Source: Duganella sp. Root336D2 (GTDB taxonomy: Bacteria; Pseudomonadota; Gammaproteobacteria; Burkholderiales; Burkholderiaceae_D). From it: a stretch of DNA of 64,000 bases. Location of the stretch: contig NZ_LMDB01000001.1 in the NCBI RefSeq assembly GCF_001425005.1, positions 64,393 through 128,392 on the forward strand, read 5' to 3'. Positions 1-64,000 of the stretch are shown here, in pieces. Position 1 is the stretch's first letter; each line of letters opens with the position of its first letter. The position numbers were made by a program, and so were the translations under genes. The notes under the pieces were generated by a model, which worked only from the letters and a program-made list of their open reading frames with translations, had not been told where the DNA came from and searched no databases.

Positions 1-53
1 AGATTATGCGAAGTCTTGCAACGCCGCAGCACTGTCCTTGCTTGGTTCAAATG

Positions 54-959
54 TCATTCCTTAGGGCCGTTCGGAGTTTCCCACACTTCCTTCAGGCCGG
101 ACACCAATGCGTCAAAAACCGTTTTGCAACGCGCACTTTGGCGTAGATCGGAATGCATGGTTACCCATGTCGTCATCGTCATGTTCATTTCTTTAGCCAG
201 GACCCGCACCAGCTTTTTATCCCGAGCCGCCAGTCCAACCTGATACCCGCCAATGCCTGCGCCGGCACGAACCAGCGCCATTTGCGCCAGATTGCTGTCG
301 CAGCGGTACGCGAATCCTTCGCGCTTCCATCCGCCCAATTTGGCACTGGCCGACCGCAGGAATGGCGTCTCCATATCAAATCCGATCAGGCTGTGGGCGG
401 CCAGGTCGGCCAAGGTTTTCGGCGTGCCGCGGGCCGCCAGATAATCTTCGTGCGCATAGAATCCCAGTGCAACCTCGCCGACGCGCTGCGCCAGTAACAG
501 ATCCTGCTGCGGCTGCGTCATACGCACGGCGATGTCGACCTCCCGGCCAAGCAAATCCTGGACTGCGTCGTTGAGCACGAGTTCAATCGCCAACTCCGGA
601 TATTCAGCCCGAAGCGGCGCCAGGATCAACGGCAGGATCTCCACGCCTACAACTTCGCTTGCGGAAATGCGCACGGCGCCGCGAACGGCGTTGTGGCCTC
701 GGGCGCTGCGTTCAATCGACGCGGCGGCGTGCTGCATTTCTTCGAGCTGATTGCGCAACTGCAATGCAGCTTCTGTCGGCTGCAGCCCCGATTGGGAGCG
801 CGTAAACAGGGCCAGGCCGAGGCTGGATTCCAGCTCGGATATGTGGCGGCCGACAGTCGGCTGCGTCAATCCCAGGGATCGGGCGGCGCCGGATAGCGAC
901 TGGGCGTTCAAAACATGCAGGAAGCTTCGGTAAAGATCCCAGGGAATCGAGGTTGTCAT
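54..959 (-). CDS. LysR-family transcriptional regulator
   Basis: A 301-residue protein of normal LysR length. Residues about 5-65 form the winged helix-turn-helix (key stretch LSGAARSLGLTQPTVGRHI), and residues about 90-295 form the effector-binding fold. It is divergent from the epimerase-like gene that starts at 1055, with 95 bp between the two start codons. That is the classic arrangement for a LysR regulator controlling its neighbour. The effector is unknown and no operator could be assigned confidently. The family call is secure; the link to the neighbour is inference from position. Confidence 0.93.
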   Translation of the reverse strand: MTTSIPWDLYRSFLHVLNAQSLSGAARSLGLTQPTVGRHISELESSLGLALFTRSQSGLQPTEAALQLRNQLEEMQHAAASIERSARGHNAVRGAVRISASEVVGVEILPLILAPLRAEYPELAIELVLNDAVQDLLGREVDIAVRMTQPQQDLLLAQRVGEVALGFYAHEDYLAARGTPKTLADLAAHSLIGFDMETPFLRSASAKLGGWKREGFAYRCDSNLAQMALVRAGAGIGGYQVGLAARDKKLVRVLAKEMNMTMTTWVTMHSDLRQSARCKTVFDALVSGLKEVWETPNGPKE

Positions 960-1054
960 GCAAATTTGTATAGCCGATGAAAAGCTTTAGGGAATTTTCG
1001 TTTAGTCTGAGTTTGGCCATAATTTGCCTCATAGTCAACTTAACGGAGCAAATC

Positions 1055-2032
1055 ATGGAAGCTAAATCGGTATTGGTTCTCGGCCCTAGCGGTGGTATCG
1101 GCGGCGAAATGCTGCGTCAGCTCGTAGCGCAAGGCTGGCGAGTTCGGGCGCTGAAGCGCGGCCTGGGCACAGCAAGCCGGCTGGCAGATGGCGTCGAATG
1201 GGTCGAAGGCGACGCGTTGATCGCGCACGATGTACGCAGGGCGTCTGAAGGTTGCGCAGTGATCGTCCATGCGGTGAATCCGCCTGGCTATCGCGGCTGG
1301 GGCCAGCAGGTTTTGCCTATGATCGAAAACACGATCGCTGCGGCGGCTGCGCAAGGTGCGACCGTCGTCCTGCCGGGAACCGTCTATAACTACGGTCCCG
1401 ACGCTTTCCCGGTCCTGCATGAGGATTCGCTGCAGCGCCCTCTTACACGTAAAGGCAAGATTCGCGTCGAAATGGAGCAGCGCCTGCGGGAGGCAAGCGA
1501 GCAAGGAATGGTGCGCGTCATCGTTGTCCGTGCGGGTGATTTCTTTGGTCCCGGTGCGCGCAATAACTGGCTTTCGCAAGGCATGATCCGTCCCGGCGAA
1601 GTGCCCGCCGAAGTAAAACTGCCCGGCGCGCCTGGTGTTGGCCATCAATATGCCTACTTGCCGGACGTGGCGGCCACCATGATTGCGCTACTGGATAAGC
1701 GCGATGAACTGCCGGTCTTTGCCAGCTATCACATGGCCGGCTATTGGGACCATGACGGCACCGGATTCGGACAGGCAATCCAGCGCGTGGTCGCCGCCCA
1801 CGGTGCGAAGCTGCCGAAGCTGAAGGCCTTTCCCTGGTGGCTGATTCGTCTCGCCGCACCGTTCAACGAGACCTTGCGGGAAATGATGGAAATGCGCTAC
1901 TTGTGGCTGCGTGCTGTGCGGATGGAAAACCAGAAGCTGCGGCAAGTGCTCGGCACCGAACCGCATACTCCACTGGAAACCGCCCTCACCCGCACGCTTG
2001 GCAGCCTTGGCTGCCTTCCTTCCGGCGCTTAG
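1055..2032 (+). CDS. NAD(P)-binding epimerase/dehydratase-like protein (extended SDR)
   Basis: Starts with MEAKSVLVLGPSGGIGGEML, whose glycine-rich GPSGGIGG loop is an atypical SDR nucleotide-binding motif. The fold continues with GTVYNYGPDAFP and VRAGDFFGPG segments typical of NAD-dependent epimerase/dehydratase proteins. An upstream in-frame ATG at 977 exists, but the ATG at 1055 has a GGAG box eight bases before it and puts the Rossmann strand at the N-terminus, so it was chosen (325 residues). The substrate cannot be read from sequence. The gene is divergent from the LysR regulator at 54-959, which probably controls it. Its stop codon overlaps that of the convergent YcaO gene. Confidence 0.85.
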   Translation: MEAKSVLVLGPSGGIGGEMLRQLVAQGWRVRALKRGLGTASRLADGVEWVEGDALIAHDVRRASEGCAVIVHAVNPPGYRGWGQQVLPMIENTIAAAAAQGATVVLPGTVYNYGPDAFPVLHEDSLQRPLTRKGKIRVEMEQRLREASEQGMVRVIVVRAGDFFGPGARNNWLSQGMIRPGEVPAEVKLPGAPGVGHQYAYLPDVAATMIALLDKRDELPVFASYHMAGYWDHDGTGFGQAIQRVVAAHGAKLPKLKAFPWWLIRLAAPFNETLREMMEMRYLWLRAVRMENQKLRQVLGTEPHTPLETALTRTLGSLGCLPSGA

Positions 2033-4233
2033 TTCGACTTGGCCGCTGCCTTGGCGCGCGCCGCGTGCAGTTTGCGGTAGCTGTCGATCTTACGCTGGTG
2101 CCTGTCGAGCCCTTCCAGCTTCATGCTGGTTGGGGTCAGGCCGTAGAAACGCACGCTGCCGTCGACCGAGCCGATTACCGCATCCATCTTCTCGTCGCCG
2201 AACATGCGGCGGAAATTGACGACGTAATCGTCCAGTTCCATCTCTTCGTCCAGCAGTACTTCCAGCACTGCGCTGAGAGCCTGGTAGAACAGGCCACGGT
2301 CCAGCGTGTTGTCGTTGTACTGCAGGAAGGACTCAACCAGCTCTTTTGCGGCTTCGTATTCGTTGAGGGCGAGGTTAATCAGCAGCCTCAGTTCCAGGAC
2401 CGTGAGCTGGCCCCACACGGTGTTCTCATCGAACTCGATGCCGATCAGGGTGGCGATATCGCCGTACTCATCAAGCTCGCTGTTTTCCAGGCGTTCCAGC
2501 AATTCGTCCAGGCCATCGTCATCGAGGCGATGCAGGTTCAGGATATCGCTGCGGAACTGGAGCGCCTTGTTGGTGTTATCCCAGATCAGGTCTTCTACCG
2601 GGTAGATTTCCGAATAGCCGGGCACGAGGATACGGCATGCAGTCGCGCCAAGCTGGTCGTAGACCGCCATGTAGGATTCCTTGCCTAGGTCCTTCAGGAT
2701 GCCGAACAGGGTTGCGGCTTCTTCTGCATTCGAGTTTTCGCCTTGGCCGGAAAAATCCCATTCAACGAATTCGAAGTCCGATTTGGCGCTGAAGAAGCGC
2801 CAGGACACGATGCCGCTGGAGTCGATGAAGTGCTCGACGAAGTTGTTTGGTTCCGTCACAGCGTTGCTGACGAAGGTCGGGCGCGGCAAATCGTTCAGGC
2901 CTTCAAAGCTGCGGCCCTGCAGCAATTCGGTAAGGCTGCGTTCCAGCGCGACTTCCAGGCTCGGGTGGGCACCGAACGAGGCGAACACGCCGCCTGTGCG
3001 GGGATTCATCAGCGTCACGCACATGACCGGGTAAGTTCCGCCGAGTGATGCATCCTTCACCAATACCGGGAAGCCTTGCTCTTCCAGGCCCTTGATGCCG
3101 GCCACGATGCCGGGATATTTCGCCAGCACTTCCTGCGGTACGTCCGGTAATGCCAGTTCGCCTTCCAGGATTTCGCGCTTGACCGCCCTTTCGAAAATCT
3201 CGGACAGGCATTGCACCTGGGCTTCCGCCAGCGTGTTACCGGCGCTCATGCCATTGCTGACAAACAGGTTCTCTACCAGGTTGGTCGGGAAGTACACCAC
3301 CTCGCCGTCGGACTGGCGCACGAACGGCAACGAGCAGATACCACGTTCGACCTTGCCGGAATTGGTGTCGTACAGGTGCGAACCACGCAGTTCGCCTTCG
3401 GGGTCGTAGATCTTGCGGCTGTATTTATCCAGGATTTCGGCCGGCAGCGCATCCTTGCGGCCAGGCTTGAACCAGCGCTCGTCCGGGTAGTGTACAAAGT
3501 CGGCATTGGCAATGTCTTCGCCCCAGAATTCACCGGCGTAGAAATGGTTGTTGCTGATCCGTTCGATGTACTCGCCCAGTGCGGACGCCAGCGCGCTTTC
3601 CTTGGTCGAGCCCTTGCCGTTGGTGAAGCACATCGGCGAATGCGCGTCGCGAATGTGCAGCGACCATACGTTGGGAACGATGTTGCGCCACGAAGCGATT
3701 TCAATCTTGATGCCGAGGTTCGCCAGCAATCCGGACATATTGGCGATGGTCTGTTCCAGTGGCAGGTCCTTGCCGGGAATGTAGGTGGTTGTGCCGGATC
3801 CGGCATCAAGGGTCAGTAAAGCCTGCGCATCGGCATCCAGGTTTTCCACTTCCTCGATGATGAATTCCGGGCCGGCCTGCACCACCTTCTTGACGGTGCA
3901 GCGGTCGATCGAGCGCAAAATGCCCTCGCGGTCCTTCGCCGAAATATCCGGCGGCAGCTCGACCTGGATCTTGAAGATCTGCTGGTAGCGGTTTTCCGGA
4001 TCGACGATATTGTTTTGCGACAGGCGGATGTTTTCGGTCGGAATATTGCGAGTTGAGCAATATAACTTCACGAAGTATGCCGCGCACAAGGCCGACGAAG
4101 CCAGGAAATAGTCGAACGGGCCAGGCGCCGAGCCGTCCCCTTTATAGCGGATTGGCTGGTCTGCGATGACCGTGAAATCGTCGAATTTGGCTTCCAAACG
4201 AAGCTTATCGAGAAAGTTGACCTTAATTTCCAT
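2029..4233 (-). CDS. OsmC-YcaO fusion protein
   Basis: A 734-residue two-domain protein. Residues 1-140 resemble OsmC/Ohr thiol peroxidases and carry two cysteines in the usual contexts (SSALCAAYF near 50 and IDRCTVKK near 108). Residues about 160-700 are YcaO, with ATP-binding-type acidic stretches such as EYIERISNNHF and CLSEIFERAVKRE. The C-terminal part resembles E. coli YcaO, which is implicated in beta-methylthiolation of ribosomal protein S12; other YcaO enzymes make azolines or thioamides on peptides. No precursor peptide, TfuA or dehydrogenase partner is nearby, so an RiPP role is not supported. The fusion itself is known in proteobacteria. The exact reaction is unknown. Confidence 0.88.
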   Translation of the reverse strand: MEIKVNFLDKLRLEAKFDDFTVIADQPIRYKGDGSAPGPFDYFLASSALCAAYFVKLYCSTRNIPTENIRLSQNNIVDPENRYQQIFKIQVELPPDISAKDREGILRSIDRCTVKKVVQAGPEFIIEEVENLDADAQALLTLDAGSGTTTYIPGKDLPLEQTIANMSGLLANLGIKIEIASWRNIVPNVWSLHIRDAHSPMCFTNGKGSTKESALASALGEYIERISNNHFYAGEFWGEDIANADFVHYPDERWFKPGRKDALPAEILDKYSRKIYDPEGELRGSHLYDTNSGKVERGICSLPFVRQSDGEVVYFPTNLVENLFVSNGMSAGNTLAEAQVQCLSEIFERAVKREILEGELALPDVPQEVLAKYPGIVAGIKGLEEQGFPVLVKDASLGGTYPVMCVTLMNPRTGGVFASFGAHPSLEVALERSLTELLQGRSFEGLNDLPRPTFVSNAVTEPNNFVEHFIDSSGIVSWRFFSAKSDFEFVEWDFSGQGENSNAEEAATLFGILKDLGKESYMAVYDQLGATACRILVPGYSEIYPVEDLIWDNTNKALQFRSDILNLHRLDDDGLDELLERLENSELDEYGDIATLIGIEFDENTVWGQLTVLELRLLINLALNEYEAAKELVESFLQYNDNTLDRGLFYQALSAVLEVLLDEEMELDDYVVNFRRMFGDEKMDAVIGSVDGSVRFYGLTPTSMKLEGLDRHQRKIDSYRKLHAARAKAAAKSN

Positions 4234-4320
4234 GGGAATGTTCCAAATTTAGTGCTCAAAATAGCGTGGCCGCTATTATCGGCTCTTTTTGAGCGCGCCG
4301 CAAAGGCAGTTCGCCGGCCG

Positions 4321-7281
4321 CTAATAGGCCTTTTGGGCTGGAACGGTGACCGAGATCGTCGTCCCCTCGCCCGGTTTGCTGTCGATCTCGATCTCTGCGC
4401 CGATGCAGCCTGCCCGTTCACGCATGCCGACCAGGCCCCAATGCCCTGGGCGGTGGCCGGATGCGACGACGCTTGCGTCCAGTCCCCGCCCGTTATCCGC
4501 GATCCGAACATTGACCGAGTCGCTGCTGTATTCAACGGCGAGTTCGATCCGGCTGGCGCCGGCGTAGCGCGAAGCGTTAAAGAGCCCTTCGCGTGCGATG
4601 GCGTACAACTCGTCGTGCACCTGCTGGCGCAGCTGGCGCGGGCTTCCGTCGACATTGACTTCAAAGGCGTGTGCTCCGTGGGCGGCCAGGCCTTTGCCAA
4701 ACTGCCCCAGTATTTGTTCAAGATGTTCCTGCGATGCCGATGCGCGCAGGTCCAGGATCTGGTCGCGCCCCTCCACCAGCAGCTTCTCTGCGAAGTCGAG
4801 CGTCTGGTTCAGGCAATCGCGCTCCGGAGAGCCTTCCTTCAGGTACCTGCTATGTGCATCGAAAGACAGCAGCAAGGACTGCACGCTTTGCAGCAGTGTG
4901 TCGTGCAGGGCGCGCGCGATGCGCGAACGTTCCGCCATGCGCTCGAGCATGCGTTCCTGCATCTGCCTGGTCAGGTAGTGCAGGCGCATTGCGTAGGCTA
5001 TAAACAGGGTCATGACAATGACAAACACCATCAGCAACTTGAACCAGGTGCTCTCTATAAAGGTCGGTGGAATATCGATTTCCAGCACTGCGCCCCTGCT
5101 GTTCCACAAGCCATCTTCATTCGATCCGTTAACCTCGAATCGATATTTTCCCGGCGCCAGGTTGGTGAAGTAAGCCTGCCGGCGGCCCACTGCTTCCTGC
5201 CATTCGCGGTCCATGCCTGCCAGGCGGTAGCGCAGGCGCACACGCTCGGGAAGCGCCAGGCTCAAAGCCGTGAAATCGACCTGCAGGCTGCGGGTGCCTT
5301 CCGGCAGCCGGATCAAGTGACGTTCAGGAATCGCATATCGCTGGCCATTGGCGGTCACGCCAACCACCTCCACCGGTGGGGCAATGGGGTTGCGCAGGAT
5401 ATTTTGGGGATCGATTGTGCCGACAGATCCGGTGGTTGCGTACCAAAGGAAACCGTCACGAGCGAGCTTCAACGATGGCACAGGACGCAGCTGCGGCGCA
5501 TGGCCTTTCATGCCGTCGTGCGCGTCGAAGCGTTCGAAGGCGACAGGCTTGCGGGCATCCTTCATCCAGGCCGCCAGGCCGGCGGCAGGAACTCGATACA
5601 ATCCGTCCGCACCGTGCAGCCACAGGTCGCCGCCCGGCATCCGGACGATGCCGGATACGCCGCGAAACCCTTCGGCATGCTCTCCGAGTAGCGCGGCAAA
5701 GCGTCCGTTGCGATACAGCGCGACACCCTTCTCGCCCCCGGCCCACATATTGCCTGCGTCGGCGTACAGCGTCATTACCGTGCCGAGTTGCAGGCCCTGT
5801 TCCGCGCCGAGGGTGCGTGCCTTGCCGTTGCTGATGATGGTGGCCAGGCTGCGCAAGTGCGCCATCCACAAGTTGCCATCCTGGTCCCGCGCCATTGACG
5901 TGGTGAGCAAGTCCGGGATTCCTTGCACCCCGCCCCACTTGATCCATTTGCCATCGACGATCTTGTAGACACCTTTGCCTGAAGAAATCGCGACCCACAA
6001 GGCGCCGTCGAGATCCTGTTGCATGGCGTGGATACGCAAAGTTTTAAGCTCGTCCGGGAAGCGAATCATGCTGATCACGCCATCGGTGGCGCGGCGCACT
6101 ACGCCGTCCATTCCTCCCAGCCAAAGCACGCCGTCCGGACCGGTATAGCTGGCGGTCAGCTTCCCCGCAACCTCTCGCTTGATGCGCCCTGCCCTGCTAA
6201 AACTCCACAGGTCGCCTGCATAGTCCCCCACCCACAAGTCGCCGGAAGGTCCGCTCACGAGTGCAGGAAACTCCAGCTGTTTTTCGAGGGGGACTGTGCG
6301 TAAGCGATTCGGACGCAGCCGGTCGATTCCTTGCGAGGTGGCGATCCAGAGACTGCCTTCCCGATCCTCGAGCAGCGCCCCTATCATCGGGCCGCTGATC
6401 CCGTTTTCGATTGACAGGCGCTGTGCCGGATTGCTACGCTTTGCAGGATCAAGCCTGCGCTCAAGGCCATCGGGCTGGGTGATCCACATGGCGCCGCGGC
6501 GGTCAAACCGCATCAGCGCACCTTCGACCTCGGGCAGGACTGCCTGATTCGAGGCCGGAGGAGCAGTATGAATCTTGTAGTAGCCACGCTCGAAATCATT
6601 GCCCCAGATGGTCCCATCGGGCGCTTCAGCCAGTGAAACCAGTGTCTTGCGCGGCCATGCCTGCTTGAAGCGCGCCTCGCCTTGTGGCCGGAAGAAGGCG
6701 CCCGTGTTCGTCCCGACCCAGGTCGTGCCATCGCGGGAAAACAGGATCTGGAAGACGCCCAGCGTTGGCAGGCCGGCTTCCGGACCGAGATGGTGGAAGC
6801 GCTTGCCGCCCGCAGGCAGCACCGCTACGCCGTCGCGCATCGCAACCCAGGTAGCACCATCCGGCGCCACCTCTATGTGCAAAGCCCCAACCGGCTGCAA
6901 GCCATCGTTCTCGGTATACGTGTGCGCCCCATTTTTGCGGAACACGGATACGCCGCCGGCGCGGTATCCGACCCAGAGCGCTCCATCCGGCGCGGCGGCC
7001 AGAGCCATCACATTGCTGGACTCAAGCTGGTGCCCGAAGACGCGTTCGGTGCGTTCAAAACTCACGCCATCGAAGCGATACAAGCCTGTCGGCGACGAAA
7101 TCCATAGCCAGCCATCGGCGCCTTGCGCAAATTTCGTGGCACCTGCCGGCGCACCATCGAGTTCGTTCCAGGCCGTATGCGTGTAACCAACGAGCAATGG
7201 GCCCGGTGCTTCGGCCAAAGCTGGCCGCAGCACGGTCGCCAGGCAGAGGAAAAACAGGTATTGAAGTGCTCGCTGGATCAT
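4321..7281 (-). CDS. Beta-propeller sensor histidine kinase (HisKA_3)
   Basis: 986 residues. A signal peptide (cleavage after ALA at about residue 23) is followed by many two-component-regulator propeller repeats of the type DGxLWVGxxxG up to about residue 620. Next come a Y_Y_Y-like immunoglobulin domain and a transmembrane helix near 740-765. The HisKA_3 dimerisation domain has the phospho-acceptor in IARALHDTLLQSV (His about 792), and a HATPase domain follows (N box EGLFNASRYAGA, G box DNGRGL). It senses something in the periplasm through the propeller and should phosphorylate a LuxR-type response regulator, but none lies beside it. It is 12 bp downstream of the AI-2E-family gene and probably cotranscribed with it. 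Confidence 0.92.
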   Translation of the reverse strand: MIQRALQYLFFLCLATVLRPALAEAPGPLLVGYTHTAWNELDGAPAGATKFAQGADGWLWISSPTGLYRFDGVSFERTERVFGHQLESSNVMALAAAPDGALWVGYRAGGVSVFRKNGAHTYTENDGLQPVGALHIEVAPDGATWVAMRDGVAVLPAGGKRFHHLGPEAGLPTLGVFQILFSRDGTTWVGTNTGAFFRPQGEARFKQAWPRKTLVSLAEAPDGTIWGNDFERGYYKIHTAPPASNQAVLPEVEGALMRFDRRGAMWITQPDGLERRLDPAKRSNPAQRLSIENGISGPMIGALLEDREGSLWIATSQGIDRLRPNRLRTVPLEKQLEFPALVSGPSGDLWVGDYAGDLWSFSRAGRIKREVAGKLTASYTGPDGVLWLGGMDGVVRRATDGVISMIRFPDELKTLRIHAMQQDLDGALWVAISSGKGVYKIVDGKWIKWGGVQGIPDLLTTSMARDQDGNLWMAHLRSLATIISNGKARTLGAEQGLQLGTVMTLYADAGNMWAGGEKGVALYRNGRFAALLGEHAEGFRGVSGIVRMPGGDLWLHGADGLYRVPAAGLAAWMKDARKPVAFERFDAHDGMKGHAPQLRPVPSLKLARDGFLWYATTGSVGTIDPQNILRNPIAPPVEVVGVTANGQRYAIPERHLIRLPEGTRSLQVDFTALSLALPERVRLRYRLAGMDREWQEAVGRRQAYFTNLAPGKYRFEVNGSNEDGLWNSRGAVLEIDIPPTFIESTWFKLLMVFVIVMTLFIAYAMRLHYLTRQMQERMLERMAERSRIARALHDTLLQSVQSLLLSFDAHSRYLKEGSPERDCLNQTLDFAEKLLVEGRDQILDLRASASQEHLEQILGQFGKGLAAHGAHAFEVNVDGSPRQLRQQVHDELYAIAREGLFNASRYAGASRIELAVEYSSDSVNVRIADNGRGLDASVVASGHRPGHWGLVGMRERAGCIGAEIEIDSKPGEGTTISVTVPAQKAY

Positions 7282-7293
7282 CTGCCGCGCATT

Positions 7294-9063
7294 CTAGCCG
7301 ATCTTGCTTGGCGCGACGAACGCAAGAGCCTCTTCAAACGATTGGAGTACCAGGTCGACGTGCGAGGCAACAGTCGCGTGTTCATTCCCGACATCGTCGC
7401 GAGGGCGGATCGTGACCAGTTGAACGTCGGGCAACGCGGCGCGCAGCTCGGTGACGGCTGCAATCCAGGCCGCAGGGGCGCTTTGTATTGGATACGTGAC
7501 GAATACCGTGGAAACGAGGTTGTCGGCCCCGGGATCGTCTTCAGGTCCGCCCGGATTGAGAACGAAACTGCGTGCGTCCAGTTTCGCATCGCGGAAAACC
7601 AGAACCAGCAATTCGCTCAGGAACTCCTCGCGCACGCCCGGCATGGAGGTGCAGACGATGACCGAACGTGCAGGCACGTCCAGCGAACCCTGCCAGCGAC
7701 CCAGCCTTTCTTCGCGCTGGTGCCGCAGATGGGCGCCAACATTTTCAACGAGCATGGAGATGTTGCGCCGGCGCGCACGGCTCGGCGCGTGGCCGGCGTC
7801 CAGGGCATCGGCGACCATTGCCACTGTCGCCCGCAAACGGCTTTCCTGGCCGGTCTGCAGGTCCGTCCCAGCCATTGCGAGGCCAGGCAACAGCACCTTG
7901 TCGCAATAACGCGCCAAGGTCGATTTGCGCAGGAAAGCGCGCGCATCCTCGATAATCGCGTTCGCATCGCCGCTCAGCACCCGGTGGTAGAAGCGCTGCG
8001 CCTCATTGGTATTTGGCGACTCCGCGAACATGATGCTGATCGGCTCCAGGCTCTTGATATAGCGGCCGCCAACCACGATGCACAGCGTCAGCGGCGTGGA
8101 GAGAAGCAGTCCTAACGGCCCCCAGATCGCGCCCCAGAACAATGCCGAGACAATCACCGCCAGCGGCGACATGCCGACGCTGTGTCCATACACGCGCGGC
8201 TCGATGACATTCGCAACGAATACTTCGAGCACGATGAACAGCACAATGGCGTAAATGGCAAGCGACCACCCAGGTTCGACCGCAGCGGCAAAAAGTGCAA
8301 TGGCAGCCCCAGCGATCAGTGCGCCAATATAGGGCACAAAACGAAGCGCGGCGCAGAGTGCGCCCCATAGCATGGCGTGCGGGATGCCGATCAGCCAAAG
8401 CGCAATCGAGATCACCACGCCAAAAGTCAGGTTCAGCAGCAATTGCGTGAAGAAGAACCTGGAAACACCCTCCGCCGCGTCTTCCAGGCCCTTGATCGTG
8501 CGGCTCACTTCGCGCTGGCCGACCAGCCGCAGTACGCGGTCCCGCAAATTTTCACGGTCCAGCAGGATGAAGATCATCAGTACCAGCACGAGGAAAGCTT
8601 CGCCCAATGGGCCTGAGACCACGCCAATCGCCTTGGCGATCGAATCGCTGGTGCTGGCGTGCTCGCGGATTTCCACCGGTACCGGCCGCGGGCCCGTTTC
8701 AAGTGCTGCCGAGGGTGATTCTTCCAGCAGTTGCGGAGTAAGGCGAGCCAGCGGATGCTGGGCCAGTTCCTCCAGCGATTTGGACTTGGAACGGATTTCG
8801 GCGGTGTATTCAGGCAGGTCGGACGTCAGCGCCATCACGTTTGCGCCCAGCATCGCGAAGGTGCCGGCAAACGTCACGATCACCAGTGCCAGTCCCGCAA
8901 AAGTGGCATTGACGCGCGACAGGCCCAGGCTGCCCATCGAACGAATCAGCGGTGCCAGCGCAAGGCTCAACACCAGCGCCGTTACGACCGGTTGCAATAC
9001 CTCCCGGCCGAAGTAGAGAAGGCCAAGGACACAAGCCGCCGTGACGGCAAAATTCACTTTCAT
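7294..9063 (-). CDS. AI-2E-family transporter with C-terminal cytosolic domain
   Basis: 589 residues. The first 360 are the AI-2E/TqsA/PerM membrane domain: helices near the N-terminus, a soluble loop at about 85-145, then the conserved helical core with RFVPYIGALIAG and the ending GPLGLLLSTPLTLC. The last 225 residues are soluble and not part of the core family; they contain Rossmann-like strands such as ARSVIVCTSMPG and STVFVTYPIQ. Family members export or import small molecules, and autoinducer-2 transport is proven for only a few, so the substrate is open. Only 12 bp separate it from the downstream propeller kinase, suggesting one transcript. Confidence 0.88.
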   Translation of the reverse strand: MKVNFAVTAACVLGLLYFGREVLQPVVTALVLSLALAPLIRSMGSLGLSRVNATFAGLALVIVTFAGTFAMLGANVMALTSDLPEYTAEIRSKSKSLEELAQHPLARLTPQLLEESPSAALETGPRPVPVEIREHASTSDSIAKAIGVVSGPLGEAFLVLVLMIFILLDRENLRDRVLRLVGQREVSRTIKGLEDAAEGVSRFFFTQLLLNLTFGVVISIALWLIGIPHAMLWGALCAALRFVPYIGALIAGAAIALFAAAVEPGWSLAIYAIVLFIVLEVFVANVIEPRVYGHSVGMSPLAVIVSALFWGAIWGPLGLLLSTPLTLCIVVGGRYIKSLEPISIMFAESPNTNEAQRFYHRVLSGDANAIIEDARAFLRKSTLARYCDKVLLPGLAMAGTDLQTGQESRLRATVAMVADALDAGHAPSRARRRNISMLVENVGAHLRHQREERLGRWQGSLDVPARSVIVCTSMPGVREEFLSELLVLVFRDAKLDARSFVLNPGGPEDDPGADNLVSTVFVTYPIQSAPAAWIAAVTELRAALPDVQLVTIRPRDDVGNEHATVASHVDLVLQSFEEALAFVAPSKIG

Positions 9064-9373
9064 ACGGTTTCCGCTACAGGCATCAGGGACAATGCAAATC
9101 TTGAAGGGGTCTGCTGGCTGGATTTGCGCCGGCAGCCATCATACTTGATCTTCTTCCTCCTTACGGTGATAAAACTGCCCTTGGCGGCGCATTTCCTGCT
9201 GCCGCCTGACACCACGCGCCGCGCGGACGCGATAGCTCTTTTCAGCGGCTTCAACAAAAGCTGACTGCGATGCCGCTTGTTTGGCAGAAGTTGCAGCGCA
9301 CGCTTGACTTTGTTGTTCAGATGGACAATATTGCCTACCAGCAATTGGAAAGGATTCCACTCAAGGAGGTTTC
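9064..9373. other. Intergenic region between divergent genes, no gene seen
   Basis: These 310 bp separate the AI-2E-family gene (minus strand) from the di-heme lipoprotein gene (plus strand). Reading frames here are short or of low-complexity composition and lack a convincing start. The only supported signals are a candidate sigma-70 promoter near 9304-9332 and a strong ribosome-binding site AAGGAGG at 9363-9369 for the gene at 9374. Confidence 0.5.
9304..9332 (+). promoter_or_regulatory. Candidate sigma-70 promoter for the di-heme lipoprotein gene
   Basis: TTGACT (5 of 6 to the -35 consensus) at 9304-9309 and AATATT (4 of 6 to the -10) at 9327-9332, with a 17-bp spacer. It would give a leader of about 35 nt ending in the AAGGAGG ribosome-binding site. 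Assigned by eye only. Confidence 0.4.
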
Positions 9374-12300
9374 ATGTTGACCAAACACAGGATCACCCAG
9401 GGCTTGCCGTTTGCCCTCGCAGCAGTGCTGGCGGCTTGCGGCGGCGGTAATGGAAACGACAGCGGCGCGCCGGGAACAGTATTGAAGGCGCAGAGCAGCG
9501 CGCAATCGAGCGAGACCGCTTTGACGCCGGCCAGTGCGACGGCTTCGTCGATCGAGCGCGGCGACCTGTCGGCTGCGGCGGCCATCGACCACAACGACGG
9601 CACACGCTGGAGCAGCGGCTTCACCGACGACCAGTACCTGACGCTCGATTTCGGCAAACCGGTGGCGGTCAACCGGGTCACGATCGCCTGGGAAAATGCG
9701 CACGCCTCCGAATACCTGCTGCAGGTATCGGACGACAACGCAAGCTGGAGCACCATCAAATCAGTACAGGACAGCCAGGGCGGCACAGAAGACTGGTCCG
9801 GCCTTGCGGGCCAGGGCCGCTACCTGCGCATGAAAGGCATCAAACGTTCATCGCAATACGGCTATTCGATCCTCGAGATGCAGGCGTTCTCCGGCACGCC
9901 GGCCTCCCCCAACCCGACGCCGCAACCGGAGCCGCAGCCTGGCGATCCCTCCGCGCCGGGCCTGGTGGTGAAGCCGGTTGCCGCAACTTCGTCTGCGGTG
10001 GAGAATGCCGGCCTTGCAGCTGCCGCCGCCATCGATGGCCAGGCCAACACCCGCTGGGCAAGCGCGAAAGAGGACGGCGCATGGATCCAGTTCGATTTCG
10101 GTGCCCGCACTGCCGTCGGCTATATGAAGCTGGCCTGGGAAAACGCCTATGCCAAACAGTATTCCCTGCTGGTTTCGGATGACGGCAACAACTGGTCGCA
10201 ACTGCGGCTGGTTTCAAACGGCCGGGGCGGCACGGAAGAATTCTTCAACCTCGGCGCCAATGCCCGCTATATCCGCATGCAGGGCATTGCCCGCGCCACC
10301 CAGTATGGCTATTCCCTGTTCGAAGTCGAGTTCAAGTCGCCAGGCAGCGATAACACGTTGCAGCCTGGCGCGACCTCGGCGCTGCGCTTCCCCGCCGACG
10401 GCGACGGATTCGCACCTTTGCCGGCCGCCGCATCGCCGCTGGAGACGCTGCAGTTCACGCTGGCCGACGGCACCCTCGTTACGCGCTTTGGTGCCCGCGG
10501 TTTCGCGCGCCACGGCCGCGAGCGTGGCGAAGACTGGAATGAAATCGGCTACGGCCCGAATGAAACGGTGGATCCCGCCAGCGGGCTGCCGCTCGACAAG
10601 GGGCCCGGCAATTACCTGACCTTCGTGCCGCAATACTTCAAGAACCGCACCTGGGGCGTGGAGATCGTCGATAATAGCCGGGTTCCCGGCGTGAGCAAGC
10701 CCACGCTGGTGGTGAACCAGTACACGACGGTCGATTTCCTCTCCGGCGGCATCGCCTTCTTCCGCGCGATCGACCGGCCGGGCGTCACCGGCTACGGCTG
10801 GATGGCGCCCGGCGAACTGGTCGATAACAATGTCAAGGTCTGCACGCCTTCGCCCTATCCTGCCGCCGGCCGGCTCGCCGCACCGGGCGGCATCAATGGC
10901 GCCTGCACCCTGCTCATCAAACAATATCCCGGCATGAATGCGCTGGATGCGAACGGCTTCCCGAACGGCGGCAACATCCCGGCGCGGCCGCTGGTGGCGG
11001 GGGATGTGATCGAAGTCTCGCCTTCCATGTTCTCTACCACCGAGTCCATGCTTGGCAAAGGCGATAGCGGCGGCATCCGCTACTACTCGGCCGAATGGAC
11101 CTACGTGGTCGGCGCTGGGCTGCGGCCCTGGTACGGTGTGCAGCCGCGCCTGAACTCCGTGCCGCTACCGGCGGACACGTTGTCAGGCGGCCTTGGCTCG
11201 GTGTCCTACAACTATTCGGACAATGGCTTGTTCATGTTCCAGCAGCCGCAGAATAATGTGGGCATGCAGAATATGCAGCGCTTCGTCGAAGGCCGCCGCC
11301 TGATCCACACCAGCTTCACCAGCGGCGAGCATAATGAGGCCGGCAACGACCGCTACACGCCGGCCGTCGGCCTGCAGGGCCCGCGCTTCAACCAGTCCGC
11401 CTGCATCGGCTGCCACGTGAACAATGGCCGCAGCCCAGCGCCGCTGGCAGTCAACCAGAAGCTCGATAGCATGTCGGTGCGGGTCGCTGTGACTGGCGCG
11501 GACGGACAGCAAATGCCGCATCCGCTGTATGGAGCTGCGGTGCAGATGAATGCGGTCTCTGCCAGCGGTGCCCCGCAGAACTGGGGCACCGGGGTGCGCG
11601 TAGCCGGTTTCGAGACCCGTTCGGCCAAACTGGCCGATGGCACGACGATTGAACTGCGCAAGCCGGCCATCGCTTACGAAGGACCTGCACCGGAGATTGC
11701 ATCGCTGCGTGCCGCGCAGCCGATGATCGGTACCGGCCTGCTCGAAGCAATTCCCGAGGCCGATATCCTGGCCCGTGTGCGCAGCGCGCCGGATGCCGAC
11801 GGCGTCAAGGGCGTCGCCAACTTCGTCTACGATCCGGAAACGGGCGCCGTCCGCCTCGGCCGCTTTGGCTGGAAGGCCTCCAAAGCCACCCTGCGCCACC
11901 AGGCCGCGGCTGCCCTGCTGCAGGACATGGCAGTCACGTCGCCGGTCTACCCGAACCGCAGTTGCAGCAGCGATCCTGCCGGCTGCAAGGCGGCCGCAGC
12001 CCAGCGCGGCGTCAGCGAACCCGAGCTGCAACTGATCTCGCAGTACCTTGCCCTGGTCGCCGTTCCCGCCCAGCGCAGCCTGCCAAGCGGCTTCCCGAAA
12101 GGCGTCGCCCCGCTGGAGGAACACCGCGTCGATGCGCAGCAAGTGGGCGCCGGTTCGCGCCTGTTCCAGGCCATGCGCTGTTCCGCGTGCCACGCCGTCG
12201 AAATGCGTACCGGCCCGGGACACCTGCTGGCGGAGCTGCGCAACCAGGCGATCCATCCGTACACGGACCTGCTGCTGCACGATATGGGCCCCGGCCTTGC

Positions 12301-12547
12301 CGACAATTTCGTCGAAGGCCAGGCCAAGGGCGCCATGTGGCGCACCGCGCCGTTATGGGGGATCGGCTACAGCGACAAGGTCATGGGGAACAGCGGCAAG
12401 GCCGGGTACCTGCACGACGGCCGCGCGCGCAACCTGACCGAGGCAATCATGTGGCATGGCGGCGAGGCAGAAGCATCTCGCCAACGCTTCGCCGCATTGC
12501 CGCAGGGTGACCGCGAAGCGCTGCTGGCCTTCCTGAAGTCGCTTTGA
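9374..12547 (+). CDS. Discoidin-domain di-heme oxidoreductase lipoprotein
   Basis: 1057 residues. A lipoprotein signal ends in the lipobox LAAC (Cys22). Two F5/8-type C (discoidin) domains follow at about 40-175 and 195-330, joined by a Pro-rich linker; both show the WENAxAxxYxLxVSDDxxxW pattern and probably bind carbohydrate. The remainder matches the di-heme oxidoreductase (DUF1111, MauG/CcpA-like peroxidase) family, with two c-type heme sites CIGCH (677-681) and CSACH (936-940) and the ending YLHDGRARNLTEAI. It should be exported, lipid-anchored and heme-loaded by the cytochrome c maturation system. Substrate unknown. The ATG has an AAGGAGG box four bases upstream. The next gene is convergent and begins right after its stop. 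Confidence 0.9.
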   Translation: MLTKHRITQGLPFALAAVLAACGGGNGNDSGAPGTVLKAQSSAQSSETALTPASATASSIERGDLSAAAAIDHNDGTRWSSGFTDDQYLTLDFGKPVAVNRVTIAWENAHASEYLLQVSDDNASWSTIKSVQDSQGGTEDWSGLAGQGRYLRMKGIKRSSQYGYSILEMQAFSGTPASPNPTPQPEPQPGDPSAPGLVVKPVAATSSAVENAGLAAAAAIDGQANTRWASAKEDGAWIQFDFGARTAVGYMKLAWENAYAKQYSLLVSDDGNNWSQLRLVSNGRGGTEEFFNLGANARYIRMQGIARATQYGYSLFEVEFKSPGSDNTLQPGATSALRFPADGDGFAPLPAAASPLETLQFTLADGTLVTRFGARGFARHGRERGEDWNEIGYGPNETVDPASGLPLDKGPGNYLTFVPQYFKNRTWGVEIVDNSRVPGVSKPTLVVNQYTTVDFLSGGIAFFRAIDRPGVTGYGWMAPGELVDNNVKVCTPSPYPAAGRLAAPGGINGACTLLIKQYPGMNALDANGFPNGGNIPARPLVAGDVIEVSPSMFSTTESMLGKGDSGGIRYYSAEWTYVVGAGLRPWYGVQPRLNSVPLPADTLSGGLGSVSYNYSDNGLFMFQQPQNNVGMQNMQRFVEGRRLIHTSFTSGEHNEAGNDRYTPAVGLQGPRFNQSACIGCHVNNGRSPAPLAVNQKLDSMSVRVAVTGADGQQMPHPLYGAAVQMNAVSASGAPQNWGTGVRVAGFETRSAKLADGTTIELRKPAIAYEGPAPEIASLRAAQPMIGTGLLEAIPEADILARVRSAPDADGVKGVANFVYDPETGAVRLGRFGWKASKATLRHQAAAALLQDMAVTSPVYPNRSCSSDPAGCKAAAAQRGVSEPELQLISQYLALVAVPAQRSLPSGFPKGVAPLEEHRVDAQQVGAGSRLFQAMRCSACHAVEMRTGPGHLLAELRNQAIHPYTDLLLHDMGPGLADNFVEGQAKGAMWRTAPLWGIGYSDKVMGNSGKAGYLHDGRARNLTEAIMWHGGEAEASRQRFAALPQGDREALLAFLKSL

Positions 12548-12823
12548 TCAGGCCCGTACCGTGTAGTGGTCGTTGAGGGAGGTGTCCGGCGCCATGTTGT
12601 TTCGGATCGAAGTATTGACGTCGATGTGCCCTATCCATCCGCCACGGATGTTCATTGCGTCCGCATACATCCGCTTGGCATGGTTCTGGATCGCCAGCGA
12701 CATGTCATCGTTTGGAAACCTGTAGCGGAAGGACATGGCCGCATAGACCCGGTTCAGTGCCTGCGCGGAAGGATGGGTAAAGTTGCATGTCACCTGAAGG
12801 CAGCGGTTAGCGTGATTGGCCAT
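12548..12823 (-). CDS. Small hypothetical protein (91 residues)
   Basis: Not recognised. The ATG at 12823 has AGGAG six bases upstream, which is why it is preferred over an ATG 36 bp further out. The product starts [15 protein letters not shown], has no signal peptide or membrane segment, and is moderately basic with several Asn, Met and Arg residues. It ends next to the stop codon of the di-heme lipoprotein gene on the other strand. The good ribosome-binding site supports translation; function unknown. Confidence 0.6.
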
Positions 12824-12911
12824 GGTTTGCTCCTGAGGGATGCCGGTTCTCCCGACCATACGTCTGCGCTGCCACGTAACACAAGTATCAGGCCGGGTAA
12901 CAGTATCAGCG

Positions 12912-13262
12912 CTACAGGTCCCAGTCCGGGGCCAGGCCTTCGGGGTTGACCATGCGGCCGTTGCGCTCGAGCGCCGCGATTTTCGCCGTATCCTGCGCGT
13001 TCAGTTGGCTTGGTGGAGGACGGGATCACCGAGTAGCCGAGCTGCATTGCCCAGGCCAGGGTGACCTGGGCAGCAGTGGCCTGATGGCGCGCAGCGATGG
13101 CCGCAATTACAGGATCGCCCAGCACCTTGCCGTATTTGTTCCAGGCTGGCGACCAGGCGGCCGGCGGCAAAGTTGTCGTTCCAGACCTTGGGGGTCAGGA
13201 ACAGCTCCTTGCGCGCCACGCCGGATTCGGCAACGGCCTGCCCTGGCGAAAAGTACCCGGAC
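12912..13262 (-). pseudogene. dkgB: Decayed aldo/keto reductase (2,5-diketo-gluconate reductase type)
   Basis: Three pieces of an aldo/keto reductase survive in different frames. An N-terminal piece near 13145-13260 reads [22 protein letters not shown]-terminal piece near 13010-13165 reads [14 protein letters not shown] then [16 protein letters not shown]. The true C-terminus, in a third frame, reads [19 protein letters not shown] and then GLAPDWDL before TAG at 12912-12914. The segment between the first two pieces, which would hold most of the barrel, is missing, and a short deletion after SSTK causes the last frameshift. It lies divergent from a YafC-like LysR gene, the same pairing as dkgB/yafC in E. 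coli. It cannot make a working enzyme. Confidence 0.8.
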
Positions 13263-13316
13263 TCTTGCGGAAAAAGCCTGTTTTCCGCGAAAGATATTTG
13301 AGCAATAATCAAATAT

Positions 13317-14225
13317 ATGAAGACCACCCTTGACGAAATGCAGGCATTTATTGCCATTGTTGCCACGGGATCGATCAGCGCGGCCGCAGAGCGCCTGGGC
13401 TTGACCGTGTCCGCCGCCAGCCGCACCTTGACCCGCCTTGAGGAAAAGCTGGAAACCACGCTGGTGCGGCGTACCACCCGCCGGCTCGAATTGACTGAGG
13501 AAGGACAAGCCTTCCTCGACTGCGCCCGAAGCATCGTTGCCAAGGTCGAGGAGACGGAGGAAAAGATGTCCCTGCGCCGCCAGGGACCTGCGGGGCGCCT
13601 GCGCATCGACGCTTCCACCCCATTCATGCTGCACGTGATCGTGCCGCTGGTAAATGGCTACCGTGAGCGCTATCCGCGCGTGGAACTGGAGCTGAACAGC
13701 AATGAGGGAATCACCGACCTGATGGAGAAGCGTACCGACGTCGCATTCCGCATCGGCCGCCTGCGCGACTCGACCTTGCACGCCACGCCCATCGGCACCG
13801 GCAAGCTGCGTATCCTGGCCAGCCCGGCATACCTGGAACAGCACGGCGCACCCGCTACCGTGGCAGACCTGGCAAACCACACCATCCTTGGCTTCAACCA
13901 GCCCGAGACCTTGAACGACTGGCCATTGGAGGATGCGGATAGCCAGCCGGTCCACGTCACGCCGGATATTTACACCTCAAGCGGCGAGACCCTGCTGCAC
14001 CTGGCGCTGCACGGCGCGGGCATCGTATGCCTGTCGGATTTCCTGAGTAACGCCGACCGCAAAGCGGGCCGCCTGCAGCAGGTCCTGGTAGCGGAAACAT
14101 TGGAGGTTCGGCAACCGATCAATGCCGTCTACTACCGCAATACAGCGCTTTCGGCGCGGATTGCGTCGTTCGTGGACTACATGAAGGAAAAACTGGGCGA
14201 TCGCGGCTTCGACGAGCCGGTATAA
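13317..14225 (+). CDS. LysR-family regulator, YafC-like
   Basis: 302 residues with an N-terminal helix-turn-helix (ISAAAERLGLTVSAASRTL) and a normal LysR effector domain (RLRIDASTPFML at the start, SSGETLLHLALHGAGIV near the end). Length and organisation are complete. In E. coli the LysR gene yafC is next to dkgB, and here the gene is divergent from a dkgB-like pseudogene. The regulator may therefore have lost its original target while staying intact, or it may control other genes. Confidence 0.9.
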   Translation: MKTTLDEMQAFIAIVATGSISAAAERLGLTVSAASRTLTRLEEKLETTLVRRTTRRLELTEEGQAFLDCARSIVAKVEETEEKMSLRRQGPAGRLRIDASTPFMLHVIVPLVNGYRERYPRVELELNSNEGITDLMEKRTDVAFRIGRLRDSTLHATPIGTGKLRILASPAYLEQHGAPATVADLANHTILGFNQPETLNDWPLEDADSQPVHVTPDIYTSSGETLLHLALHGAGIVCLSDFLSNADRKAGRLQQVLVAETLEVRQPINAVYYRNTALSARIASFVDYMKEKLGDRGFDEPV

Positions 14226-14258
14226 TATCCACCCTTGCAACTGTAGGGTTATCTCAGA

Positions 14259-16226
14259 ATGTCTCTGCTTGACCACGAGCTCGAACTGCTGGCGCCAGCC
14301 AAAACCGCGGACATTGGCCGCGAAGCCATCCTGCACGGCGCGGATGCGGTGTATATCGGCGGCCCCGCCTTTGGCGCGCGCCACAACGCCAGCAATCCGA
14401 TCGAGGATATTTCCGCGCTGGTGGAATATGCCCACCGCTACCGCTCACGCATCTTCGTGACCATGAACACCATCATGCACGATTCCGAGCTCGACCTGGC
14501 CCGCAAGCAGATCTGGCAACTGTACGAAGCCGGCGTCGATGCCCTGATCATCCAGGACATGGGCCTGCTCGAACTGGACCTGCCGCCGATCCAGCTGCAC
14601 GCCTCGACCCAATGCGATATCCGAACGGTTGAAAAAGCCAAGTTCCTGGGCGACGTCGGTTTCTCCCAGCTGGTGCTGGCGCGTGAGCTGACCCTCGACA
14701 AGATCAAGCAGATCCGCGCGGAAGTCGATACTCCGCTCGAGTACTTCGTGCATGGCGCGCTGTGCGTGGCCTTCTCCGGCCAGTGCTATATCTCGCACGC
14801 CGACACTGGGCGCAGCGCCAACCGCGGCGACTGCTCGCAGGCCTGCCGCCTGCCGTACACCCTGTCCGACAACCAGGGCCGCGTGGTTGCCTTCGAAAAG
14901 CACTTGTTGTCGATGAAGGACAACGACCAGAGCGCCAACCTGGAAGCACTGGTCGACGCCGGCATCCGCTCCTTCAAGATCGAAGGCCGCTACAAGGACA
15001 TGGGCTATGTGAAGAACATCACCGCCCACTACCGCCTGCTGCTGGACGAGCTGCTCGAGCGCCGTCCGGAGTTTGCGCGGGCCGCCAGCGGCCGCACCCG
15101 TGTACTGTTCACGCCCGACGTGGACAAGACGTTCCACCGCGGCCATACCGACTACTTCGCCAACGGCCGCCAGGAAGATATCGGCGCTTTCGATTCGCCC
15201 AAATACGTCGGCGTCGAACTGGGCACCGTAGTGCGCTTGGGCGGCGACCATATCGACGTCATCACGAATGCGCCGATGGCCAACGGCGACGGCCTGAATT
15301 ACATGAACAAGCGCACCACGGTCGGCATCCAGGCCAACAAGGCCGAAAAAATGGGCGACACCGAAGACGGCCAGCGCTGGCGCGTGTTCCCCAACGAGCA
15401 GATGGCTACCCTGCCCGGCCTGAAAGTGGGCACAGTGATCCACCGCAACCGCGACCACCAGTGGGAAGCGGCGCTGCACAAAAAGTCCGCCGATCGCCAC
15501 GTCGGGCTGCAGCTGGCGCTTGCCGAAACCGAAGGCGGCTTGCGCCTGTCGATCATCGATGAGGACGGAATCGTCAGCAGCACCGACGCAGTGCTTGCGC
15601 TGCAGCCGGCGCAGAATGCCGAACAAGCCGAGAGCGGCTTGCGCGCCAGCCTGGCAAAACTGGGCAACACCATGTTTGTCGCCGACCATGTGGAATTGAA
15701 GTTGTCGCAGCCCTGGTTCGTGCCTTCATCTGCGATCAACGCCCTGCGCCGCGATGCGGTGGCGGCGCACGAAGCGGCGCGCCTGGCAGCCTGGCAGCGG
15801 CCGCAGCGCAAAGCGCCGGCCGAGCCGCGCGCCATTTATCCGGACACGCAACTGAGCTTCCTGGCCAACGTCTACAACGAAAAAGCGCGCGAGTTTTATC
15901 ACAAGCACGGCGTGCAGCTGATTGCCGCGGCTTACGAATCGCATGAGGAAGCGGGCGAAGTGCCGCTGATGATTACCAAGCATTGCCTGCGCTTCTCGTT
16001 CAACCTGTGCCCGAAGCAGGCGAAAGGCGTGCAGGGTGTGCAGGGCCAGGTGAAGGCTGAACCGATGACCCTGGTCAGCGGCGACCATACCTACACGCTG
16101 CGCTTCGATTGCAAGCCGTGCGAGATGCACGTGGTTGGCGCGATGAAACCAGGCATCCTGAACTCCCCTCCTCCATCGGCGGTACCGTACAGTCCGCTGA
16201 TATTCCACCGCAAGCGGCCGAACTAA
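14259..16226 (+). CDS. rlhA: 23S rRNA 5-hydroxycytidine C2501 synthase (U32 family)
   Basis: 655 residues, the length of E. coli RlhA (YdcP, 653), and much longer than the related tRNA enzyme TrhP (YegQ). Matching motifs run through the protein: ELLAPAKTADIGREAILHGA, HASTQCDIRTVEKAKFLGDV, SHADTGRSANRGDCSQACRL, HLLSMKDNDQSANL and, in the C-terminal part, MITKHCLRFSFNLCPKQAKG and FDCKPCEMHVVG. The clustered cysteines fit the iron-sulfur cluster thought to be needed with prephenate for hydroxylation. It acts on 23S rRNA position C2501. The gene starts 33 bp after the LysR gene; its stop overlaps the stop of the convergent small gene. Confidence 0.93.
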   Translation: MSLLDHELELLAPAKTADIGREAILHGADAVYIGGPAFGARHNASNPIEDISALVEYAHRYRSRIFVTMNTIMHDSELDLARKQIWQLYEAGVDALIIQDMGLLELDLPPIQLHASTQCDIRTVEKAKFLGDVGFSQLVLARELTLDKIKQIRAEVDTPLEYFVHGALCVAFSGQCYISHADTGRSANRGDCSQACRLPYTLSDNQGRVVAFEKHLLSMKDNDQSANLEALVDAGIRSFKIEGRYKDMGYVKNITAHYRLLLDELLERRPEFARAASGRTRVLFTPDVDKTFHRGHTDYFANGRQEDIGAFDSPKYVGVELGTVVRLGGDHIDVITNAPMANGDGLNYMNKRTTVGIQANKAEKMGDTEDGQRWRVFPNEQMATLPGLKVGTVIHRNRDHQWEAALHKKSADRHVGLQLALAETEGGLRLSIIDEDGIVSSTDAVLALQPAQNAEQAESGLRASLAKLGNTMFVADHVELKLSQPWFVPSSAINALRRDAVAAHEAARLAAWQRPQRKAPAEPRAIYPDTQLSFLANVYNEKAREFYHKHGVQLIAAAYESHEEAGEVPLMITKHCLRFSFNLCPKQAKGVQGVQGQVKAEPMTLVSGDHTYTLRFDCKPCEMHVVGAMKPGILNSPPPSAVPYSPLIFHRKRPN

Positions 16227-16714
16227 GCCAGCAAGGCGCGCGCTTCCGCCAGCAAGCCCTCGGCGCAGGGCTTGCCGGTCTTGGATTCGCGTAAAGACAC
16301 ATGCCACAGGCCGATGACACCGGCCAGCTGGCTTTCGTCCTTCGCATGTTCGATACGGCGCACCAGGTCTGCCGCCATCAGGCCCAGATGCTTGCGCGCC
16401 GCCGCCACCATGAAATCGCGCGCGGCTGCCAGCGCTGCGGTCCCGGCGGCTGGACGGGCCGGCAGCGGGGCCGGGGCGGATGCAATGCCCACCAGGCCTT
16501 TGCGCAACAAGGCTTCGACCGCCTCCAGCATTTCCTCTTCGCCCAGCCAGGTCTCGATCTCGCCCAAGGCCTTCTGGCCGTCGATCAGGATCAGCACCGA
16601 ACGCTGGCGTGCGCTCAGTCCGGCGCTGCGCTGGACAAATTCGACCCGGCCGGCATCGGTCTTGCTGAAGACCGTGGCACGCACGCGCATTCGATTTTCT
16701 GGAGTCAATTGCAT
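16223..16714 (-). CDS. Conserved hypothetical protein (163 residues)
   Basis: Not assigned to a named family. The N-terminal 80 residues look like a winged-helix module (VFSKTDAGRVEFVQRSAGLS then RQRSVLILIDGQKALGEIET), and after an Ala/Pro linker an alpha-helical C-terminal part follows. No signal peptide or membrane helix. It faces rlhA tail to tail with overlapping stop codons and is divergent from the MASE1 kinase gene at 16809. A DNA-binding or regulatory role is possible but unproven. Confidence 0.7.
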   Translation of the reverse strand: MQLTPENRMRVRATVFSKTDAGRVEFVQRSAGLSARQRSVLILIDGQKALGEIETWLGEEEMLEAVEALLRKGLVGIASAPAPLPARPAAGTAALAAARDFMVAAARKHLGLMAADLVRRIEHAKDESQLAGVIGLWHVSLRESKTGKPCAEGLLAEARALLA

Positions 16715-16808
16715 ATTGACATGCTAAGGGGTAATTGTGACAACATCATTTCAGCCTTATACATCTTCCGTGATATAAAGACATCACCGCCGACCTCCCC
16801 ACGAAGCC

Positions 16809-19800
16809 ATGCCATATCGCCTGCGTACGCTGACAGTCCTGCTGCTCGCTGCTGGAGCGTACTACCTGCTGGCGCGCCTCGGCTTGATGCTCGCACTGGC
16901 GCAAAGCAATGCCAGCCCGATCTGGCCCCCTTCCGGTTTTGCGCTGGTATTGCTGTTGCGCTTTGGGCGCCAGCTCTGGCCCGCCATCATTGCTGGTGCC
17001 TTCCTGGCCAACCTGGCGGTCTTCCATAACAACAACGTGGCCTCGCTGCCGGTGCTGCTGACGGTCTCGCTGACGATTGCGCTTGGAAATACGGCAGAAG
17101 CGCTGCTGGCGCACGGGCTGCTGCGGCACCTTGGCATTGCCGGCATCGCGCTGCAGCGCCAGCGCGAAGTGTATAAATTTGGCGGCGTGGCCGCCGCTGC
17201 CGCCCTCGCATCGGCCGTGGTTGGCGTGCTCTCGCTCGTACTGTCCGGCATCATTCCCCCCGCGCTGACCTGGCAGGTCGCCGCCACCTGGTGGACCGGC
17301 GACTTCCTTGGCCTGCTGCTGCTCGCCCCGCTGGCTATGGCAATTCCCGCACGCCCGGCCTGGCCGCAATGGTTGCCGGGGCAACTGGTGTTCCTGGCCA
17401 CCCTGCTGCTTGCCACGCTGGCTGTTTTCCTGAGCGATTCACATCTCGCCGCGGCCCAGTTCCTGCCGTATTGCCTGCTTTTCTTCCTGGGCCTGGCCGC
17501 GGTCAACCGCTGGCGCGACATGGTGCGCATCGCGCTGGCTGTCATTTCCGGCATCGCCATTCCGGCCACGGTGATGGACCACGGCCCCTTTGTTTCCGGC
17601 GTGCTGCACCATTCGCTGCTGTCGCTCTCGACCTACCTGGCCATCAGCAGCATCCTGGCCTGGGTCCTCGCCACGGAAGAAGACCCGGGCCTGGCGGAGA
17701 GCTATGTCTGGACGCCAATCCTGATCCTGTTGGCCTGCATGAGCCTGACTGTCGGCGCCTGGGGCTGGATCACCTATGACACCGAAGCGCGTACCAGTGA
17801 ACGCTTCCAGCGCGCTGCCGACAATGTGCGCGAGACCGTCCGCCTGCGCATGGAGGGATATGAATCGCTGCTGCGTGCCGGCACGGCACTGTTCGACGCC
17901 TCCAGAAGCGTCGAGCGCGACGAATGGACACAGTTCATTGCGGGACTGGATGTGACCACCCAGTATCCCGGCGTGCTCGGCGTCGGTTTCGCGCGCTTTG
18001 CTCCCGCCGGCGCGGTAGCTGCACTCAACAAGGAATTGCGGGTCTGGCCGGAAGGCGATCGCGACCTGCATGCGGCCGTCGTCTACCTGGAGCCTCGGTC
18101 GCACCGCAACGAGGCTGCCCTTGGTTACGACATGATGTCCGAGCCGACGCGGCGCGATGCCATGGTGGCCGCCATGCAAAGCGGGAAACTGACCGCCAGC
18201 GGCCCGATAACCCTGGTCCAGGAAATCGCCGGGCCCAAGCAGGCAGGTTTCCTCATGTTCAATCCCGTGTATCACAACAATGCGGCCGGGCACCGTGAGC
18301 TGCACGGCTTTGTCTATATTCCCTTCCGCATGGGCGACCTGATGGAGGGCATCTTCGGCAATGGCTTGCGCGAAGTCCGGCTCGACGTCTACTTCCAGGA
18401 CACCAAGGGCCAGCTCATGTACACCAGCGCCCGCAGCGGCACCGGGCAGAGTTTTACCCGCCTGTCCAGCCTGCAATATGTACCGGTGGGCGACAACGGC
18501 CAATCTTGGGCCCTGAACGTGCACCCGACCGCCCTGTTCGATGCCTCGGTCGACCAGGGCAAATCCTTCCTGGTGCTGGTAATGGGTACCCTGATCAGCC
18601 TGCTGTTTTTCGGCGCCAGCCGCAACCTGGTGCACGAACGCATTGCAGCGCTGCGCGCCAAGGATCAGTCGGCCAGGCAGCTCGAACAGCAGACCGCCAG
18701 CCTGGAAGAATCCGAAGCACGCTTCAAGCTGCTCACTTCGCATATCCGCAACCACGCCATCGTGCTGCTCGATCCGGCGGGCACCATCACCACCTGGAAC
18801 GATGGCGCCGAAAAGCTGTTTGGCTACCAGGCTGCGGAAATTGTCGGCCAGCCGCTGCGGGTCCTGTCGACCGAGAGCCATGCCACGCGCAGCATGGCGC
18901 TGGCGCTGGAGCATGGCCAGTACGAGTCGACCTCCCTGCGCCGCCGCCGCGACGGCAGCACCTTCCTCGGCCTGAAGCAGCTGTTCCCGGTGCACGACGA
19001 GCCGGGCAACTGCATCGGCTTCGCCATGATCATGCGCGACGTCACGGCCGAAAAGGCTGCCGAAAAGGAATTGAACGACGCCAAGACGCAGGCTGAATCG
19101 GCCAGCGCAGCCAAGAGCGCCTTCGTCGCAAATATCAGCCATGAGCTGCGCACGCCGTTGAACGCGGTTCTTGGCGTGAGCCAGATCCTGGCGCGCACGC
19201 CACTCAATGCGGAGCAGCGCCAGTACCTGGGCATGGTGTCCGGCGCCGGACGCTCCCTGCTTGCGCTGCTCAACGATGTACTGGACTTTTCCAAGATCGA
19301 GGCCAACAAGCTGGAGCTGGCCGACGATGATTTCCTGGTCGAAGACGTGCTGTGCGCGCTGGGCGCGGTCATGGCCATGACCAGTGCCGACAAAGGACTG
19401 GCCCTGTCGCTGTGCGTGGAAGCGGAAGTGCCGGTCTCGCTGCACGGCGATGTTCAGCGGGTCCAGCAAGTGCTGCTCAACCTGGTCAGCAATGCCCTCA
19501 AGTTTACCGACAGCGGCACGGTGAGCGTGCACGCCAGCCGCGACCCGTCCGAGCCCGGCATGCTGCGCTGGGACGTGAGTGATACCGGGATCGGCATCAG
19601 CCCGGACCAGATACAACGCCTGTTCACGCCCTTCAGCCAAGCCGACGCTTCGATGGCGCGCCGCTACGGCGGCACCGGGCTTGGGCTGGCGATTTCGCAG
19701 CGGCTGGCGCAAATGATGGGTGGCACGATCGAGGTCAGCAGCACAGCGGGCCGCGGCACCACCTTCACCTTCCTGATGCCGCTGCGCGAAGGCGATTTGC

Positions 19801-20600
19801 CCGACCCGTATGCGCTGACGGGGGCACGCCGCCACTGGCGCGTGCTGTACGCCGATCCCAAGCCGCACCTGCATGACGACGTGGTGCAGCTGGCGGCGCG
19901 CTGGGGCTGGCGTTGCGACACGGTCGACTCGGCGGCCGGCATCGTGGCCGCACTGGCGCGCGCCAACTACGACCTGCTGGTCTATGACAGCAGCCTGGCC
20001 GGCACCGCCCGCAGCGCCAATGTGCCGCAGCGGATCTGCCTGCGCGGCGGAGCGCAGGCCGCTGCCGGCGGCACGGGGCGGGACCCCGAACTATTGCGGC
20101 CGCTGACCCGTTCGGCCCTGTTCCACGCCTTGCACGCCGCGCCAGATAAAGCGGGTTCCCAGCCCAGCCCGGCGCCCGCGGGGCACGGCGCCTTCAGCAA
20201 CGGCAGCAAGGCACTGGAGGGGCTATCGATCCTGCTGGCCGAGGACAATGCGCTCAACCAGCTGGTCGCACGCAGCATGCTTGAGGCGGTCGGCGCCAGC
20301 GTCCATATCGCTGAAAACGGTGCCCAGGCGCTCGATTTCCTGCGCAGCGGCCAGCAGCCGGTCGACCTGGTCTTGATGGATGTGCAAATGCCGGTGATGG
20401 ACGGCTTCAGTGCAACCCAGGCCATTCGCAAGGAGTTGGGACTGGACCTGCCGGTACTTGCCATGAGCGCCGGCGTCACCCTTGGCGAGCGTGCCGAATG
20501 CGATGCCGTCGGCATGAATGGTTTCGTCGCCAAACCGGTCGATGGAGATGACTTAATTGCAACAATTTTACAATTTGTTCACGGCAAGGTACGCAATTGA
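16809..20600 (+). CDS. MASE1-CHASE-PAS hybrid sensor histidine kinase
   Basis: 1263 residues. An eight-helix MASE1 membrane domain spans about 1-300 and a periplasmic CHASE domain about 335-530 (ESLLRAGTALFDASRSVERD). A membrane helix near 590 is followed by a PAS domain at about 635-750. HisKA has the phospho-acceptor His778 in SHELRTPLN; HATPase motifs are NLVSNALKF, DTGIGIS and GGTGLGLAIS. A first receiver-like region (about 1010-1105) lacks the usual Asp motif, and a full receiver domain carries Asp1191 in LMDVQMPVMDG. It is a membrane sensor that can phosphorylate its own receiver; no HPt protein is adjacent. The downstream gene starts 61 bp later behind its own promoter-like TATAAT. Confidence 0.94.
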   Translation: MPYRLRTLTVLLLAAGAYYLLARLGLMLALAQSNASPIWPPSGFALVLLLRFGRQLWPAIIAGAFLANLAVFHNNNVASLPVLLTVSLTIALGNTAEALLAHGLLRHLGIAGIALQRQREVYKFGGVAAAAALASAVVGVLSLVLSGIIPPALTWQVAATWWTGDFLGLLLLAPLAMAIPARPAWPQWLPGQLVFLATLLLATLAVFLSDSHLAAAQFLPYCLLFFLGLAAVNRWRDMVRIALAVISGIAIPATVMDHGPFVSGVLHHSLLSLSTYLAISSILAWVLATEEDPGLAESYVWTPILILLACMSLTVGAWGWITYDTEARTSERFQRAADNVRETVRLRMEGYESLLRAGTALFDASRSVERDEWTQFIAGLDVTTQYPGVLGVGFARFAPAGAVAALNKELRVWPEGDRDLHAAVVYLEPRSHRNEAALGYDMMSEPTRRDAMVAAMQSGKLTASGPITLVQEIAGPKQAGFLMFNPVYHNNAAGHRELHGFVYIPFRMGDLMEGIFGNGLREVRLDVYFQDTKGQLMYTSARSGTGQSFTRLSSLQYVPVGDNGQSWALNVHPTALFDASVDQGKSFLVLVMGTLISLLFFGASRNLVHERIAALRAKDQSARQLEQQTASLEESEARFKLLTSHIRNHAIVLLDPAGTITTWNDGAEKLFGYQAAEIVGQPLRVLSTESHATRSMALALEHGQYESTSLRRRRDGSTFLGLKQLFPVHDEPGNCIGFAMIMRDVTAEKAAEKELNDAKTQAESASAAKSAFVANISHELRTPLNAVLGVSQILARTPLNAEQRQYLGMVSGAGRSLLALLNDVLDFSKIEANKLELADDDFLVEDVLCALGAVMAMTSADKGLALSLCVEAEVPVSLHGDVQRVQQVLLNLVSNALKFTDSGTVSVHASRDPSEPGMLRWDVSDTGIGISPDQIQRLFTPFSQADASMARRYGGTGLGLAISQRLAQMMGGTIEVSSTAGRGTTFTFLMPLREGDLPDPYALTGARRHWRVLYADPKPHLHDDVVQLAARWGWRCDTVDSAAGIVAALARANYDLLVYDSSLAGTARSANVPQRICLRGGAQAAAGGTGRDPELLRPLTRSALFHALHAAPDKAGSQPSPAPAGHGAFSNGSKALEGLSILLAEDNALNQLVARSMLEAVGASVHIAENGAQALDFLRSGQQPVDLVLMDVQMPVMDGFSATQAIRKELGLDLPVLAMSAGVTLGERAECDAVGMNGFVAKPVDGDDLIATILQFVHGKVRN

Positions 20601-20624
20601 AATCTCACGAATTGCCACAAACGC

Positions 20625-20630
20625 TATAAT
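20625..20630 (+). promoter_or_regulatory. Candidate -10 element (TATAAT)
   Basis: A perfect TATAAT lies 32 bp before the start of the small barrel-like protein gene. No good -35 is found 16-18 bp upstream; the nearest TTGAAA is 22 bp away. It suggests separate expression of that gene and the overlapping phosphodiesterase from the upstream kinase gene. Confidence 0.35.
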
Positions 20631-20661
20631 TCACCCGCAGTCATTAAATTTTTGGAAATAA

Positions 20662-21141
20662 ATGAAAAAGCTTTTGATCGGGGCTACTTTTGCTGCCCTG
20701 TCGCTGCCGGCGTTTGCCGACACCTTTTCCGCGATTGAAAACCAGCCCTTATCCGAACTTTGGGTAAATCCGGGTTTCTACTCCTATCACTTCCAGCGCG
20801 ACAAAGGTTTCGACGACACCAATCCCGGATTCGGCGCCGAATACCGCTTTTCCACCGTTGCTTCCCTCACTGCCGGCCGCTTCCACAACAGCGACCGCCA
20901 GATGTCGAATTACGCCGGCGTCTACTACCAGCCCTGGGCCATCGGCCCGGTGCGCCTGGGCGCGGTGGTCGGCGGCTTTAATGGCTACCCGAAAATGCGC
21001 GATGGCGGATGGTTCCTCGCGGCGATTCCAGTTGTCAGCGTGGAATACCAACGCGTCGGCGTTAACTTTGCTATCGTACCTACATACAAGGAACGTCTGC
21101 ATGGTGCCTTATCCGTGCAGCTCAAGTTCAAACTGCTGTGA
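20662..21141 (+). CDS. Small outer-membrane beta-barrel-like protein, possibly PagP-like
   Basis: 159 residues with a clear Sec signal peptide (cleavage after AFA at about residue 19). The rest is made of alternating aromatic/polar strands ending in a C-terminal Leu-rich strand (VQLKFKLL), as in eight-strand outer-membrane barrels. Strand order and the motifs YSYHFQRDK and RFHNSDRQMSNYAG recall the lipid A palmitoyltransferase PagP, which uses His, Asp and Ser in similar places. The match is weak and the catalytic Asp-Ser order is not clearly kept, so this is a hypothesis. Its stop codon overlaps a possible GTG start of the next gene. Confidence 0.7.
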   Translation: MKKLLIGATFAALSLPAFADTFSAIENQPLSELWVNPGFYSYHFQRDKGFDDTNPGFGAEYRFSTVASLTAGRFHNSDRQMSNYAGVYYQPWAIGPVRLGAVVGGFNGYPKMRDGGWFLAAIPVVSVEYQRVGVNFAIVPTYKERLHGALSVQLKFKLL

Positions 21142-21146
21142 TTGAC

Positions 21147-23396
21147 ATGAACAAGCGCGCATCCATTGAACACTTGCAATCCAGCCCGCTCGAGGAATTG
21201 CAGCGACTGGCTGGTTTTGTGTGCGGAAAGCCGGTGCCGGCCGAGGCACTGGCGGATGAAGCGCTCTTGTTCTCCTATTTGCCGGAAAATTATTCGGACG
21301 AGCAGCACAGCGCGCTGGCCGACCTGGCCGCCTGCGTGCGTACCCAGCAAAGCCTGCGCCAGGGCCTGGACCGCGCCCGGGGTTTCCTGGCCGGTTTTGC
21401 AGAGCATGCTCCGGCGCCGCTGTGGATCAAGGACGCCGCCGGCGATTACGTCATGGGCAGCGGCTTCGAGTACCAGGACGGTACTGCCCTGGAAAACCCG
21501 GACGTCACCAAGACCATGGAGACCACGGACGAAGGCAAGCGCCACTGGCTGGTGCACAAGTTCCCGATCAATGTGAATGGCGAGTCCTTCACCGGCGGTT
21601 CCGCGATCGACGTCACCACTGAGGTGGAAAAAGAACGGGCCCTGATCCGCCATGACAATTTCTATGTGCTGCTGTCGCGCCTGAGCGCCCTGATTCCCCG
21701 CTCGCGCACGCTGGAACAGCTCTGCCTCGACGCCTGCCGCCTCGCAGCGCACCAGCCCAGCCTGGACTGCGCCGCCATCAGCCGCAGCGCCGAAGACGGC
21801 ACGCTGTACCTGTTCGCTTCGGCCAGCCGTGAAGGCCAGGAGCGCCACTGGAGCGTGGGCGAAGCCCCGCCGGACTGGCTGGCAGCCGAACTGGCGGCCC
21901 ATGTGCTGTCCACCGGCCGGGTGCAATCGGGTTCGCGCAAGGGCCACGAAATCGCTTCCTGCATGGCGGTGCCGCTGTTCGTCAATAACCAGCCCTGGGG
22001 TGTGGCGACCTTCTATTCGCGCCGCGAACAGCATTTCGACGCCTTCTACCGCGAGCGCGCCGGCGAGCTGAGCAACGAGCTGAGCTACGGCATCGAGCGC
22101 CTGGTCAATGCCCAGGAGATGCATCGGCTGGCGCGCACCAATGTGTTGTCCGGCCTGCCAAGCCGCCTGCAGTTTGAGGAAGAAATTGCCGCCCTGGCCG
22201 CTTCCGACGCGCGCGGCACGGTCCTGCAGATCAACATCAACCGCTTCGACGAAATCAGCTCCGCCTACGGCAATGCCGCCGCCGTCGGCCTGATGCGCCA
22301 TATTGCCCAGCGCCTGCGCTCGGTGGTGGCGGAAAGCATGCTGTTGGCCCACGTCGGTGTCGGCCGCTTTGCGGTGTTCCTGCCGGCACACGGCACCCAG
22401 ACAGCGGCCGAGTTCATACAGGAAACGGCGGTGCCGATGCTGCAAGGGGCGTACCAGGTCAAGGAGCACAAGATCTGGTGCGCCATCAACGCCGGCGCCG
22501 CGGCACTGCCGGACGATGGCACCACCGCCGATGAACTGCTGGTGAAATCCTGGGATGCGCTGTCGGCAGCGCGCGACCTTGACCTGCGCTTCGGCCAGTA
22601 CGACCGCGCCGCCGACCGCGTCGTGGCACGCCAGATCAGCCTTGAGGTGGAGTTGCGCGAAGCATTGGAGCGCCAGGAGTTCGTCAACTTCTACCAGCCG
22701 AAGATCGACCTGCGCACCGGCAAGCTGACCGGCGCCGAAGCGCTGGTACGCTGGCGCCATCCAGTGCGCGGTCTGGTGCCGCCGTCTGAATTCGTGCCGG
22801 AACTGGAGCGCAGCGGCCTGGTGATCGCTGTCGGGCGCCAGGTGATGCAGCGCGCCATGCAGGATTGGCGCGCCTGGTACGATGCGGGCCTGCAGCCGCC
22901 GCAGATTGCCGTCAACGTCGCGCCGGCCCAGTTCCGCTGCGATTCCCTGGTCAACGATATCGAGCACGCCCTGCACACGGCCGGCGCCGACAACAAGCCG
23001 CTGTCGATTGAAATCACGGAAAGCTCGCTGGTGTCCGACCATGACCGCGTGGTTGAAATCCTGAGCAAGGTGCGGGCGCTGGACGTGCCGGTGGCGATCG
23101 ACGATTTCGGCACCGGCTATTCCTCGCTGTCCTACCTGGTCAGCCTGCCGGTGGACGTGATGAAGATCGACCGTTCCTTTGTCACCCGCATGTCGCAGGA
23201 TGCCGGCTATATGGGCCTGGTCAGCACGGTGGTGTCCCTGGCGCACAACCTTGACCTCAAGGTTGTAGCCGAAGGGATCGAGACAGAAGAAGAAGCCAAG
23301 CTGCTCAAGCTGCTGCGCTGCGAACAGGGACAGGGCTACCTGTATGGCCACCCTGTCCCGGCCGATGAATTCGCGGCCTTGCTCGAACCGGCTTAG
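21147..23396 (+). CDS. PAS-GAF-(degenerate GGDEF)-EAL cyclic-di-GMP phosphodiesterase
   Basis: About 749 residues. A PAS-like region (WIKDAAGDYVMGSGFEYQDG) is followed by a GAF domain (CLDACRLAAHQPSLDCAAIS). The GGDEF-like domain has VGVGRF where the GG(D/E)EF active site should be, so it should not make c-di-GMP. The EAL domain is complete: EALVRWRHP, NVAPAQF, EITESSLV, DDFGTGYSSLSYL, KIDRSF and VVAEGIET. It should hydrolyse c-di-GMP in the cytosol under control of the N-terminal sensors. The ATG at 21147 follows the stop of the upstream gene by five bases; an in-frame GTG at 21138 overlaps that stop. Either way translation is likely coupled to the barrel-like protein. Confidence 0.92.
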   Translation: MNKRASIEHLQSSPLEELQRLAGFVCGKPVPAEALADEALLFSYLPENYSDEQHSALADLAACVRTQQSLRQGLDRARGFLAGFAEHAPAPLWIKDAAGDYVMGSGFEYQDGTALENPDVTKTMETTDEGKRHWLVHKFPINVNGESFTGGSAIDVTTEVEKERALIRHDNFYVLLSRLSALIPRSRTLEQLCLDACRLAAHQPSLDCAAISRSAEDGTLYLFASASREGQERHWSVGEAPPDWLAAELAAHVLSTGRVQSGSRKGHEIASCMAVPLFVNNQPWGVATFYSRREQHFDAFYRERAGELSNELSYGIERLVNAQEMHRLARTNVLSGLPSRLQFEEEIAALAASDARGTVLQININRFDEISSAYGNAAAVGLMRHIAQRLRSVVAESMLLAHVGVGRFAVFLPAHGTQTAAEFIQETAVPMLQGAYQVKEHKIWCAINAGAAALPDDGTTADELLVKSWDALSAARDLDLRFGQYDRAADRVVARQISLEVELREALERQEFVNFYQPKIDLRTGKLTGAEALVRWRHPVRGLVPPSEFVPELERSGLVIAVGRQVMQRAMQDWRAWYDAGLQPPQIAVNVAPAQFRCDSLVNDIEHALHTAGADNKPLSIEITESSLVSDHDRVVEILSKVRALDVPVAIDDFGTGYSSLSYLVSLPVDVMKIDRSFVTRMSQDAGYMGLVSTVVSLAHNLDLKVVAEGIETEEEAKLLKLLRCEQGQGYLYGHPVPADEFAALLEPA

Positions 23397-23415
23397 TACC
23401 CGGTTTAGTACCCGG
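23392..23415 (+). repeat. 12-bp tandem duplication at the EAL gene stop codon
   Basis: The block (C/T)TTAGTACCCGG occurs twice in a row, the first copy containing the TAG stop of the phosphodiesterase gene. It lies in the 20-bp gap between that gene and the convergent EF-G gene. Probably a small slippage duplication. Confidence 0.75.
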
Positions 23416-23416
23416 C

Positions 23417-25531
<2,115 letters not shown>

Positions 25532-25615
25532 CACAATCTCCTTGAACGATGCCTTGTGGGCATCTTCGATTCTATCAGTAACAGGAGAGCGAAGATTGGG
25601 CGGCTCAGCAATAAA

Positions 25616-26206
25616 TCAAGGGAATGCTTTCGCCTTTATCATCGCACTCGCGCGCGCGAAATTTCCGGCACCAAGATGATGCAGGGTATGCAGGTCGGCA
25701 TTGTCCTCGCGGAACGACCAATGCCCGTTAGAAAAAACACGTTCGTCGGCTGCGGCTGCCACCACTTCAGCGAAGCAGGTATCGTAAGCATTTTCGGTAT
25801 GGTGCTCGGGGATCAGGCGGCATTCGAGCCACGCCACGCAGCCTGAGGCAAGCAGCGGCACACCAGTCGCCGCTCCGGCCCGAAACACGATGCCGAAACG
25901 GTCGAACTTGTCGCCTTCACGGCCGCTCGCGGTGCCGACGGCATAGGTCAGGTCGGCTGCTGCCGCACCGGGAATGCAGACTGCGAACACGCCGCTGGCC
26001 GCGATCAGCTCGCGGCTGAAGGTGTTTTTGTCGATCACGATGGCGATGCGCGGCGGCGTGAATTCTACCGGCATCGACCAGGCGGCTGCCATGATATTGC
26101 GGCGTCCTGCATGGGCGCTGGTGACAAGGACGGTCGGGCCGTGGTTGAGCAGGCGGCTGGCGTGCTCCAGGGCGACCGGCTTGAAGTATTCAAATTGCTG
26201 GGTCAT
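25616..26206 (-). CDS. Flavin reductase-like domain protein
   Basis: 196 residues from the ATG at 26206; an upstream in-frame ATG at 26245 would add 13 residues of poor character. Motifs such as GPTVLVTSAHAGRRNIMAAA and PPRIAIVIDKNTFSRELI fit the FMN-binding split-barrel flavin reductase family (DIM6/NTAB-like). It lies downstream of the aldose epimerase-like gene in the same direction, with 39 bp between. The physiological partner is unknown. Confidence 0.85.
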   Translation of the reverse strand: MTQQFEYFKPVALEHASRLLNHGPTVLVTSAHAGRRNIMAAAWSMPVEFTPPRIAIVIDKNTFSRELIAASGVFAVCIPGAAAADLTYAVGTASGREGDKFDRFGIVFRAGAATGVPLLASGCVAWLECRLIPEHHTENAYDTCFAEVVAAAADERVFSNGHWSFREDNADLHTLHHLGAGNFARASAMIKAKAFP

Positions 26207-26245
26207 CGCCCATTCTAGCGCCGCAGCGGATTCCCTGCAGGCCAC

Positions 26246-27172
26246 TCAGCGCCAGCGGTCCATCACATAGCGGGTGCCGGCACTGTAGGGCGCGCCGGGG
26301 TGGCAGATTGTATCCGTGAAATGCAGCGGCATCAGGCACAAGCCGGCGTGGCTGATGAAGTCGCGTCCTTTGCCCGCGAGCGTACCGTCAAGCCGGTTGC
26401 CGCTATACAGGTGCAAGCCTGGGCAATCGGTATATATGTCCATCTGGCGGCCGGACCCCGGGTCGGCCAGGCAAACTTTCGGGCCGGCGCCGCCCGCCAG
26501 CACGAAATCATGGTCGTAGCCGCCGGCCAGGTCGAGTTGCGGGTCGGGCTGCGCCAAACCTTCGCCGACACTGCGCTTGAGACGGAAGTCGAAAGGCCCA
26601 CCAGCAACGTCCCGCAATTCTCCAGCCAGCGACGGGTCCGGCCGGAGCCGCAGGTAGTGGGCGGCATCGATGCACAGTTCATGCCCGAGGGTCGTGCCCT
26701 CGCCGGCCAGGTTGAAATAGTTATGCTGGCTGATGGCCACCGGCGTGGGCTGGTCGCATAGCGCCTGGTAGCAGCAGCGCATCTCACCGGCCACACTCAG
26801 CTCATAGGCCACCATCAGCAGCAGGTTGCCGGGATAGCCCTCATCGCCATCGCGGCTGAGGCGCCACAGGGTCAGGCGCGCCACCTCATTATCGCTGCTG
26901 GCACGCCCCTGCCAGCAGCGCTTGTGCAAGCCACGCCGTCCGACCAGCGCGCCGAAGCGGGCCGTGTCGCGCTCGTAGTCGAGCAAGGTGTCGAAGCCCA
27001 GCACGAAATCCACCGGTGCGCCGTGACGGCCAAGCGCCCGCCAGCTGCGGATAATGCAGCCATAGTCGAGGACCGACAGCAGCATCCCCTGCCCGTTATC
27101 GAGCGTAAATTCCATGACCGGTTCGCCATTGGCCAGTTCTCCGAACAGGCGGCTGTCGACCTGCGGTTTCAT
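26246..27172 (-). CDS. Aldose 1-epimerase family protein
   Basis: 308 residues with galactose mutarotase landmarks: VLDYGCIIRSWRALGRHG at the N-terminus, the histidine-bearing AISQHNYFNLAGEGT and the GGYDHDFVLAG motif. The enzyme would interconvert alpha and beta anomers of an aldose in the cytosol. Its start overlaps the end of the KDPGal aldolase gene by four bases (ATGA), so the two are translationally coupled and the sugar is likely galactose-type. Confidence 0.88.
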   Translation of the reverse strand: MKPQVDSRLFGELANGEPVMEFTLDNGQGMLLSVLDYGCIIRSWRALGRHGAPVDFVLGFDTLLDYERDTARFGALVGRRGLHKRCWQGRASSDNEVARLTLWRLSRDGDEGYPGNLLLMVAYELSVAGEMRCCYQALCDQPTPVAISQHNYFNLAGEGTTLGHELCIDAAHYLRLRPDPSLAGELRDVAGGPFDFRLKRSVGEGLAQPDPQLDLAGGYDHDFVLAGGAGPKVCLADPGSGRQMDIYTDCPGLHLYSGNRLDGTLAGKGRDFISHAGLCLMPLHFTDTICHPGAPYSAGTRYVMDRWR

Positions 27173-27786
27173 CGGGCGCGCCAGGCGGCGACCAGTTCGC
27201 TTGCCCTGGACTCCAGTTCGGGTAAGGTGATGCCAGGCTCATACAGGCGCCCGCCAATGCCGAAGCCATCGGCGCCTGCACGCAACCATTCATGCAAGTT
27301 GCCCGCACTCACGCCACCGACCGGCCATACCCTTGCCGAGGGCGGCAACACCGTCTTCACGGTACGCAGGCCGATCGGCCCCAGCGTCTCAGCCGGAAAC
27401 CATTTGATCGCGTCAGCACCGGCTGCCAGTGCCGCCAGCGCTTCGGTCGGGGTGGCTACGCCTGGCATGGTCAGCATTCCCAGCTCGCGTGCGCGTGCCA
27501 CGACCGCCGGGTCAAAATTGGGCGCGACCATGATGCGGCCGCCGGCAGCGTGCACCGCGTCTACCTGGGCAACGGACGTCATGGTGCCGCCGCCGACCAG
27601 GGCATCACTTGGTTTGATGCTATCCAGCAGCCGGATGCACTCCAGCGCACCCGGACGGTTCAGCGGCACCTCCAGCAGCCGGAATCCGCTGTAGAACAGG
27701 GCTGCCGCAACAGCGGGGGCCTCCGCTTCCGTTAACCCGCGCAGGATCGCCATCAGCGGTGGCTGGAATTGGTCGATTGGGCTCAT
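27169..27786 (-). CDS. dgoA: 2-dehydro-3-deoxy-6-phosphogalactonate aldolase
   Basis: 205 residues, the usual size for KDPG/KDPGal aldolases. The Schiff-base lysine is Lys128 in ADAIKWFPAE; other motifs are MAILRGLTEAEA, LEVPLNRP, VGGGTM and VWPVGGVSAGN. The ILRG start and EVPLNRP favour the DgoA branch, which splits 2-keto-3-deoxy-6-phosphogalactonate into pyruvate and glyceraldehyde 3-phosphate in D-galactonate breakdown. The kinase (DgoK) and dehydratase (DgoD) are not in this window. Its ATG overlaps by one base (TGATG) the stop of a gene remnant upstream. Confidence 0.9.
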   Translation of the reverse strand: MSPIDQFQPPLMAILRGLTEAEAPAVAAALFYSGFRLLEVPLNRPGALECIRLLDSIKPSDALVGGGTMTSVAQVDAVHAAGGRIMVAPNFDPAVVARARELGMLTMPGVATPTEALAALAAGADAIKWFPAETLGPIGLRTVKTVLPPSARVWPVGGVSAGNLHEWLRAGADGFGIGGRLYEPGITLPELESRASELVAAWRAR

Positions 27787-27982
27787 CAGATCGCCTCCAT
27801 GAAGCGCGCCAGCGCCGCGTAATATACTTGGTCGGATCGATCAACCCGGTCCCATAGCCGAGCATTTACGCAACTTCGCGGTATGGCGCGCCCGGCTCCT
27901 GCGACGCGATCAGGTGCAGCACCGGTAGAGAAATGGCGGCTGGCGCCGCCAGTGCCGGGCCCGTTGTTGTTCGATGGGCCAT
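27786..27982 (-). pseudogene. Remnant of a gene once coupled to dgoA
   Basis: On the minus strand a protein-like stretch begins at an ATG at 27982 and reads VLHLIASQEPGAPYREVA, then meets a stop (27866-27868). A following part reads LGYGTGLIDPTK and would continue as YYAALARFMEAI to a TGA overlapping the dgoA start, if two extra bases were removed. The preserved TGATG junction shows a former reading frame. I do not recognise the family, so no product is assigned. It might be the tail of a sugar-acid catabolic enzyme given its place. Confidence 0.5.
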
Positions 27983-28030
27983 CGTAGCAGCGCGGCTGGC
28001 GCGGCGTGCTTACGATACGCGCTGGAAAAA

Positions 28031-28228
28031 CTATCGCGGTGCACCGCCCAGCACCCGGGCCGGCAGCATCACGATGGCGCGCAGCAGTCCGAACACCGCA
28101 TCAACGCCAATGCCGAGCAGGCGGAATGGCAGCAGCAGGAGCCAGACGATGGGATACAGGACCAGGGCGAGCAAGGCCAATGGCCAGCACAGGAACAACA
28201 ACAACAGCCATAAGATGAAGCCGAACAT
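28031..28228 (-). CDS. Small two-helix membrane protein
   Basis: 65 residues starting MFGFILWLLLLFLCWPLALL, with two hydrophobic helices (about 2-33 and 36-58) and a short positively charged tail. The ATG at 28228 has a GGAGG box seven bases before it, better than an upstream start at 28285. No family recognised. The orientation follows the inside-positive rule if the C-terminus is cytosolic. Confidence 0.65.
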   Translation of the reverse strand: MFGFILWLLLLFLCWPLALLALVLYPIVWLLLLPFRLLGIGVDAVFGLLRAIVMLPARVLGGAPR

Positions 28229-28336
28229 CCCAGTACCTCCGATTGAAGTTGAGGCAACTGTATAGCGGACGTCCGGCCCGGACAACGGTCATGCGACCAG
28301 TTGCAGTTTAGGCCGACAGATCGCGAAAAACCGGGA

Positions 28337-29314
28337 TCAAGCTGCAAAGGCCGGCAAAGCTGCCGTGTCCCGCAGCAGCACGGCGCGCATATTGGCTTGC
28401 AGGGACTGGATCTGGCCGCCGGCGCGATACGCAAAGCTTACCTGCAGCGTTTCCCCGGCGCGCAACTGGACTGGCTCCGCAAGCGGCAAGGTCATGTAGT
28501 GGTTCAGCCAGTCGATGGTGCTGTTACGCTCCGGCACCACGGCCAGGATGTTCTTGGTGATGAAGCGCAGTGCGTTGAGCTGGCCGTCGCGCTCGGCGGT
28601 AAACTGGCCTTCCCAGCGATACAGCATGTCGTTGGGCTGGGTGAAGTCGATCAGGGAATAGACCTGGGGCTGCGACAGCTCTACCGTCCCATTCTGGATC
28701 TGGCCCGGCTGCTGGAATTGCACGATCGGGGCAATGAAGCCATCGAAATCGTATTCCTGCTGTACCGGCTGCACCGCCATCAGGACCGCTTCCGGCATGA
28801 AAATGGGCAGCGGGCCGCCAAAACGCTCCAGGTAACGCTGCTTGAAGTGTTCGATGACTTCCACCTGCTTCTCGCGCAGCATGGCGACGTGGATCATTTC
28901 GCAGATCACGAGGTCGACCGGTTCCGGCGGCAGGTACTCGAAGGCGTCGGCATGCACTACTTCGACCCGCTCGCCGTTCTTGTTGATGGCCAGGAATTTG
29001 CGCGCTTCCTGCACCATATCCGGGTTGAACTCCACGCAATACACCTTGCCTGCCTTCTGCGCGGCGAAGAAGGACAGCACGCCAGTGCCGCCGCCGAGTT
29101 CCAATACCTTCATGCCAGGCTTGACCACGAAATCGATGGCCGCCTTGAAGTTGTGCATGCGGTTGGCATCCATCAGCATATTGTGATGGTAATGCACAGG
29201 GATGAACTGGCCCAGGTAGCAGCTTTCGATTTCGCGTTCGTTCAGCATGGCAGTGGCGCGGGTGCGCGGTGGGTTTTCGACAATAGGATTGTCGCCCCAA
29301 GCACGCTTGGCCAT
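28337..29314 (-). CDS. Class I SAM-dependent methyltransferase, arginine methyltransferase-like fold
   Basis: About 325 residues. Motif I is VLELGGGTGVLSFFAA, the acidic loop after strand beta-2 is CVEFNPDM, and motif II/III has VDLVICEMI, like the Glu-containing loop of protein arginine methyltransferases. A C-terminal beta-sandwich-like half (residues about 190-320) also fits that group. The GTG at 29320 is two codons before the chosen ATG. The gene lies 28 bp downstream of the ankyrin gene, same strand. Substrate unknown. Confidence 0.82.
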   Translation of the reverse strand: MAKRAWGDNPIVENPPRTRATAMLNEREIESCYLGQFIPVHYHHNMLMDANRMHNFKAAIDFVVKPGMKVLELGGGTGVLSFFAAQKAGKVYCVEFNPDMVQEARKFLAINKNGERVEVVHADAFEYLPPEPVDLVICEMIHVAMLREKQVEVIEHFKQRYLERFGGPLPIFMPEAVLMAVQPVQQEYDFDGFIAPIVQFQQPGQIQNGTVELSQPQVYSLIDFTQPNDMLYRWEGQFTAERDGQLNALRFITKNILAVVPERNSTIDWLNHYMTLPLAEPVQLRAGETLQVSFAYRAGGQIQSLQANMRAVLLRDTAALPAFAA

Positions 29315-29342
29315 TTGCACGATATGAAAGGGAAATACCGCC

Positions 29343-30029
29343 TTATTTGCGGCTGAGGTGCTTGCGGATCTGTTCCGCTATCCACGGTTTTTGGGCGCGA
29401 ACAGCAAATTCGGCGGCATTCTCGCCCCAGGCACGGTCTTTCAGGGTGGCGTTGGCGCCCTCTTCCAGCAGCAACTGGACAGCGTCTTCCTGCCCTTCGC
29501 GGGCGGCCAGCATCAGGGGCGTGGTGCCGGTCGGCGACGTGGCGTCGATGGCGGCGTGGCGCTCGAGCAGCAGCTTCATGATGTCCAGGTCGCCGGCGGC
29601 GGCGGCGTAATGCAGGGCGGTCCAGCCGGGACGGTTGATTTGTGCGCCTTTTTCCAGCAATGCCAGCACGGCAGGCTTGTTCTTTTGGAAAGCCGCCATT
29701 AACAGAGCGGTATTGCCATTGGAGGCTTGCTCGTCGACATTCAGCTTCGGATGGCTGAGCAGCACCTTGACGACCCGCATCGCGTCGTAGCGCAGGGCGA
29801 GTATCAGGCCGGTTTCAGCGCGCTCCGGGTCATGCAGGTTCGGGTCCAGGCCACGCGCGAGCACCGCTTTGACGGTGCGGTCATCGTTGATCTGGACGGC
29901 GCGGAAGAACGAGACTTTGTCGGCTTCAGCCTCGGTTTCGCCGGCTGCCGGGCTGGCGCCGGCCGGCCCGGTGAGCATCGCCAGCGCGGCCCCGGCCAGG
30001 AGGACCAATACCGAGCGGCGGCCGCCCAT
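29343..30029 (-). CDS. Ankyrin-repeat protein, exported
   Basis: 228 residues from the ATG at 30029, which overlaps the TatD stop as TGATG. A signal peptide (hydrophobic VLVLLAGAALAMLTGPAGA) is followed by about five ankyrin repeats between residues 45 and 215, e.g. NGNTALLMAAFQKNKPAVLA, GWTALHYAAAAGDLDIMKLL and GTTPLMLAAREGQEDAVQLL. It is a periplasmic protein-interaction module; the partner is unknown. A longer in-frame start exists but its translation is unlike protein. Confidence 0.85.
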   Translation of the reverse strand: MGGRRSVLVLLAGAALAMLTGPAGASPAAGETEAEADKVSFFRAVQINDDRTVKAVLARGLDPNLHDPERAETGLILALRYDAMRVVKVLLSHPKLNVDEQASNGNTALLMAAFQKNKPAVLALLEKGAQINRPGWTALHYAAAAGDLDIMKLLLERHAAIDATSPTGTTPLMLAAREGQEDAVQLLLEEGANATLKDRAWGENAAEFAVRAQKPWIAEQIRKHLSRK

Positions 30030-30808
30030 CAGGCGGCTGCCTTGAAGAGTTCGAAGAAGTTGGCCGAGGTCTGTTCGGCCACCTTTTCCAGCGGCACGCC
30101 CTTCAGCCTGGCGATGAATTCCGCCACGTGGGCCACATAGCCCGGCTCGTTCATCCTGCCACGGTACGGTACCGGCGCCAGGTAGGGCGAATCGGTCTCG
30201 ATCAGCATGCGTTCCAGCGGCACTTCCAGCGCCACGGCCTGCAGCTCCTTTGCGCTCTTGAAGGTGACGATGCCGGAGAAGGAAATATAGAAGCCCTGCT
30301 CCATCGAGGCGCGCGCAACGTCGAGCGACTCGGTAAAGCAGTGCATGACGCCGGCCACGCCACCATTGCCGGTGCCGGCGCCTTCCTCGCGCATGATGCG
30401 GATCGTGTCTTCCGAGGCGGAACGGGTGTGGATGATCAGGGGCTTGCGCGACTCGCGCGAGGCACGGATATGGGTGCGGAATCGTTCGCGCTGCCATTCC
30501 AGGTCGCCTTGCAAGCGGTAGTAGTCAAGGCCGGTTTCGCCGATAGCGACGATTTTCGGGTGCCTGGCCAGCTCCACGAGCTGTTCAACGCTGGGCTCAG
30601 GTGTGTCCTCGTAGTCAGGGTGGACGCCGACGGAAGCGTAAATGTGCGGATACTGCTCCGCCAGCGCCAGCACGCGCGGAAAATCGGGCAAGTCGACCGA
30701 AACGCATAGTGCGTGGCTGACCTTGTTTTCCGCCATCTTGGCGAGGATTTCTGGCATCCGGGCAGACAGTTCCGGGAAGTCAATATGGCAATGGGAATCG
30801 ATAAACAT
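30029..30808 (-). CDS. TatD-family metal-dependent hydrolase (YcfH-like)
   Basis: 259 residues with the TatD metal ligands in order: DSHCHID near the start, IGETGLDYYR, LIIHTRSA, MHCFTES and IETDSPYLAP. Members are deoxyribonucleases or related hydrolases in the cytosol. In E. coli ycfH follows holB; here it is still downstream of holB-pilZ but separated by a GNAT gene and an opposite-strand coiled-coil gene. The ankyrin gene is coupled to its stop codon. Confidence 0.93.
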   Translation of the reverse strand: MFIDSHCHIDFPELSARMPEILAKMAENKVSHALCVSVDLPDFPRVLALAEQYPHIYASVGVHPDYEDTPEPSVEQLVELARHPKIVAIGETGLDYYRLQGDLEWQRERFRTHIRASRESRKPLIIHTRSASEDTIRIMREEGAGTGNGGVAGVMHCFTESLDVARASMEQGFYISFSGIVTFKSAKELQAVALEVPLERMLIETDSPYLAPVPYRGRMNEPGYVAHVAEFIARLKGVPLEKVAEQTSANFFELFKAAA

Positions 30809-30919
30809 TCCGGCATTCTATCGAAAACTGCGGAACTTTTCCTGATCCCGGCAGTCCAATGCCAACACCAAACCAACTTGGCCGCGCCACAGAAGCCCAA
30901 ACAGCTCAATGGAGGCACC

Positions 30920-31624
30920 ATGGACATCGAGGAACGCATGTCAAAAGCGGAATCCGAAATTGCAGCATTGAAAGAAGGGCAAAGATCACTACTTCAGGGA
31001 CAGGCCGAGCTGCGGGCGACCATGGAACGCGGCTTCATTGAACAGCGAACTGCTATGGCCGAGTTGCGTGGCCACATGGACGCAGGCTTCGTCGAGCATC
31101 GAAAGGCCATGGAGGCAGGCTTCACCGAGCATCGAAAAGCGATGGAAGCAGGCTTCGCGGCAGAGCGTACTGCGCGCGCTGAGCAGCGCTCCGCAATCGA
31201 GGCAGGCTTCGCGGAGGAGCGAGCCGCTCGCGCCGAGCTGCGGACCGCCATGGAAGCAGGCTTCGCGGAGGAACGTGCCGCTCGCGCTGAGCTGCGGACC
31301 GCCATGGAAACAGGCTTCGCGGAAGAGCGAGCCGCTCGCGCAGAGAGCCGGTCCGCCATGGAAGCAGGTTTCATTGAGCATCGAAAGGCGATGGAAGCGG
31401 GCTTCGCGGCAGAGCGAGCTGCACGCGCTGAGGAGCGCGCCACTTATGCAGAGCACCGGTCCGGCATGGAACGCGGTTCGAGCGAGGAACGCGCTGCACG
31501 GGCGGAATCAATCAAGGAACTACGCCAGGAGATGCAGCGCGGATTCCGGTGGACGTTCAGCGCCTTGCTCTCAATCCTGGCACTGGTGCTGGGCATCATT
31601 GCCCGACTGACGGGGACCTTTTAA
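30920..31624 (+). CDS. Hendecad/heptad-repeat coiled-coil protein with C-terminal membrane anchor
   Basis: 234 residues. After a 34-residue lead-in, residues about 35-204 are built of repeats starting with MEAGF or a variant (e.g. MEAGFAEERAARAELRTA, MEAGFIEHRKA). Successive units are 18, 11, 11, 18, 18, 18, 18, 11, 25 and 22 residues long. All but the last fit 11+7n and the last is two hendecads, as expected for a continuous coiled coil mixing hendecads and heptads. A single hydrophobic helix (FSALLSILALVLGIIARL) ends the protein. The ATG has GGAGG four bases upstream. It is on the opposite strand from all neighbours. Function unknown; a membrane-tethered rod is the simplest reading. Confidence 0.8.
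   Translation: MDIEERMSKAESEIAALKEGQRSLLQGQAELRATMERGFIEQRTAMAELRGHMDAGFVEHRKAMEAGFTEHRKAMEAGFAAERTARAEQRSAIEAGFAEERAARAELRTAMEAGFAEERAARAELRTAMETGFAEERAARAESRSAMEAGFIEHRKAMEAGFAAERAARAEERATYAEHRSGMERGSSEERAARAESIKELRQEMQRGFRWTFSALLSILALVLGIIARLTGTF
31018..31485 (+). repeat. In-frame tandem repeats of 33 and 54 bp
   Basis: DNA repeats encoding the MEAGF units. The units near 31199-31342 are nearly identical at DNA level (shared GGCTTCGCGGAGGA(G/A)CG core), which points to recent duplication and probable length variation between strains. Confidence 0.8.
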
Positions 31625-31651
31625 TGGGCCCGAGCCTTGCCGCACTCTAAG

Positions 31652-32173
31652 TCACGCAACACGCTTGCCGAGGATGACCAGGTCGCGCTCAATGCCGTCG
31701 AGATTGGCGACGCGCGGCAATTTGGCCCAGGTCTCGAAACCGAATTTTTCAAACAGCGCCAACGAAGCTTTGTTGTGCCCGAAGATGAAGCCGAGCACGG
31801 TGTGCACGTTCACCTGCGGCGCAAAATCAATCGCCTCCTGCAGCGCGTAGCGGCCAACACCCTTTCCGCGCCAGGTTTCATCGATGTAGATCGAGACTTC
31901 CGCGGTGCCCGAATAGGCCGGGCGGCCGTAGAAGTTCGAGTACGAAATCCAGCCGATAATGCCATCCCTGCCGCCCTCTTCGATCACCCACAAAGGCCGC
32001 CGTTCCGGCTGGTGCTCGTTGAACCACGCCAGGCGCGATGCGACCGACACCGGCTCGGTATCGGCAGTCACCTCACGGGAGGCAATGGTGCTGTTGTAGA
32101 TCGCGACAATGGCGGGCAGGTCGCCGAGCGTGGCAAGACGGTGGCGAAAATTCGAGTGGCGCAACTTCGTCAT
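31652..32173 (-). CDS. GNAT acetyltransferase, phosphinothricin-type
   Basis: 173 residues. The N-terminal LATLGDLPAIVAIYNSTIAS and the acetyl-CoA loop IDETWRGKGVGRYAL, followed by GHNKASLALFEKFGFE, place it in the PAT/bar-like GNAT group that acetylates small amines such as phosphinothricin or methionine sulfoximine. The substrate is not certain. It sits 3 bp downstream of pilZ on the same strand and may be cotranscribed. Confidence 0.88.
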   Translation of the reverse strand: MTKLRHSNFRHRLATLGDLPAIVAIYNSTIASREVTADTEPVSVASRLAWFNEHQPERRPLWVIEEGGRDGIIGWISYSNFYGRPAYSGTAEVSIYIDETWRGKGVGRYALQEAIDFAPQVNVHTVLGFIFGHNKASLALFEKFGFETWAKLPRVANLDGIERDLVILGKRVA

Positions 32174-32176
32174 TCG

Positions 32177-32554
32177 TTAAAGCGTGTGGGTGGCCCGGGA
32201 CGAGCGCAGCGCAGCGCCCAGGATTTCTTCGATACGCAGGCGGGTACGGGTACCTGTCTCGTCGTCTGGGAAATGCACGCCGATACCTTGCGTCTTGTTG
32301 TTGGCCGCACCGGGCGGCGTGATCCAGACCACCTTGCCGGCAATCGCGTATTTGGCCGGGTCGTCCATCAGCGTCAGCAGCAGATAAATTTCATCGCCAA
32401 TCTTGTACGGCTTCTGGGTCGGCACGAACATGCCGCCATGCTTCAGGAAAGGCATATAGGCCGCATACAGGGCCGCCTTTTCCTTGATTGCGAGGGACAA
32501 CACCGTCGGCCGGTTGACAGCCGCGGTGCCTGGATCGTTAGGGCTTGCGCTCAT
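32177..32554 (-). CDS. pilZ: Type IV pilus assembly protein PilZ
   Basis: 125 residues, a single PilZ domain with GGMFVPTQKPYKIGDEIYLL and the conserved GKVVWITP and GIGVHF blocks. Like the original T4P PilZ it lacks a clear RxxxR c-di-GMP-binding motif, so it probably works through protein contacts (PilB, FimX in related bacteria). Its place directly after holB is the arrangement in Pseudomonas and many betaproteobacteria. Confidence 0.92.
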   Translation of the reverse strand: MSASPNDPGTAAVNRPTVLSLAIKEKAALYAAYMPFLKHGGMFVPTQKPYKIGDEIYLLLTLMDDPAKYAIAGKVVWITPPGAANNKTQGIGVHFPDDETGTRTRLRIEEILGAALRSSRATHTL

Positions 32555-32566
32555 TTTTTCCTTTCT

Positions 32567-33586
32567 TCAGCTACAGCAAGCAGTGTAGTCAAGAAGCATA
32601 TCTTCAATAAACAGTTTCGGCGACAGCGGATGGTCGGACGTCGCGCGCCGTTCGTTGGCGCCCTTGAGCGCTCCCATCAGGCGGCTGATGTTCACCTTGT
32701 CCGCCAGTCCGGCCAGCTCACGCTGGTACCGGGGATAATAACGGATGTTACCTGCAAGTTTGTACGAAAACAGGTCGTAAAGCCAGCGTTGTTGCCACGA
32801 AACCAAGGAAGTAAGTGGCACTTTCTGCAATTTGTCGGCAGTTTTCAAGGCGCCTTCCACGCTGGGATGGGCCAGGTACTGCAGGAATGCGTCCAATTCT
32901 TCGCGATTGCCGGTTTCTGAGGCAGCCACGGCGGCCAGCGGCGAACCGCCCTGCTCGCGCAGCCAGCTGTCGGCGTCCGGCACGCCCTGCTCCCTGAGCC
33001 AGGCCAGCGCTTCAGCGTAGGACGGCATCGGCATGGCAAACTTGCGGCAGCGCGACAGGATGGTCGGCAGCACGCGGTCCAGCCCGTTGGAGGAGAGCAG
33101 GAACACGGTGCCAGGCGGCGGTTCTTCCAGCGTTTTCAGCAAGGCGTTCGAGGCCGGCATGTTCAGCGCTTCAGCCGGATACAGCACCACCACGCGCAAG
33201 CCCTGGCGGTGGGTGGAAATATTCATGAAATCGGCCAGGGCGCGGATCTGCTCGATCTTGATTTCCTTGGAGGGCGCTTTCTTGGCCGCCTTCTTGTCCT
33301 CGCCTTCCTCGCCCTCGCCTGCCTCATCTTCAAAAATCTCCGGCCGCACGCGGCGGTAGTCCGGGTGGCTGTGCTGCTGGAACCAGCCGCAGCTCGGGCA
33401 TTCGCCGCAGGCATGGCCGTCCGGACGGGCGTTTTCACACAGCAGCGACTGGGCGAACTGCTCGATGAAGGCCGCCTTGCCGATGCCGTTGGCGCCGTGG
33501 AACAGGATGGCGTGCGGCATCCTCTGGCGCAGCTGCTGCAGCTGCTGCCAGGCGCCTTGCTGCCACGGATAGACGTTGCCGCTCAA
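32567..33586 (-). CDS. holB: DNA polymerase III subunit delta-prime
   Basis: 339 residues of the clamp-loader delta-prime subunit: [16 protein letters not shown] (P-loop region), the zinc module [39 protein letters not shown] and the sensor-like [17 protein letters not shown]. An insertion rich in acidic and lysine residues ([18 protein letters not shown]) follows the zinc module. It overlaps tmk by four bases, giving the conserved tmk-holB pair. Confidence 0.95.
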
Positions 33587-34197
33587 GCAAGCGCTCCAAT
33601 AATCTTGGCCAGCTCGTCCTGGATGTCGGCAATGCTGCGGGTGGAATCGATGACGCGGAAGCGATGCGGCGCTTCAGCGGCGCGGCGCAGGTATTCGGCG
33701 CGGGTAGCCATGAAGAAATCAGCCTTCTCACGTTCAAAGCGGTCGAGGTCGCGCGTTGCATCCAGGCGCGCGCGCGCCACTTCCAGCGGCACGTCGAACA
33801 GGATAGTCAGGTCCGGTTCCAGGTTCGGGTGCACCCAGTGCGCCAGGATTTCCAGTTTTTCGCGCTCCAGGCCGCGGCCGCCGCCCTGGTAGGCGAAACT
33901 GGCATCGGTAAACCGGTCGGAAATAACCCAGGCGCCGCGTGCCAGGCCGGGCTCGATGACTTGCGCCACATGTTCGCGGCGGCTGGCAAATACCAGCAAG
34001 GTCTCGGTTTCGACGTGCATGGCTTCGTGCAGCCACAGTTCGCGCAGCTTTTCCCCGAGCGGGGTGCCGCCCGGTTCGCGCGAACTGACCAGTTCCAGGC
34101 CGCGTGCCTTGACCAGCTCGCCGACGAACTGGATATGGGTCGACTTGCCGGCACCGTCGATGCCTTCGAAAGTAATGAATTTACCGCGTTGTGTCAT
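33583..34197 (-). CDS. tmk: Thymidylate kinase
   Basis: 204 residues: P-loop [31 protein letters not shown](F/Y) motif in [18 protein letters not shown]. It phosphorylates dTMP to dTDP. It lies between mltG (adjacent, zero gap) and holB (overlapping), so the four genes mltG-tmk-holB-pilZ form one operon. Confidence 0.97.
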
Positions 34198-35187
34198 TTA
34201 TTGTTTTTGGTACTGGTTGACCGCCCGGTTGTGGTCGGTCAGGTTATCGGAGAACTGGCTGGTGCCATTGCCGCGCGCCACAAAATACAGCGCGCCGGAC
34301 TTGGCCGGGGCCAGCGCCGCCGTCAGCGAGCCCACGCCCGGCAGCGAAATCGGGGTCGGTGGCAGGCCGACCCGCATATACGTATTGTAGGGGGTGTCGG
34401 TCTCCAGGTCCTTCTTGCGGATATTGCCGTCGAACTTGGGCCCGATGCCGTAAATTACGGTCGGGTCGGTCTGCAGCAGCATGCCCAGCTTGAGGCGATT
34501 GACGAATACAGCCGCAATCATATTGCGTTCGGACTTCTGGCCGGTTTCCTTTTCCACGATGGAAGCCATGGTCAGCGCCTCGTACGGGGTCTTGTAGGGC
34601 AAGCCGGAATCGCGCTTTTCCCAGGCCTCGTCCAAGCGCTTCATCAGCATGCTGTGCGATTGGCGGAAAATGGCCAGCTCGCTTGAATTTTTGGCAAACA
34701 GATAAGTATCGGGGAAGAACAGGCCTTCCGGATCCTTGAAATCAGGATTGATGCGCGCCATCAGTTCGCGGTCGCTCAACTCGGCGGTATCGTGCTTCAG
34801 GCCGGTATGCGCGGCGATCGCCTGGCGCATCTGGCGGAAGGTCCAGCCTTCGATGATTGTCAGCGATTCCTGGGCGAATTCACCGCGCACCAGCTGGTCG
34901 ATCAGGCGCATTGGGGTCGTGCCAGGCTTCAGCTCGTACGTGCCAGCTTTTAGCTGTCCGCTCTTGCCGGTCACGCGTGCCAGCAGGTTGAACATCAGGG
35001 GCTGGATCGGCACCCCGGCGGCGGCCATCTGCTGGCCGGCCGCACTGGCGCCGCTGCCTTTGCTGATGGTGAATTCAATGGCAGGTTCCTGGCCAATGAC
35101 AGGTTGGCCCGCCCACCAGGCGAATCCGCCCACGGCCCCGGCCGCGGCCAATATTACCAGTGTGATCGACTTCTTAATAAACGCCAT
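34198..35187 (-). CDS. mltG: Endolytic murein transglycosylase MltG
   Basis: 329 residues from the ATG at 35187 (a TTG two codons upstream is less likely). One N-terminal membrane helix (SITLVILAAAGAVGGFAWWA), a LysM-like region (GSGASAAGQQMAAAGVPIQP) and the YceG catalytic domain with Glu212 in MASIVEKETG and the LGMLLQTDPTVIYG block. It cuts nascent glycan strands at the inner membrane and so sets their length. First gene of the mltG-tmk-holB-pilZ unit, divergent from ygfZ. Confidence 0.95.
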   Translation of the reverse strand: MAFIKKSITLVILAAAGAVGGFAWWAGQPVIGQEPAIEFTISKGSGASAAGQQMAAAGVPIQPLMFNLLARVTGKSGQLKAGTYELKPGTTPMRLIDQLVRGEFAQESLTIIEGWTFRQMRQAIAAHTGLKHDTAELSDRELMARINPDFKDPEGLFFPDTYLFAKNSSELAIFRQSHSMLMKRLDEAWEKRDSGLPYKTPYEALTMASIVEKETGQKSERNMIAAVFVNRLKLGMLLQTDPTVIYGIGPKFDGNIRKKDLETDTPYNTYMRVGLPPTPISLPGVGSLTAALAPAKSGALYFVARGNGTSQFSDNLTDHNRAVNQYQKQ

Positions 35188-35279
35188 TTCCAAATGCCCG
35201 TTCGATAATCCAATCTTGAACCAGTTCCAGCCTGGACGACAGCGTTTTCCAAGCCCCGGCGCAATTTGCGCAGGATCAC

Positions 35280-35285
35280 TATAAT
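35280..35285 (+). promoter_or_regulatory. Candidate -10 element (TATAAT) for ygfZ
   Basis: Perfect TATAAT 45 bp before the ygfZ start, in the 143-bp gap between ygfZ and mltG. No convincing -35 hexamer 16-18 bp upstream. Confidence 0.35.
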
Positions 35286-35330
35286 GAAGGCCGTAATAAT
35301 AATGCTTTCATCGCCAGAATACGGAACTTT

Positions 35331-36338
35331 ATGAATAACTGGAATCAACTTTTGACACAGGAACAAGAATCCCTGACCACCAGCCAGCTCGCGACCGGTT
35401 TTGTCGCCGCGCTGACTGACCAGGGCCTGATCGCCTTCAGCGGCGAAGAATCGGCCAGTTTCCTGCATAACCAGTTGACCAATGACGTCGAACACCTGGG
35501 CCTGGACGACGTCCGCCTGGCCGGCTATTGCTCGCCCAAGGGGCGCATGCTGGCGTCCTTCCTGATGTGGAAGAGCGATGATTCGGTCTTCCTGCAGTTG
35601 CCGCGCGCCATCCAGCCGGCAGTGCAGAAACGTTTGCAGATGTTCATCCTGCGCAGCAAGACCAAGCCAGCCGACGTGACCGAGCAGTACGTGACGCTGG
35701 CCATTGGCGGCGGCGATGCCGAGGCGGTGCTGCAGACCTGGTTCGACGTACTGCCGGCCAAACCGTTCAGCAAGATCGATCATCCGCTGGGTACCGTACT
35801 GCGCGTGGCCGACGCTTTCGGCGCGCCGCGCTACCTGTGGCTGGCATCGGCTGAAACCGCATCGATGGCGGCATCGATGCTGAAGGACCGCCTGCTGGTT
35901 GGCGGCAACGAGGCCTGGCGCCTGTCCGAGATCCATGCCGGCATACCGCAGGTGGGCCCGGGCACGCAGGAGCAGTTCGTGCCGCAGATGGTCAATTTCG
36001 AACTGCTGGGCGGGGTGAATTTCAAAAAAGGCTGCTATCCAGGCCAGGAAATCGTGGCGCGCAGCCAATACCTGGGCAAACTGAAGCGCCGTACCGCTTT
36101 GGCTACGATTGCCGACGCCGCGGCAGCGCCAGGCTCTGAAGTCTTTTCGCCGGCCGATCCGGAGCAACCGTGCGGCATGGTGGTCAACGCCGCGCGCAAT
36201 GGCGCGGGCGGGGTCGATGCCCTGGTGGAAATGAAGCTGGAAGCGCTGGAAACTGGCGACGTGCGCTTTGGCTCTGCCAGCGGACCGGCCTTGCAGTTCA
36301 AGCCCCTGCCCTACGCGCTGGATAAGCTCGACGTCTGA
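35331..36338 (+). CDS. ygfZ: Folate-binding YgfZ protein (iron-sulfur enzyme maintenance)
   Basis: 335 residues with the GcvT-like fold. The hallmark KGCYPGQEIVAR (normally K-G-C-Y-x-G-Q-E) is near residue 232. YgfZ/IBA57 proteins bind folate and help repair or maintain certain 4Fe-4S enzymes such as MiaB. DUF4936 and NRDE genes follow with gaps of 2 bp and an overlap of 10 bp, so the three are likely one transcript. Confidence 0.93.
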   Translation: MNNWNQLLTQEQESLTTSQLATGFVAALTDQGLIAFSGEESASFLHNQLTNDVEHLGLDDVRLAGYCSPKGRMLASFLMWKSDDSVFLQLPRAIQPAVQKRLQMFILRSKTKPADVTEQYVTLAIGGGDAEAVLQTWFDVLPAKPFSKIDHPLGTVLRVADAFGAPRYLWLASAETASMAASMLKDRLLVGGNEAWRLSEIHAGIPQVGPGTQEQFVPQMVNFELLGGVNFKKGCYPGQEIVARSQYLGKLKRRTALATIADAAAAPGSEVFSPADPEQPCGMVVNAARNGAGGVDALVEMKLEALETGDVRFGSASGPALQFKPLPYALDKLDV

Positions 36339-36340
36339 AC

Positions 36341-36631
36341 ATGGACATCTACGTGTATTACAAGGTGCAGGCCGCCCAGGCGGCTGGCCTGCAGGGGGCA
36401 GTTTTCGCCATGCAGGCGGCGTTGTCGGCGGCGCATGGCGTGGTGGCGCAGCTCAAGCGGCGCCCTGAGGCGCCGGAAGGCGTGCAGACCTGGATGGAGG
36501 TTTATCCTGCGGTGGCCGGCCTTCCGTTCCTGGCTGCCCTCAATGCGGCCGTGGCTGAAGCGGGGCTGGCGCGCTGGATCTCCGGGCCGCGCCACGTTGA
36601 AATCTTTGAGGATTTGCCGCCATGTGCCTGA
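36341..36631 (+). CDS. DUF4936 family protein
   Basis: 96 residues starting MDIYVYYKVQ, with conserved QTWMEVYP and GPRHVEIFEDL blocks that I associate with DUF4936. Small and cytosolic. Function unknown. It follows ygfZ by 2 bp and its end overlaps the NRDE gene. Confidence 0.8.
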   Translation: MDIYVYYKVQAAQAAGLQGAVFAMQAALSAAHGVVAQLKRRPEAPEGVQTWMEVYPAVAGLPFLAALNAAVAEAGLARWISGPRHVEIFEDLPPCA

Positions 36632-37440
36632 TAGTTTTCGCCTGGCAGGTGGTGCCTGGCGTACCGCTGATAGCGGCCGCCAACCGTGATGAATTCTATG
36701 ACCGTGATACCACGCCGGCTGCGCCATGGCCGGACGCGCCGCATATCTACGCTGGACGCGACCTCAAGGCCGGCGGGAGCTGGATGGGCATCACGCGGCA
36801 CGGGGCGGCAAGCGCGCCGCAATCAATGCCGCGGGCAGACTGCGGCGGCGGCGACACCCCGGCGGCCGGCGCCGGCACAATTGCGGGCGGGCCCTCGCGC
36901 TTTGCTGCGATCACCAATGTGCGCAATCCGCAGGAGCACAACCCGCTGGCGCCATCGCGCGGGCAGCTGGTGGCCGGCTTCCTGGCCGGCGCCATGACGG
37001 CGCGGGAGTATGTAGCGCAGATCGCAGCGGGCGCCGGGGAATATAACGGCTTCAACCTGGTCCTGTGCGACGGCAAGGAACTGGTCTGGTATTCGAACAA
37101 GGGAGCGCACGACCCGCGCAACGGCAGGCCGCTGGAGCCGGGGATTTATGGCCTGTCGAACGCCCTGCTCGACTCGGCCTGGCCGAAAGTGCTGAAGACC
37201 AAGGCGCAATTTGCCAGCCTGCTTTGCCTCGGCGCGCCCGAAGACGCCTACTTCGAGATGCTGTCCGACACCACCCGTGCGCCGGACATGCGCCTGCCGG
37301 AAACCGGCGTCCCGCTGGAACTGGAACGGCTGCTGTCAGCCGTGAAGATCGAATCGCCGAATTACGGCACACGCAGCTCCACCGTCGTCAAGCTGTACGC
37401 GGACGCCCCGGCGGAACTGCACGAACTCCAGATCCGTTAA
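36622..37440 (+). CDS. NRDE/TANGO2-family protein
   Basis: 272 residues starting MCLIVFAW, with the family-naming AANRDEFYDRDT motif and GGSWMGITRHG. The second residue Cys could act as an N-terminal nucleophile as in related Ntn hydrolases. TANGO2-type proteins have been linked to heme or lipid handling, but bacterial roles are not settled. It overlaps the DUF4936 gene by 10 bp. Confidence 0.88.
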   Translation: MCLIVFAWQVVPGVPLIAAANRDEFYDRDTTPAAPWPDAPHIYAGRDLKAGGSWMGITRHGAASAPQSMPRADCGGGDTPAAGAGTIAGGPSRFAAITNVRNPQEHNPLAPSRGQLVAGFLAGAMTAREYVAQIAAGAGEYNGFNLVLCDGKELVWYSNKGAHDPRNGRPLEPGIYGLSNALLDSAWPKVLKTKAQFASLLCLGAPEDAYFEMLSDTTRAPDMRLPETGVPLELERLLSAVKIESPNYGTRSSTVVKLYADAPAELHELQIR

Positions 37441-37694
37441 GGGAGCTGCTCGCGCACGCAGGAAGGCTTTTCCTTGCCCTGGCGGGAGCAGGAAATCAGG
37501 GTGCGGGTGCCGGTGTCGATGGCGTAGAAATGGGTCGGGCCGTTGGCCGTGGCCGGCGCCGCGGCGGCGGCCGGCCATTGCATGCCCACGCTGCCCACCT
37601 GGGCCTGCGCGACCTGGATCGGGCTGATGGAACCGGCGAGGAAGCCCGCGCCAAACACTGCGCAAACTCCAAGCGCGATGATCGAACGTTTCAT
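37437..37694 (-). CDS. Small secreted or membrane-anchored hypothetical protein
   Basis: 85 residues from the ATG at 37694, six bases after AGGAG. An N-terminal hydrophobic segment (SIIALGVCAVFGAGFLAG) can act as signal or anchor. The short exported part contains an Ala-rich linker, a strand FYAIDTGTRTLISCSRQG and one further Cys that could form a disulfide. Not recognised. Its stop overlaps the NRDE gene stop tail to tail. Confidence 0.72.
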   Translation of the reverse strand: MKRSIIALGVCAVFGAGFLAGSISPIQVAQAQVGSVGMQWPAAAAAPATANGPTHFYAIDTGTRTLISCSRQGKEKPSCVREQLP

Positions 37695-37703
37695 TTTCAA
37701 CTC

Positions 37704-38126
37704 CTAGAATTCGTAGTGCATTTCGATGTGGGGAATGCCCGCTTCGTGGAAGACATCACCCGCCATGGCGAAGCCGTGGGCCAGGTAGAACTCCGCCGCA
37801 TGGGTCTGGGCGCTGAGGACAACCTTCTGGTCGCCGCGCTCGCGGGCCCTTTGCATCAGGCCTTTGAGGATGGCGCCGCCGACGCCTGCGCCGCGCGCGC
37901 TACTCAGCACCGCCATGCGGCCAATGTGGCCGTCAGGCAGCAGGCGGCCGGTGCCGAGCGGCTTGCCGTCAGCATCGTAAGCCACCGCATGCAGGCAGGC
38001 GACATCCCTGTCGTCCATTTCGAGGTCGGCAGGAACGTTCTGTTCCTGCACGAAGACTTCCATGCGGATCGGTTTTGCATCGGCCTGCATGGCAGCCCAA
38101 TCGCCAAAGCGGAGTGTTGTCGTCAT
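37704..38126 (-). CDS. GNAT acetyltransferase (ElaA/YjcF-like)
   Basis: 140 residues (an ATG three codons upstream at 38135 is an alternative). RMEVFVQEQNVPADLEMDD near the N-terminus and the acetyl-CoA loop RMAVLSSARGAGVGGAILKG are typical of YjcF/ElaA-like GNATs. Substrate unknown. Nine bp upstream of the small secreted protein gene on the same strand. Confidence 0.88.
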   Translation of the reverse strand: MTTTLRFGDWAAMQADAKPIRMEVFVQEQNVPADLEMDDRDVACLHAVAYDADGKPLGTGRLLPDGHIGRMAVLSSARGAGVGGAILKGLMQRARERGDQKVVLSAQTHAAEFYLAHGFAMAGDVFHEAGIPHIEMHYEF

Positions 38127-38139
38127 GCCGCGCATTCTC

Positions 38140-39036
38140 TCACAACATCGCGCGCAGGGCGTCGCGAACCTGCGGCGTCGCCTGGTAAGGATCGGCCGGG
38201 TTGTTCTGCGCCACCATGTCGCGCGCCCGCTGCGCTACGCCGTCCAGCGCTTGCGGATGGGTGAAGATGTAGAACTTGTCGCCGGCAATGGCCGCGAAAG
38301 TCAGTTCCGCCACATCGTGCGCCGATACTTTGCCCGAGGTCACAGCCTTGCTCACCATGGACTGCGCCGCCAGCTGGCTGGCAGTTGGCTTGCCTTCCAT
38401 GGGTGTATCGCCGGGACGGTTACGGTGCGACTGGTGGATCCCGGTCGGGACGAAAAACGGGCACAGGACGGAGGCGCCAATCGGCGCATCGACCAGCGAC
38501 AAGTCGTGGTACAGGGTCTCGGTGAGCGCCACCACCGCATGCTTGGATACGTTATAGACTCCCATCACCGGCGGGCAAAGTACGCCGGCCATGGAGGACG
38601 TGTTGACGATGTGGCCTTCATAATCCGGGTCGCGCCTGGCGCATTCCAGCATCAGCGGCGTGAAAATGCGCACGCCGTGGATCACGCCGGAAACATTCAC
38701 CCCCATCACCCAGTCCCAATCCGCTTCGCTTGCTTCCCACAACAGGCCGCCGAAGCCGACGCCTGCGTTGTTGAAGACAAGATGCACCGCGCCGAATTCA
38801 CGCATCGCCGCATCGGCCAAGGCCTGCACTTCGTCCGATTTGCGCACGTCGCAGCGCACAGCCGCAAGCTGCGCGCCCTGCCCGCGCAATTGCGCTGCGG
38901 TGGTGTCGAGCGCGTCCTGCTGCACATCGGCCAGCACCAGCTTCATGCCGAGCGAATGGGCTTTGAGCGCAAATTCGCGGCCAAAGCCACTCGCGCCCCC
39001 GGTGATTACTGCGACCTTGCCTTGGAAGTTTTTCAT
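38140..39036 (-). CDS. Short-chain dehydrogenase/reductase
   Basis: 298 residues. Cofactor loop ITGGASGFGREFA, NNAGVGFGG, catalytic Ser in NTSSMAG and YNVSK. An acidic residue after strand 2 (LVLADVQ) favours NAD. Last gene of a six-gene, same-strand block with thiolase and acyl-CoA dehydrogenase; its start overlaps the upstream MDR gene by four bases (ATGA). It probably oxidises or reduces a hydroxyacyl or alcohol intermediate. Confidence 0.9.
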   Translation of the reverse strand: MKNFQGKVAVITGGASGFGREFALKAHSLGMKLVLADVQQDALDTTAAQLRGQGAQLAAVRCDVRKSDEVQALADAAMREFGAVHLVFNNAGVGFGGLLWEASEADWDWVMGVNVSGVIHGVRIFTPLMLECARRDPDYEGHIVNTSSMAGVLCPPVMGVYNVSKHAVVALTETLYHDLSLVDAPIGASVLCPFFVPTGIHQSHRNRPGDTPMEGKPTASQLAAQSMVSKAVTSGKVSAHDVAELTFAAIAGDKFYIFTHPQALDGVAQRARDMVAQNNPADPYQATPQVRDALRAML

Positions 39037-40031
39037 GGAGTGAGTTTCACAAGTTGTTTGCCGAAGTTGTGGCCCTGCAGCAGGCCGATAAGGGCTTCCG
39101 GCGCCGAAGCCAGGCCCTGGGAAACAGTTTCACGGTATCTGAGCTTGCCGGCTGCGACCAGCCTGCCCATTTCGGACAGGCCCTGGGGCCACATATCCAT
39201 ATGCTCGGTGACGATAAAGCCGCGCAGCGTGATGCGGCTCAATAGCAGCTTCTTGGCGTTGCGGATCGGGATTTCAGCGCCGGTATAGCCGGCCAGCAGG
39301 CCGCACAGTGCGACGCGGGCAAAGGCATTGGTGCGGCCCAGCGCGGTGTCGAACACTTCGCCGCCGACATTTTCGAAGATGGCGTCAATGCCGCCCGGCG
39401 TGGCGGCGGCCAGGTCGGCCTTCAGGTTGCCGGCCTTGTAGTCGACGCAGGCGTCGAAACCAAGTTCGTTGACCACGTAGTCGCACTTGGCCTTGCCGCC
39501 GGCAATGCCGACCGCGCGGCAGCCCGCCAGTTTGGCGAGCTGCCCGACGGCGCTGCCGACCGCGCCGCTGGCGGCGGAAACCACCACCGTTTCCCCCAGC
39601 TTTGGACGCAGGATTTCATGCATGCCATACCAGGCGGTCATGCCCGGCATGCCGACCACGCCCAGGTGGGCCGAAGCGGGGATCACGCTGGTGTCGACCT
39701 TGCGCAGCTCGCTGCCGTCGGACACTCCCATCTCGGCCCAACCGAACATGCCGGCCACGAAATCGCCGGCCGCGAAATGGGCGTTGCGCGATTCGACCAC
39801 TTCGCCGACGGTGCCGCCGATCATGGTCTGCTCCAGCGCCTGCGGCGCGGCGTAGCTTTTCGCTTCGCTCATGCGGCCGCGCATGTACGGGTCCAGCGAC
39901 AGGTAATGGTTGCGCACCAGGAGCTGGCCCTCGGCCAGCGCCGGTACTGCCACTTCTTCAAGCCGGAAGTTCTCCGGCACGACGGCGCCGCGCGGGCGCG
40001 AGGCCAGCACGATACGATGATACTTAGTCAT
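39033..40031 (-). CDS. Zinc-independent MDR oxidoreductase (2-alkenal/curcumin reductase type)
   Basis: 332 residues of the leukotriene-B4 dehydrogenase branch of medium-chain reductases: VRNHYLSLDPYMRGRM near the N-terminus and the nucleotide loop SAASGAVGSAVGQLAKLAGC. These NADPH-dependent enzymes reduce double bonds of enals and enones. Part of the thiolase/acyl-CoA dehydrogenase block. Confidence 0.9.
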   Translation of the reverse strand: MTKYHRIVLASRPRGAVVPENFRLEEVAVPALAEGQLLVRNHYLSLDPYMRGRMSEAKSYAAPQALEQTMIGGTVGEVVESRNAHFAAGDFVAGMFGWAEMGVSDGSELRKVDTSVIPASAHLGVVGMPGMTAWYGMHEILRPKLGETVVVSAASGAVGSAVGQLAKLAGCRAVGIAGGKAKCDYVVNELGFDACVDYKAGNLKADLAAATPGGIDAIFENVGGEVFDTALGRTNAFARVALCGLLAGYTGAEIPIRNAKKLLLSRITLRGFIVTEHMDMWPQGLSEMGRLVAAGKLRYRETVSQGLASAPEALIGLLQGHNFGKQLVKLTP

Positions 40032-40040
40032 TCAAACTCC

Positions 40041-40826
40041 TTAGACTGCCGAGACCCCGCCATCCACTGCCAGGACCTGGCCGGTAATGTGCCGGCCGGC
40101 GTCGGAGGCGAACAGCGCCACCGCGCCTTTCAGGTCCTCGTCGCCGCCCAGGCGCTGCAGCGGTGCTGCCGCTGCCAGCTTGTCTTCACCCATGGCCTTG
40201 ATGACGCCTGCGCTGAGCTTGGACGGGAAGAAGCCCGGCGCCAGCGCATTGACGTTGATGCCGAACTCGCCCCATTCGCCTGCCAGGGTGCGGGTGAAGT
40301 TGATCAAAGCCGCCTTGGACGTATTGTAAGCGACGGTCTTCATGGTGCCGGGGCCATTGCCGGCCAGCCCGGCGATCGATGCGATATTGATAATCCTGCC
40401 CGAGCGGCGCGGAATCATGGAGCGCTTGCCGACTGCCTGCGAAAGCAGGAAGATGCTGCGCACGTTCAGGTTCATCACCTTGTCCCAGGCTTCCAGCGGA
40501 TAATCTTCAGCCGGTGCGCCCCAGGTGGCGCCTGCGTTGTTGACCAGGATGTCGATATGGCCGCCCAGCGCGTCCAGTGCCGCATCCACCAGCGGGTCGA
40601 TCGATGCTTCCTTACCCAGGTCGGCGGCGATAGCGAAGGCTTCGACCCCGTGCTCCGTCAATACGGCAACGGCATCGTCCAGCTCGGCCTGCTTGCGCGA
40701 GGTGAGCACCACCCGGGCGCCCAGCTCACCGAGCGCCAGCGCCATTTGCAGGCCCAGGCCGCGCGAGCCGCCGGTCACCAAAGCGGTTTTGCCTTTGAGG
40801 TCGAAGAGTTGCTGGGTAGTTCGCAT
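40041..40826 (-). CDS. Short-chain dehydrogenase/reductase, FabG-like
   Basis: 261 residues starting MRTTQQLFDLKGKTALVTGG; an earlier in-frame start at 40880 would add 18 unlikely residues. Motifs VTGGSRGLGLQMA, NNAGATWG, catalytic Ser in IASIAG and YNTSK, ending GQVLAVDGG. Typical of 3-hydroxyacyl dehydrogenase or ketoreductase SDRs. The preceding gene (Dabb protein) ends 10 bp before it. Confidence 0.9.
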   Translation of the reverse strand: MRTTQQLFDLKGKTALVTGGSRGLGLQMALALGELGARVVLTSRKQAELDDAVAVLTEHGVEAFAIAADLGKEASIDPLVDAALDALGGHIDILVNNAGATWGAPAEDYPLEAWDKVMNLNVRSIFLLSQAVGKRSMIPRRSGRIINIASIAGLAGNGPGTMKTVAYNTSKAALINFTRTLAGEWGEFGINVNALAPGFFPSKLSAGVIKAMGEDKLAAAAPLQRLGGDEDLKGAVALFASDAGRHITGQVLAVDGGVSAV

Positions 40827-40836
40827 GTTCGAGTCC

Positions 40837-41139
40837 TTATATTGAATAATCCATGCACTGGCGCGCGTCGCGCACAGCACTGAAGAATGGTTTAAGTGCC
40901 TGGTGTTGCGGGTGCGACTGGTAAGCGTCGAGCGCTTCTTTGCTTTCGAATTCGGAGTACAGCACCACGTCGTAGCTTGCTTCCAGGCCTGGCTCAGCGA
41001 TGCCCACTTCCAGTTTCACGATGCCGGGGACGATGCCGGCGCAGGCTAGCAACTGCTCCTTCATTTTCGCCGCATTGGCGGCGCGGTCGGCGCCTTCTGC
41101 GTGCTCTTTCAGTTTCCACATGACGATGTGCTTGATCAT
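40837..41139 (-). CDS. Dabb (stress-responsive A/B barrel) domain protein
   Basis: 100 residues starting MIKHIVMWKLKEHAEG, the signature start of Dabb proteins, with SYDVVLYSEFESKEALDAYQ and HPQHQALKPFF. The ATG at 41139 is eight bases after GAGG. Dabb proteins form dimeric ferredoxin-like barrels; some act as enzymes on aromatic or polyketide intermediates. It lies between the acyl-CoA dehydrogenase and SDR genes. Confidence 0.88.
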   Translation of the reverse strand: MIKHIVMWKLKEHAEGADRAANAAKMKEQLLACAGIVPGIVKLEVGIAEPGLEASYDVVLYSEFESKEALDAYQSHPQHQALKPFFSAVRDARQCMDYSI

Positions 41140-41149
41140 TCGTTCATCC

Positions 41150-42973
41150 TCAGAACCACGCGTCCTGCATGTCGAGCGTGGTGGTGTCGAGTGCGGCCAG
41201 CAAATCCAGTTGCGGCTGGACCTTGGGCAGCTCCCATTGGTAAAAATAGCGGCAGGCCTGCAGTTTGCCGCAGCGGAAGCTGTCGTCTTCCGGCAGAGTG
41301 GCGACGGCCGCCATGGCTTGCTGCAGCCAGATCCAGGCCACCACCACATGCCCGACCGCCTCCAGGTAGACCGTGGCGTTGGCCAGGGTCTGGTTAAGGT
41401 CGGGGGCAGCATACAGGGCCTGCGTGACTTGTTCAACCCGGCGCCAGGCGGCGTCCAACGCGCCGGCGTAGGCGGCCAGCTGCCCGGCATCGGCGCCGCG
41501 GCCTTGGCTGCGGGCGCTGTGCACAGTGGCGCGGATTTCCCCGGACATGGTCTTGAGCAAGGCGCCGTCATGGATGCTGGCTTTGCGGCCCAGCAGGTCC
41601 AGGCCGTGGATGCCATGCGTGCCTTCGTGGATCTGGTTCAGGCGATTGTCGCGGTAGAACTGTTCGACGTTGTACTCGCGCGTATAGCCGTAGCCGCCAT
41701 GAACCTGGATTGCCAGGTTGTTCGCTTCCAGCCCCCATTGCGAAGGCCAGGACTTGGTGATCGGCGTCAGGAATTCCAGCAGGCGCCCGCCGCGCTGGCG
41801 GACCTCCGGCGTTTCCCCGGTGTGCTCGTCGTCGACCAGCCGGGCGCTGTACAGGCACAGGCCCAGCGCACCCTCCACGTAGGCCTTTTGCGCCAGCAGC
41901 ATGCGCCGCACATCGGTGTGGGCGATGATCGGGAGCTGCGGCGAGGAGGGGTCCTTGGCGGCAGGATGGCGTCCTTGCGGGCGCTCGCGGGCATAATCCA
42001 GCGCGTGCAGGTAGCCCGTGTAGCCCAGTACTGCCGCGGCCAGGCCGACGCCGATACGGGCTTCGTTCATCATATGGAACATATTGAACAGGCCCTGGCC
42101 CTCGCGGCCGACCAGATAGCCGATGGCGCCGCTGCGCCCGCCCGGCTGCTGGCGCCCTTCGCCAAAATTCAGCAGGCAGTTGGTGGTTCCGCGGTTGCCC
42201 ATCTTATGGTTCAAGCCCGCCAGTGCGATGTCGTTGCGCTCGCCATTGTCGAGGATCTTGGGCACGATGAACAGCGAGATGCCTTTCACACCCGGCGGCA
42301 GCTTGCCGTCCGGGCCCGGGATCTTGGCCAGCACCAGGTGGATGATGTTCTCCGCCAGCTCGTGTTCGCCGCCCGAAATCCACATCTTGTTGCCGGCCAG
42401 CCGATACTGGCCGGCGGCGCCGGGATCGGGCTCGGCGCGCGTCGTGATGTCGGAAAGGCTGGAGCCGGCCTGCGGCTCGCTCAGGCACATGGTGCCGAAC
42501 CAGCGTCCCTCCAGCATGGGCCGCACGAAGTGTTCGACCTGCGCGCTGGAGGCGCATTTGAGCAGCGTGTTGGCATTGCCGATGGTCAGGAAGGCATAGC
42601 TGGACGTGGCCATATTGGCCGCCGTGAAGTATGCCGTAATCGCCTTCTCCACCGTCAGCGGCAATTGCATGCCGCCCAGCGCGTAATCCTGGCCGGCAGC
42701 CATCAGGCCGGCTGCGGAAAAGGCATCCAGCGCCCGTTTCACTTCCGGAATCACCCTGACGCGCTCGCCGTCGAACTGCGGTTCCTGCTGGTCGCTCAGC
42801 TTGTTGTGCGGCGCGAACAGCTCGCCTGCAATCTGTTCGGCGGTGTCGAGTGCAGCGGTAAAGGTCTCGCGGCTATGGTCGGCAAAGCGCGGACGCTTGG
42901 CCAGTGCTTCTGCGTCGAGCCAGTCATACAGCATGAATTCAACATCGCGGCGATTCAGCAGCCGGGACGTCAT
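41150..42973 (-). CDS. Acyl-CoA dehydrogenase, long form with extra C-terminal domain
   Basis: 607 residues, longer than the usual 380, as in the DmdC-like acyl-CoA dehydrogenases with an added C-terminal helical domain. FAD and substrate motifs are MCLSEPQAGSSLSDI, KMWISGGEHEL and VHGGYGYTREYNVEQFYRDN. The catalytic base is probably the Glu in NQIHEGTHGI. It makes the 2,3-double bond of an acyl-CoA. Its start overlaps the thiolase stop as TGATG, fixing the ATG at 42973. Confidence 0.93.
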   Translation of the reverse strand: MTSRLLNRRDVEFMLYDWLDAEALAKRPRFADHSRETFTAALDTAEQIAGELFAPHNKLSDQQEPQFDGERVRVIPEVKRALDAFSAAGLMAAGQDYALGGMQLPLTVEKAITAYFTAANMATSSYAFLTIGNANTLLKCASSAQVEHFVRPMLEGRWFGTMCLSEPQAGSSLSDITTRAEPDPGAAGQYRLAGNKMWISGGEHELAENIIHLVLAKIPGPDGKLPPGVKGISLFIVPKILDNGERNDIALAGLNHKMGNRGTTNCLLNFGEGRQQPGGRSGAIGYLVGREGQGLFNMFHMMNEARIGVGLAAAVLGYTGYLHALDYARERPQGRHPAAKDPSSPQLPIIAHTDVRRMLLAQKAYVEGALGLCLYSARLVDDEHTGETPEVRQRGGRLLEFLTPITKSWPSQWGLEANNLAIQVHGGYGYTREYNVEQFYRDNRLNQIHEGTHGIHGLDLLGRKASIHDGALLKTMSGEIRATVHSARSQGRGADAGQLAAYAGALDAAWRRVEQVTQALYAAPDLNQTLANATVYLEAVGHVVVAWIWLQQAMAAVATLPEDDSFRCGKLQACRYFYQWELPKVQPQLDLLAALDTTTLDMQDAWF

Positions 42974-44151
42974 CACACCACCTCGAACAGGCCTGCCGCA
43001 CCCTGGCCGCCACCGATGCACATGGTGACCACCACGTACTTCACGCCGCGGCGTTTGCCTTCGCTCAGCGCATGGCCGACCATACGCGCACCGGACACGC
43101 CGTAAGGATGGCCGACGGCGATGGCGCCGCCGTCCACGTTCAGACGGTCCAGCGGGATCCCCAGCTTTTCGGCACAGTACAGCACCTGCACGGCAAAGGC
43201 TTCATTCAATTCCCATAGGCCGATATCGTCGACCTTGAGGCCGGCGCGCTTGAGCAGCTTCGGCACGGCGAACACGGGGCCGATGCCCATTTCGTCCGGT
43301 TCACAGCCCGCCACCGCAAAGCCGCGGAAGATGCCAAGCGGCTGCAGGCCTTTGGCGGCGGCGCTGCGGTCGCTCATGACGATGGCGCAAGAGGCACCAT
43401 CGGAGAACTGGCTCGCGTTACCGGCCGTGATCACGCCGCCCGGCACGGCGGTACGGATGCCGCGCACCGCTTCGATGGTCGTGTCGGCGCGAATCCCTTC
43501 ATCGGCCGCGATGGTGACTTCGCGCGTGCCGAGCATGCCGCTCGACTTGTCGGCCACTCCCATGGTCACGGTCATCGGCACGATCTCGGCGTCAAAACGC
43601 CCTGCCGCCTGCGCCGCTGCGGCACGCTGCTGGCTCTGCACGCCATATTCGTCCTGGCGTTCCTTCGTAATGCCGTAGCGCGCTGCCACGATTTCAGCGG
43701 TCTGCAGCATCGGCAGGTAGATCGCGGGCTTGTGCTCGTTCAGCCACACGTCCTTGTACATGTGCATGTTCATCTCCTGCTGTACGCAGGAGATCGACTC
43801 GACGCCGCCGGCGGCGAAGATATCGCCCTCGCCGGCCAGCACGCGCTGGGCGGCGGTGGCGATGGTCTGCAAGCCGGACGAACAGAAACGGTTGATGGTC
43901 ATGCCGGGCACCGTGACCGGAGCGCCGCCGCGCAGCGCGATCTGGCGCGCGATGTTGCCGCCGGTGGCGCCTTCAGGGTTGGCGCAGCCCATGATCACGT
44001 CTTCCAGTTCGCCCGCCTCGATGCCGGCGCGGGCAATCGCAGCTTGCAGCACGTGGCCGCCAAGCGCGGCGCCATGGGTCATGTTGAAGGCCCCTTTCCA
44101 CGATTTGGCGAGGCCGGTGCGGGCGGTTGAAACGATGACGGCGTCGGTCAT
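42973..44151 (-). CDS. Acetyl-CoA C-acyltransferase (thiolase)
   Basis: 392 residues from the ATG at 44151. Acyl-accepting Cys90 in [28 protein letters not shown] with the catalytic His, and the final [13 protein letters not shown] with the second Cys. It cleaves 3-ketoacyl-CoA with CoA, or runs in reverse. First gene of the minus-strand catabolic block, divergent from the MHS transporter gene with 185 bp between. Confidence 0.94.
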
Positions 44152-44336
44152 GAAGGTCTCCTGGGTGAATTGTTTCGAACCAGCATAGCATAGCTTTAGC
44201 ACGGTCGTTCGCTAAATTGTTTGCCTTGTAAGTTTTGTGTAAGTTTCAAGCAAGCATGACGTAAGGAACCAGGTCCAGACTCCATCCTGCCGTTGAAGCA
44301 TTTGAAATACACACAACACAACTGGAGACAAGCAAA

Positions 44337-46040
44337 ATGGCAATTAGTTCTGGCACCGCCGACGGGCGGAGCGTCGGCAGCGGCAAAGCCGCACCGATGA
44401 CCAAGGAAGAGAAGAAGGTCATCTTCGCCTCTTCGCTCGGTACCGTGTTTGAATGGTACGACTTTTATCTTTACGGTTCGCTGGCATCGATCATCGCCAA
44501 GCAGTTCTTCGTCGGCGACCCGACCACCTCCTTCATTTTCGCGCTGCTGGCCTTTGCCGCCGGCTTCATTGTGCGCCCGTTCGGCGCCATCGTGTTCGGC
44601 CGCCTGGGCGATATGATCGGCCGCAAGTACACCTTCCTGGTCACCATCCTGATCATGGGCTTGTCCACCTTCATCGTGGGTTTGCTGCCCGGCTATGCCA
44701 CGATCGGCATTGCAGCGCCGATTATCCTGGTGGCACTGCGCCTGCTGCAAGGCCTGGCGCTGGGCGGCGAGTACGGCGGCGCAGCAACCTATGTGGCTGA
44801 ACACGCGCCGCATGGCAAGCGCGGCCTGTTCACGGCCTGGATCCAGACCACCGCCACGCTCGGCTTCTTCCTGTCGCTGCTGGTGATCCTGGGCGTGCGC
44901 CAGTCGATGCCGCTGGAAGAGTTTGAATCCTGGGGCTGGCGCATTCCATTCCTGGTGTCTGTAGCACTGCTGGGCATCTCGGTATGGATCCGCCTGTCGA
45001 TGAACGAGTCGCCTGCCTTCGCCAAGATGAAGGCTGAAGGCAAGACCTCGAAAGCGCCCCTGAGCGAAGCATTCGGCCAATGGAAGAACCTGAAGATCGT
45101 GATCTTCGCGCTGATCGGCCTGACCATGGGCCAGGCAGTGGTGTGGTACACCGGCCAGTTCTACGCACTGTTCTTCATGATCCAGACGCTGAAGATGGAC
45201 ATCGCCACTGCGAACATCCTGATCGCGATTGCACTGGTCCTGGCAACGCCGTTCTTCATCTTCTTCGGCAGCCTGTCCGACAAGATCGGCCGCAAGTGGA
45301 TCATCCTGGGCGGCTGCCTGATTGCGGCGGCCACCTACTTCCCGCTGTTCGGCGCCCTGACCCACTACGGCAACCCGCAACTGGAAGCTGCGATCAAGAA
45401 TTCGCCGGTGGTGGTCGTGGCTGATCCTGCTTCGTGCCATTTCCAGTTCAATGCGACCGGCGAAAAGAAATTCCCTTCGTCCTGCGATATCGCGACGTCG
45501 ATGCTGTCCAAGGCGTCGGTGGCTTACACCCGCCAGGACGCGCCTGCCGGCAGTGTGGCCACGATCAAGGTGGGCGACAAGGAAGTGCAATCGTTCAACG
45601 CGAGCATGACGGCCGATGGCCTGAACTTCGACGCCGCGTCGAAAGACAAGGAAAAGGCCCTGAAGAAGGAAGTTGGCGATACCGTGAAAGCAGCCGGCTA
45701 TCCAGCCAAGGCCGACCCGGCGCAGATCAACAAGCCGATGATGGTGCTGATCCTGTGGGTGCTGGTGATTTACGTGACCATGGTCTACGGTCCGATTGCA
45801 GCGATGCTGGTGGAAATGTTCCCGACCCGTATCCGCTACACCTCGATGTCGCTGCCCTACCATATCGGTAACGGCTGGTTCGGCGGCCTGCTGCCAACCA
45901 CCGCCTTCGCGCTGGTGGCGTTCAAGGGCGACATTTACTACGGCCTGTGGTATCCGATCGTGATTGCGCTGGCGACCCTGGTGATCGGCGCGGTATGCAT
46001 CCGTGAGACCAAGGACAACAACATCTACGCGCAAGACTGA
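44337..46040 (+). CDS. MHS-type MFS transporter with large inserted loop
   Basis: 567 residues. The metabolite:H+ symporter signatures are present: GTVFEWYDFYLYG, GRLGDMIGRK, LRLLQGLALGGEYGGAA and FPTRIRYTSMSLPYHIGNG. A hydrophilic insert of about 118 residues at roughly 345-463, between late transmembrane helices, holds two cysteines near 366 and 382 and should face the periplasm. The substrate is probably a carboxylic or dicarboxylic acid, by family. A rho-independent terminator follows immediately. Divergent from the thiolase gene, so it may import the compound that block degrades. Confidence 0.92.
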   Translation: MAISSGTADGRSVGSGKAAPMTKEEKKVIFASSLGTVFEWYDFYLYGSLASIIAKQFFVGDPTTSFIFALLAFAAGFIVRPFGAIVFGRLGDMIGRKYTFLVTILIMGLSTFIVGLLPGYATIGIAAPIILVALRLLQGLALGGEYGGAATYVAEHAPHGKRGLFTAWIQTTATLGFFLSLLVILGVRQSMPLEEFESWGWRIPFLVSVALLGISVWIRLSMNESPAFAKMKAEGKTSKAPLSEAFGQWKNLKIVIFALIGLTMGQAVVWYTGQFYALFFMIQTLKMDIATANILIAIALVLATPFFIFFGSLSDKIGRKWIILGGCLIAAATYFPLFGALTHYGNPQLEAAIKNSPVVVVADPASCHFQFNATGEKKFPSSCDIATSMLSKASVAYTRQDAPAGSVATIKVGDKEVQSFNASMTADGLNFDAASKDKEKALKKEVGDTVKAAGYPAKADPAQINKPMMVLILWVLVIYVTMVYGPIAAMLVEMFPTRIRYTSMSLPYHIGNGWFGGLLPTTAFALVAFKGDIYYGLWYPIVIALATLVIGAVCIRETKDNNIYAQD

Positions 46041-46061
46041 ACGGCCCTGCCTGTGCCAGAA

Positions 46062-46086
46062 GCCGCCCTGCCCGGGCGGCTTTTTT
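46062..46086 (+). terminator. Rho-independent terminator after the MHS transporter gene
   Basis: A perfect 7-bp GC stem (GCCGCCC / GGGCGGC) with a 5-base loop is followed by six T residues, 22 bp after the transporter stop codon. Confidence 0.9.
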
Positions 46087-46089
46087 CTT

Positions 46090-46596
46090 TCAACGCCGCT
46101 TTTCGGCATGCTCCAGTGCATAGGTGGCGGTGCGGTCAATGATGTTGCCGCCCAGTTCAGCGATCTGCTTGGCAAATCCTTCATTGCCGATCGTTTCGCT
46201 CAGTGCGACAAATGCCAGGCCACCCGCCATGGGCAGCGTGTAGTCTTCCAGTTCATCCTGGCGTGGTGGACGTGGTGGGCGTGGGCCGTGGCCGGGCCAG
46301 TTCAGCGGCGGACGTGGCACGGTGCCGCACCAGTCATCCAGCGTGGCTTTCAGGAAGCCTTTGGTGTCGCCGCCCTGGGTCAATAGTGCGGCTGCCGCAT
46401 CGACCTGCCGCTGGGCCAGGCTGACAGCGGCAAGCTGCGAAGCTTCCAGCCACGGCACCGGGTCCGGCTCGGCATACTGGGAAGCATAGTGATACTTCTT
46501 GCCGAGCGGCCCGCCGCCGATCACTTCCCACACTTTGGGATTGATGCGGGCGATGATCTTGGCCAGCGTGGTACTGATGTGCAATAGTTCTGACAT
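46090..46596 (-). CDS. Hypothetical protein (168 residues)
   Basis: Not recognised. It has no signal peptide: MSELLHISTTLAKIIARINP is an amphipathic start. The middle has a proline-rich stretch (PRPPLNWPGHGPRPPRPPRQ) and the C-terminal half a helical TYALEHAEKRR end. Codon use is like its neighbours. Convergent with the MHS transporter gene; 135 bp separate it from nadC. It could be an accessory structural protein, but nothing in sequence says so. Confidence 0.65.
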   Translation of the reverse strand: MSELLHISTTLAKIIARINPKVWEVIGGGPLGKKYHYASQYAEPDPVPWLEASQLAAVSLAQRQVDAAAALLTQGGDTKGFLKATLDDWCGTVPRPPLNWPGHGPRPPRPPRQDELEDYTLPMAGGLAFVALSETIGNEGFAKQIAELGGNIIDRTATYALEHAEKRR

Positions 46597-46731
46597 GGCG
46601 TCTCCTCCAGAACAGTTGGGGGTATTGGAGACGCCGGAGCGGCGGCTCCAGCGAAAACTTTACGCCACAAACCGCCGCAGAAACTCACTCTTTGTCACTT
46701 TGACCCGCGCGCAACAGCCGCGCATCGTGGC

Positions 46732-47598
46732 TTAGCCGATGATACGCAGGGAGAAGTCGGTGGCCTTGATGTCTTTGGTCAGGGCGCCGATGGAGATGCG
46801 GTGCACGCCGGTTTCGGCAATGGCGCGCACGGTGTCGAAGTTGACGCCGCCGGAGGCTTCCAGCAGCGCGCGGCCGCCGTTCAGCTGCACGGCGGCCCGC
46901 ATCATGTCGAGGTCGAAGTTGTCGAGCAGGATGGAGACTGCGCCGGCGCTCAAGGCTTCTTCCAGCTGCTCCAGGGTTTCCACTTCGACCTGGATGCTGA
47001 CTTTCGCGTCGAGGCGCTTGGCCGCTGCCAGGGCGGCGGTAATGCCGCCTGCGGCCGCGATATGGTTTTCCTTGATCAGGATACCGTCATACAGCGCCAG
47101 GCGCTGGTTCTGGCCGCCGCCCACGCGTACCGCATACTTCTGTGCCAGGCGCATGCCTGGAACCGTCTTGCGCGTGTCGAGGATGGCTGCCGTGGTGCCG
47201 GCGATCACGTCGACATAGCGACGGGTCGCGGTGGCCACGCCCGACATCAGCTGCATGAAGTTCAGCGCCGAGCGTTCGGCCGTCAGGATTGCGCGCGCCG
47301 GGCCGACAATGGTGCAGACCGGGGAATCAGCGGCCATCAGGTCGCCTTCCGCATAATGCCATTCGATCCCGATTGCGGGATCCAGCGCTTCCATCACGCC
47401 CTCAAACCATGGCGCGCCGCACAGCACGGCCTCTTCGCGCACGATTACGCGCGCGGTGGCACGGCCCTCTTCCGGCACCAGCTTGCCGGTCAGGTCGCCG
47501 GTGCCGATATCTTCCATCAGGGCTGCCAGCAGGTTGCGTTCATACGCGCCCGCCAATGCATCGTCGAACGGTGCGAATTTATTTTTCAGAGTGCTCAT
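46732..47598 (-). CDS. nadC: Nicotinate-nucleotide diphosphorylase (carboxylating)
   Basis: 288 residues. [58 protein letters not shown] and [11 protein letters not shown] are the NadC blocks. The motif usually written GGGxNHR is GGGQNQR here, a change I believe is common in Burkholderiales. It converts quinolinate and PRPP into nicotinate mononucleotide. Its start overlaps the nadA stop by four bases; nadB is not in the window. Confidence 0.96.
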
Positions 47599-48734
47599 GC
47601 AGGACCGATACCTTGGAACAGTTGCGCTTCTTTCGCCAGGTCTGCGCCTGGGGCGATTTTGGCTTTCTTGGCAGCCGCGAAATCGAGCATGCGGTTGATC
47701 GAGCGCTGCGCCAGCCTGCCGATTTCAGGGTCAACGTGGATTTCGTTGTCCATGTTTTCCAGCACGTCTGCCAGGTTGCGCAGGCCGTTCATCGCCATCC
47801 ACGGGCAGTGCGCGCAGCTCTTGCAGGTGGCGCTATTGCCGGCAGTTGGCGCTTCGATGAAGCTCTTGCCCGGTGCGGCCATGCGCATTTTGTGCAGGAT
47901 GCCGTTGTCGGTGGCGACGATAAATTCGGTAGCTGGCAGGCTGACTGCGGCAGCGATCAGCTGCGAAGTGGAGCCCACCACGTCGGCCTGCTCGACCACG
48001 CCGGCCGGCGACTCAGGGTGCACCAGCACTTTGGCGTTCGGGTGCTCGGCCTTCAGGAGGTCCAGCTCGACGCCCTTGAATTCGTCGTGCACCAGGCAGG
48101 AACCCTGCCACAGCAGCATGTCGGCGCCGGTCTGTTTCTGGATGTAGCCGCCCAGGTGCTTGTCCGGTGCCCACAGGATTTTCTTGCCCTGCTCGTGCAG
48201 GTGCTTGACGATATCCAGGCCGATCGACGAGGTGACCATCCAGTCGGCGCGCGCTTTCACGGCGGCGCTGGTGTTGGCATACACCACCACGGTGCGGTCC
48301 GGGTGCTGGTCGCAGAAAGCGATGAAGTCTTCCGGCGGGCAGCCCAGGTCCAGCGAGCAGGTGGCGTCCAGGTCCGGCATCAGCACGGTCTTTTCCGGGC
48401 TCAGTATCTTGGACGTCTCGCCCATGAACTTGACGCCGGCCACCACCAGGGTCTTGGCCGGATGGTCGCGCCCGAAGCGCGCCATTTCCAGCGAATCGGA
48501 GACGCAGCCGCCGGTTTCCTCGGCCAGGTCCTGCAGGTCGGCGTCCACGTAGTAATGGGCCACCAGCACGGCGTTACGCTCGCGCAGCAGGGTCTTGATG
48601 CGTTCCTTCAGCAGGATTTTCTCGTTGGCCGGCACAGGTGCCGGGGTGCGGGCCCACGCATGGGCCACGCAGCTGCCGCCTTCGACTGGCTTCTCGAATT
48701 CGACAGTCTTGATCGGTACAACGGTTGCGTTCAT
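47595..48734 (-). CDS. nadA: Quinolinate synthase
   Basis: 379 residues, long-type NadA. Cysteine ligands for the 4Fe-4S cluster are in [20 protein letters not shown] and [15 protein letters not shown]. Other blocks are [18 protein letters not shown] and [12 protein letters not shown]. It condenses iminoaspartate with dihydroxyacetone phosphate. It starts at the base after the ybiT stop and overlaps nadC, suggesting a ybiT-nadA-nadC transcript. Confidence 0.96.
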
Positions 48735-50336
48735 TTACTCGATGCCTTGGCTCTTCAGGTAGTCTTCATAGCCGCCGCGGAAGTCCACGACTTCTTTTTC
48801 CTTGATCTCGATGATGCGGGTGGCCAGCGAGGAAACGAACTCGCGGTCGTGCGACACGAAGATCAGGGTGCCGGCGTACTTTTCCAGGGCGATGTTGAGC
48901 GACTCGATCGATTCCATGTCCATGTGGTTGGTCGGCTCGTCCAGGAGCAGGACATTGTGGCGGCCCAGCATCAGCTTGCCATACATCATACGGCCTTTTT
49001 CACCACCCGACAGGACCTTGACCGATTTCTTGACTTCGTCGCCGCCGAACAGCAGGCGGCCCAGCGATGAGCGCACAGCCTGGTCGTCGTCGCCTTCCTT
49101 GGTCCACTGACCCATCCAGTCGGTCAGGTTGATGTCGCTGGCGAATTCCTCGGTCGGATCCTGCGGCATGTAGCCGACGTTGGCGTTTTCCGCCCATTTC
49201 ACCAGGCCGGTATCAGCATTCAGGCCGGTGATCTCTGCGCCGCCGATGCAGCGCAGCATGGTGGTCTTGCCGGCGCCGTTGGCGCCGATGATGGCAATGC
49301 GCTCGCCCGCTTCCACTGCCAGGTCGACGTTCTTGAACAGGGTGCGGTCATAGGTTTTCGAGATGCCCTGGGTCTCCACCGCCAGGCGGTGCAGCTTTTT
49401 CTCGCCGTCGAAGCGCACGAAGGGATAGGCGCGCGAGGATGGCTTGATGTCCTCGATCTTGATCTTGTCGATCATCTTGGCGCGCGAGGTGGCCTGGCGC
49501 GCCTTGGATTTGTTGGCCGAGAAGCGGCGCACGAAGTCCTGCAGTTCGGCGACCTTGTCCTTGGCCTTGGCATTGTTGGCCAATTGCTGGTTGCGGGCCT
49601 GGGTCGAGGCCAGCATGTATTCGTCGTAATTGCCCGGATAGATCTTCAGCGTGCCGTAGTCCATGTCGGCCACGTGGGTGCATACCTGGTTCAGGAAGTG
49701 GCGATCGTGGGAGATGATGATCATCGTCGAATCGCGCTGGTTCAGCGTGTCTTCCAGCCAGCGGATGGTATCGATGTCCAGGTTATTGGTCGGTTCGTCC
49801 AGCAGCAGGATGTGCGGGTTGGAGAACAGGGCCTGCGCCAGCAGCACGCGCAGCTTCCAGCCCGGCGCCACGGCGCTCATCGGGCCCTGGTGCAGGCTGA
49901 TGTCGATACCGGCGCCCATCAGCAGTTCGCCGGCGCGCGCTTCGGCGGTGTAGCCGTCGTATTCGGCGACCTTGCCTTCCAGTTCGGCCGCTTCCATGTA
50001 GTCGTCGTCGGTCGCTTCCGGGTTGGCGTAGATGGCGTCGCGCTTGGACATCGCTTCCCACATCTCGGTGTGGCCCATCATGACCACGTCCAGCACGCGC
50101 TTTTCTTCGTACGCGAACTGGTCCTGGCGCAGCTTGCCGAGGCGCTCGTTGGCGTCCAGGCTCACATTGCCGGCAGACGGTTCGAGGTCGCCACCGAGGA
50201 TTTTCATGAAGGTCGACTTGCCGCAGCCGTTCGCTCCGATCAGGCCGTAGCGGTTACCGTCGCCAAACTTGACGGAAATGTTCTCGAACAGCGGCTTGGC
50301 GCCGAACTGCATGGTGATGTTAGCGGTAGAAAGCAT
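48735..50336 (-). CDS. ybiT: ABC-F ATPase, YbiT type
   Basis: 533 residues with two ABC domains and no membrane part: first Walker [10 protein letters not shown], Walker [14 protein letters not shown]; second Walker [10 protein letters not shown], signature LSGGEKGRM, Walker [14 protein letters not shown]. The first signature reads VAPGWKLR as in E. coli YbiT. The interdomain linker [20 protein letters not shown] matches ABC-F proteins that bind the ribosomal E site. The role is translation-related rather than transport. Starts [20 protein letters not shown]. Confidence 0.95.
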
Positions 50337-50369
50337 GCTGGAATAAATGTGGGTAAAAGCGAATCGGGC

Positions 50370-50375
50370 ATTATA
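50370..50375 (-). promoter_or_regulatory. Candidate -10 element (TATAAT) for ybiT
   Basis: Read on the minus strand, TATAAT lies 33 bp before the ybiT ATG. No good -35 is seen at the right spacing. It is about 100 bp outside the inverted-repeat element at 50475-50786, so that element would sit just upstream of the ybiT promoter. Confidence 0.35.
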
Positions 50376-50481
50376 CCCCGCCCACCATAGGGACGCATAG
50401 GAGCGGCCCTCGGTGGTGATGCAAAATAATCATCAAAAACATCACGAGACGCTACGGGATAGTGCCTCTTTCCGATTTCGC

Positions 50482-50547
50482 GGAAAACTCTTAAACGCTC
50501 TTGACCACTCTTGTTTTCTCTTATTTACTCTTATTCGCTCTTAAATT
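50482..50547 (+). repeat. Left inverted-repeat arm with six phased CTCTT motifs
   Basis: CTCTT occurs at 50488, 50498, 50508, 50518, 50528 and 50538, each exactly 10 bp after the previous. Against the reverse complement of the right arm 53 of 66 positions match with no gap (counted by hand), including a perfect 18-bp inner end (CTTATTCGCTCTTAAATT). Confidence 0.9.
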
Positions 50548-50728
50548 TCCTTACTTTCTTGCGCAGGAACATCGCCGGCTGCCATTCATTGTCATTTGGA
50601 AAGCGGACCCAGATGGTCGTCCATGCATTCCTGAACGAGCCGCCCACGGCATTCACGAACTGTACTGGCGAAACACTTCGTCCGGCGTAGCGCAGTGCCA
50701 GCTTCGACCAATTTAAGAGCGAATAAGT
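50531..50728 (-). pseudogene. Start-less reading frame inside the inverted-repeat element
   Basis: 65 sense codons run between a TGA in the right arm (50729-50731) and a TAA in the left arm (50531-50533). The interior reads like protein (SVSPVQFVNAVGGSF, then WTTIWVRFPNDNEWQPAMFL) but has no ATG before its last third. It may be a captured or decayed gene end. Not recognised. Confidence 0.35.
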
Positions 50729-50775
50729 TCAATCAAGAGGCAATAAGAGTGATTAAGAGCGAATAAGAATTTTCC
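50710..50775 (-). repeat. Right inverted-repeat arm with phased AAGAG motifs
   Basis: AAGAG occurs at 50715, 50735, 50745 and 50755, with near-copies AAGTT at 50725 and AAGAA at 50765, so the 10-bp phase is kept through six steps. The inner 18 bp are the exact reverse complement of the left arm end. Confidence 0.9.
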
Positions 50776-50795
50776 TGTATTTCGCGAACACCCCT

Positions 50796-52079
50796 CTATT
50801 GCCGCATCCAGTCGCGCAATTCGTAGTACCAATACGTCATTTGTGCAGCCAGCAGCCCGGCCGGGCCGCCGGTGGTCGGCAGGCCCCAGGCTGCGAACTG
50901 CTCGACCTTACTGAGTTCGCCCATGAGGGCAGCCGACAGGACATCGCCGGCCAACGATGTCGGCCCCACCCCGTGGCCACCGAACCCCATGCCATACCAG
51001 ACCCCATTTGGCAGCTTGCCGAGTTGCGGCATCTTGTGGCGGCCATAGCTCATCAAGCCGCTCCAGGCGTAATCGACCCTGGTGCCCGCGAGCTGGGGAT
51101 AGACTTTCAGCATATCGTCATACAACAGGCGCGCCACCTCCTCCGGACTACGCGATCGAACCGAGATGCGGCCGCCCCACAGCAAGCGGCTGTCCGCCAG
51201 TGGACGGTAGTAATCGAAGGCGAAACGTGTGTCGTAAATGGCCGCATCAGTGGCCAATGCCTGCGGCATCCGGCCGCCGAGCGGCTCGGTCACCATGACA
51301 TACGTCGCAATTGGCAGGATCGCGCCGGCCAGCGCAGGATACAGGCGCTCGAGGTAGCCGCCGCAGCAGACGACAACTTCCTCGCACAGCACTTCGCCAG
51401 CCGCCGTCGCGACACGCCAACCCTTGCCTCCGGCGGCCCGCGGCAGCGCCTCGATCGAGACCACACGGCTGTTTTCATGCACACGGATGCCGCCAGCCTG
51501 CAGCGTGCGCGCCAGGCCCTGCGCGTACTTCAGCGGATGAAAGTGGAAGGCGTTTTGCTCGTACAGGGCACCGAAATAACGCTCGCTGCGCGCCCGCTGG
51601 GCGAAATCGGCCGGCGAAATCCGTTGCCACTCGACGCCCAGGTGGTCGCGCATGAAGTGCTGGCGCTCATCCAGCACGCGCGGATCGTCAAACCAGTTGG
51701 CGAGGTAAATGCCGCCATGCGTAGCGTCGCAATCAATGCCGTACTGCGCGATACGACGGCGGATCTGGTCGACAGCGCCAAGCGTGAGCTGGTAGAGCCG
51801 CCTGCCCTGCTGCGCGCCAACGGTCGCCAGCAAAGCCTGTTCATCGAGCGAATAGCCGCCGAACACGAAGCCACCATTGCGGCCGGATGCGCCGTGGCCG
51901 ACCTGTTCGGCTTCCAGCAGGACCACGTCGCGCTCGCCATGCTCCATCAGCGACATCGCCGTCGCCAATCCCGCAAAACCGGCGCCGACGATGCAGATGC
52001 GCGCCTGTTGGCGGCCCGCCAGAGGCGCGCAGGCATCGCCGGGCGCGGTAGCGCGGTAGTAGCTCTCCGCGCCGTTCAT
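50796..52079 (-). CDS. FAD-dependent amine/amino-acid oxidase (DAO family, PuuB-like)
   Basis: 427 residues from the ATG at 52079, which overlaps the LD-carboxypeptidase stop (TGATG). FAD loop ICIVGAGFAGLATAMSLMEHG, HGASGRNGGFVFGGYS, and the C-terminal GVWYGMGFGGHGVGPTSLAG are typical of DAO-family oxidases such as gamma-glutamylputrescine oxidase. The substrate is not defined here: no other putrescine genes are nearby. Last gene of the minus-strand run from queE. Confidence 0.9.
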   Translation of the reverse strand: MNGAESYYRATAPGDACAPLAGRQQARICIVGAGFAGLATAMSLMEHGERDVVLLEAEQVGHGASGRNGGFVFGGYSLDEQALLATVGAQQGRRLYQLTLGAVDQIRRRIAQYGIDCDATHGGIYLANWFDDPRVLDERQHFMRDHLGVEWQRISPADFAQRARSERYFGALYEQNAFHFHPLKYAQGLARTLQAGGIRVHENSRVVSIEALPRAAGGKGWRVATAAGEVLCEEVVVCCGGYLERLYPALAGAILPIATYVMVTEPLGGRMPQALATDAAIYDTRFAFDYYRPLADSRLLWGGRISVRSRSPEEVARLLYDDMLKVYPQLAGTRVDYAWSGLMSYGRHKMPQLGKLPNGVWYGMGFGGHGVGPTSLAGDVLSAALMGELSKVEQFAAWGLPTTGGPAGLLAAQMTYWYYELRDWMRQ

Positions 52080-52978
52080 CACAGCGTTGGATAGCCGCTT
52101 GCCGTCAGGTCAAAGCCTTCGCCGTCGGAAACGAGATGCGCCCGCCCCCCGAATGGCAAGGTGCAGCGCGATTCTCCGTGGCCGAACGGCAGGCCGGTCA
52201 GCACCGGCACCGGCAGCAGGCTGCGGATATACGCCAGCATCGTGTCGAAGTCGTAACCGTTATCGTGCGGCGACAACCGGTAACCGGAAAAATCACCCAG
52301 CACGATGGCGCGCTGGCGCTCCAGTACGCCGGCAAAATGCAGCTGCAGCAGCATGCGCTCGACACGGTATGGATGTTCGCCGATATCTTCAAGGAACAGG
52401 ATGCCGCCATCGATCTGCGGCCAGTATGGCGTACCAATCAGGTGGTTGATCATTGCCAGGTTGCCGCCCCACAACGTGCCCTCCACGTCCAGCTGCGGAT
52501 TGCCTGCCCCCGTGCCGCGCACGGAATGGGTCGGCCCCTTCAGGCAATCCCAGAACTGTTTCAAGGTGTACGCAACCGGCTCCTCGCGAACCAAGTCCGC
52601 GCTCATCGGCCCGGCGAAACTGATGCGGCCTGTCGCCTGGTACAGGCCCATATGGAAAGCCGTGATATCACTGAAACCGACAAACAGCTTCCCGCTGTCG
52701 GCCATGCTGCGAAAATCAATGTGCGGCAGGATGCGGCTGATGCCGTATTGGCCGCGCAAGGCAATCACGATCTGGCATTCGGGGTCGGCTGCGGCGGCGT
52801 TCAGCTGCGCCAGGCGCTCGCCATCCGAGGCAGCGAAGCGCTCGAATTTGCGCTCCGCGTCGTAGTAATTGTGGACGATATAGCCTTGCGACTGGAGGCG
52901 GGAAATGCCGCGTGCCAGCGCGGCGTCATCGATGGGGTAGCCGCTGGTTCCGGCAATGGCAATTCCGATATTTTTCAC
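52079..52978 (-). CDS. Muramoyltetrapeptide LD-carboxypeptidase (S66)
   Basis: 299 residues. Nucleophile Ser103 in LFVGFSDITAFH, catalytic Glu in GILFLEDIGEHPYRVERML and His in GLPFGHGESRCTLPFG, the S66 triad. It removes the terminal D-Ala from murein tetrapeptides in the cytosol for cell-wall recycling (LdcA role). Overlaps the alpha/beta hydrolase by four bases and the FAD oxidase by one base. Confidence 0.93.
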   Translation of the reverse strand: MKNIGIAIAGTSGYPIDDAALARGISRLQSQGYIVHNYYDAERKFERFAASDGERLAQLNAAAADPECQIVIALRGQYGISRILPHIDFRSMADSGKLFVGFSDITAFHMGLYQATGRISFAGPMSADLVREEPVAYTLKQFWDCLKGPTHSVRGTGAGNPQLDVEGTLWGGNLAMINHLIGTPYWPQIDGGILFLEDIGEHPYRVERMLLQLHFAGVLERQRAIVLGDFSGYRLSPHDNGYDFDTMLAYIRSLLPVPVLTGLPFGHGESRCTLPFGGRAHLVSDGEGFDLTASGYPTL

Positions 52979-53871
52979 CCGGCCATATTACCCCGGAGAT
53001 GTTGTTCTAGCAAGGCAAGCAGGCGTCCCACCAAGACCGGCGGCATATCATGGCCCATGCCTTCAATCAGCTCCAGCCGCGCCCCCGGGATCTGGCGCGC
53101 CGTGTCGATGCCGCAGGCGCATGGCACCAGGGGATCGGCATCGCCATGGATCACCAGTGCCGGGCAGCGGATCTTGCGCAGCAGCGCGCTGCGGTCGCCC
53201 GAAGCGGCAATCGCCACCAGTTGCCGCGCCACCCCGTCACCACTCACGCTGCGCGCCACTGCCTCACCGGCCATCTGCCGCAACAAATCGTCCGGCATTG
53301 GGAACGCCGGACTGCCAATGGTGCGGAAGGTATCGACCATCTGCTCCACCACGCGCGCCCGGTGGTGCGCACTTGCCGTGCGGCGCAGCAGGATGCGCCG
53401 CGCCGCCGGCGTCGGCCCCGGCAGGCCGCGGCGGCCGCTGCTCGACATGATGGAGGTCAGGCTCAGCGTGCGCGTCGGATAGCGCGCCGCCATGATCTGC
53501 GACACCATGCCGCCCATCGACACACCGACAATATGCGCTGCCGCCACGCCCAATGCGTCAAGCAGCCCGAGCGCATCGCCGGCCATATCGTTCAAGGTAT
53601 ACGCCGCGCTCTGGGGCCAGCCGAACAGGTGGCGCAGGTAGGCCAGCCACAGGTTGGGCGCGCCAAGATGGTCGAGATGGGAAGACAAGCCGGCATCGCG
53701 GTTGTCGTAACGGATCACATGGAAGCCGCGCTGCACCAGCCCGTCGACCAGTTCGCCCGGCCAGGAAATCAGTTGCAGGGCCAGCCCCATGTTCAGCAGC
53801 ACAGCCGGGCCGGCCGGGTCGCCGCTGGACTCGTAGGTAATCGTAATACCGTTTATATCAACGCTGGACAT
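52975..53871 (-). CDS. Alpha/beta hydrolase
   Basis: 298 residues with the hydrolase fold: oxyanion region LLNMGLALQLISWP, DNRDAGLS, nucleophile elbow GVSMGGM (Ser118), acid in VIHGDADPLVP and His in EGMGHDMP. This subgroup resembles polyketide cleavage (aclacinomycin methylesterase RdmC-like) or epoxide-type hydrolases. Substrate unknown. It overlaps ldcA by four bases. Confidence 0.9.
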   Translation of the reverse strand: MSSVDINGITITYESSGDPAGPAVLLNMGLALQLISWPGELVDGLVQRGFHVIRYDNRDAGLSSHLDHLGAPNLWLAYLRHLFGWPQSAAYTLNDMAGDALGLLDALGVAAAHIVGVSMGGMVSQIMAARYPTRTLSLTSIMSSSGRRGLPGPTPAARRILLRRTASAHHRARVVEQMVDTFRTIGSPAFPMPDDLLRQMAGEAVARSVSGDGVARQLVAIAASGDRSALLRKIRCPALVIHGDADPLVPCACGIDTARQIPGARLELIEGMGHDMPPVLVGRLLALLEQHLRGNMAG

Positions 53872-53911
53872 AGCTCAGCATAGCACCGCCAAAGCGGCGC
53901 GTGGCGCGCGC

Positions 53912-54815
<904 letters not shown>

Positions 54816-54829
54816 CGAGTCAGCAATAC

Positions 54830-55462
54830 TTAAGGTATGTTCAACAGTTTATGGGTTTGCAGGCTCAGTTTCCATTTAGGATTGCGCTTGCAGGTCTCGA
54901 TCGCCAGCGTGGTATTGAAGGCCGCCAGCGGGCCATCCATCGGCTGCACGAAGAAATTCTCGAAATCCAGGCCTTCATAGGCGGCCAGGTCCTGGTCCTT
55001 CTGCGGGATCACAACCTTGATTTCATTGCCTTTGCTGACCACCAGCTGCGCGCCCATTTTCGGGCTGACGCAGATCCAGTCCACGCCCGCCGGCACTTCC
55101 ATGGTGCCGTTGGTTTCGATGGCGATGGTAAAGCCCGCCGCATGCATCGCGTCGATCAGCTGCGCATCGAGCTGCAGCAGCGGTTCGCCGCCGGTGAACA
55201 CCACATATTTATGGCCATGGCCGGCCGGCCACAGGCTGTCGATTTTCTGCGCCAAGGCCGCCGGCGCGGCGAATTTGCCACCGTTTTCGCCATCGGTGCC
55301 CACGAAGTCGGTGTCGCAAAACTGGCAGACGGCGCTGGCGCGGTCTTGTTCGCGGCCGGTCCACAGGTTGCAGCCGGAAAAACGGCAAAACACGGCGGGC
55401 CGCCCGGCGTGGGCGCCTTCGCCCTGCAGGGTGTAGAAAATTTCCTTGATGCTATAAGTCAC
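54830..55462 (-). CDS. queE: 7-carboxy-7-deazaguanine synthase (radical SAM)
   Basis: 210 residues. The radical-SAM cysteines are in a CX14CX2C pattern (CNLWTGREQDRASAVCQFCD), the extended loop known from Burkholderia QueE rather than the canonical CX3CX2C. YTLQGEGAHAGRPAVFCRFS and VFTGGEPLLQLD are further hallmarks. It rearranges carboxytetrahydropterin to CDG. queC and queF are not in the window. Confidence 0.95.
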   Translation of the reverse strand: MTYSIKEIFYTLQGEGAHAGRPAVFCRFSGCNLWTGREQDRASAVCQFCDTDFVGTDGENGGKFAAPAALAQKIDSLWPAGHGHKYVVFTGGEPLLQLDAQLIDAMHAAGFTIAIETNGTMEVPAGVDWICVSPKMGAQLVVSKGNEIKVVIPQKDQDLAAYEGLDFENFFVQPMDGPLAAFNTTLAIETCKRNPKWKLSLQTHKLLNIP

Positions 55463-55605
55463 GGGTGAATCCGGTGGTCGGCAACCCTACATTATAGCGC
55501 GTTTCACGAAACGAAATGCCTTTGCGCTTCGTCAACATTTGCCTCTTGCGGCGGCGGCACAATCAAGTTCCCGACGCAGTGAACAACAAACAGGGCCGCC
55601 GCCAA

Positions 55606-56595
55606 ATGAATAGTCTCCTCCAGAGCTCCCACCTGATGGAAGCCCCCTGCCCGGACCAGCCGCAGGGTTTCGCATTGAAGCTGATGGAACTGCTGGTCAT
55701 TCCCACTTTTGTCCTTGACCCCCAGGGCCGGGTCATCATCTGGAACCGCGCCTGCGAGCGCCTGACCGGCGTCCCGGCGCACGAGCTGCTTGGCAGTAGC
55801 GCGCACTGGTGCGCCTTCTACGCCAACCAGCGCCCGACCCTGGCCGACCTGGTGATCGCCGGCCGTACCGGCGAGATCCTCGACCTGTACGACGGCCAGT
55901 CGCGCGGCCCGGCCGGGACCAGGGACAACCTGTGTGCGGAAAACTGGTGCGAAATGCCGCGCAGCGCCGGCCGCCGCTACCTGGCCGCCGATGCCAGCCC
56001 GATCTACGACAGCGACGGGCAGCTGGTGGCCGTGGTCGAGACCTTGCGCGACCTGACCGAGGAAAAGCAGACCCAGATCGCGCTGGAGCAGCTGGCTACG
56101 CGCGACGGCTTGACCGGGCTGGCCAACCGGCGCTGCTTCGACCATACCTTGCTGGCCGAGTGGCAGCGCGCCCTGCGCCAGGCGCAACCCCTGTCGCTGC
56201 TGATGGTCGACGTCGACAACTTCAAGCAGTACAACGACGCCTTCGGCCATGTCGGCGGCGACGATTGCCTGAAGCGCATCGCCAGCGCAGTAGCGAGCGA
56301 AATGCGCGCCAACGACCTGGTGGCGCGCTATGGCGGCGAGGAGTTCGCCGTGATCCTGCCCAACCAGTCGCTGAAAGGCGCCGCCATCGTCGCCGAGCGG
56401 ATCCGCTGCCGCATCGAAGCGCTGCGCCTGCCCAACAGCGGCGCGTCCCAGCGCTACGTCACGGTCAGCATCGGTGCCGCGACCGCGATCGCCTCGCACG
56501 AGCAGCAGCCGGCGCAGCTGGTGGCCACGGCCGACGCGGCGCTGTACCGCGCCAAGCATATGGGCCGCAACCGGATCAGCCTGCCCGGCACTTAG
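55606..56595 (+). CDS. PAS-GGDEF diguanylate cyclase
   Basis: 329 residues from the ATG at 55606; an in-frame start at 55516 would add 30 Arg-rich residues. A PAS domain (VIPTFVLDPQGRVIIWNRAC, residues about 25-145) is joined to a GGDEF domain with DGLTGLANRRCFD, the active site ARYGGEEF and an RAND inhibitory I-site five residues before it. It should make c-di-GMP with product feedback. Its 3' end overlaps the convergent receiver-GGDEF gene by 20 bp. Confidence 0.92.
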   Translation: MNSLLQSSHLMEAPCPDQPQGFALKLMELLVIPTFVLDPQGRVIIWNRACERLTGVPAHELLGSSAHWCAFYANQRPTLADLVIAGRTGEILDLYDGQSRGPAGTRDNLCAENWCEMPRSAGRRYLAADASPIYDSDGQLVAVVETLRDLTEEKQTQIALEQLATRDGLTGLANRRCFDHTLLAEWQRALRQAQPLSLLMVDVDNFKQYNDAFGHVGGDDCLKRIASAVASEMRANDLVARYGGEEFAVILPNQSLKGAAIVAERIRCRIEALRLPNSGASQRYVTVSIGAATAIASHEQQPAQLVATADAALYRAKHMGRNRISLPGT

Positions 56596-57499
56596 CGCGC
56601 TGCGCTCCGCCCAGCATGGCGCGGTTGCGGCCGGAGCGCTTGGCTTCATACAGCGCCTTGTCGGCCGCCTCCAGCAAGCTGGCCGGCGTGTCGTCGGTGT
56701 CGGGGGGCAGCGAGCACAGGCCGACGCTGATGCTCACATGCGGCGCCACCAGCGAAGCGGCGTGCGGCAGATGCAGTCCCGCCACGTGCTCGCAGATCCA
56801 TGTGCCGTAGCGCTGCACCTCTTCCTCGCAGCTGTTGGGCAGCAGCACCACGAACTCTTCGCCGCCGTAGCGCGCCACCAGTTCGCCCGGCCGGCGCGTG
56901 CACTGGGCCAGTGCCTGCGCCACCGTGCGCAGGCACTCATCGCCCACCTGGTGGCCATAGTGGTCGTTGTACAGCTTGAAATGGTCGACGTCGACCAGCG
57001 CCACGCCCAGTGCCGCGCCCTGGCGCCGGTGCCGCGCCACTTCGACCGTGAACTGTTCGTCGAAATAGCGCCGGTTGTGCAGGCCGGTCAGGCCATCTTT
57101 GTGCGCCAGCGTATCGAGGCTGGCCAGCGCCGCCTGCAAGCGCAAATGGGTGCGCACGCGCGCCTGCACCACCGGCCCGCTGAGCGGCTTGGTGATGAAG
57201 TCCACCGCGCCGGCATCAAGGCAGGCGATCTCGTTTTCCACGCCGCTGCTGGCGGTCACGAAAATCACCGGGCAATGCCGCAGGTCGGGATCGGCCATGA
57301 TGCGGTCGCATACGGCAAAACCGTCCATGCTCTTCATCTGCAGGTCGAGCAGGATCAGTTGCGGGCGCTGGGCCCGTGCGATTTCCAGCCCCGCCATGCC
57401 GTTGGTGGCAAACAGCACCCGCGCCTGCTCGCGCAGCATGGCGCTCATCAGGCGGATGGTGTCGGGGTTGTCGTCGATGATCAGGATGGTGCTTTCCAT
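56576..57499 (-). CDS. Response regulator with GGDEF output
   Basis: 307 residues. Receiver domain 1-125 (ILIIDDNPD, phospho-Asp in LILLDLQMKSMDG, TASSG, Lys in FITKPL) and GGDEF 135-295 (DGLTGLHNRRYFD, ARYGGEEF). The I-site position reads RPGE instead of RxxD, so product inhibition may be weak. It overlaps the upstream hybrid kinase gene by 19 bp, so the kinase with its HPt domain is the obvious phosphodonor. Confidence 0.94.
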   Translation of the reverse strand: MESTILIIDDNPDTIRLMSAMLREQARVLFATNGMAGLEIARAQRPQLILLDLQMKSMDGFAVCDRIMADPDLRHCPVIFVTASSGVENEIACLDAGAVDFITKPLSGPVVQARVRTHLRLQAALASLDTLAHKDGLTGLHNRRYFDEQFTVEVARHRRQGAALGVALVDVDHFKLYNDHYGHQVGDECLRTVAQALAQCTRRPGELVARYGGEEFVVLLPNSCEEEVQRYGTWICEHVAGLHLPHAASLVAPHVSISVGLCSLPPDTDDTPASLLEAADKALYEAKRSGRNRAMLGGAQRAKCRAG

Positions 57500-60400
57500 G
57501 CTTCCTCACTCAACACATCAAGCGCGGTACCGAAGTCCAGCGCCTCGATCGCCGTTTCCAATTGCGCCGCAGCGTCGTCGCCGCGCTCGCTGGCCAGTTG
57601 CGGCCGCAGCTGGCGGAACTGCTCCAGTGCATCCAGGTCCTGCCGGCGCAGCATTTCGGCCAGGGTATGCATGGCCGCGTGCAAATCCTGCTGCACGCCG
57701 GCCGCGCGCGCCGGCTGTTCAAGCTGCAGCCAGCGCGCGCCGGCCTGCAGCGTCGCCGACAGCGCCATCTGCGCCAGTTCGAACTGGCGCCCGGCCTCGG
57801 CCCCATCGCCGTTGCGCAGGGCCGCCTCGGCCGCCAGTGTGGCGTCGGCGAAGTTGCGCGCGCCCAGGCTGCCCACACCGCCGCGCAGCGCATGCAGGCC
57901 CGCCGCAGCGGCCACCGCATCGCCATCCTGCCAGTGCGCCCGGGCCGCGTCCAGTTCCCCTTGCGACTGGCGTACCACGCGCTCCACCAGTGAAACAATG
58001 TTCTGCCGCTGCGGGCCGTGCCCGATCACCGCCAGCAGCTTGCGGATGGCGAACACGCCGGGTTGCTGCTCGGCGTCGCTGTGCGCCGCCGGCGCTGCTG
58101 CCGCCTGCTGCAGCAGGGCCGGCGGCGGTGGCGACGGCGCCCGCGCCGCGGCGCCGCCCAGGTGGGCCGCAATCGTGGCCAGCATCTGCGTGTACTCGAC
58201 CGGCTTGGGAATGAAGCCGTCCATGCCGCATTCCTGGCACCTGGCCTGCTCGGTATCCAGCACACCCGCGCTCATCGCCAGGATCGGCAGGCGCAAGCCC
58301 ATTTGCGCGCGCAGGATGCGGGTCGCCTCGAAACCGTCCATCACCGGCATCTGCACATCCATCAACACCAGGTCGAACGCCGCCGGCTCGGCGCGCAGCA
58401 TGTCCACCGCCTGCTGGCCATGCTCGGCCACCGTCACCAGCGCGCCGGTCGGCTCCAGCACGCCGCGCGCCACCACCTGGTTGGTCAGGTTGTCTTCCAC
58501 CAGCAGGATGCGCGCGCCGCGCAGCACGCTGGCATAGGCTGCCTGCGCCGCCTCCGGCGCCAGTTGCGGCACGGCGCCGCGCTGGCGCAAGCCCTGCAGC
58601 AGCAGGCGCAGGGCGCCGGGCATGACCGGTTTGGCCAGCGCTGCCGCTTCGCCCGCCAGCGAATGACGGTCCAGGCTGCGGTTCAGCGCTACCAGGCAGA
58701 GGCCGTCAAACGGCGCCGTGCCCTGCGCGTCCAGCAGTACCGAGTCGACCAGCGCCACGTCCCAGTTGGCGGCATCGGCGGCCGGCGCCGCCGCATGCGC
58801 CTCCACCACGCAGCCCCAGCCCCGCAATTGCGCCTCCAGGTAATGCAGCGTCGGCACATGGTCATCCACCAGCAGCACGCGCAGGCCGGCCAGCGCGCCG
58901 TCTGCGCAACCTTCCAGGCGCTGGCGGCGCGCCACTTGCAGCGGCACGGACACCACGAACTCGCTGCCGCGACCCGCTTCGCTGCTGACCGTGATGGTGC
59001 CGCCCATCAGCTGCACCAGCTGCTGCGAAATCGACAGTCCCAGCCCGGTGCCGCCGAAGCGCCGTGCAGTCGAACTGTCGGCCTGTTCGAAAGGATTGAA
59101 CAGGCGCCCCAGCTGCTCGCCGCTCATGCCAATGCCGCTGTCGCTCACCACCAGCTGCAGGATTTCCATCGAACTGCCCGGCGCACTGCTGCCGATATGC
59201 ACCCGCACCTCGCCTTCGGCAGTGAACTTGATGGCATTGCCCACCAGGTTGAGCGCCACCTGGCGCAGGCGCTGCAAGTCGCCCACCAGGCTGGGCGGCA
59301 GGTCCGCATCCAGCGTCAGCAGCAGGTCGAGGCGCTTGCCCACGCTGGCCGACTGCATCGCCGCCGCCACCGCTTCGGCCAGCTCGTCGACCTGGAACGG
59401 CGCGGCCACCACGGCCAGCTTGCCCGCTTCGATCTTGGACAGGTCGAGGATGTCGTTGACCAGGGCCAACAGCGCACTGCCGGAGGCGCGGATCAGGCGC
59501 ACGTATTCCTGCTGTTCGGCGCTGAGCGGCGTGCGCTCGAGCAGTTGCCCGATGCCCAGCACCGCGTTCATCGGGGTGCGGATCTCGTGGCTCATATTGG
59601 CCAGGAAGGCGCTCTTGGCGCGGCTGGCTTCCTGCTGCTGCAGTTCGGCCTTCTTGCGCGCCGTGATGTCCAGCGCCACGATATGGAAGCCGCACACCTC
59701 GCCCTGCACATCGGTGTCAGGGATGTAGTCGGTCATGAAGTGGCGCTGCCAGCCGGCGCGCTCGGTATCGGTCTCGAAGTGCACCCGCTCGCCGCGCAGC
59801 GCCGCCGCCGCCTGCGGCTCGATCTGCCGGTACAGCTGCTCGCCCAGTACTTCCTTCATGCTGCGCCCGATCATGGCGGCCGGATCGATCCCGAGCAGGG
59901 TCTGGTAGCTGCGGTTGGCGAAGCGGAACACCTCGTCCTGGTCGACGTAGCCGATGGCGGCCGGATTATGGTCGGCCACCGTGCGCAGGAAGCGCTCCTT
60001 GTCCGCCAGCTCCAGCTGGGCACTGGCCAGCGCCGACAACTGTTCTGCCGCCGCCTCTTCGCTGCGCCGGCTTTGCGTGGCGTCGGTCACAAACACCGCA
60101 TACGCTTGCGCGCCATCGAGCGCATGGCGCCGCAGCGTCAGTTCGGCGTCGAAGCGCGTACCGTCGCGGCGCCAGCCCGTCAGGGCCACCGGCTGGCCGA
60201 CGCTGCCGTCGCCCAGGCCGGCCAGCAGGCCGGCGCTGGCCTGCAACAGCTGGTCGACCGGCTTGCCCAACGCTTGCGCGCGCTGCCAGCCAAAGATTTC
60301 GCTGGCACGCCCGTTCCAGTCGCTGACGATGCCGGCTTCGCTCAGCCCGATAAACGCTTCCTGCGTCCCATCGAGCATGGCATGCATGCGCGCTGCCAGG

Positions 60401-61605
60401 GCCCGCCCGTCGCCCTGCGCCAGCGCCAGTTCTGCACTGCGCTCCTCCAGCTGCAGTTGCAGTGCGCCCTTGTCGCGCTCGAGTTGCTGCAGCAGATCGC
60501 GCTGGCGCAGCAGCGCGCCGTTGCACGCCAGGCGCAGGCTTTCCATTTCGCCGAAGCTGCCCGCCAGCGGCGCCACTTCGCGCGCCGTGCCCTGCTCCAC
60601 CGCGTGCAGCGCCGCCGTGGCCTGCTGCAGCGGCCGCAACAAGGCGCGCGCGGTGCGCCAGCCCAGCAGTGCAAACAGCAGCGCCAGTACCATCCCGCCC
60701 AGTGCCAGGGCGGCCTGCAGGCGGCGCACCGGCGCCAGTGCGCTGGCCGTATCCTGGCGCACCAGCACCGTCCAGCCGAGCCCCGGATAGCCGTCGTAGC
60801 CGCGCGTGCGCCCATAGCCGACCAGGTAGCTGCGCCCATCGGCCCAGCGTTCTTCCACATAGCCGGAATGCTGCAAGCGCGCCTGCGCCAGCGCGCTGCT
60901 TGGCAGGGTCTGCTCGAGCAAGCCGTCCGGGCCCGCCAGCACCTTGCCCTCGCGCGCCACCACCATGGTGTTTTCCGCCAGCAGTTCGCGCGCCCAGTTC
61001 CAGTGCAATTGCACCCCCAGCACGCCCGCCGGGCGGCTGGCGCCGTCGTAGTAAGGGAAGGCCAGGTCCAGCACGCGCAGGGGGCGGCCACCGTTGGACG
61101 GCAGCAGGCGTCCCAGCAGCGGATCGGCATGCACATCGTGCACATACACTCCGCTGGGCGCCTCGGCCCACCAAGGCTGTTTCGAAACGTCGGCGCCTTC
61201 CAGCACGCCGCCGGTGGCGGCGCTGACTTTGCCTGCCGCATCGGCCAGGCCGATCCAGGCATACAGGGGATAGGTGCGCTGCAGGTCTTCCAGCAGGTGG
61301 CGCCGCTGCGCCGGCGTGTGCTGCTCTGCCAGCGCACCGGCGCGCCGCGCCAGCAGCTGTATTTCGCGATAGCGCTCGAACATGGCGGCGTCGAGCTGGT
61401 CGGCGCTGTCGCCGGCACGCTGCGCCAGGCCCTGGCCGATGCTGTGTTTGAGTTCGCCGGCAGTGCGCCAGCCCAGCAGGGCCGCCGCCAGCAAGGCCAG
61501 CAGCAGGACCGAGATTGCCATCAGTCCGGCCAGCACCGTCCCCAGGCCCGCCGGGCCAATCCTGTGTCGCAGGTCAGGACGTTCGGGCAAGGCATGGTCT
61601 GGCAT
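57481..61605 (-). CDS. Cache-PAS hybrid sensor kinase with two receivers and HPt
   Basis: 1374 residues. Membrane helix near 25-47; periplasmic double-Cache-like region to about 290 (QPWWAEAPSGVYVHDVHAD); second helix near 300-318; HAMP-like linker; two PAS domains between about 410 and 650. HisKA has His673 in MSHEIRTPMN; HATPase has NLVGNAIKF and GGTGLGLSIS. A first receiver lacks the usual Asp motif; the second has Asp1083 in LMDVQMPVMDG; an HPt domain has His1238 in LHALRGGVGSLGA. A full phosphorelay in one chain, most likely feeding the overlapping receiver-GGDEF protein. Confidence 0.93.
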   Translation of the reverse strand: MPDHALPERPDLRHRIGPAGLGTVLAGLMAISVLLLALLAAALLGWRTAGELKHSIGQGLAQRAGDSADQLDAAMFERYREIQLLARRAGALAEQHTPAQRRHLLEDLQRTYPLYAWIGLADAAGKVSAATGGVLEGADVSKQPWWAEAPSGVYVHDVHADPLLGRLLPSNGGRPLRVLDLAFPYYDGASRPAGVLGVQLHWNWARELLAENTMVVAREGKVLAGPDGLLEQTLPSSALAQARLQHSGYVEERWADGRSYLVGYGRTRGYDGYPGLGWTVLVRQDTASALAPVRRLQAALALGGMVLALLFALLGWRTARALLRPLQQATAALHAVEQGTAREVAPLAGSFGEMESLRLACNGALLRQRDLLQQLERDKGALQLQLEERSAELALAQGDGRALAARMHAMLDGTQEAFIGLSEAGIVSDWNGRASEIFGWQRAQALGKPVDQLLQASAGLLAGLGDGSVGQPVALTGWRRDGTRFDAELTLRRHALDGAQAYAVFVTDATQSRRSEEAAAEQLSALASAQLELADKERFLRTVADHNPAAIGYVDQDEVFRFANRSYQTLLGIDPAAMIGRSMKEVLGEQLYRQIEPQAAAALRGERVHFETDTERAGWQRHFMTDYIPDTDVQGEVCGFHIVALDITARKKAELQQQEASRAKSAFLANMSHEIRTPMNAVLGIGQLLERTPLSAEQQEYVRLIRASGSALLALVNDILDLSKIEAGKLAVVAAPFQVDELAEAVAAAMQSASVGKRLDLLLTLDADLPPSLVGDLQRLRQVALNLVGNAIKFTAEGEVRVHIGSSAPGSSMEILQLVVSDSGIGMSGEQLGRLFNPFEQADSSTARRFGGTGLGLSISQQLVQLMGGTITVSSEAGRGSEFVVSVPLQVARRQRLEGCADGALAGLRVLLVDDHVPTLHYLEAQLRGWGCVVEAHAAAPAADAANWDVALVDSVLLDAQGTAPFDGLCLVALNRSLDRHSLAGEAAALAKPVMPGALRLLLQGLRQRGAVPQLAPEAAQAAYASVLRGARILLVEDNLTNQVVARGVLEPTGALVTVAEHGQQAVDMLRAEPAAFDLVLMDVQMPVMDGFEATRILRAQMGLRLPILAMSAGVLDTEQARCQECGMDGFIPKPVEYTQMLATIAAHLGGAAARAPSPPPPALLQQAAAAPAAHSDAEQQPGVFAIRKLLAVIGHGPQRQNIVSLVERVVRQSQGELDAARAHWQDGDAVAAAAGLHALRGGVGSLGARNFADATLAAEAALRNGDGAEAGRQFELAQMALSATLQAGARWLQLEQPARAAGVQQDLHAAMHTLAEMLRRQDLDALEQFRQLRPQLASERGDDAAAQLETAIEALDFGTALDVLSEEAWKAPS

Positions 61606-61688
61606 GGCAGCTCCGGTTCTCCGAAGCCCCGAGTATAACCGACTCTCCAGCGCAAAGTTGCCAGAAAGTCTTGCTCAACGTGCCTTCA

Positions 61689-61871
61689 TTAATGCACTTT
61701 ACGTCCCGAACGCGACTTCTGCGCCTTGGTTTCGCCGTGCTCGCGGCGCTGCTTGTTTACAATGCGCGCTGCGACCTCTTCCTCGCGGCCGGGGTAGCGG
61801 TGCTCTTCCTTGAACTCTTGCTTGAGTTCCTTGTATTCGCGCTCCCGCTTCGGGCTGGCTCCTTTTGGCAT
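61689..61871 (-). CDS. Small basic stress/plasmid-stabilisation-like protein
   Basis: 60 residues starting MPKGASPKREREYKELKQEF, highly charged, ending in a basic SRSGRKVH tail. It resembles short betaproteobacterial proteins often labelled plasmid stabilisation protein, with the AARIVNKQRREHGETK core; that label is not backed by function. The ATG at 61871 has AGGAGG six bases before it; earlier in-frame starts have no such site. Confidence 0.78.
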   Translation of the reverse strand: MPKGASPKREREYKELKQEFKEEHRYPGREEEVAARIVNKQRREHGETKAQKSRSGRKVH

Positions 61872-61973
61872 GACTGGCCTCCTGATGTCCGTTGCTGCCC
61901 CCATGCTAGCCAAGCCTTGCCAGGCACAGCGCACGTAACGAGAGCGGCTCCCGGCGTGCCGGCGCTGCACCGC

Positions 61974-62963
61974 TCAGAACTGCTCGACCCAGGCCGCCAG
62001 CTGCGACGGCGTCAGGGCGGCGTCGGCCTGCACCAGGCGGCATTCGACGCCCAGTACATTGCTGGCCATTTGCAGCGACGCGCCGCGCTTGCCCAGCCAC
62101 AGCAGGCATGCCAGCCAGAACGCGTGTTGCGACGAGACCGGCGCGCTGGTTGGCGTTTCCAGGAATTCGGTGAGCTGGGACGCCTTCAGGAACAGTGCAT
62201 GGCTGGCATCGACCGCGCGGAAGGTCGGGCCGAAGGCCTCCCCCAGCAGCGCAAAGGCATGCGCCGGGTCGGCATCGGCATAGCGCTGCTCCAGCTCCAG
62301 CAGGTGGTCGCGCACGGCGCAGCCGAAGGCGGCGCTGCGGAAGGCCTCCGAGCTGATCAGGTCGGAATGGTCCAGCATCAGCCAGTCCGGTTCCGGCGGC
62401 GTCATGCCGGCGCTGAGGGCGCCTGCCAGGTAGCTTTCCACCGGCACGAAGGACGGCCCGGCCGACAGGCTGGCCGCCAGCGTGTACAGGGTGCCGATGC
62501 GGCTGGCCACGGCCTGCTTCTGGCGTACCAGCAGCTTTTCGCGCAGCAGTTGCGAATGTTCCTTCTGCAGCTTGGCCAGGGCCAGTGCCTGTTTCAGTTC
62601 CATGCGCAGCGCGGCAATATCCCATGGCTTCTGGATATAGCGGTGGATCTGGCCCTGGTTGACCGCGTCCACCGTGTGCTCCAGTTCCGAATAGGCGGTG
62701 GTGAGGATGCGCACGATATGCGGGTAGCGGTCCCAGGCGTAGAACAGCAGCTCATTGCCATAGGCGCCGGGCATGCGCTGGTCGGACACCAGCACCGCGA
62801 TCTCGTCGGCGTGCTCGTCGAGCATACGCTTGCCCTCCTCCACCGACTCGGCCACGTACACGGGCGCCAGCGCGCCGAGGGCGCGCTGGAAATATTTGAG
62901 GGCGGTCGCCTCGTCGTCGACGTAGAGGATCGCCGGCGTTTGTTTGGTCGGTTGTTCTGTCAT
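61974..62963 (-). CDS. Response regulator with uncharacterised C-terminal domain
   Basis: 329 residues. An N-terminal receiver (ILYVDDEATALKYF, phospho-Asp in VLVSDQRMPGAYG, Thr in LTTAYS, Lys in IQKPWD) similar to RpfG-type receivers. Instead of an HD-GYP domain it has a helical C-terminal region of about 190 residues that I do not recognise (WLMLDHSDLISSEAFRSAAF and similar). Its ATG overlaps the stop of the upstream receiver-kinase gene (ATGA), so they form a pair. Confidence 0.88.
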   Translation of the reverse strand: MTEQPTKQTPAILYVDDEATALKYFQRALGALAPVYVAESVEEGKRMLDEHADEIAVLVSDQRMPGAYGNELLFYAWDRYPHIVRILTTAYSELEHTVDAVNQGQIHRYIQKPWDIAALRMELKQALALAKLQKEHSQLLREKLLVRQKQAVASRIGTLYTLAASLSAGPSFVPVESYLAGALSAGMTPPEPDWLMLDHSDLISSEAFRSAAFGCAVRDHLLELEQRYADADPAHAFALLGEAFGPTFRAVDASHALFLKASQLTEFLETPTSAPVSSQHAFWLACLLWLGKRGASLQMASNVLGVECRLVQADAALTPSQLAAWVEQF

Positions 62964-64000
62964 GCTCGTTCCTTCTCTAACTCCGGGAAATTCATGGTGA
63001 CGGTGGTGGCGCGACCCGGTTCCGACTGCACCCGCAGGTTGCCGCCGAACGATTGCATCACGCGGTTGCAGAAGATCAGGCCCCAGCCGCTGCCGCCTTC
63101 GCTGCCGTGCATGGACACCGGGTCCAGCAGCAGGCGGTTCAGCAGCGCCGGCGCAATGCCGGGGCCATTGTCCTGCACGATAATATACGGCCGCTCGGCA
63201 ACGCCCACGGTGAGCCTGATGCGCGGGCCGGACTGGCCCTGCAGCGCGCGCAGCGCGTTGCTGAGCAGCGAGGACAGCACCAGCGCCACGCAGTTCGGCG
63301 AGGCGCGCACATTGAAGTCGGCCTGCACATCGACTTCGATCATCTCGCGCTGGCCGGGCGCCAGCGGATACACGCCCAGCAGGGCCGCGACCATCTGCTG
63401 CGCGCTGCCGCTGGCCAGGCGCGCGGTCGGCACCACGCTGGCGCGCTTGACCGATTCGACAAACGAAGCCAGCACCGACAGGCAGTAGCGCGCATTGTCG
63501 TTCATGTGCGCCGCGGCGTTGCCGATATCGGCCCGCAGCGGCAAGCCCTTGTCTTCCGCCTGGGCGTTGACGCGGCGCTGGATATTGCGCGCGAAATTGG
63601 CGATGGTGGCCAGCGGCGTATTCAGTTCGTGCGCCAGGAAGGCCACCGTCTCCTCGATCGCCAGCAGGCTTTGGCGGCGCATGGCGCGCTCGCGCGCATT
63701 TTCACTGGCCAGGCGCAGCGCGTCGCGCACCATATTGGCGTCCAGCGGCTTTTCCAGGATGCGGAAGATGTCGCCGCCGTTGATGGTTTCCAGCAGCACC
63801 TCCTTGTCGGCATAGGCCGTGACCAGGATGCGCACCAGGTGCGGGTAATCGCGCTCGACCTGGCGCAGCAGCTCGCCGCCGACGCGGCCCGGCATGCGGT
63901 AGTCGGTGACCAGCACGTCGATATCGCTGTCGGGCCTGGCCAGGATCACGAGCGCCTCGTCCACGCTGGGCGCGGTCAGTACCGTGAAGTCGTTCTCCAC
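62960..64000 (-). CDS. Receiver-histidine kinase, 5' end outside the window
   Basis: At least 346 residues; the coding region runs past the right edge, so the first receiver strand is missing. Visible are the rest of a receiver (VLVTDYRMPGRVGG, LEKPLD), a short linker and a kinase core with the phospho-acceptor in VAFLAHELNTPLAT and HATPase motifs DNGPGIAP and GGSGWGLIFCNRV. A soluble kinase with an N-terminal receiver; it likely phosphorylates the overlapping receiver protein. Its own input comes from outside the window. Confidence 0.9.
   Translation of the reverse strand: MENDFTVLTAPSVDEALVILARPDSDIDVLVTDYRMPGRVGGELLRQVERDYPHLVRILVTAYADKEVLLETINGGDIFRILEKPLDANMVRDALRLASENARERAMRRQSLLAIEETVAFLAHELNTPLATIANFARNIQRRVNAQAEDKGLPLRADIGNAAAHMNDNARYCLSVLASFVESVKRASVVPTARLASGSAQQMVAALLGVYPLAPGQREMIEVDVQADFNVRASPNCVALVLSSLLSNALRALQGQSGPRIRLTVGVAERPYIIVQDNGPGIAPALLNRLLLDPVSMHGSEGGSGWGLIFCNRVMQSFGGNLRVQSEPGRATTVTMNFPELEKERA

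Follow-up and report, generated by a model that had tools for sequence, protein, structure and literature searches.

The window, i.e., the whole 64,000-nucleotide stretch of Duganella sp. Root336D2 DNA analysed here, carries two mutually inverted arrays of short motifs between a gene for an ABC-F type ATPase, presumably ybiT-like, and a gene for an FAD-dependent oxidoreductase. Between the arrays lies the remnant of a further gene. In window coordinates, the features are the following:

48735..50336, minus strand: downstream neighbour, ABC-F type ABC ATPase (ABC_tran and ABC_tran_Xtn matches), outside the element
50475..50482, plus strand: left copy of the 8-mer ATTTCGCG, not supported as target duplication
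50482..50547, plus strand: left arm, six CTCTT at exact 10-bp steps, 3' of the deleted gene and overlapping its last codons
50507..50695, minus strand: pseudogene remnant, 65% identical to residues 92-154 of a 155-aa protein of Pseudoduganella guangdongensis DS3 (G002), with two in-frame TAA in the match
50702..50707, minus strand: -10-like box TCGAAG, set off from the -35-like box by a spacer of 19 nt; many intact relatives have TCTAAN or TCCAAN instead
50710..50775, minus strand: right arm, inverted array on the promoter side, four exact AAGAG plus AAGTT and AAGAA in phase
50727..50732, minus strand: -35-like box TTGAAC, overlapping the variant AACTT unit of the right arm; a box found family-wide
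50779..50786, plus strand: right copy of ATTTCGCG
50796..52082, minus strand: upstream neighbour, FAD-dependent oxidoreductase (DAO match), outside the element

A recount in the window sequence confirmed the CTCTT units of the left arm at 50488, 50498, 50508, 50518, 50528 and 50538, as named in the original prediction, and the right-arm units at 50715, 50725, 50735, 50745, 50755 and 50765 read AAGAG, AAGTT, AAGAG, AAGAG, AAGAG and AAGAA. The two 66-bp arms are alike at 53 of 66 positions without gaps. This element is the sole place in the 64-kb window where any 5-mer with two or more different letters runs for at least four copies at exact 10-bp spacing, and at spacings of 8, 9, 11, 12 and 13 the window holds no run of at least four copies among 5-mers with three or more letters. 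Three in-phase CTCTT gave five overlapping matches in the own genome, all inside the window element, and the backwards-read control gave none there. The arm-bearing stretches have a GC content of 0.38–0.41 per 100 bp vs. mostly 0.5–0.7 around them.

The feature is a decayed copy of a gene element. A DNA search found it as the single such element in the own genome (G000) and gave matches in three of 61 genomes, namely the own genome, G002 and G009. In G002, like arms enclose the 155-aa minus-strand ORF at L009:3323-3790, whose last codons enter the array. The left arm of the window is the counterpart of the downstream array in L009 and L054, and its right arm that of the upstream arrays in L009, L054 and L058. 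As the homology covers residues 92–154 only, the window gene lacks about its first 90 codons, and codon ~90 comes almost immediately after the -10-like region. The idea of a gene-less, non-autonomous element is consequently not supported, since relatives have a conserved gene between the arms that is deleted in the window copy. The flanking 8-bp direct repeat ATTTCGCG is indeed present at 50475 and 50779; as a target-site duplication it lacks support, because the 8-mer also occurs elsewhere in the 64 kb (three further sites on the same strand and four as complement, nine occurrences in total) and is not paired around the orthologous element in the G086 locus sequence.

Protein family and predicted domains

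A protein search with P0001 gave matches in 65 of the 74 genomes of the genus (own genome included; 1–15 per genome). With profile A1, built from 42 proteins, matches were obtained in at least 53 of 294 genomes and at least 10 of 44 genera of the taxonomic family, and in at least four of 369 genomes of the class, again including the own genome; these counts are lower bounds, as the best 10 (family) or best 8 (class) candidates per genome were scored. Intact family genes are under purifying selection, with dN/dS of 0.03–0.20 in 14 of 15 close pairs and saturation in the fifteenth, some of these ratios being rough because several dS values lie near or above 1. Searches of the 42 members against Pfam, NCBIfam and PHROGs gave neither a convincing match (strays at E 0.0018, 0.0039 and 0.046 concerned one or two members each) nor any transposase family match, and no obvious catalytic triad or signature was seen by eye among the invariant columns. 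No description of the family or the element was found in the accessible parts of the literature on Massilia, Duganella, Janthinobacterium and Oxalobacteraceae and, as far as these sources go, the protein family appears to be undescribed.

Intermediate sequences point to a relationship of the C-terminal domain. Distant proteins among the ORFs of the loci examined (L121–L123) match A1 at E 3.6e-12 to 9.5e-9, the lowest value being that of L121. A Pfam scan of the bridging proteins, covering L121 and L122, gave RAMA at E 2.4e-8 (34.3 bits) and 7.6e-8 (32.7 bits), respectively, at a cut-off of 35.2, and L121 lies above the DUF2924 cut-off (E 3.7e-8). Profiles A1 and A3 aligned in hhalign with Prob 99.1 and E 5.1e-19 over 131 columns. 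None of the 42 A1 members matched RAMA (PF18755) directly at E<=1. Residues N113, W115 and R135 are invariant in 35 sequences of A4, and the invariant Asn330, Trp332 and Arg350 of CcrM appear to correspond to N114, W116 and R136 of the family. By way of these intermediates, and with NxW and the terminal Arg kept, the C-terminal domain is linked by homology to RAMA/DUF2924, a DNA-binding domain.

AlphaFold2 models of two members reached a mean pLDDT of 89.7 and 87.4. The modelled C-terminal domain is beta-rich with a helix (block pLDDT mostly above 90), and we predict it to be RAMA/SAND-like; for neither model did Foldseek return a PDB match at E<=0.001, and the best 50 matches listed do not include CcrM. 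The modelled N-terminus has helices at 12–24 and 31–55, and a strand is not formed in the monomer. From the predicted helix layout, its ~50 residues could be ribbon-helix-helix-like; Pfam and PDB sequence searches of the N-terminus returned nothing of this kind.

In the accessible text on CcrM, the C-terminal (RAMA) domain contacts DNA non-specifically and resembles SAND (PMC6787082), and the RAMA domain of MPND is described, in the part of the report available, as binding DNA without sequence preference and with no clear effect of 6mA (PMC9963953). Because neither of these two RAMA domains prefers a particular sequence, the motifs may be read by the N-terminus or by a different protein. Across 36 loci, motif similarity follows protein similarity with r=0.62 for the N-terminus and 0.59 for the C-terminus, a correlation that is partly plain co-inheritance, as motif and gene share one element; the partial correlations (0.32 and 0.23, respectively, both permutation p 0.001) do not decide between the two domains as reader.

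Phased arrays and promoter-like boxes

Helical phasing is a trait of the family. Its ORFs were deduplicated to 67 loci, a sample that is not random as the loci are mostly best-scoring matches, and L035 was dropped for its short flanks, which left 66 for the phase test (lags 10, 11, 20, 21 and 31; 200 dinucleotide shuffles per locus). Phased arrays were found at p<=0.01 in 31 of the 66 loci and at p<=0.05 in 45, leaving 21 of 66 with no phased array at the latter threshold. Off-phase lags (100 shuffles) gave 0/66 at p<=0.01 and 1/66 at p<=0.05, and random control windows (100 shuffles) 0/95 and 6/95, respectively. When 43 loci were pooled and the motif was picked by copy number only, the spacings of the commonest 6-mer were 10 bp (51), 20–21 bp (21) and 30–31 bp (11), a peak that control windows did not have; copy number itself differs only at the top, with nine or more copies in 8/43 loci vs. 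10/386 control windows. The earlier suggestion of a one-turn spacing, suited to proteins lined up along one side of the double helix, is supported.

The motifs follow the subfamilies: CTCTT, GTCTC, CTCGTTT, CTCTGAAA, GTGCTGAAA, ACTGAAA, TTACTAA, GTCTAA and TGCTC. They are arranged in two layouts, with arms flanking the gene on both sides or head-to-head upstream of it, the upstream position of both arms being that of the CTCGT and GAGCA subfamilies. A subfamily in other genera (L115, L117 and L119) has intact genes, but phased arrays are weak or missing there (p 0.80, 0.80 and 0.025, respectively), which may be the state before or after array loss.

At part of the loci, the arrays run up to promoter-like boxes. 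Within 330 bp upstream of the gene, [TC]TGAAC was found at 38 of 67 loci (shuffled mean 9, maximum 14; reverse complement 7). The bipartite pattern of [TC]TGAAC and, after 17–19 nt, GT(C/G)N(A/C)A was present at 26 of 67 loci and missing in the other 41 (shuffled mean 0.075, maximum 1; reverse strand 0), numbers that are descriptive, since these very sequences had been viewed before the pattern was drawn up. At 13 of the 26 box-bearing loci the units were inspected, and they mostly proceed in 10-bp steps up to TTGAAC, with some steps of 12–13 or missing units. The -35-like box of the CTCTT and TCTGAA subfamilies coincides with a variant unit; at loci of the TACTAA, GTCTAA and TGCTC groups, the boxes are mostly missing.

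Presence, absence and motif change in related genomes

Dispersed copies and empty sites had been proposed as the sign of a mobile sequence, and the related genomes did show related copies at several loci as well as element-free relatives. Presence and absence could be followed at four loci, the first being that of the window. Here, the oxidoreductase gene of G086 is directly followed by an intact gene of 147 aa with its CTCTT arrays, another ORF lying between this gene and ybiT, and G069 has an intact 153-aa gene between oxidoreductase and ybiT. At this one locus, most CTCTT units of G086 are GTCTC or GTCTG in G069, on both sides and with the 10-bp phase unchanged, and AACTT variant units are retained amid them. 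Such a coordinated change argues that something reads the units. A degenerate copy remains after the oxidoreductase gene in G097, and in G006, an 83% complete genome, oxidoreductase and ybiT are adjacent with no element.

The original prediction also considered a regulatory array for ybiT, a role that is unlikely, as most ybiT loci are without the element and related elements adjoin unrelated genes. Among 30 loci, out of 74 genomes with a ybiT match, 25 showed no 10-bp run over the 600 bp ahead of that match and no family sequence over the 1.5 kb ahead of it. Family sequence does occur near ybiT in the other five (G000, G069, G086, G034 and G070), too many for the place to be one isolated accident. 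The distance to ybiT is about 0.9 kb for the G086 gene and about 1.2 kb for the end of the G034 gene. In G070 (L081), a relic that combines 10-bp-spaced CTGAA units with a family-domain remnant stands right before ybiT; on its other side is the gene which in the window comes ahead of the oxidoreductase. This relic could be an ancient orthologue that bears a different motif, or else a further insertion at a recurrent site.

At the second locus, between genes for a peptidase S46 and an NMN transporter, G009 and G086 carry a gene-less single CTCTT array, and the G009 copy retains, by eye, C-terminal codons of the gene. The locus has no array in G069, G097, G006 and G022; the sequence of G002 is a different one at this point, and the two genes are separated in G066. 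In the own genome, contig C36 holds a degenerate solo CTCTT array (L153, about 2070–2130) that matches those of G009 and G086. Thirdly, the G002 element sits between ABC exporter and cytochrome c genes, which are nearly adjacent in G000, G009, G086 and G066; in G006, G097, G069 and G022 a different gene order makes the locus uninformative. Fourthly, a TCTGAA element with terminal repeats of ~81 bp, 85–90% identical, is common to G000, G086 and G009 and missing between the adjacent genes of a GST/oxygenase locus in G002, G006 and G022 (G069, G097 and G066 being uninformative). Neighbour families were checked at the ybiT, exporter and peptidase loci, and the names GST and oxygenase come from reading the sequence. 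Beside the empty sites of the exporter/cytochrome and GST/oxygenase loci, no target-site duplication was seen by eye.

Across seven genomes, three in-phase CTCTT gave 20 matches, 19 of them at five places in four genomes and one in G097, and the backwards-read control gave one, also in G097. All places with three in-phase CTCTT are copies or relics of the element, which speaks against a CTCTT regulon outside the element in these seven genomes.

Many copies hold their position across species at 60–98% protein identity. Positional orthologues go down to 60–65% protein identity while their flanking DNA is 74–97% identical, and other relatives of 55–84% protein identity have no flank similarity. 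Together with the dN/dS values, these identities suggest that the copies are functional and fast-changing, often inherited in place and occasionally relocated.

Some further copies deserve mention. L044 (G000:C33) has dense GAGCA arrays and is another relic in the own genome, as its N- and C-terminal parts lie in different frames. L046 (G000:C33) shows no clear phased array; upstream, its promoter region is surrounded by a long inverted repeat that is nearly perfect. L042 (G000:C12) and L053 (G009:C44) have transposase-like genes downstream, ISL3-like and IS66-like by eye; some family copies thus adjoin insertion sequences.

Possible function of the element

We consider it probable that the window holds the relic of a gene element with phased arrays, whose protein represses its own gene by coating one helical face of the DNA and which sometimes relocates. 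An intact element consists of an upstream array, the gene and an inverted downstream array, about 0.6–0.8 kb in all. Its two-domain protein could bind the 5–6-bp motifs as an oligomer along one helix face and, because the upstream array runs into the gene's promoter, binding would shut off the protein's own transcription; the two inverted arms might additionally be bridged into a loop. Lineages differ in their motif, and one locus switched most units on both sides and kept the 10-bp phase. Many elements are inherited in place and some come to lie at new intergenic sites; others decay by internal deletion to paired or single arrays, the window holding a paired relic and contig C36 a single, degenerate array. 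A point against an autorepressor is the downstream array, which is unnecessary for autorepression.

A bolder possibility, which we put forward tentatively, is a new class of gene element with a private DNA code: protein and arrays would coevolve, paralogues within one genome would keep different codes, copies would spread and decay selfishly, and the arrays would have a centromere-like or bridging role beyond that of an operator.

Rather unlikely, in our view, is a strictly mobile element, with the arms as terminal inverted repeats at which the protein or a recruited host transposase assembles to move the element. Such an element would account for the related CTCTT copies at three unrelated loci, for the element-free relatives at the exporter/cytochrome, peptidase/NMN-transporter and GST/oxygenase loci, for the 85–90% identity of the ~81-bp terminal repeats of the TCTGAA element and for the occurrence of paired, single-arm and empty states alike. 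However, junctions read by eye show no target-site duplication, invariant columns contain no obvious catalytic signature, there is no transposase family match in the databases searched, and many copies hold their place across species at 60–98% protein identity. Moreover, the arms of the CTCGT and GAGCA subfamilies are not termini, as both lie upstream of the gene.

Doubtful to a higher degree is a centromere-like or nucleoid-organising site, where the protein would coat or bridge the arrays in the manner of ParR on parC to pair or position DNA instead of regulating its own gene. Repeats around a gene or promoter are likewise described for R1 parC in the accessible text (PMC9426499), and cross-talk would be avoided if each lineage has a motif of its own; against this stand the lack of a motor gene among the neighbours of the window, L009 and L010 copies, the gain and loss of copies and the persistence of solo arrays without a gene. 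A chance or structural low-complexity repeat without a reader protein (an AT-rich inverted repeat, attenuator or terminator) is hardly credible: the arm stretches are AT-rich and the arms of transcribed inverted repeats can fold, but this reading is largely contradicted by a phase that is significant in dozens of loci with different motifs, with none off-phase at p<=0.01, by the retention of that phase while the motif changes and by the purifying selection on the gene.

Returning to the self-repressing gene element, the known system that it would work most like is ParR/parC. In R1, ten direct repeats surround the parA promoter, and repeats of 10–11 bp are bound by ParR, as far as described in the text available (PMC9426499). 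Shared features would be a small DNA-binding protein, whose ribbon-helix-helix topology is in this family only predicted, and 10–11-bp repeated sites around a promoter that differ between related systems, again according to the available part of that paper (PMC9426499). Judged by sites and promoter-like boxes, tandem 10–11-bp sites around a putative promoter occur at part of the family loci. In contrast to ParMRC, no ParM gene stands beside the window, L009 and L010 copies; the family element is chromosomal, multi-copy and dispersed, its arms are mutually inverted and often on both gene sides, and its protein has a RAMA-like C-terminal domain. To RAMA/DUF2924 and the C-terminal domain of CcrM the family is linked via L121–L123, but without a methylase or nuclease domain, a direct RAMA match or a fold match. 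As a putative reader of repeated short motifs, the protein may also be likened to DEAF1, whose SAND domain is reported, in the excerpt available, to recognise two CpG separated by 6–11 nucleotides (PMC4274154); DEAF1 is eukaryotic, and the comparison is drawn without a sequence link. MITEs resemble the element in their inverted terminal repeats (80% alike over the 66-bp arms of the window), intergenic position, internally deleted relics and element-free relatives, and a gene-deleted copy such as that in the window looks like one. Unlike MITEs, the family element has its own conserved gene under purifying selection and no target duplication was seen at the junctions inspected, and its repeats form phased arrays with motifs that vary from copy to copy.

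This apparently undescribed family, which reaches 15 matches per genome within a single genus, supplies dozens of naturally varied proteins together with the code that each presumably binds, and that code is repeated several times beside each gene. If the protein does read the array, this would be a ready data set on the change of DNA specificity under constant helical phasing, and possibly a new kind of semi-mobile regulatory element. Were private-code reading true, a RAMA/SAND-type protein would use a DNA code of one unit per turn. The family is also a lead on roles of RAMA/DUF2924-type domains outside methylases.

A plasmid or phage origin was considered and rejected: a search of plasmid and phage DNA with the element gave no match, a protein search of GenBank phages likewise gave none, and protein matches were limited to one weak plasmid homologue and two IMG/VR contigs. 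The former is a distant homologue on plasmid pRL11 of Rhizobium leguminosarum (L186:2860-3435), where inspection by eye showed no phased array; an annotated abortive infection protein is encoded three genes away, and an IS630 transposase is nearby. The IMG/VR contigs (L187:3830-4843 and L188) carry a distant homologue as well. In the portion of L187 inspected, no phased array was seen; its homologue, on a phage contig, is 337 aa long with an extra C-terminal region and stands opposite ORFs that by eye are capsid- and portal-like.
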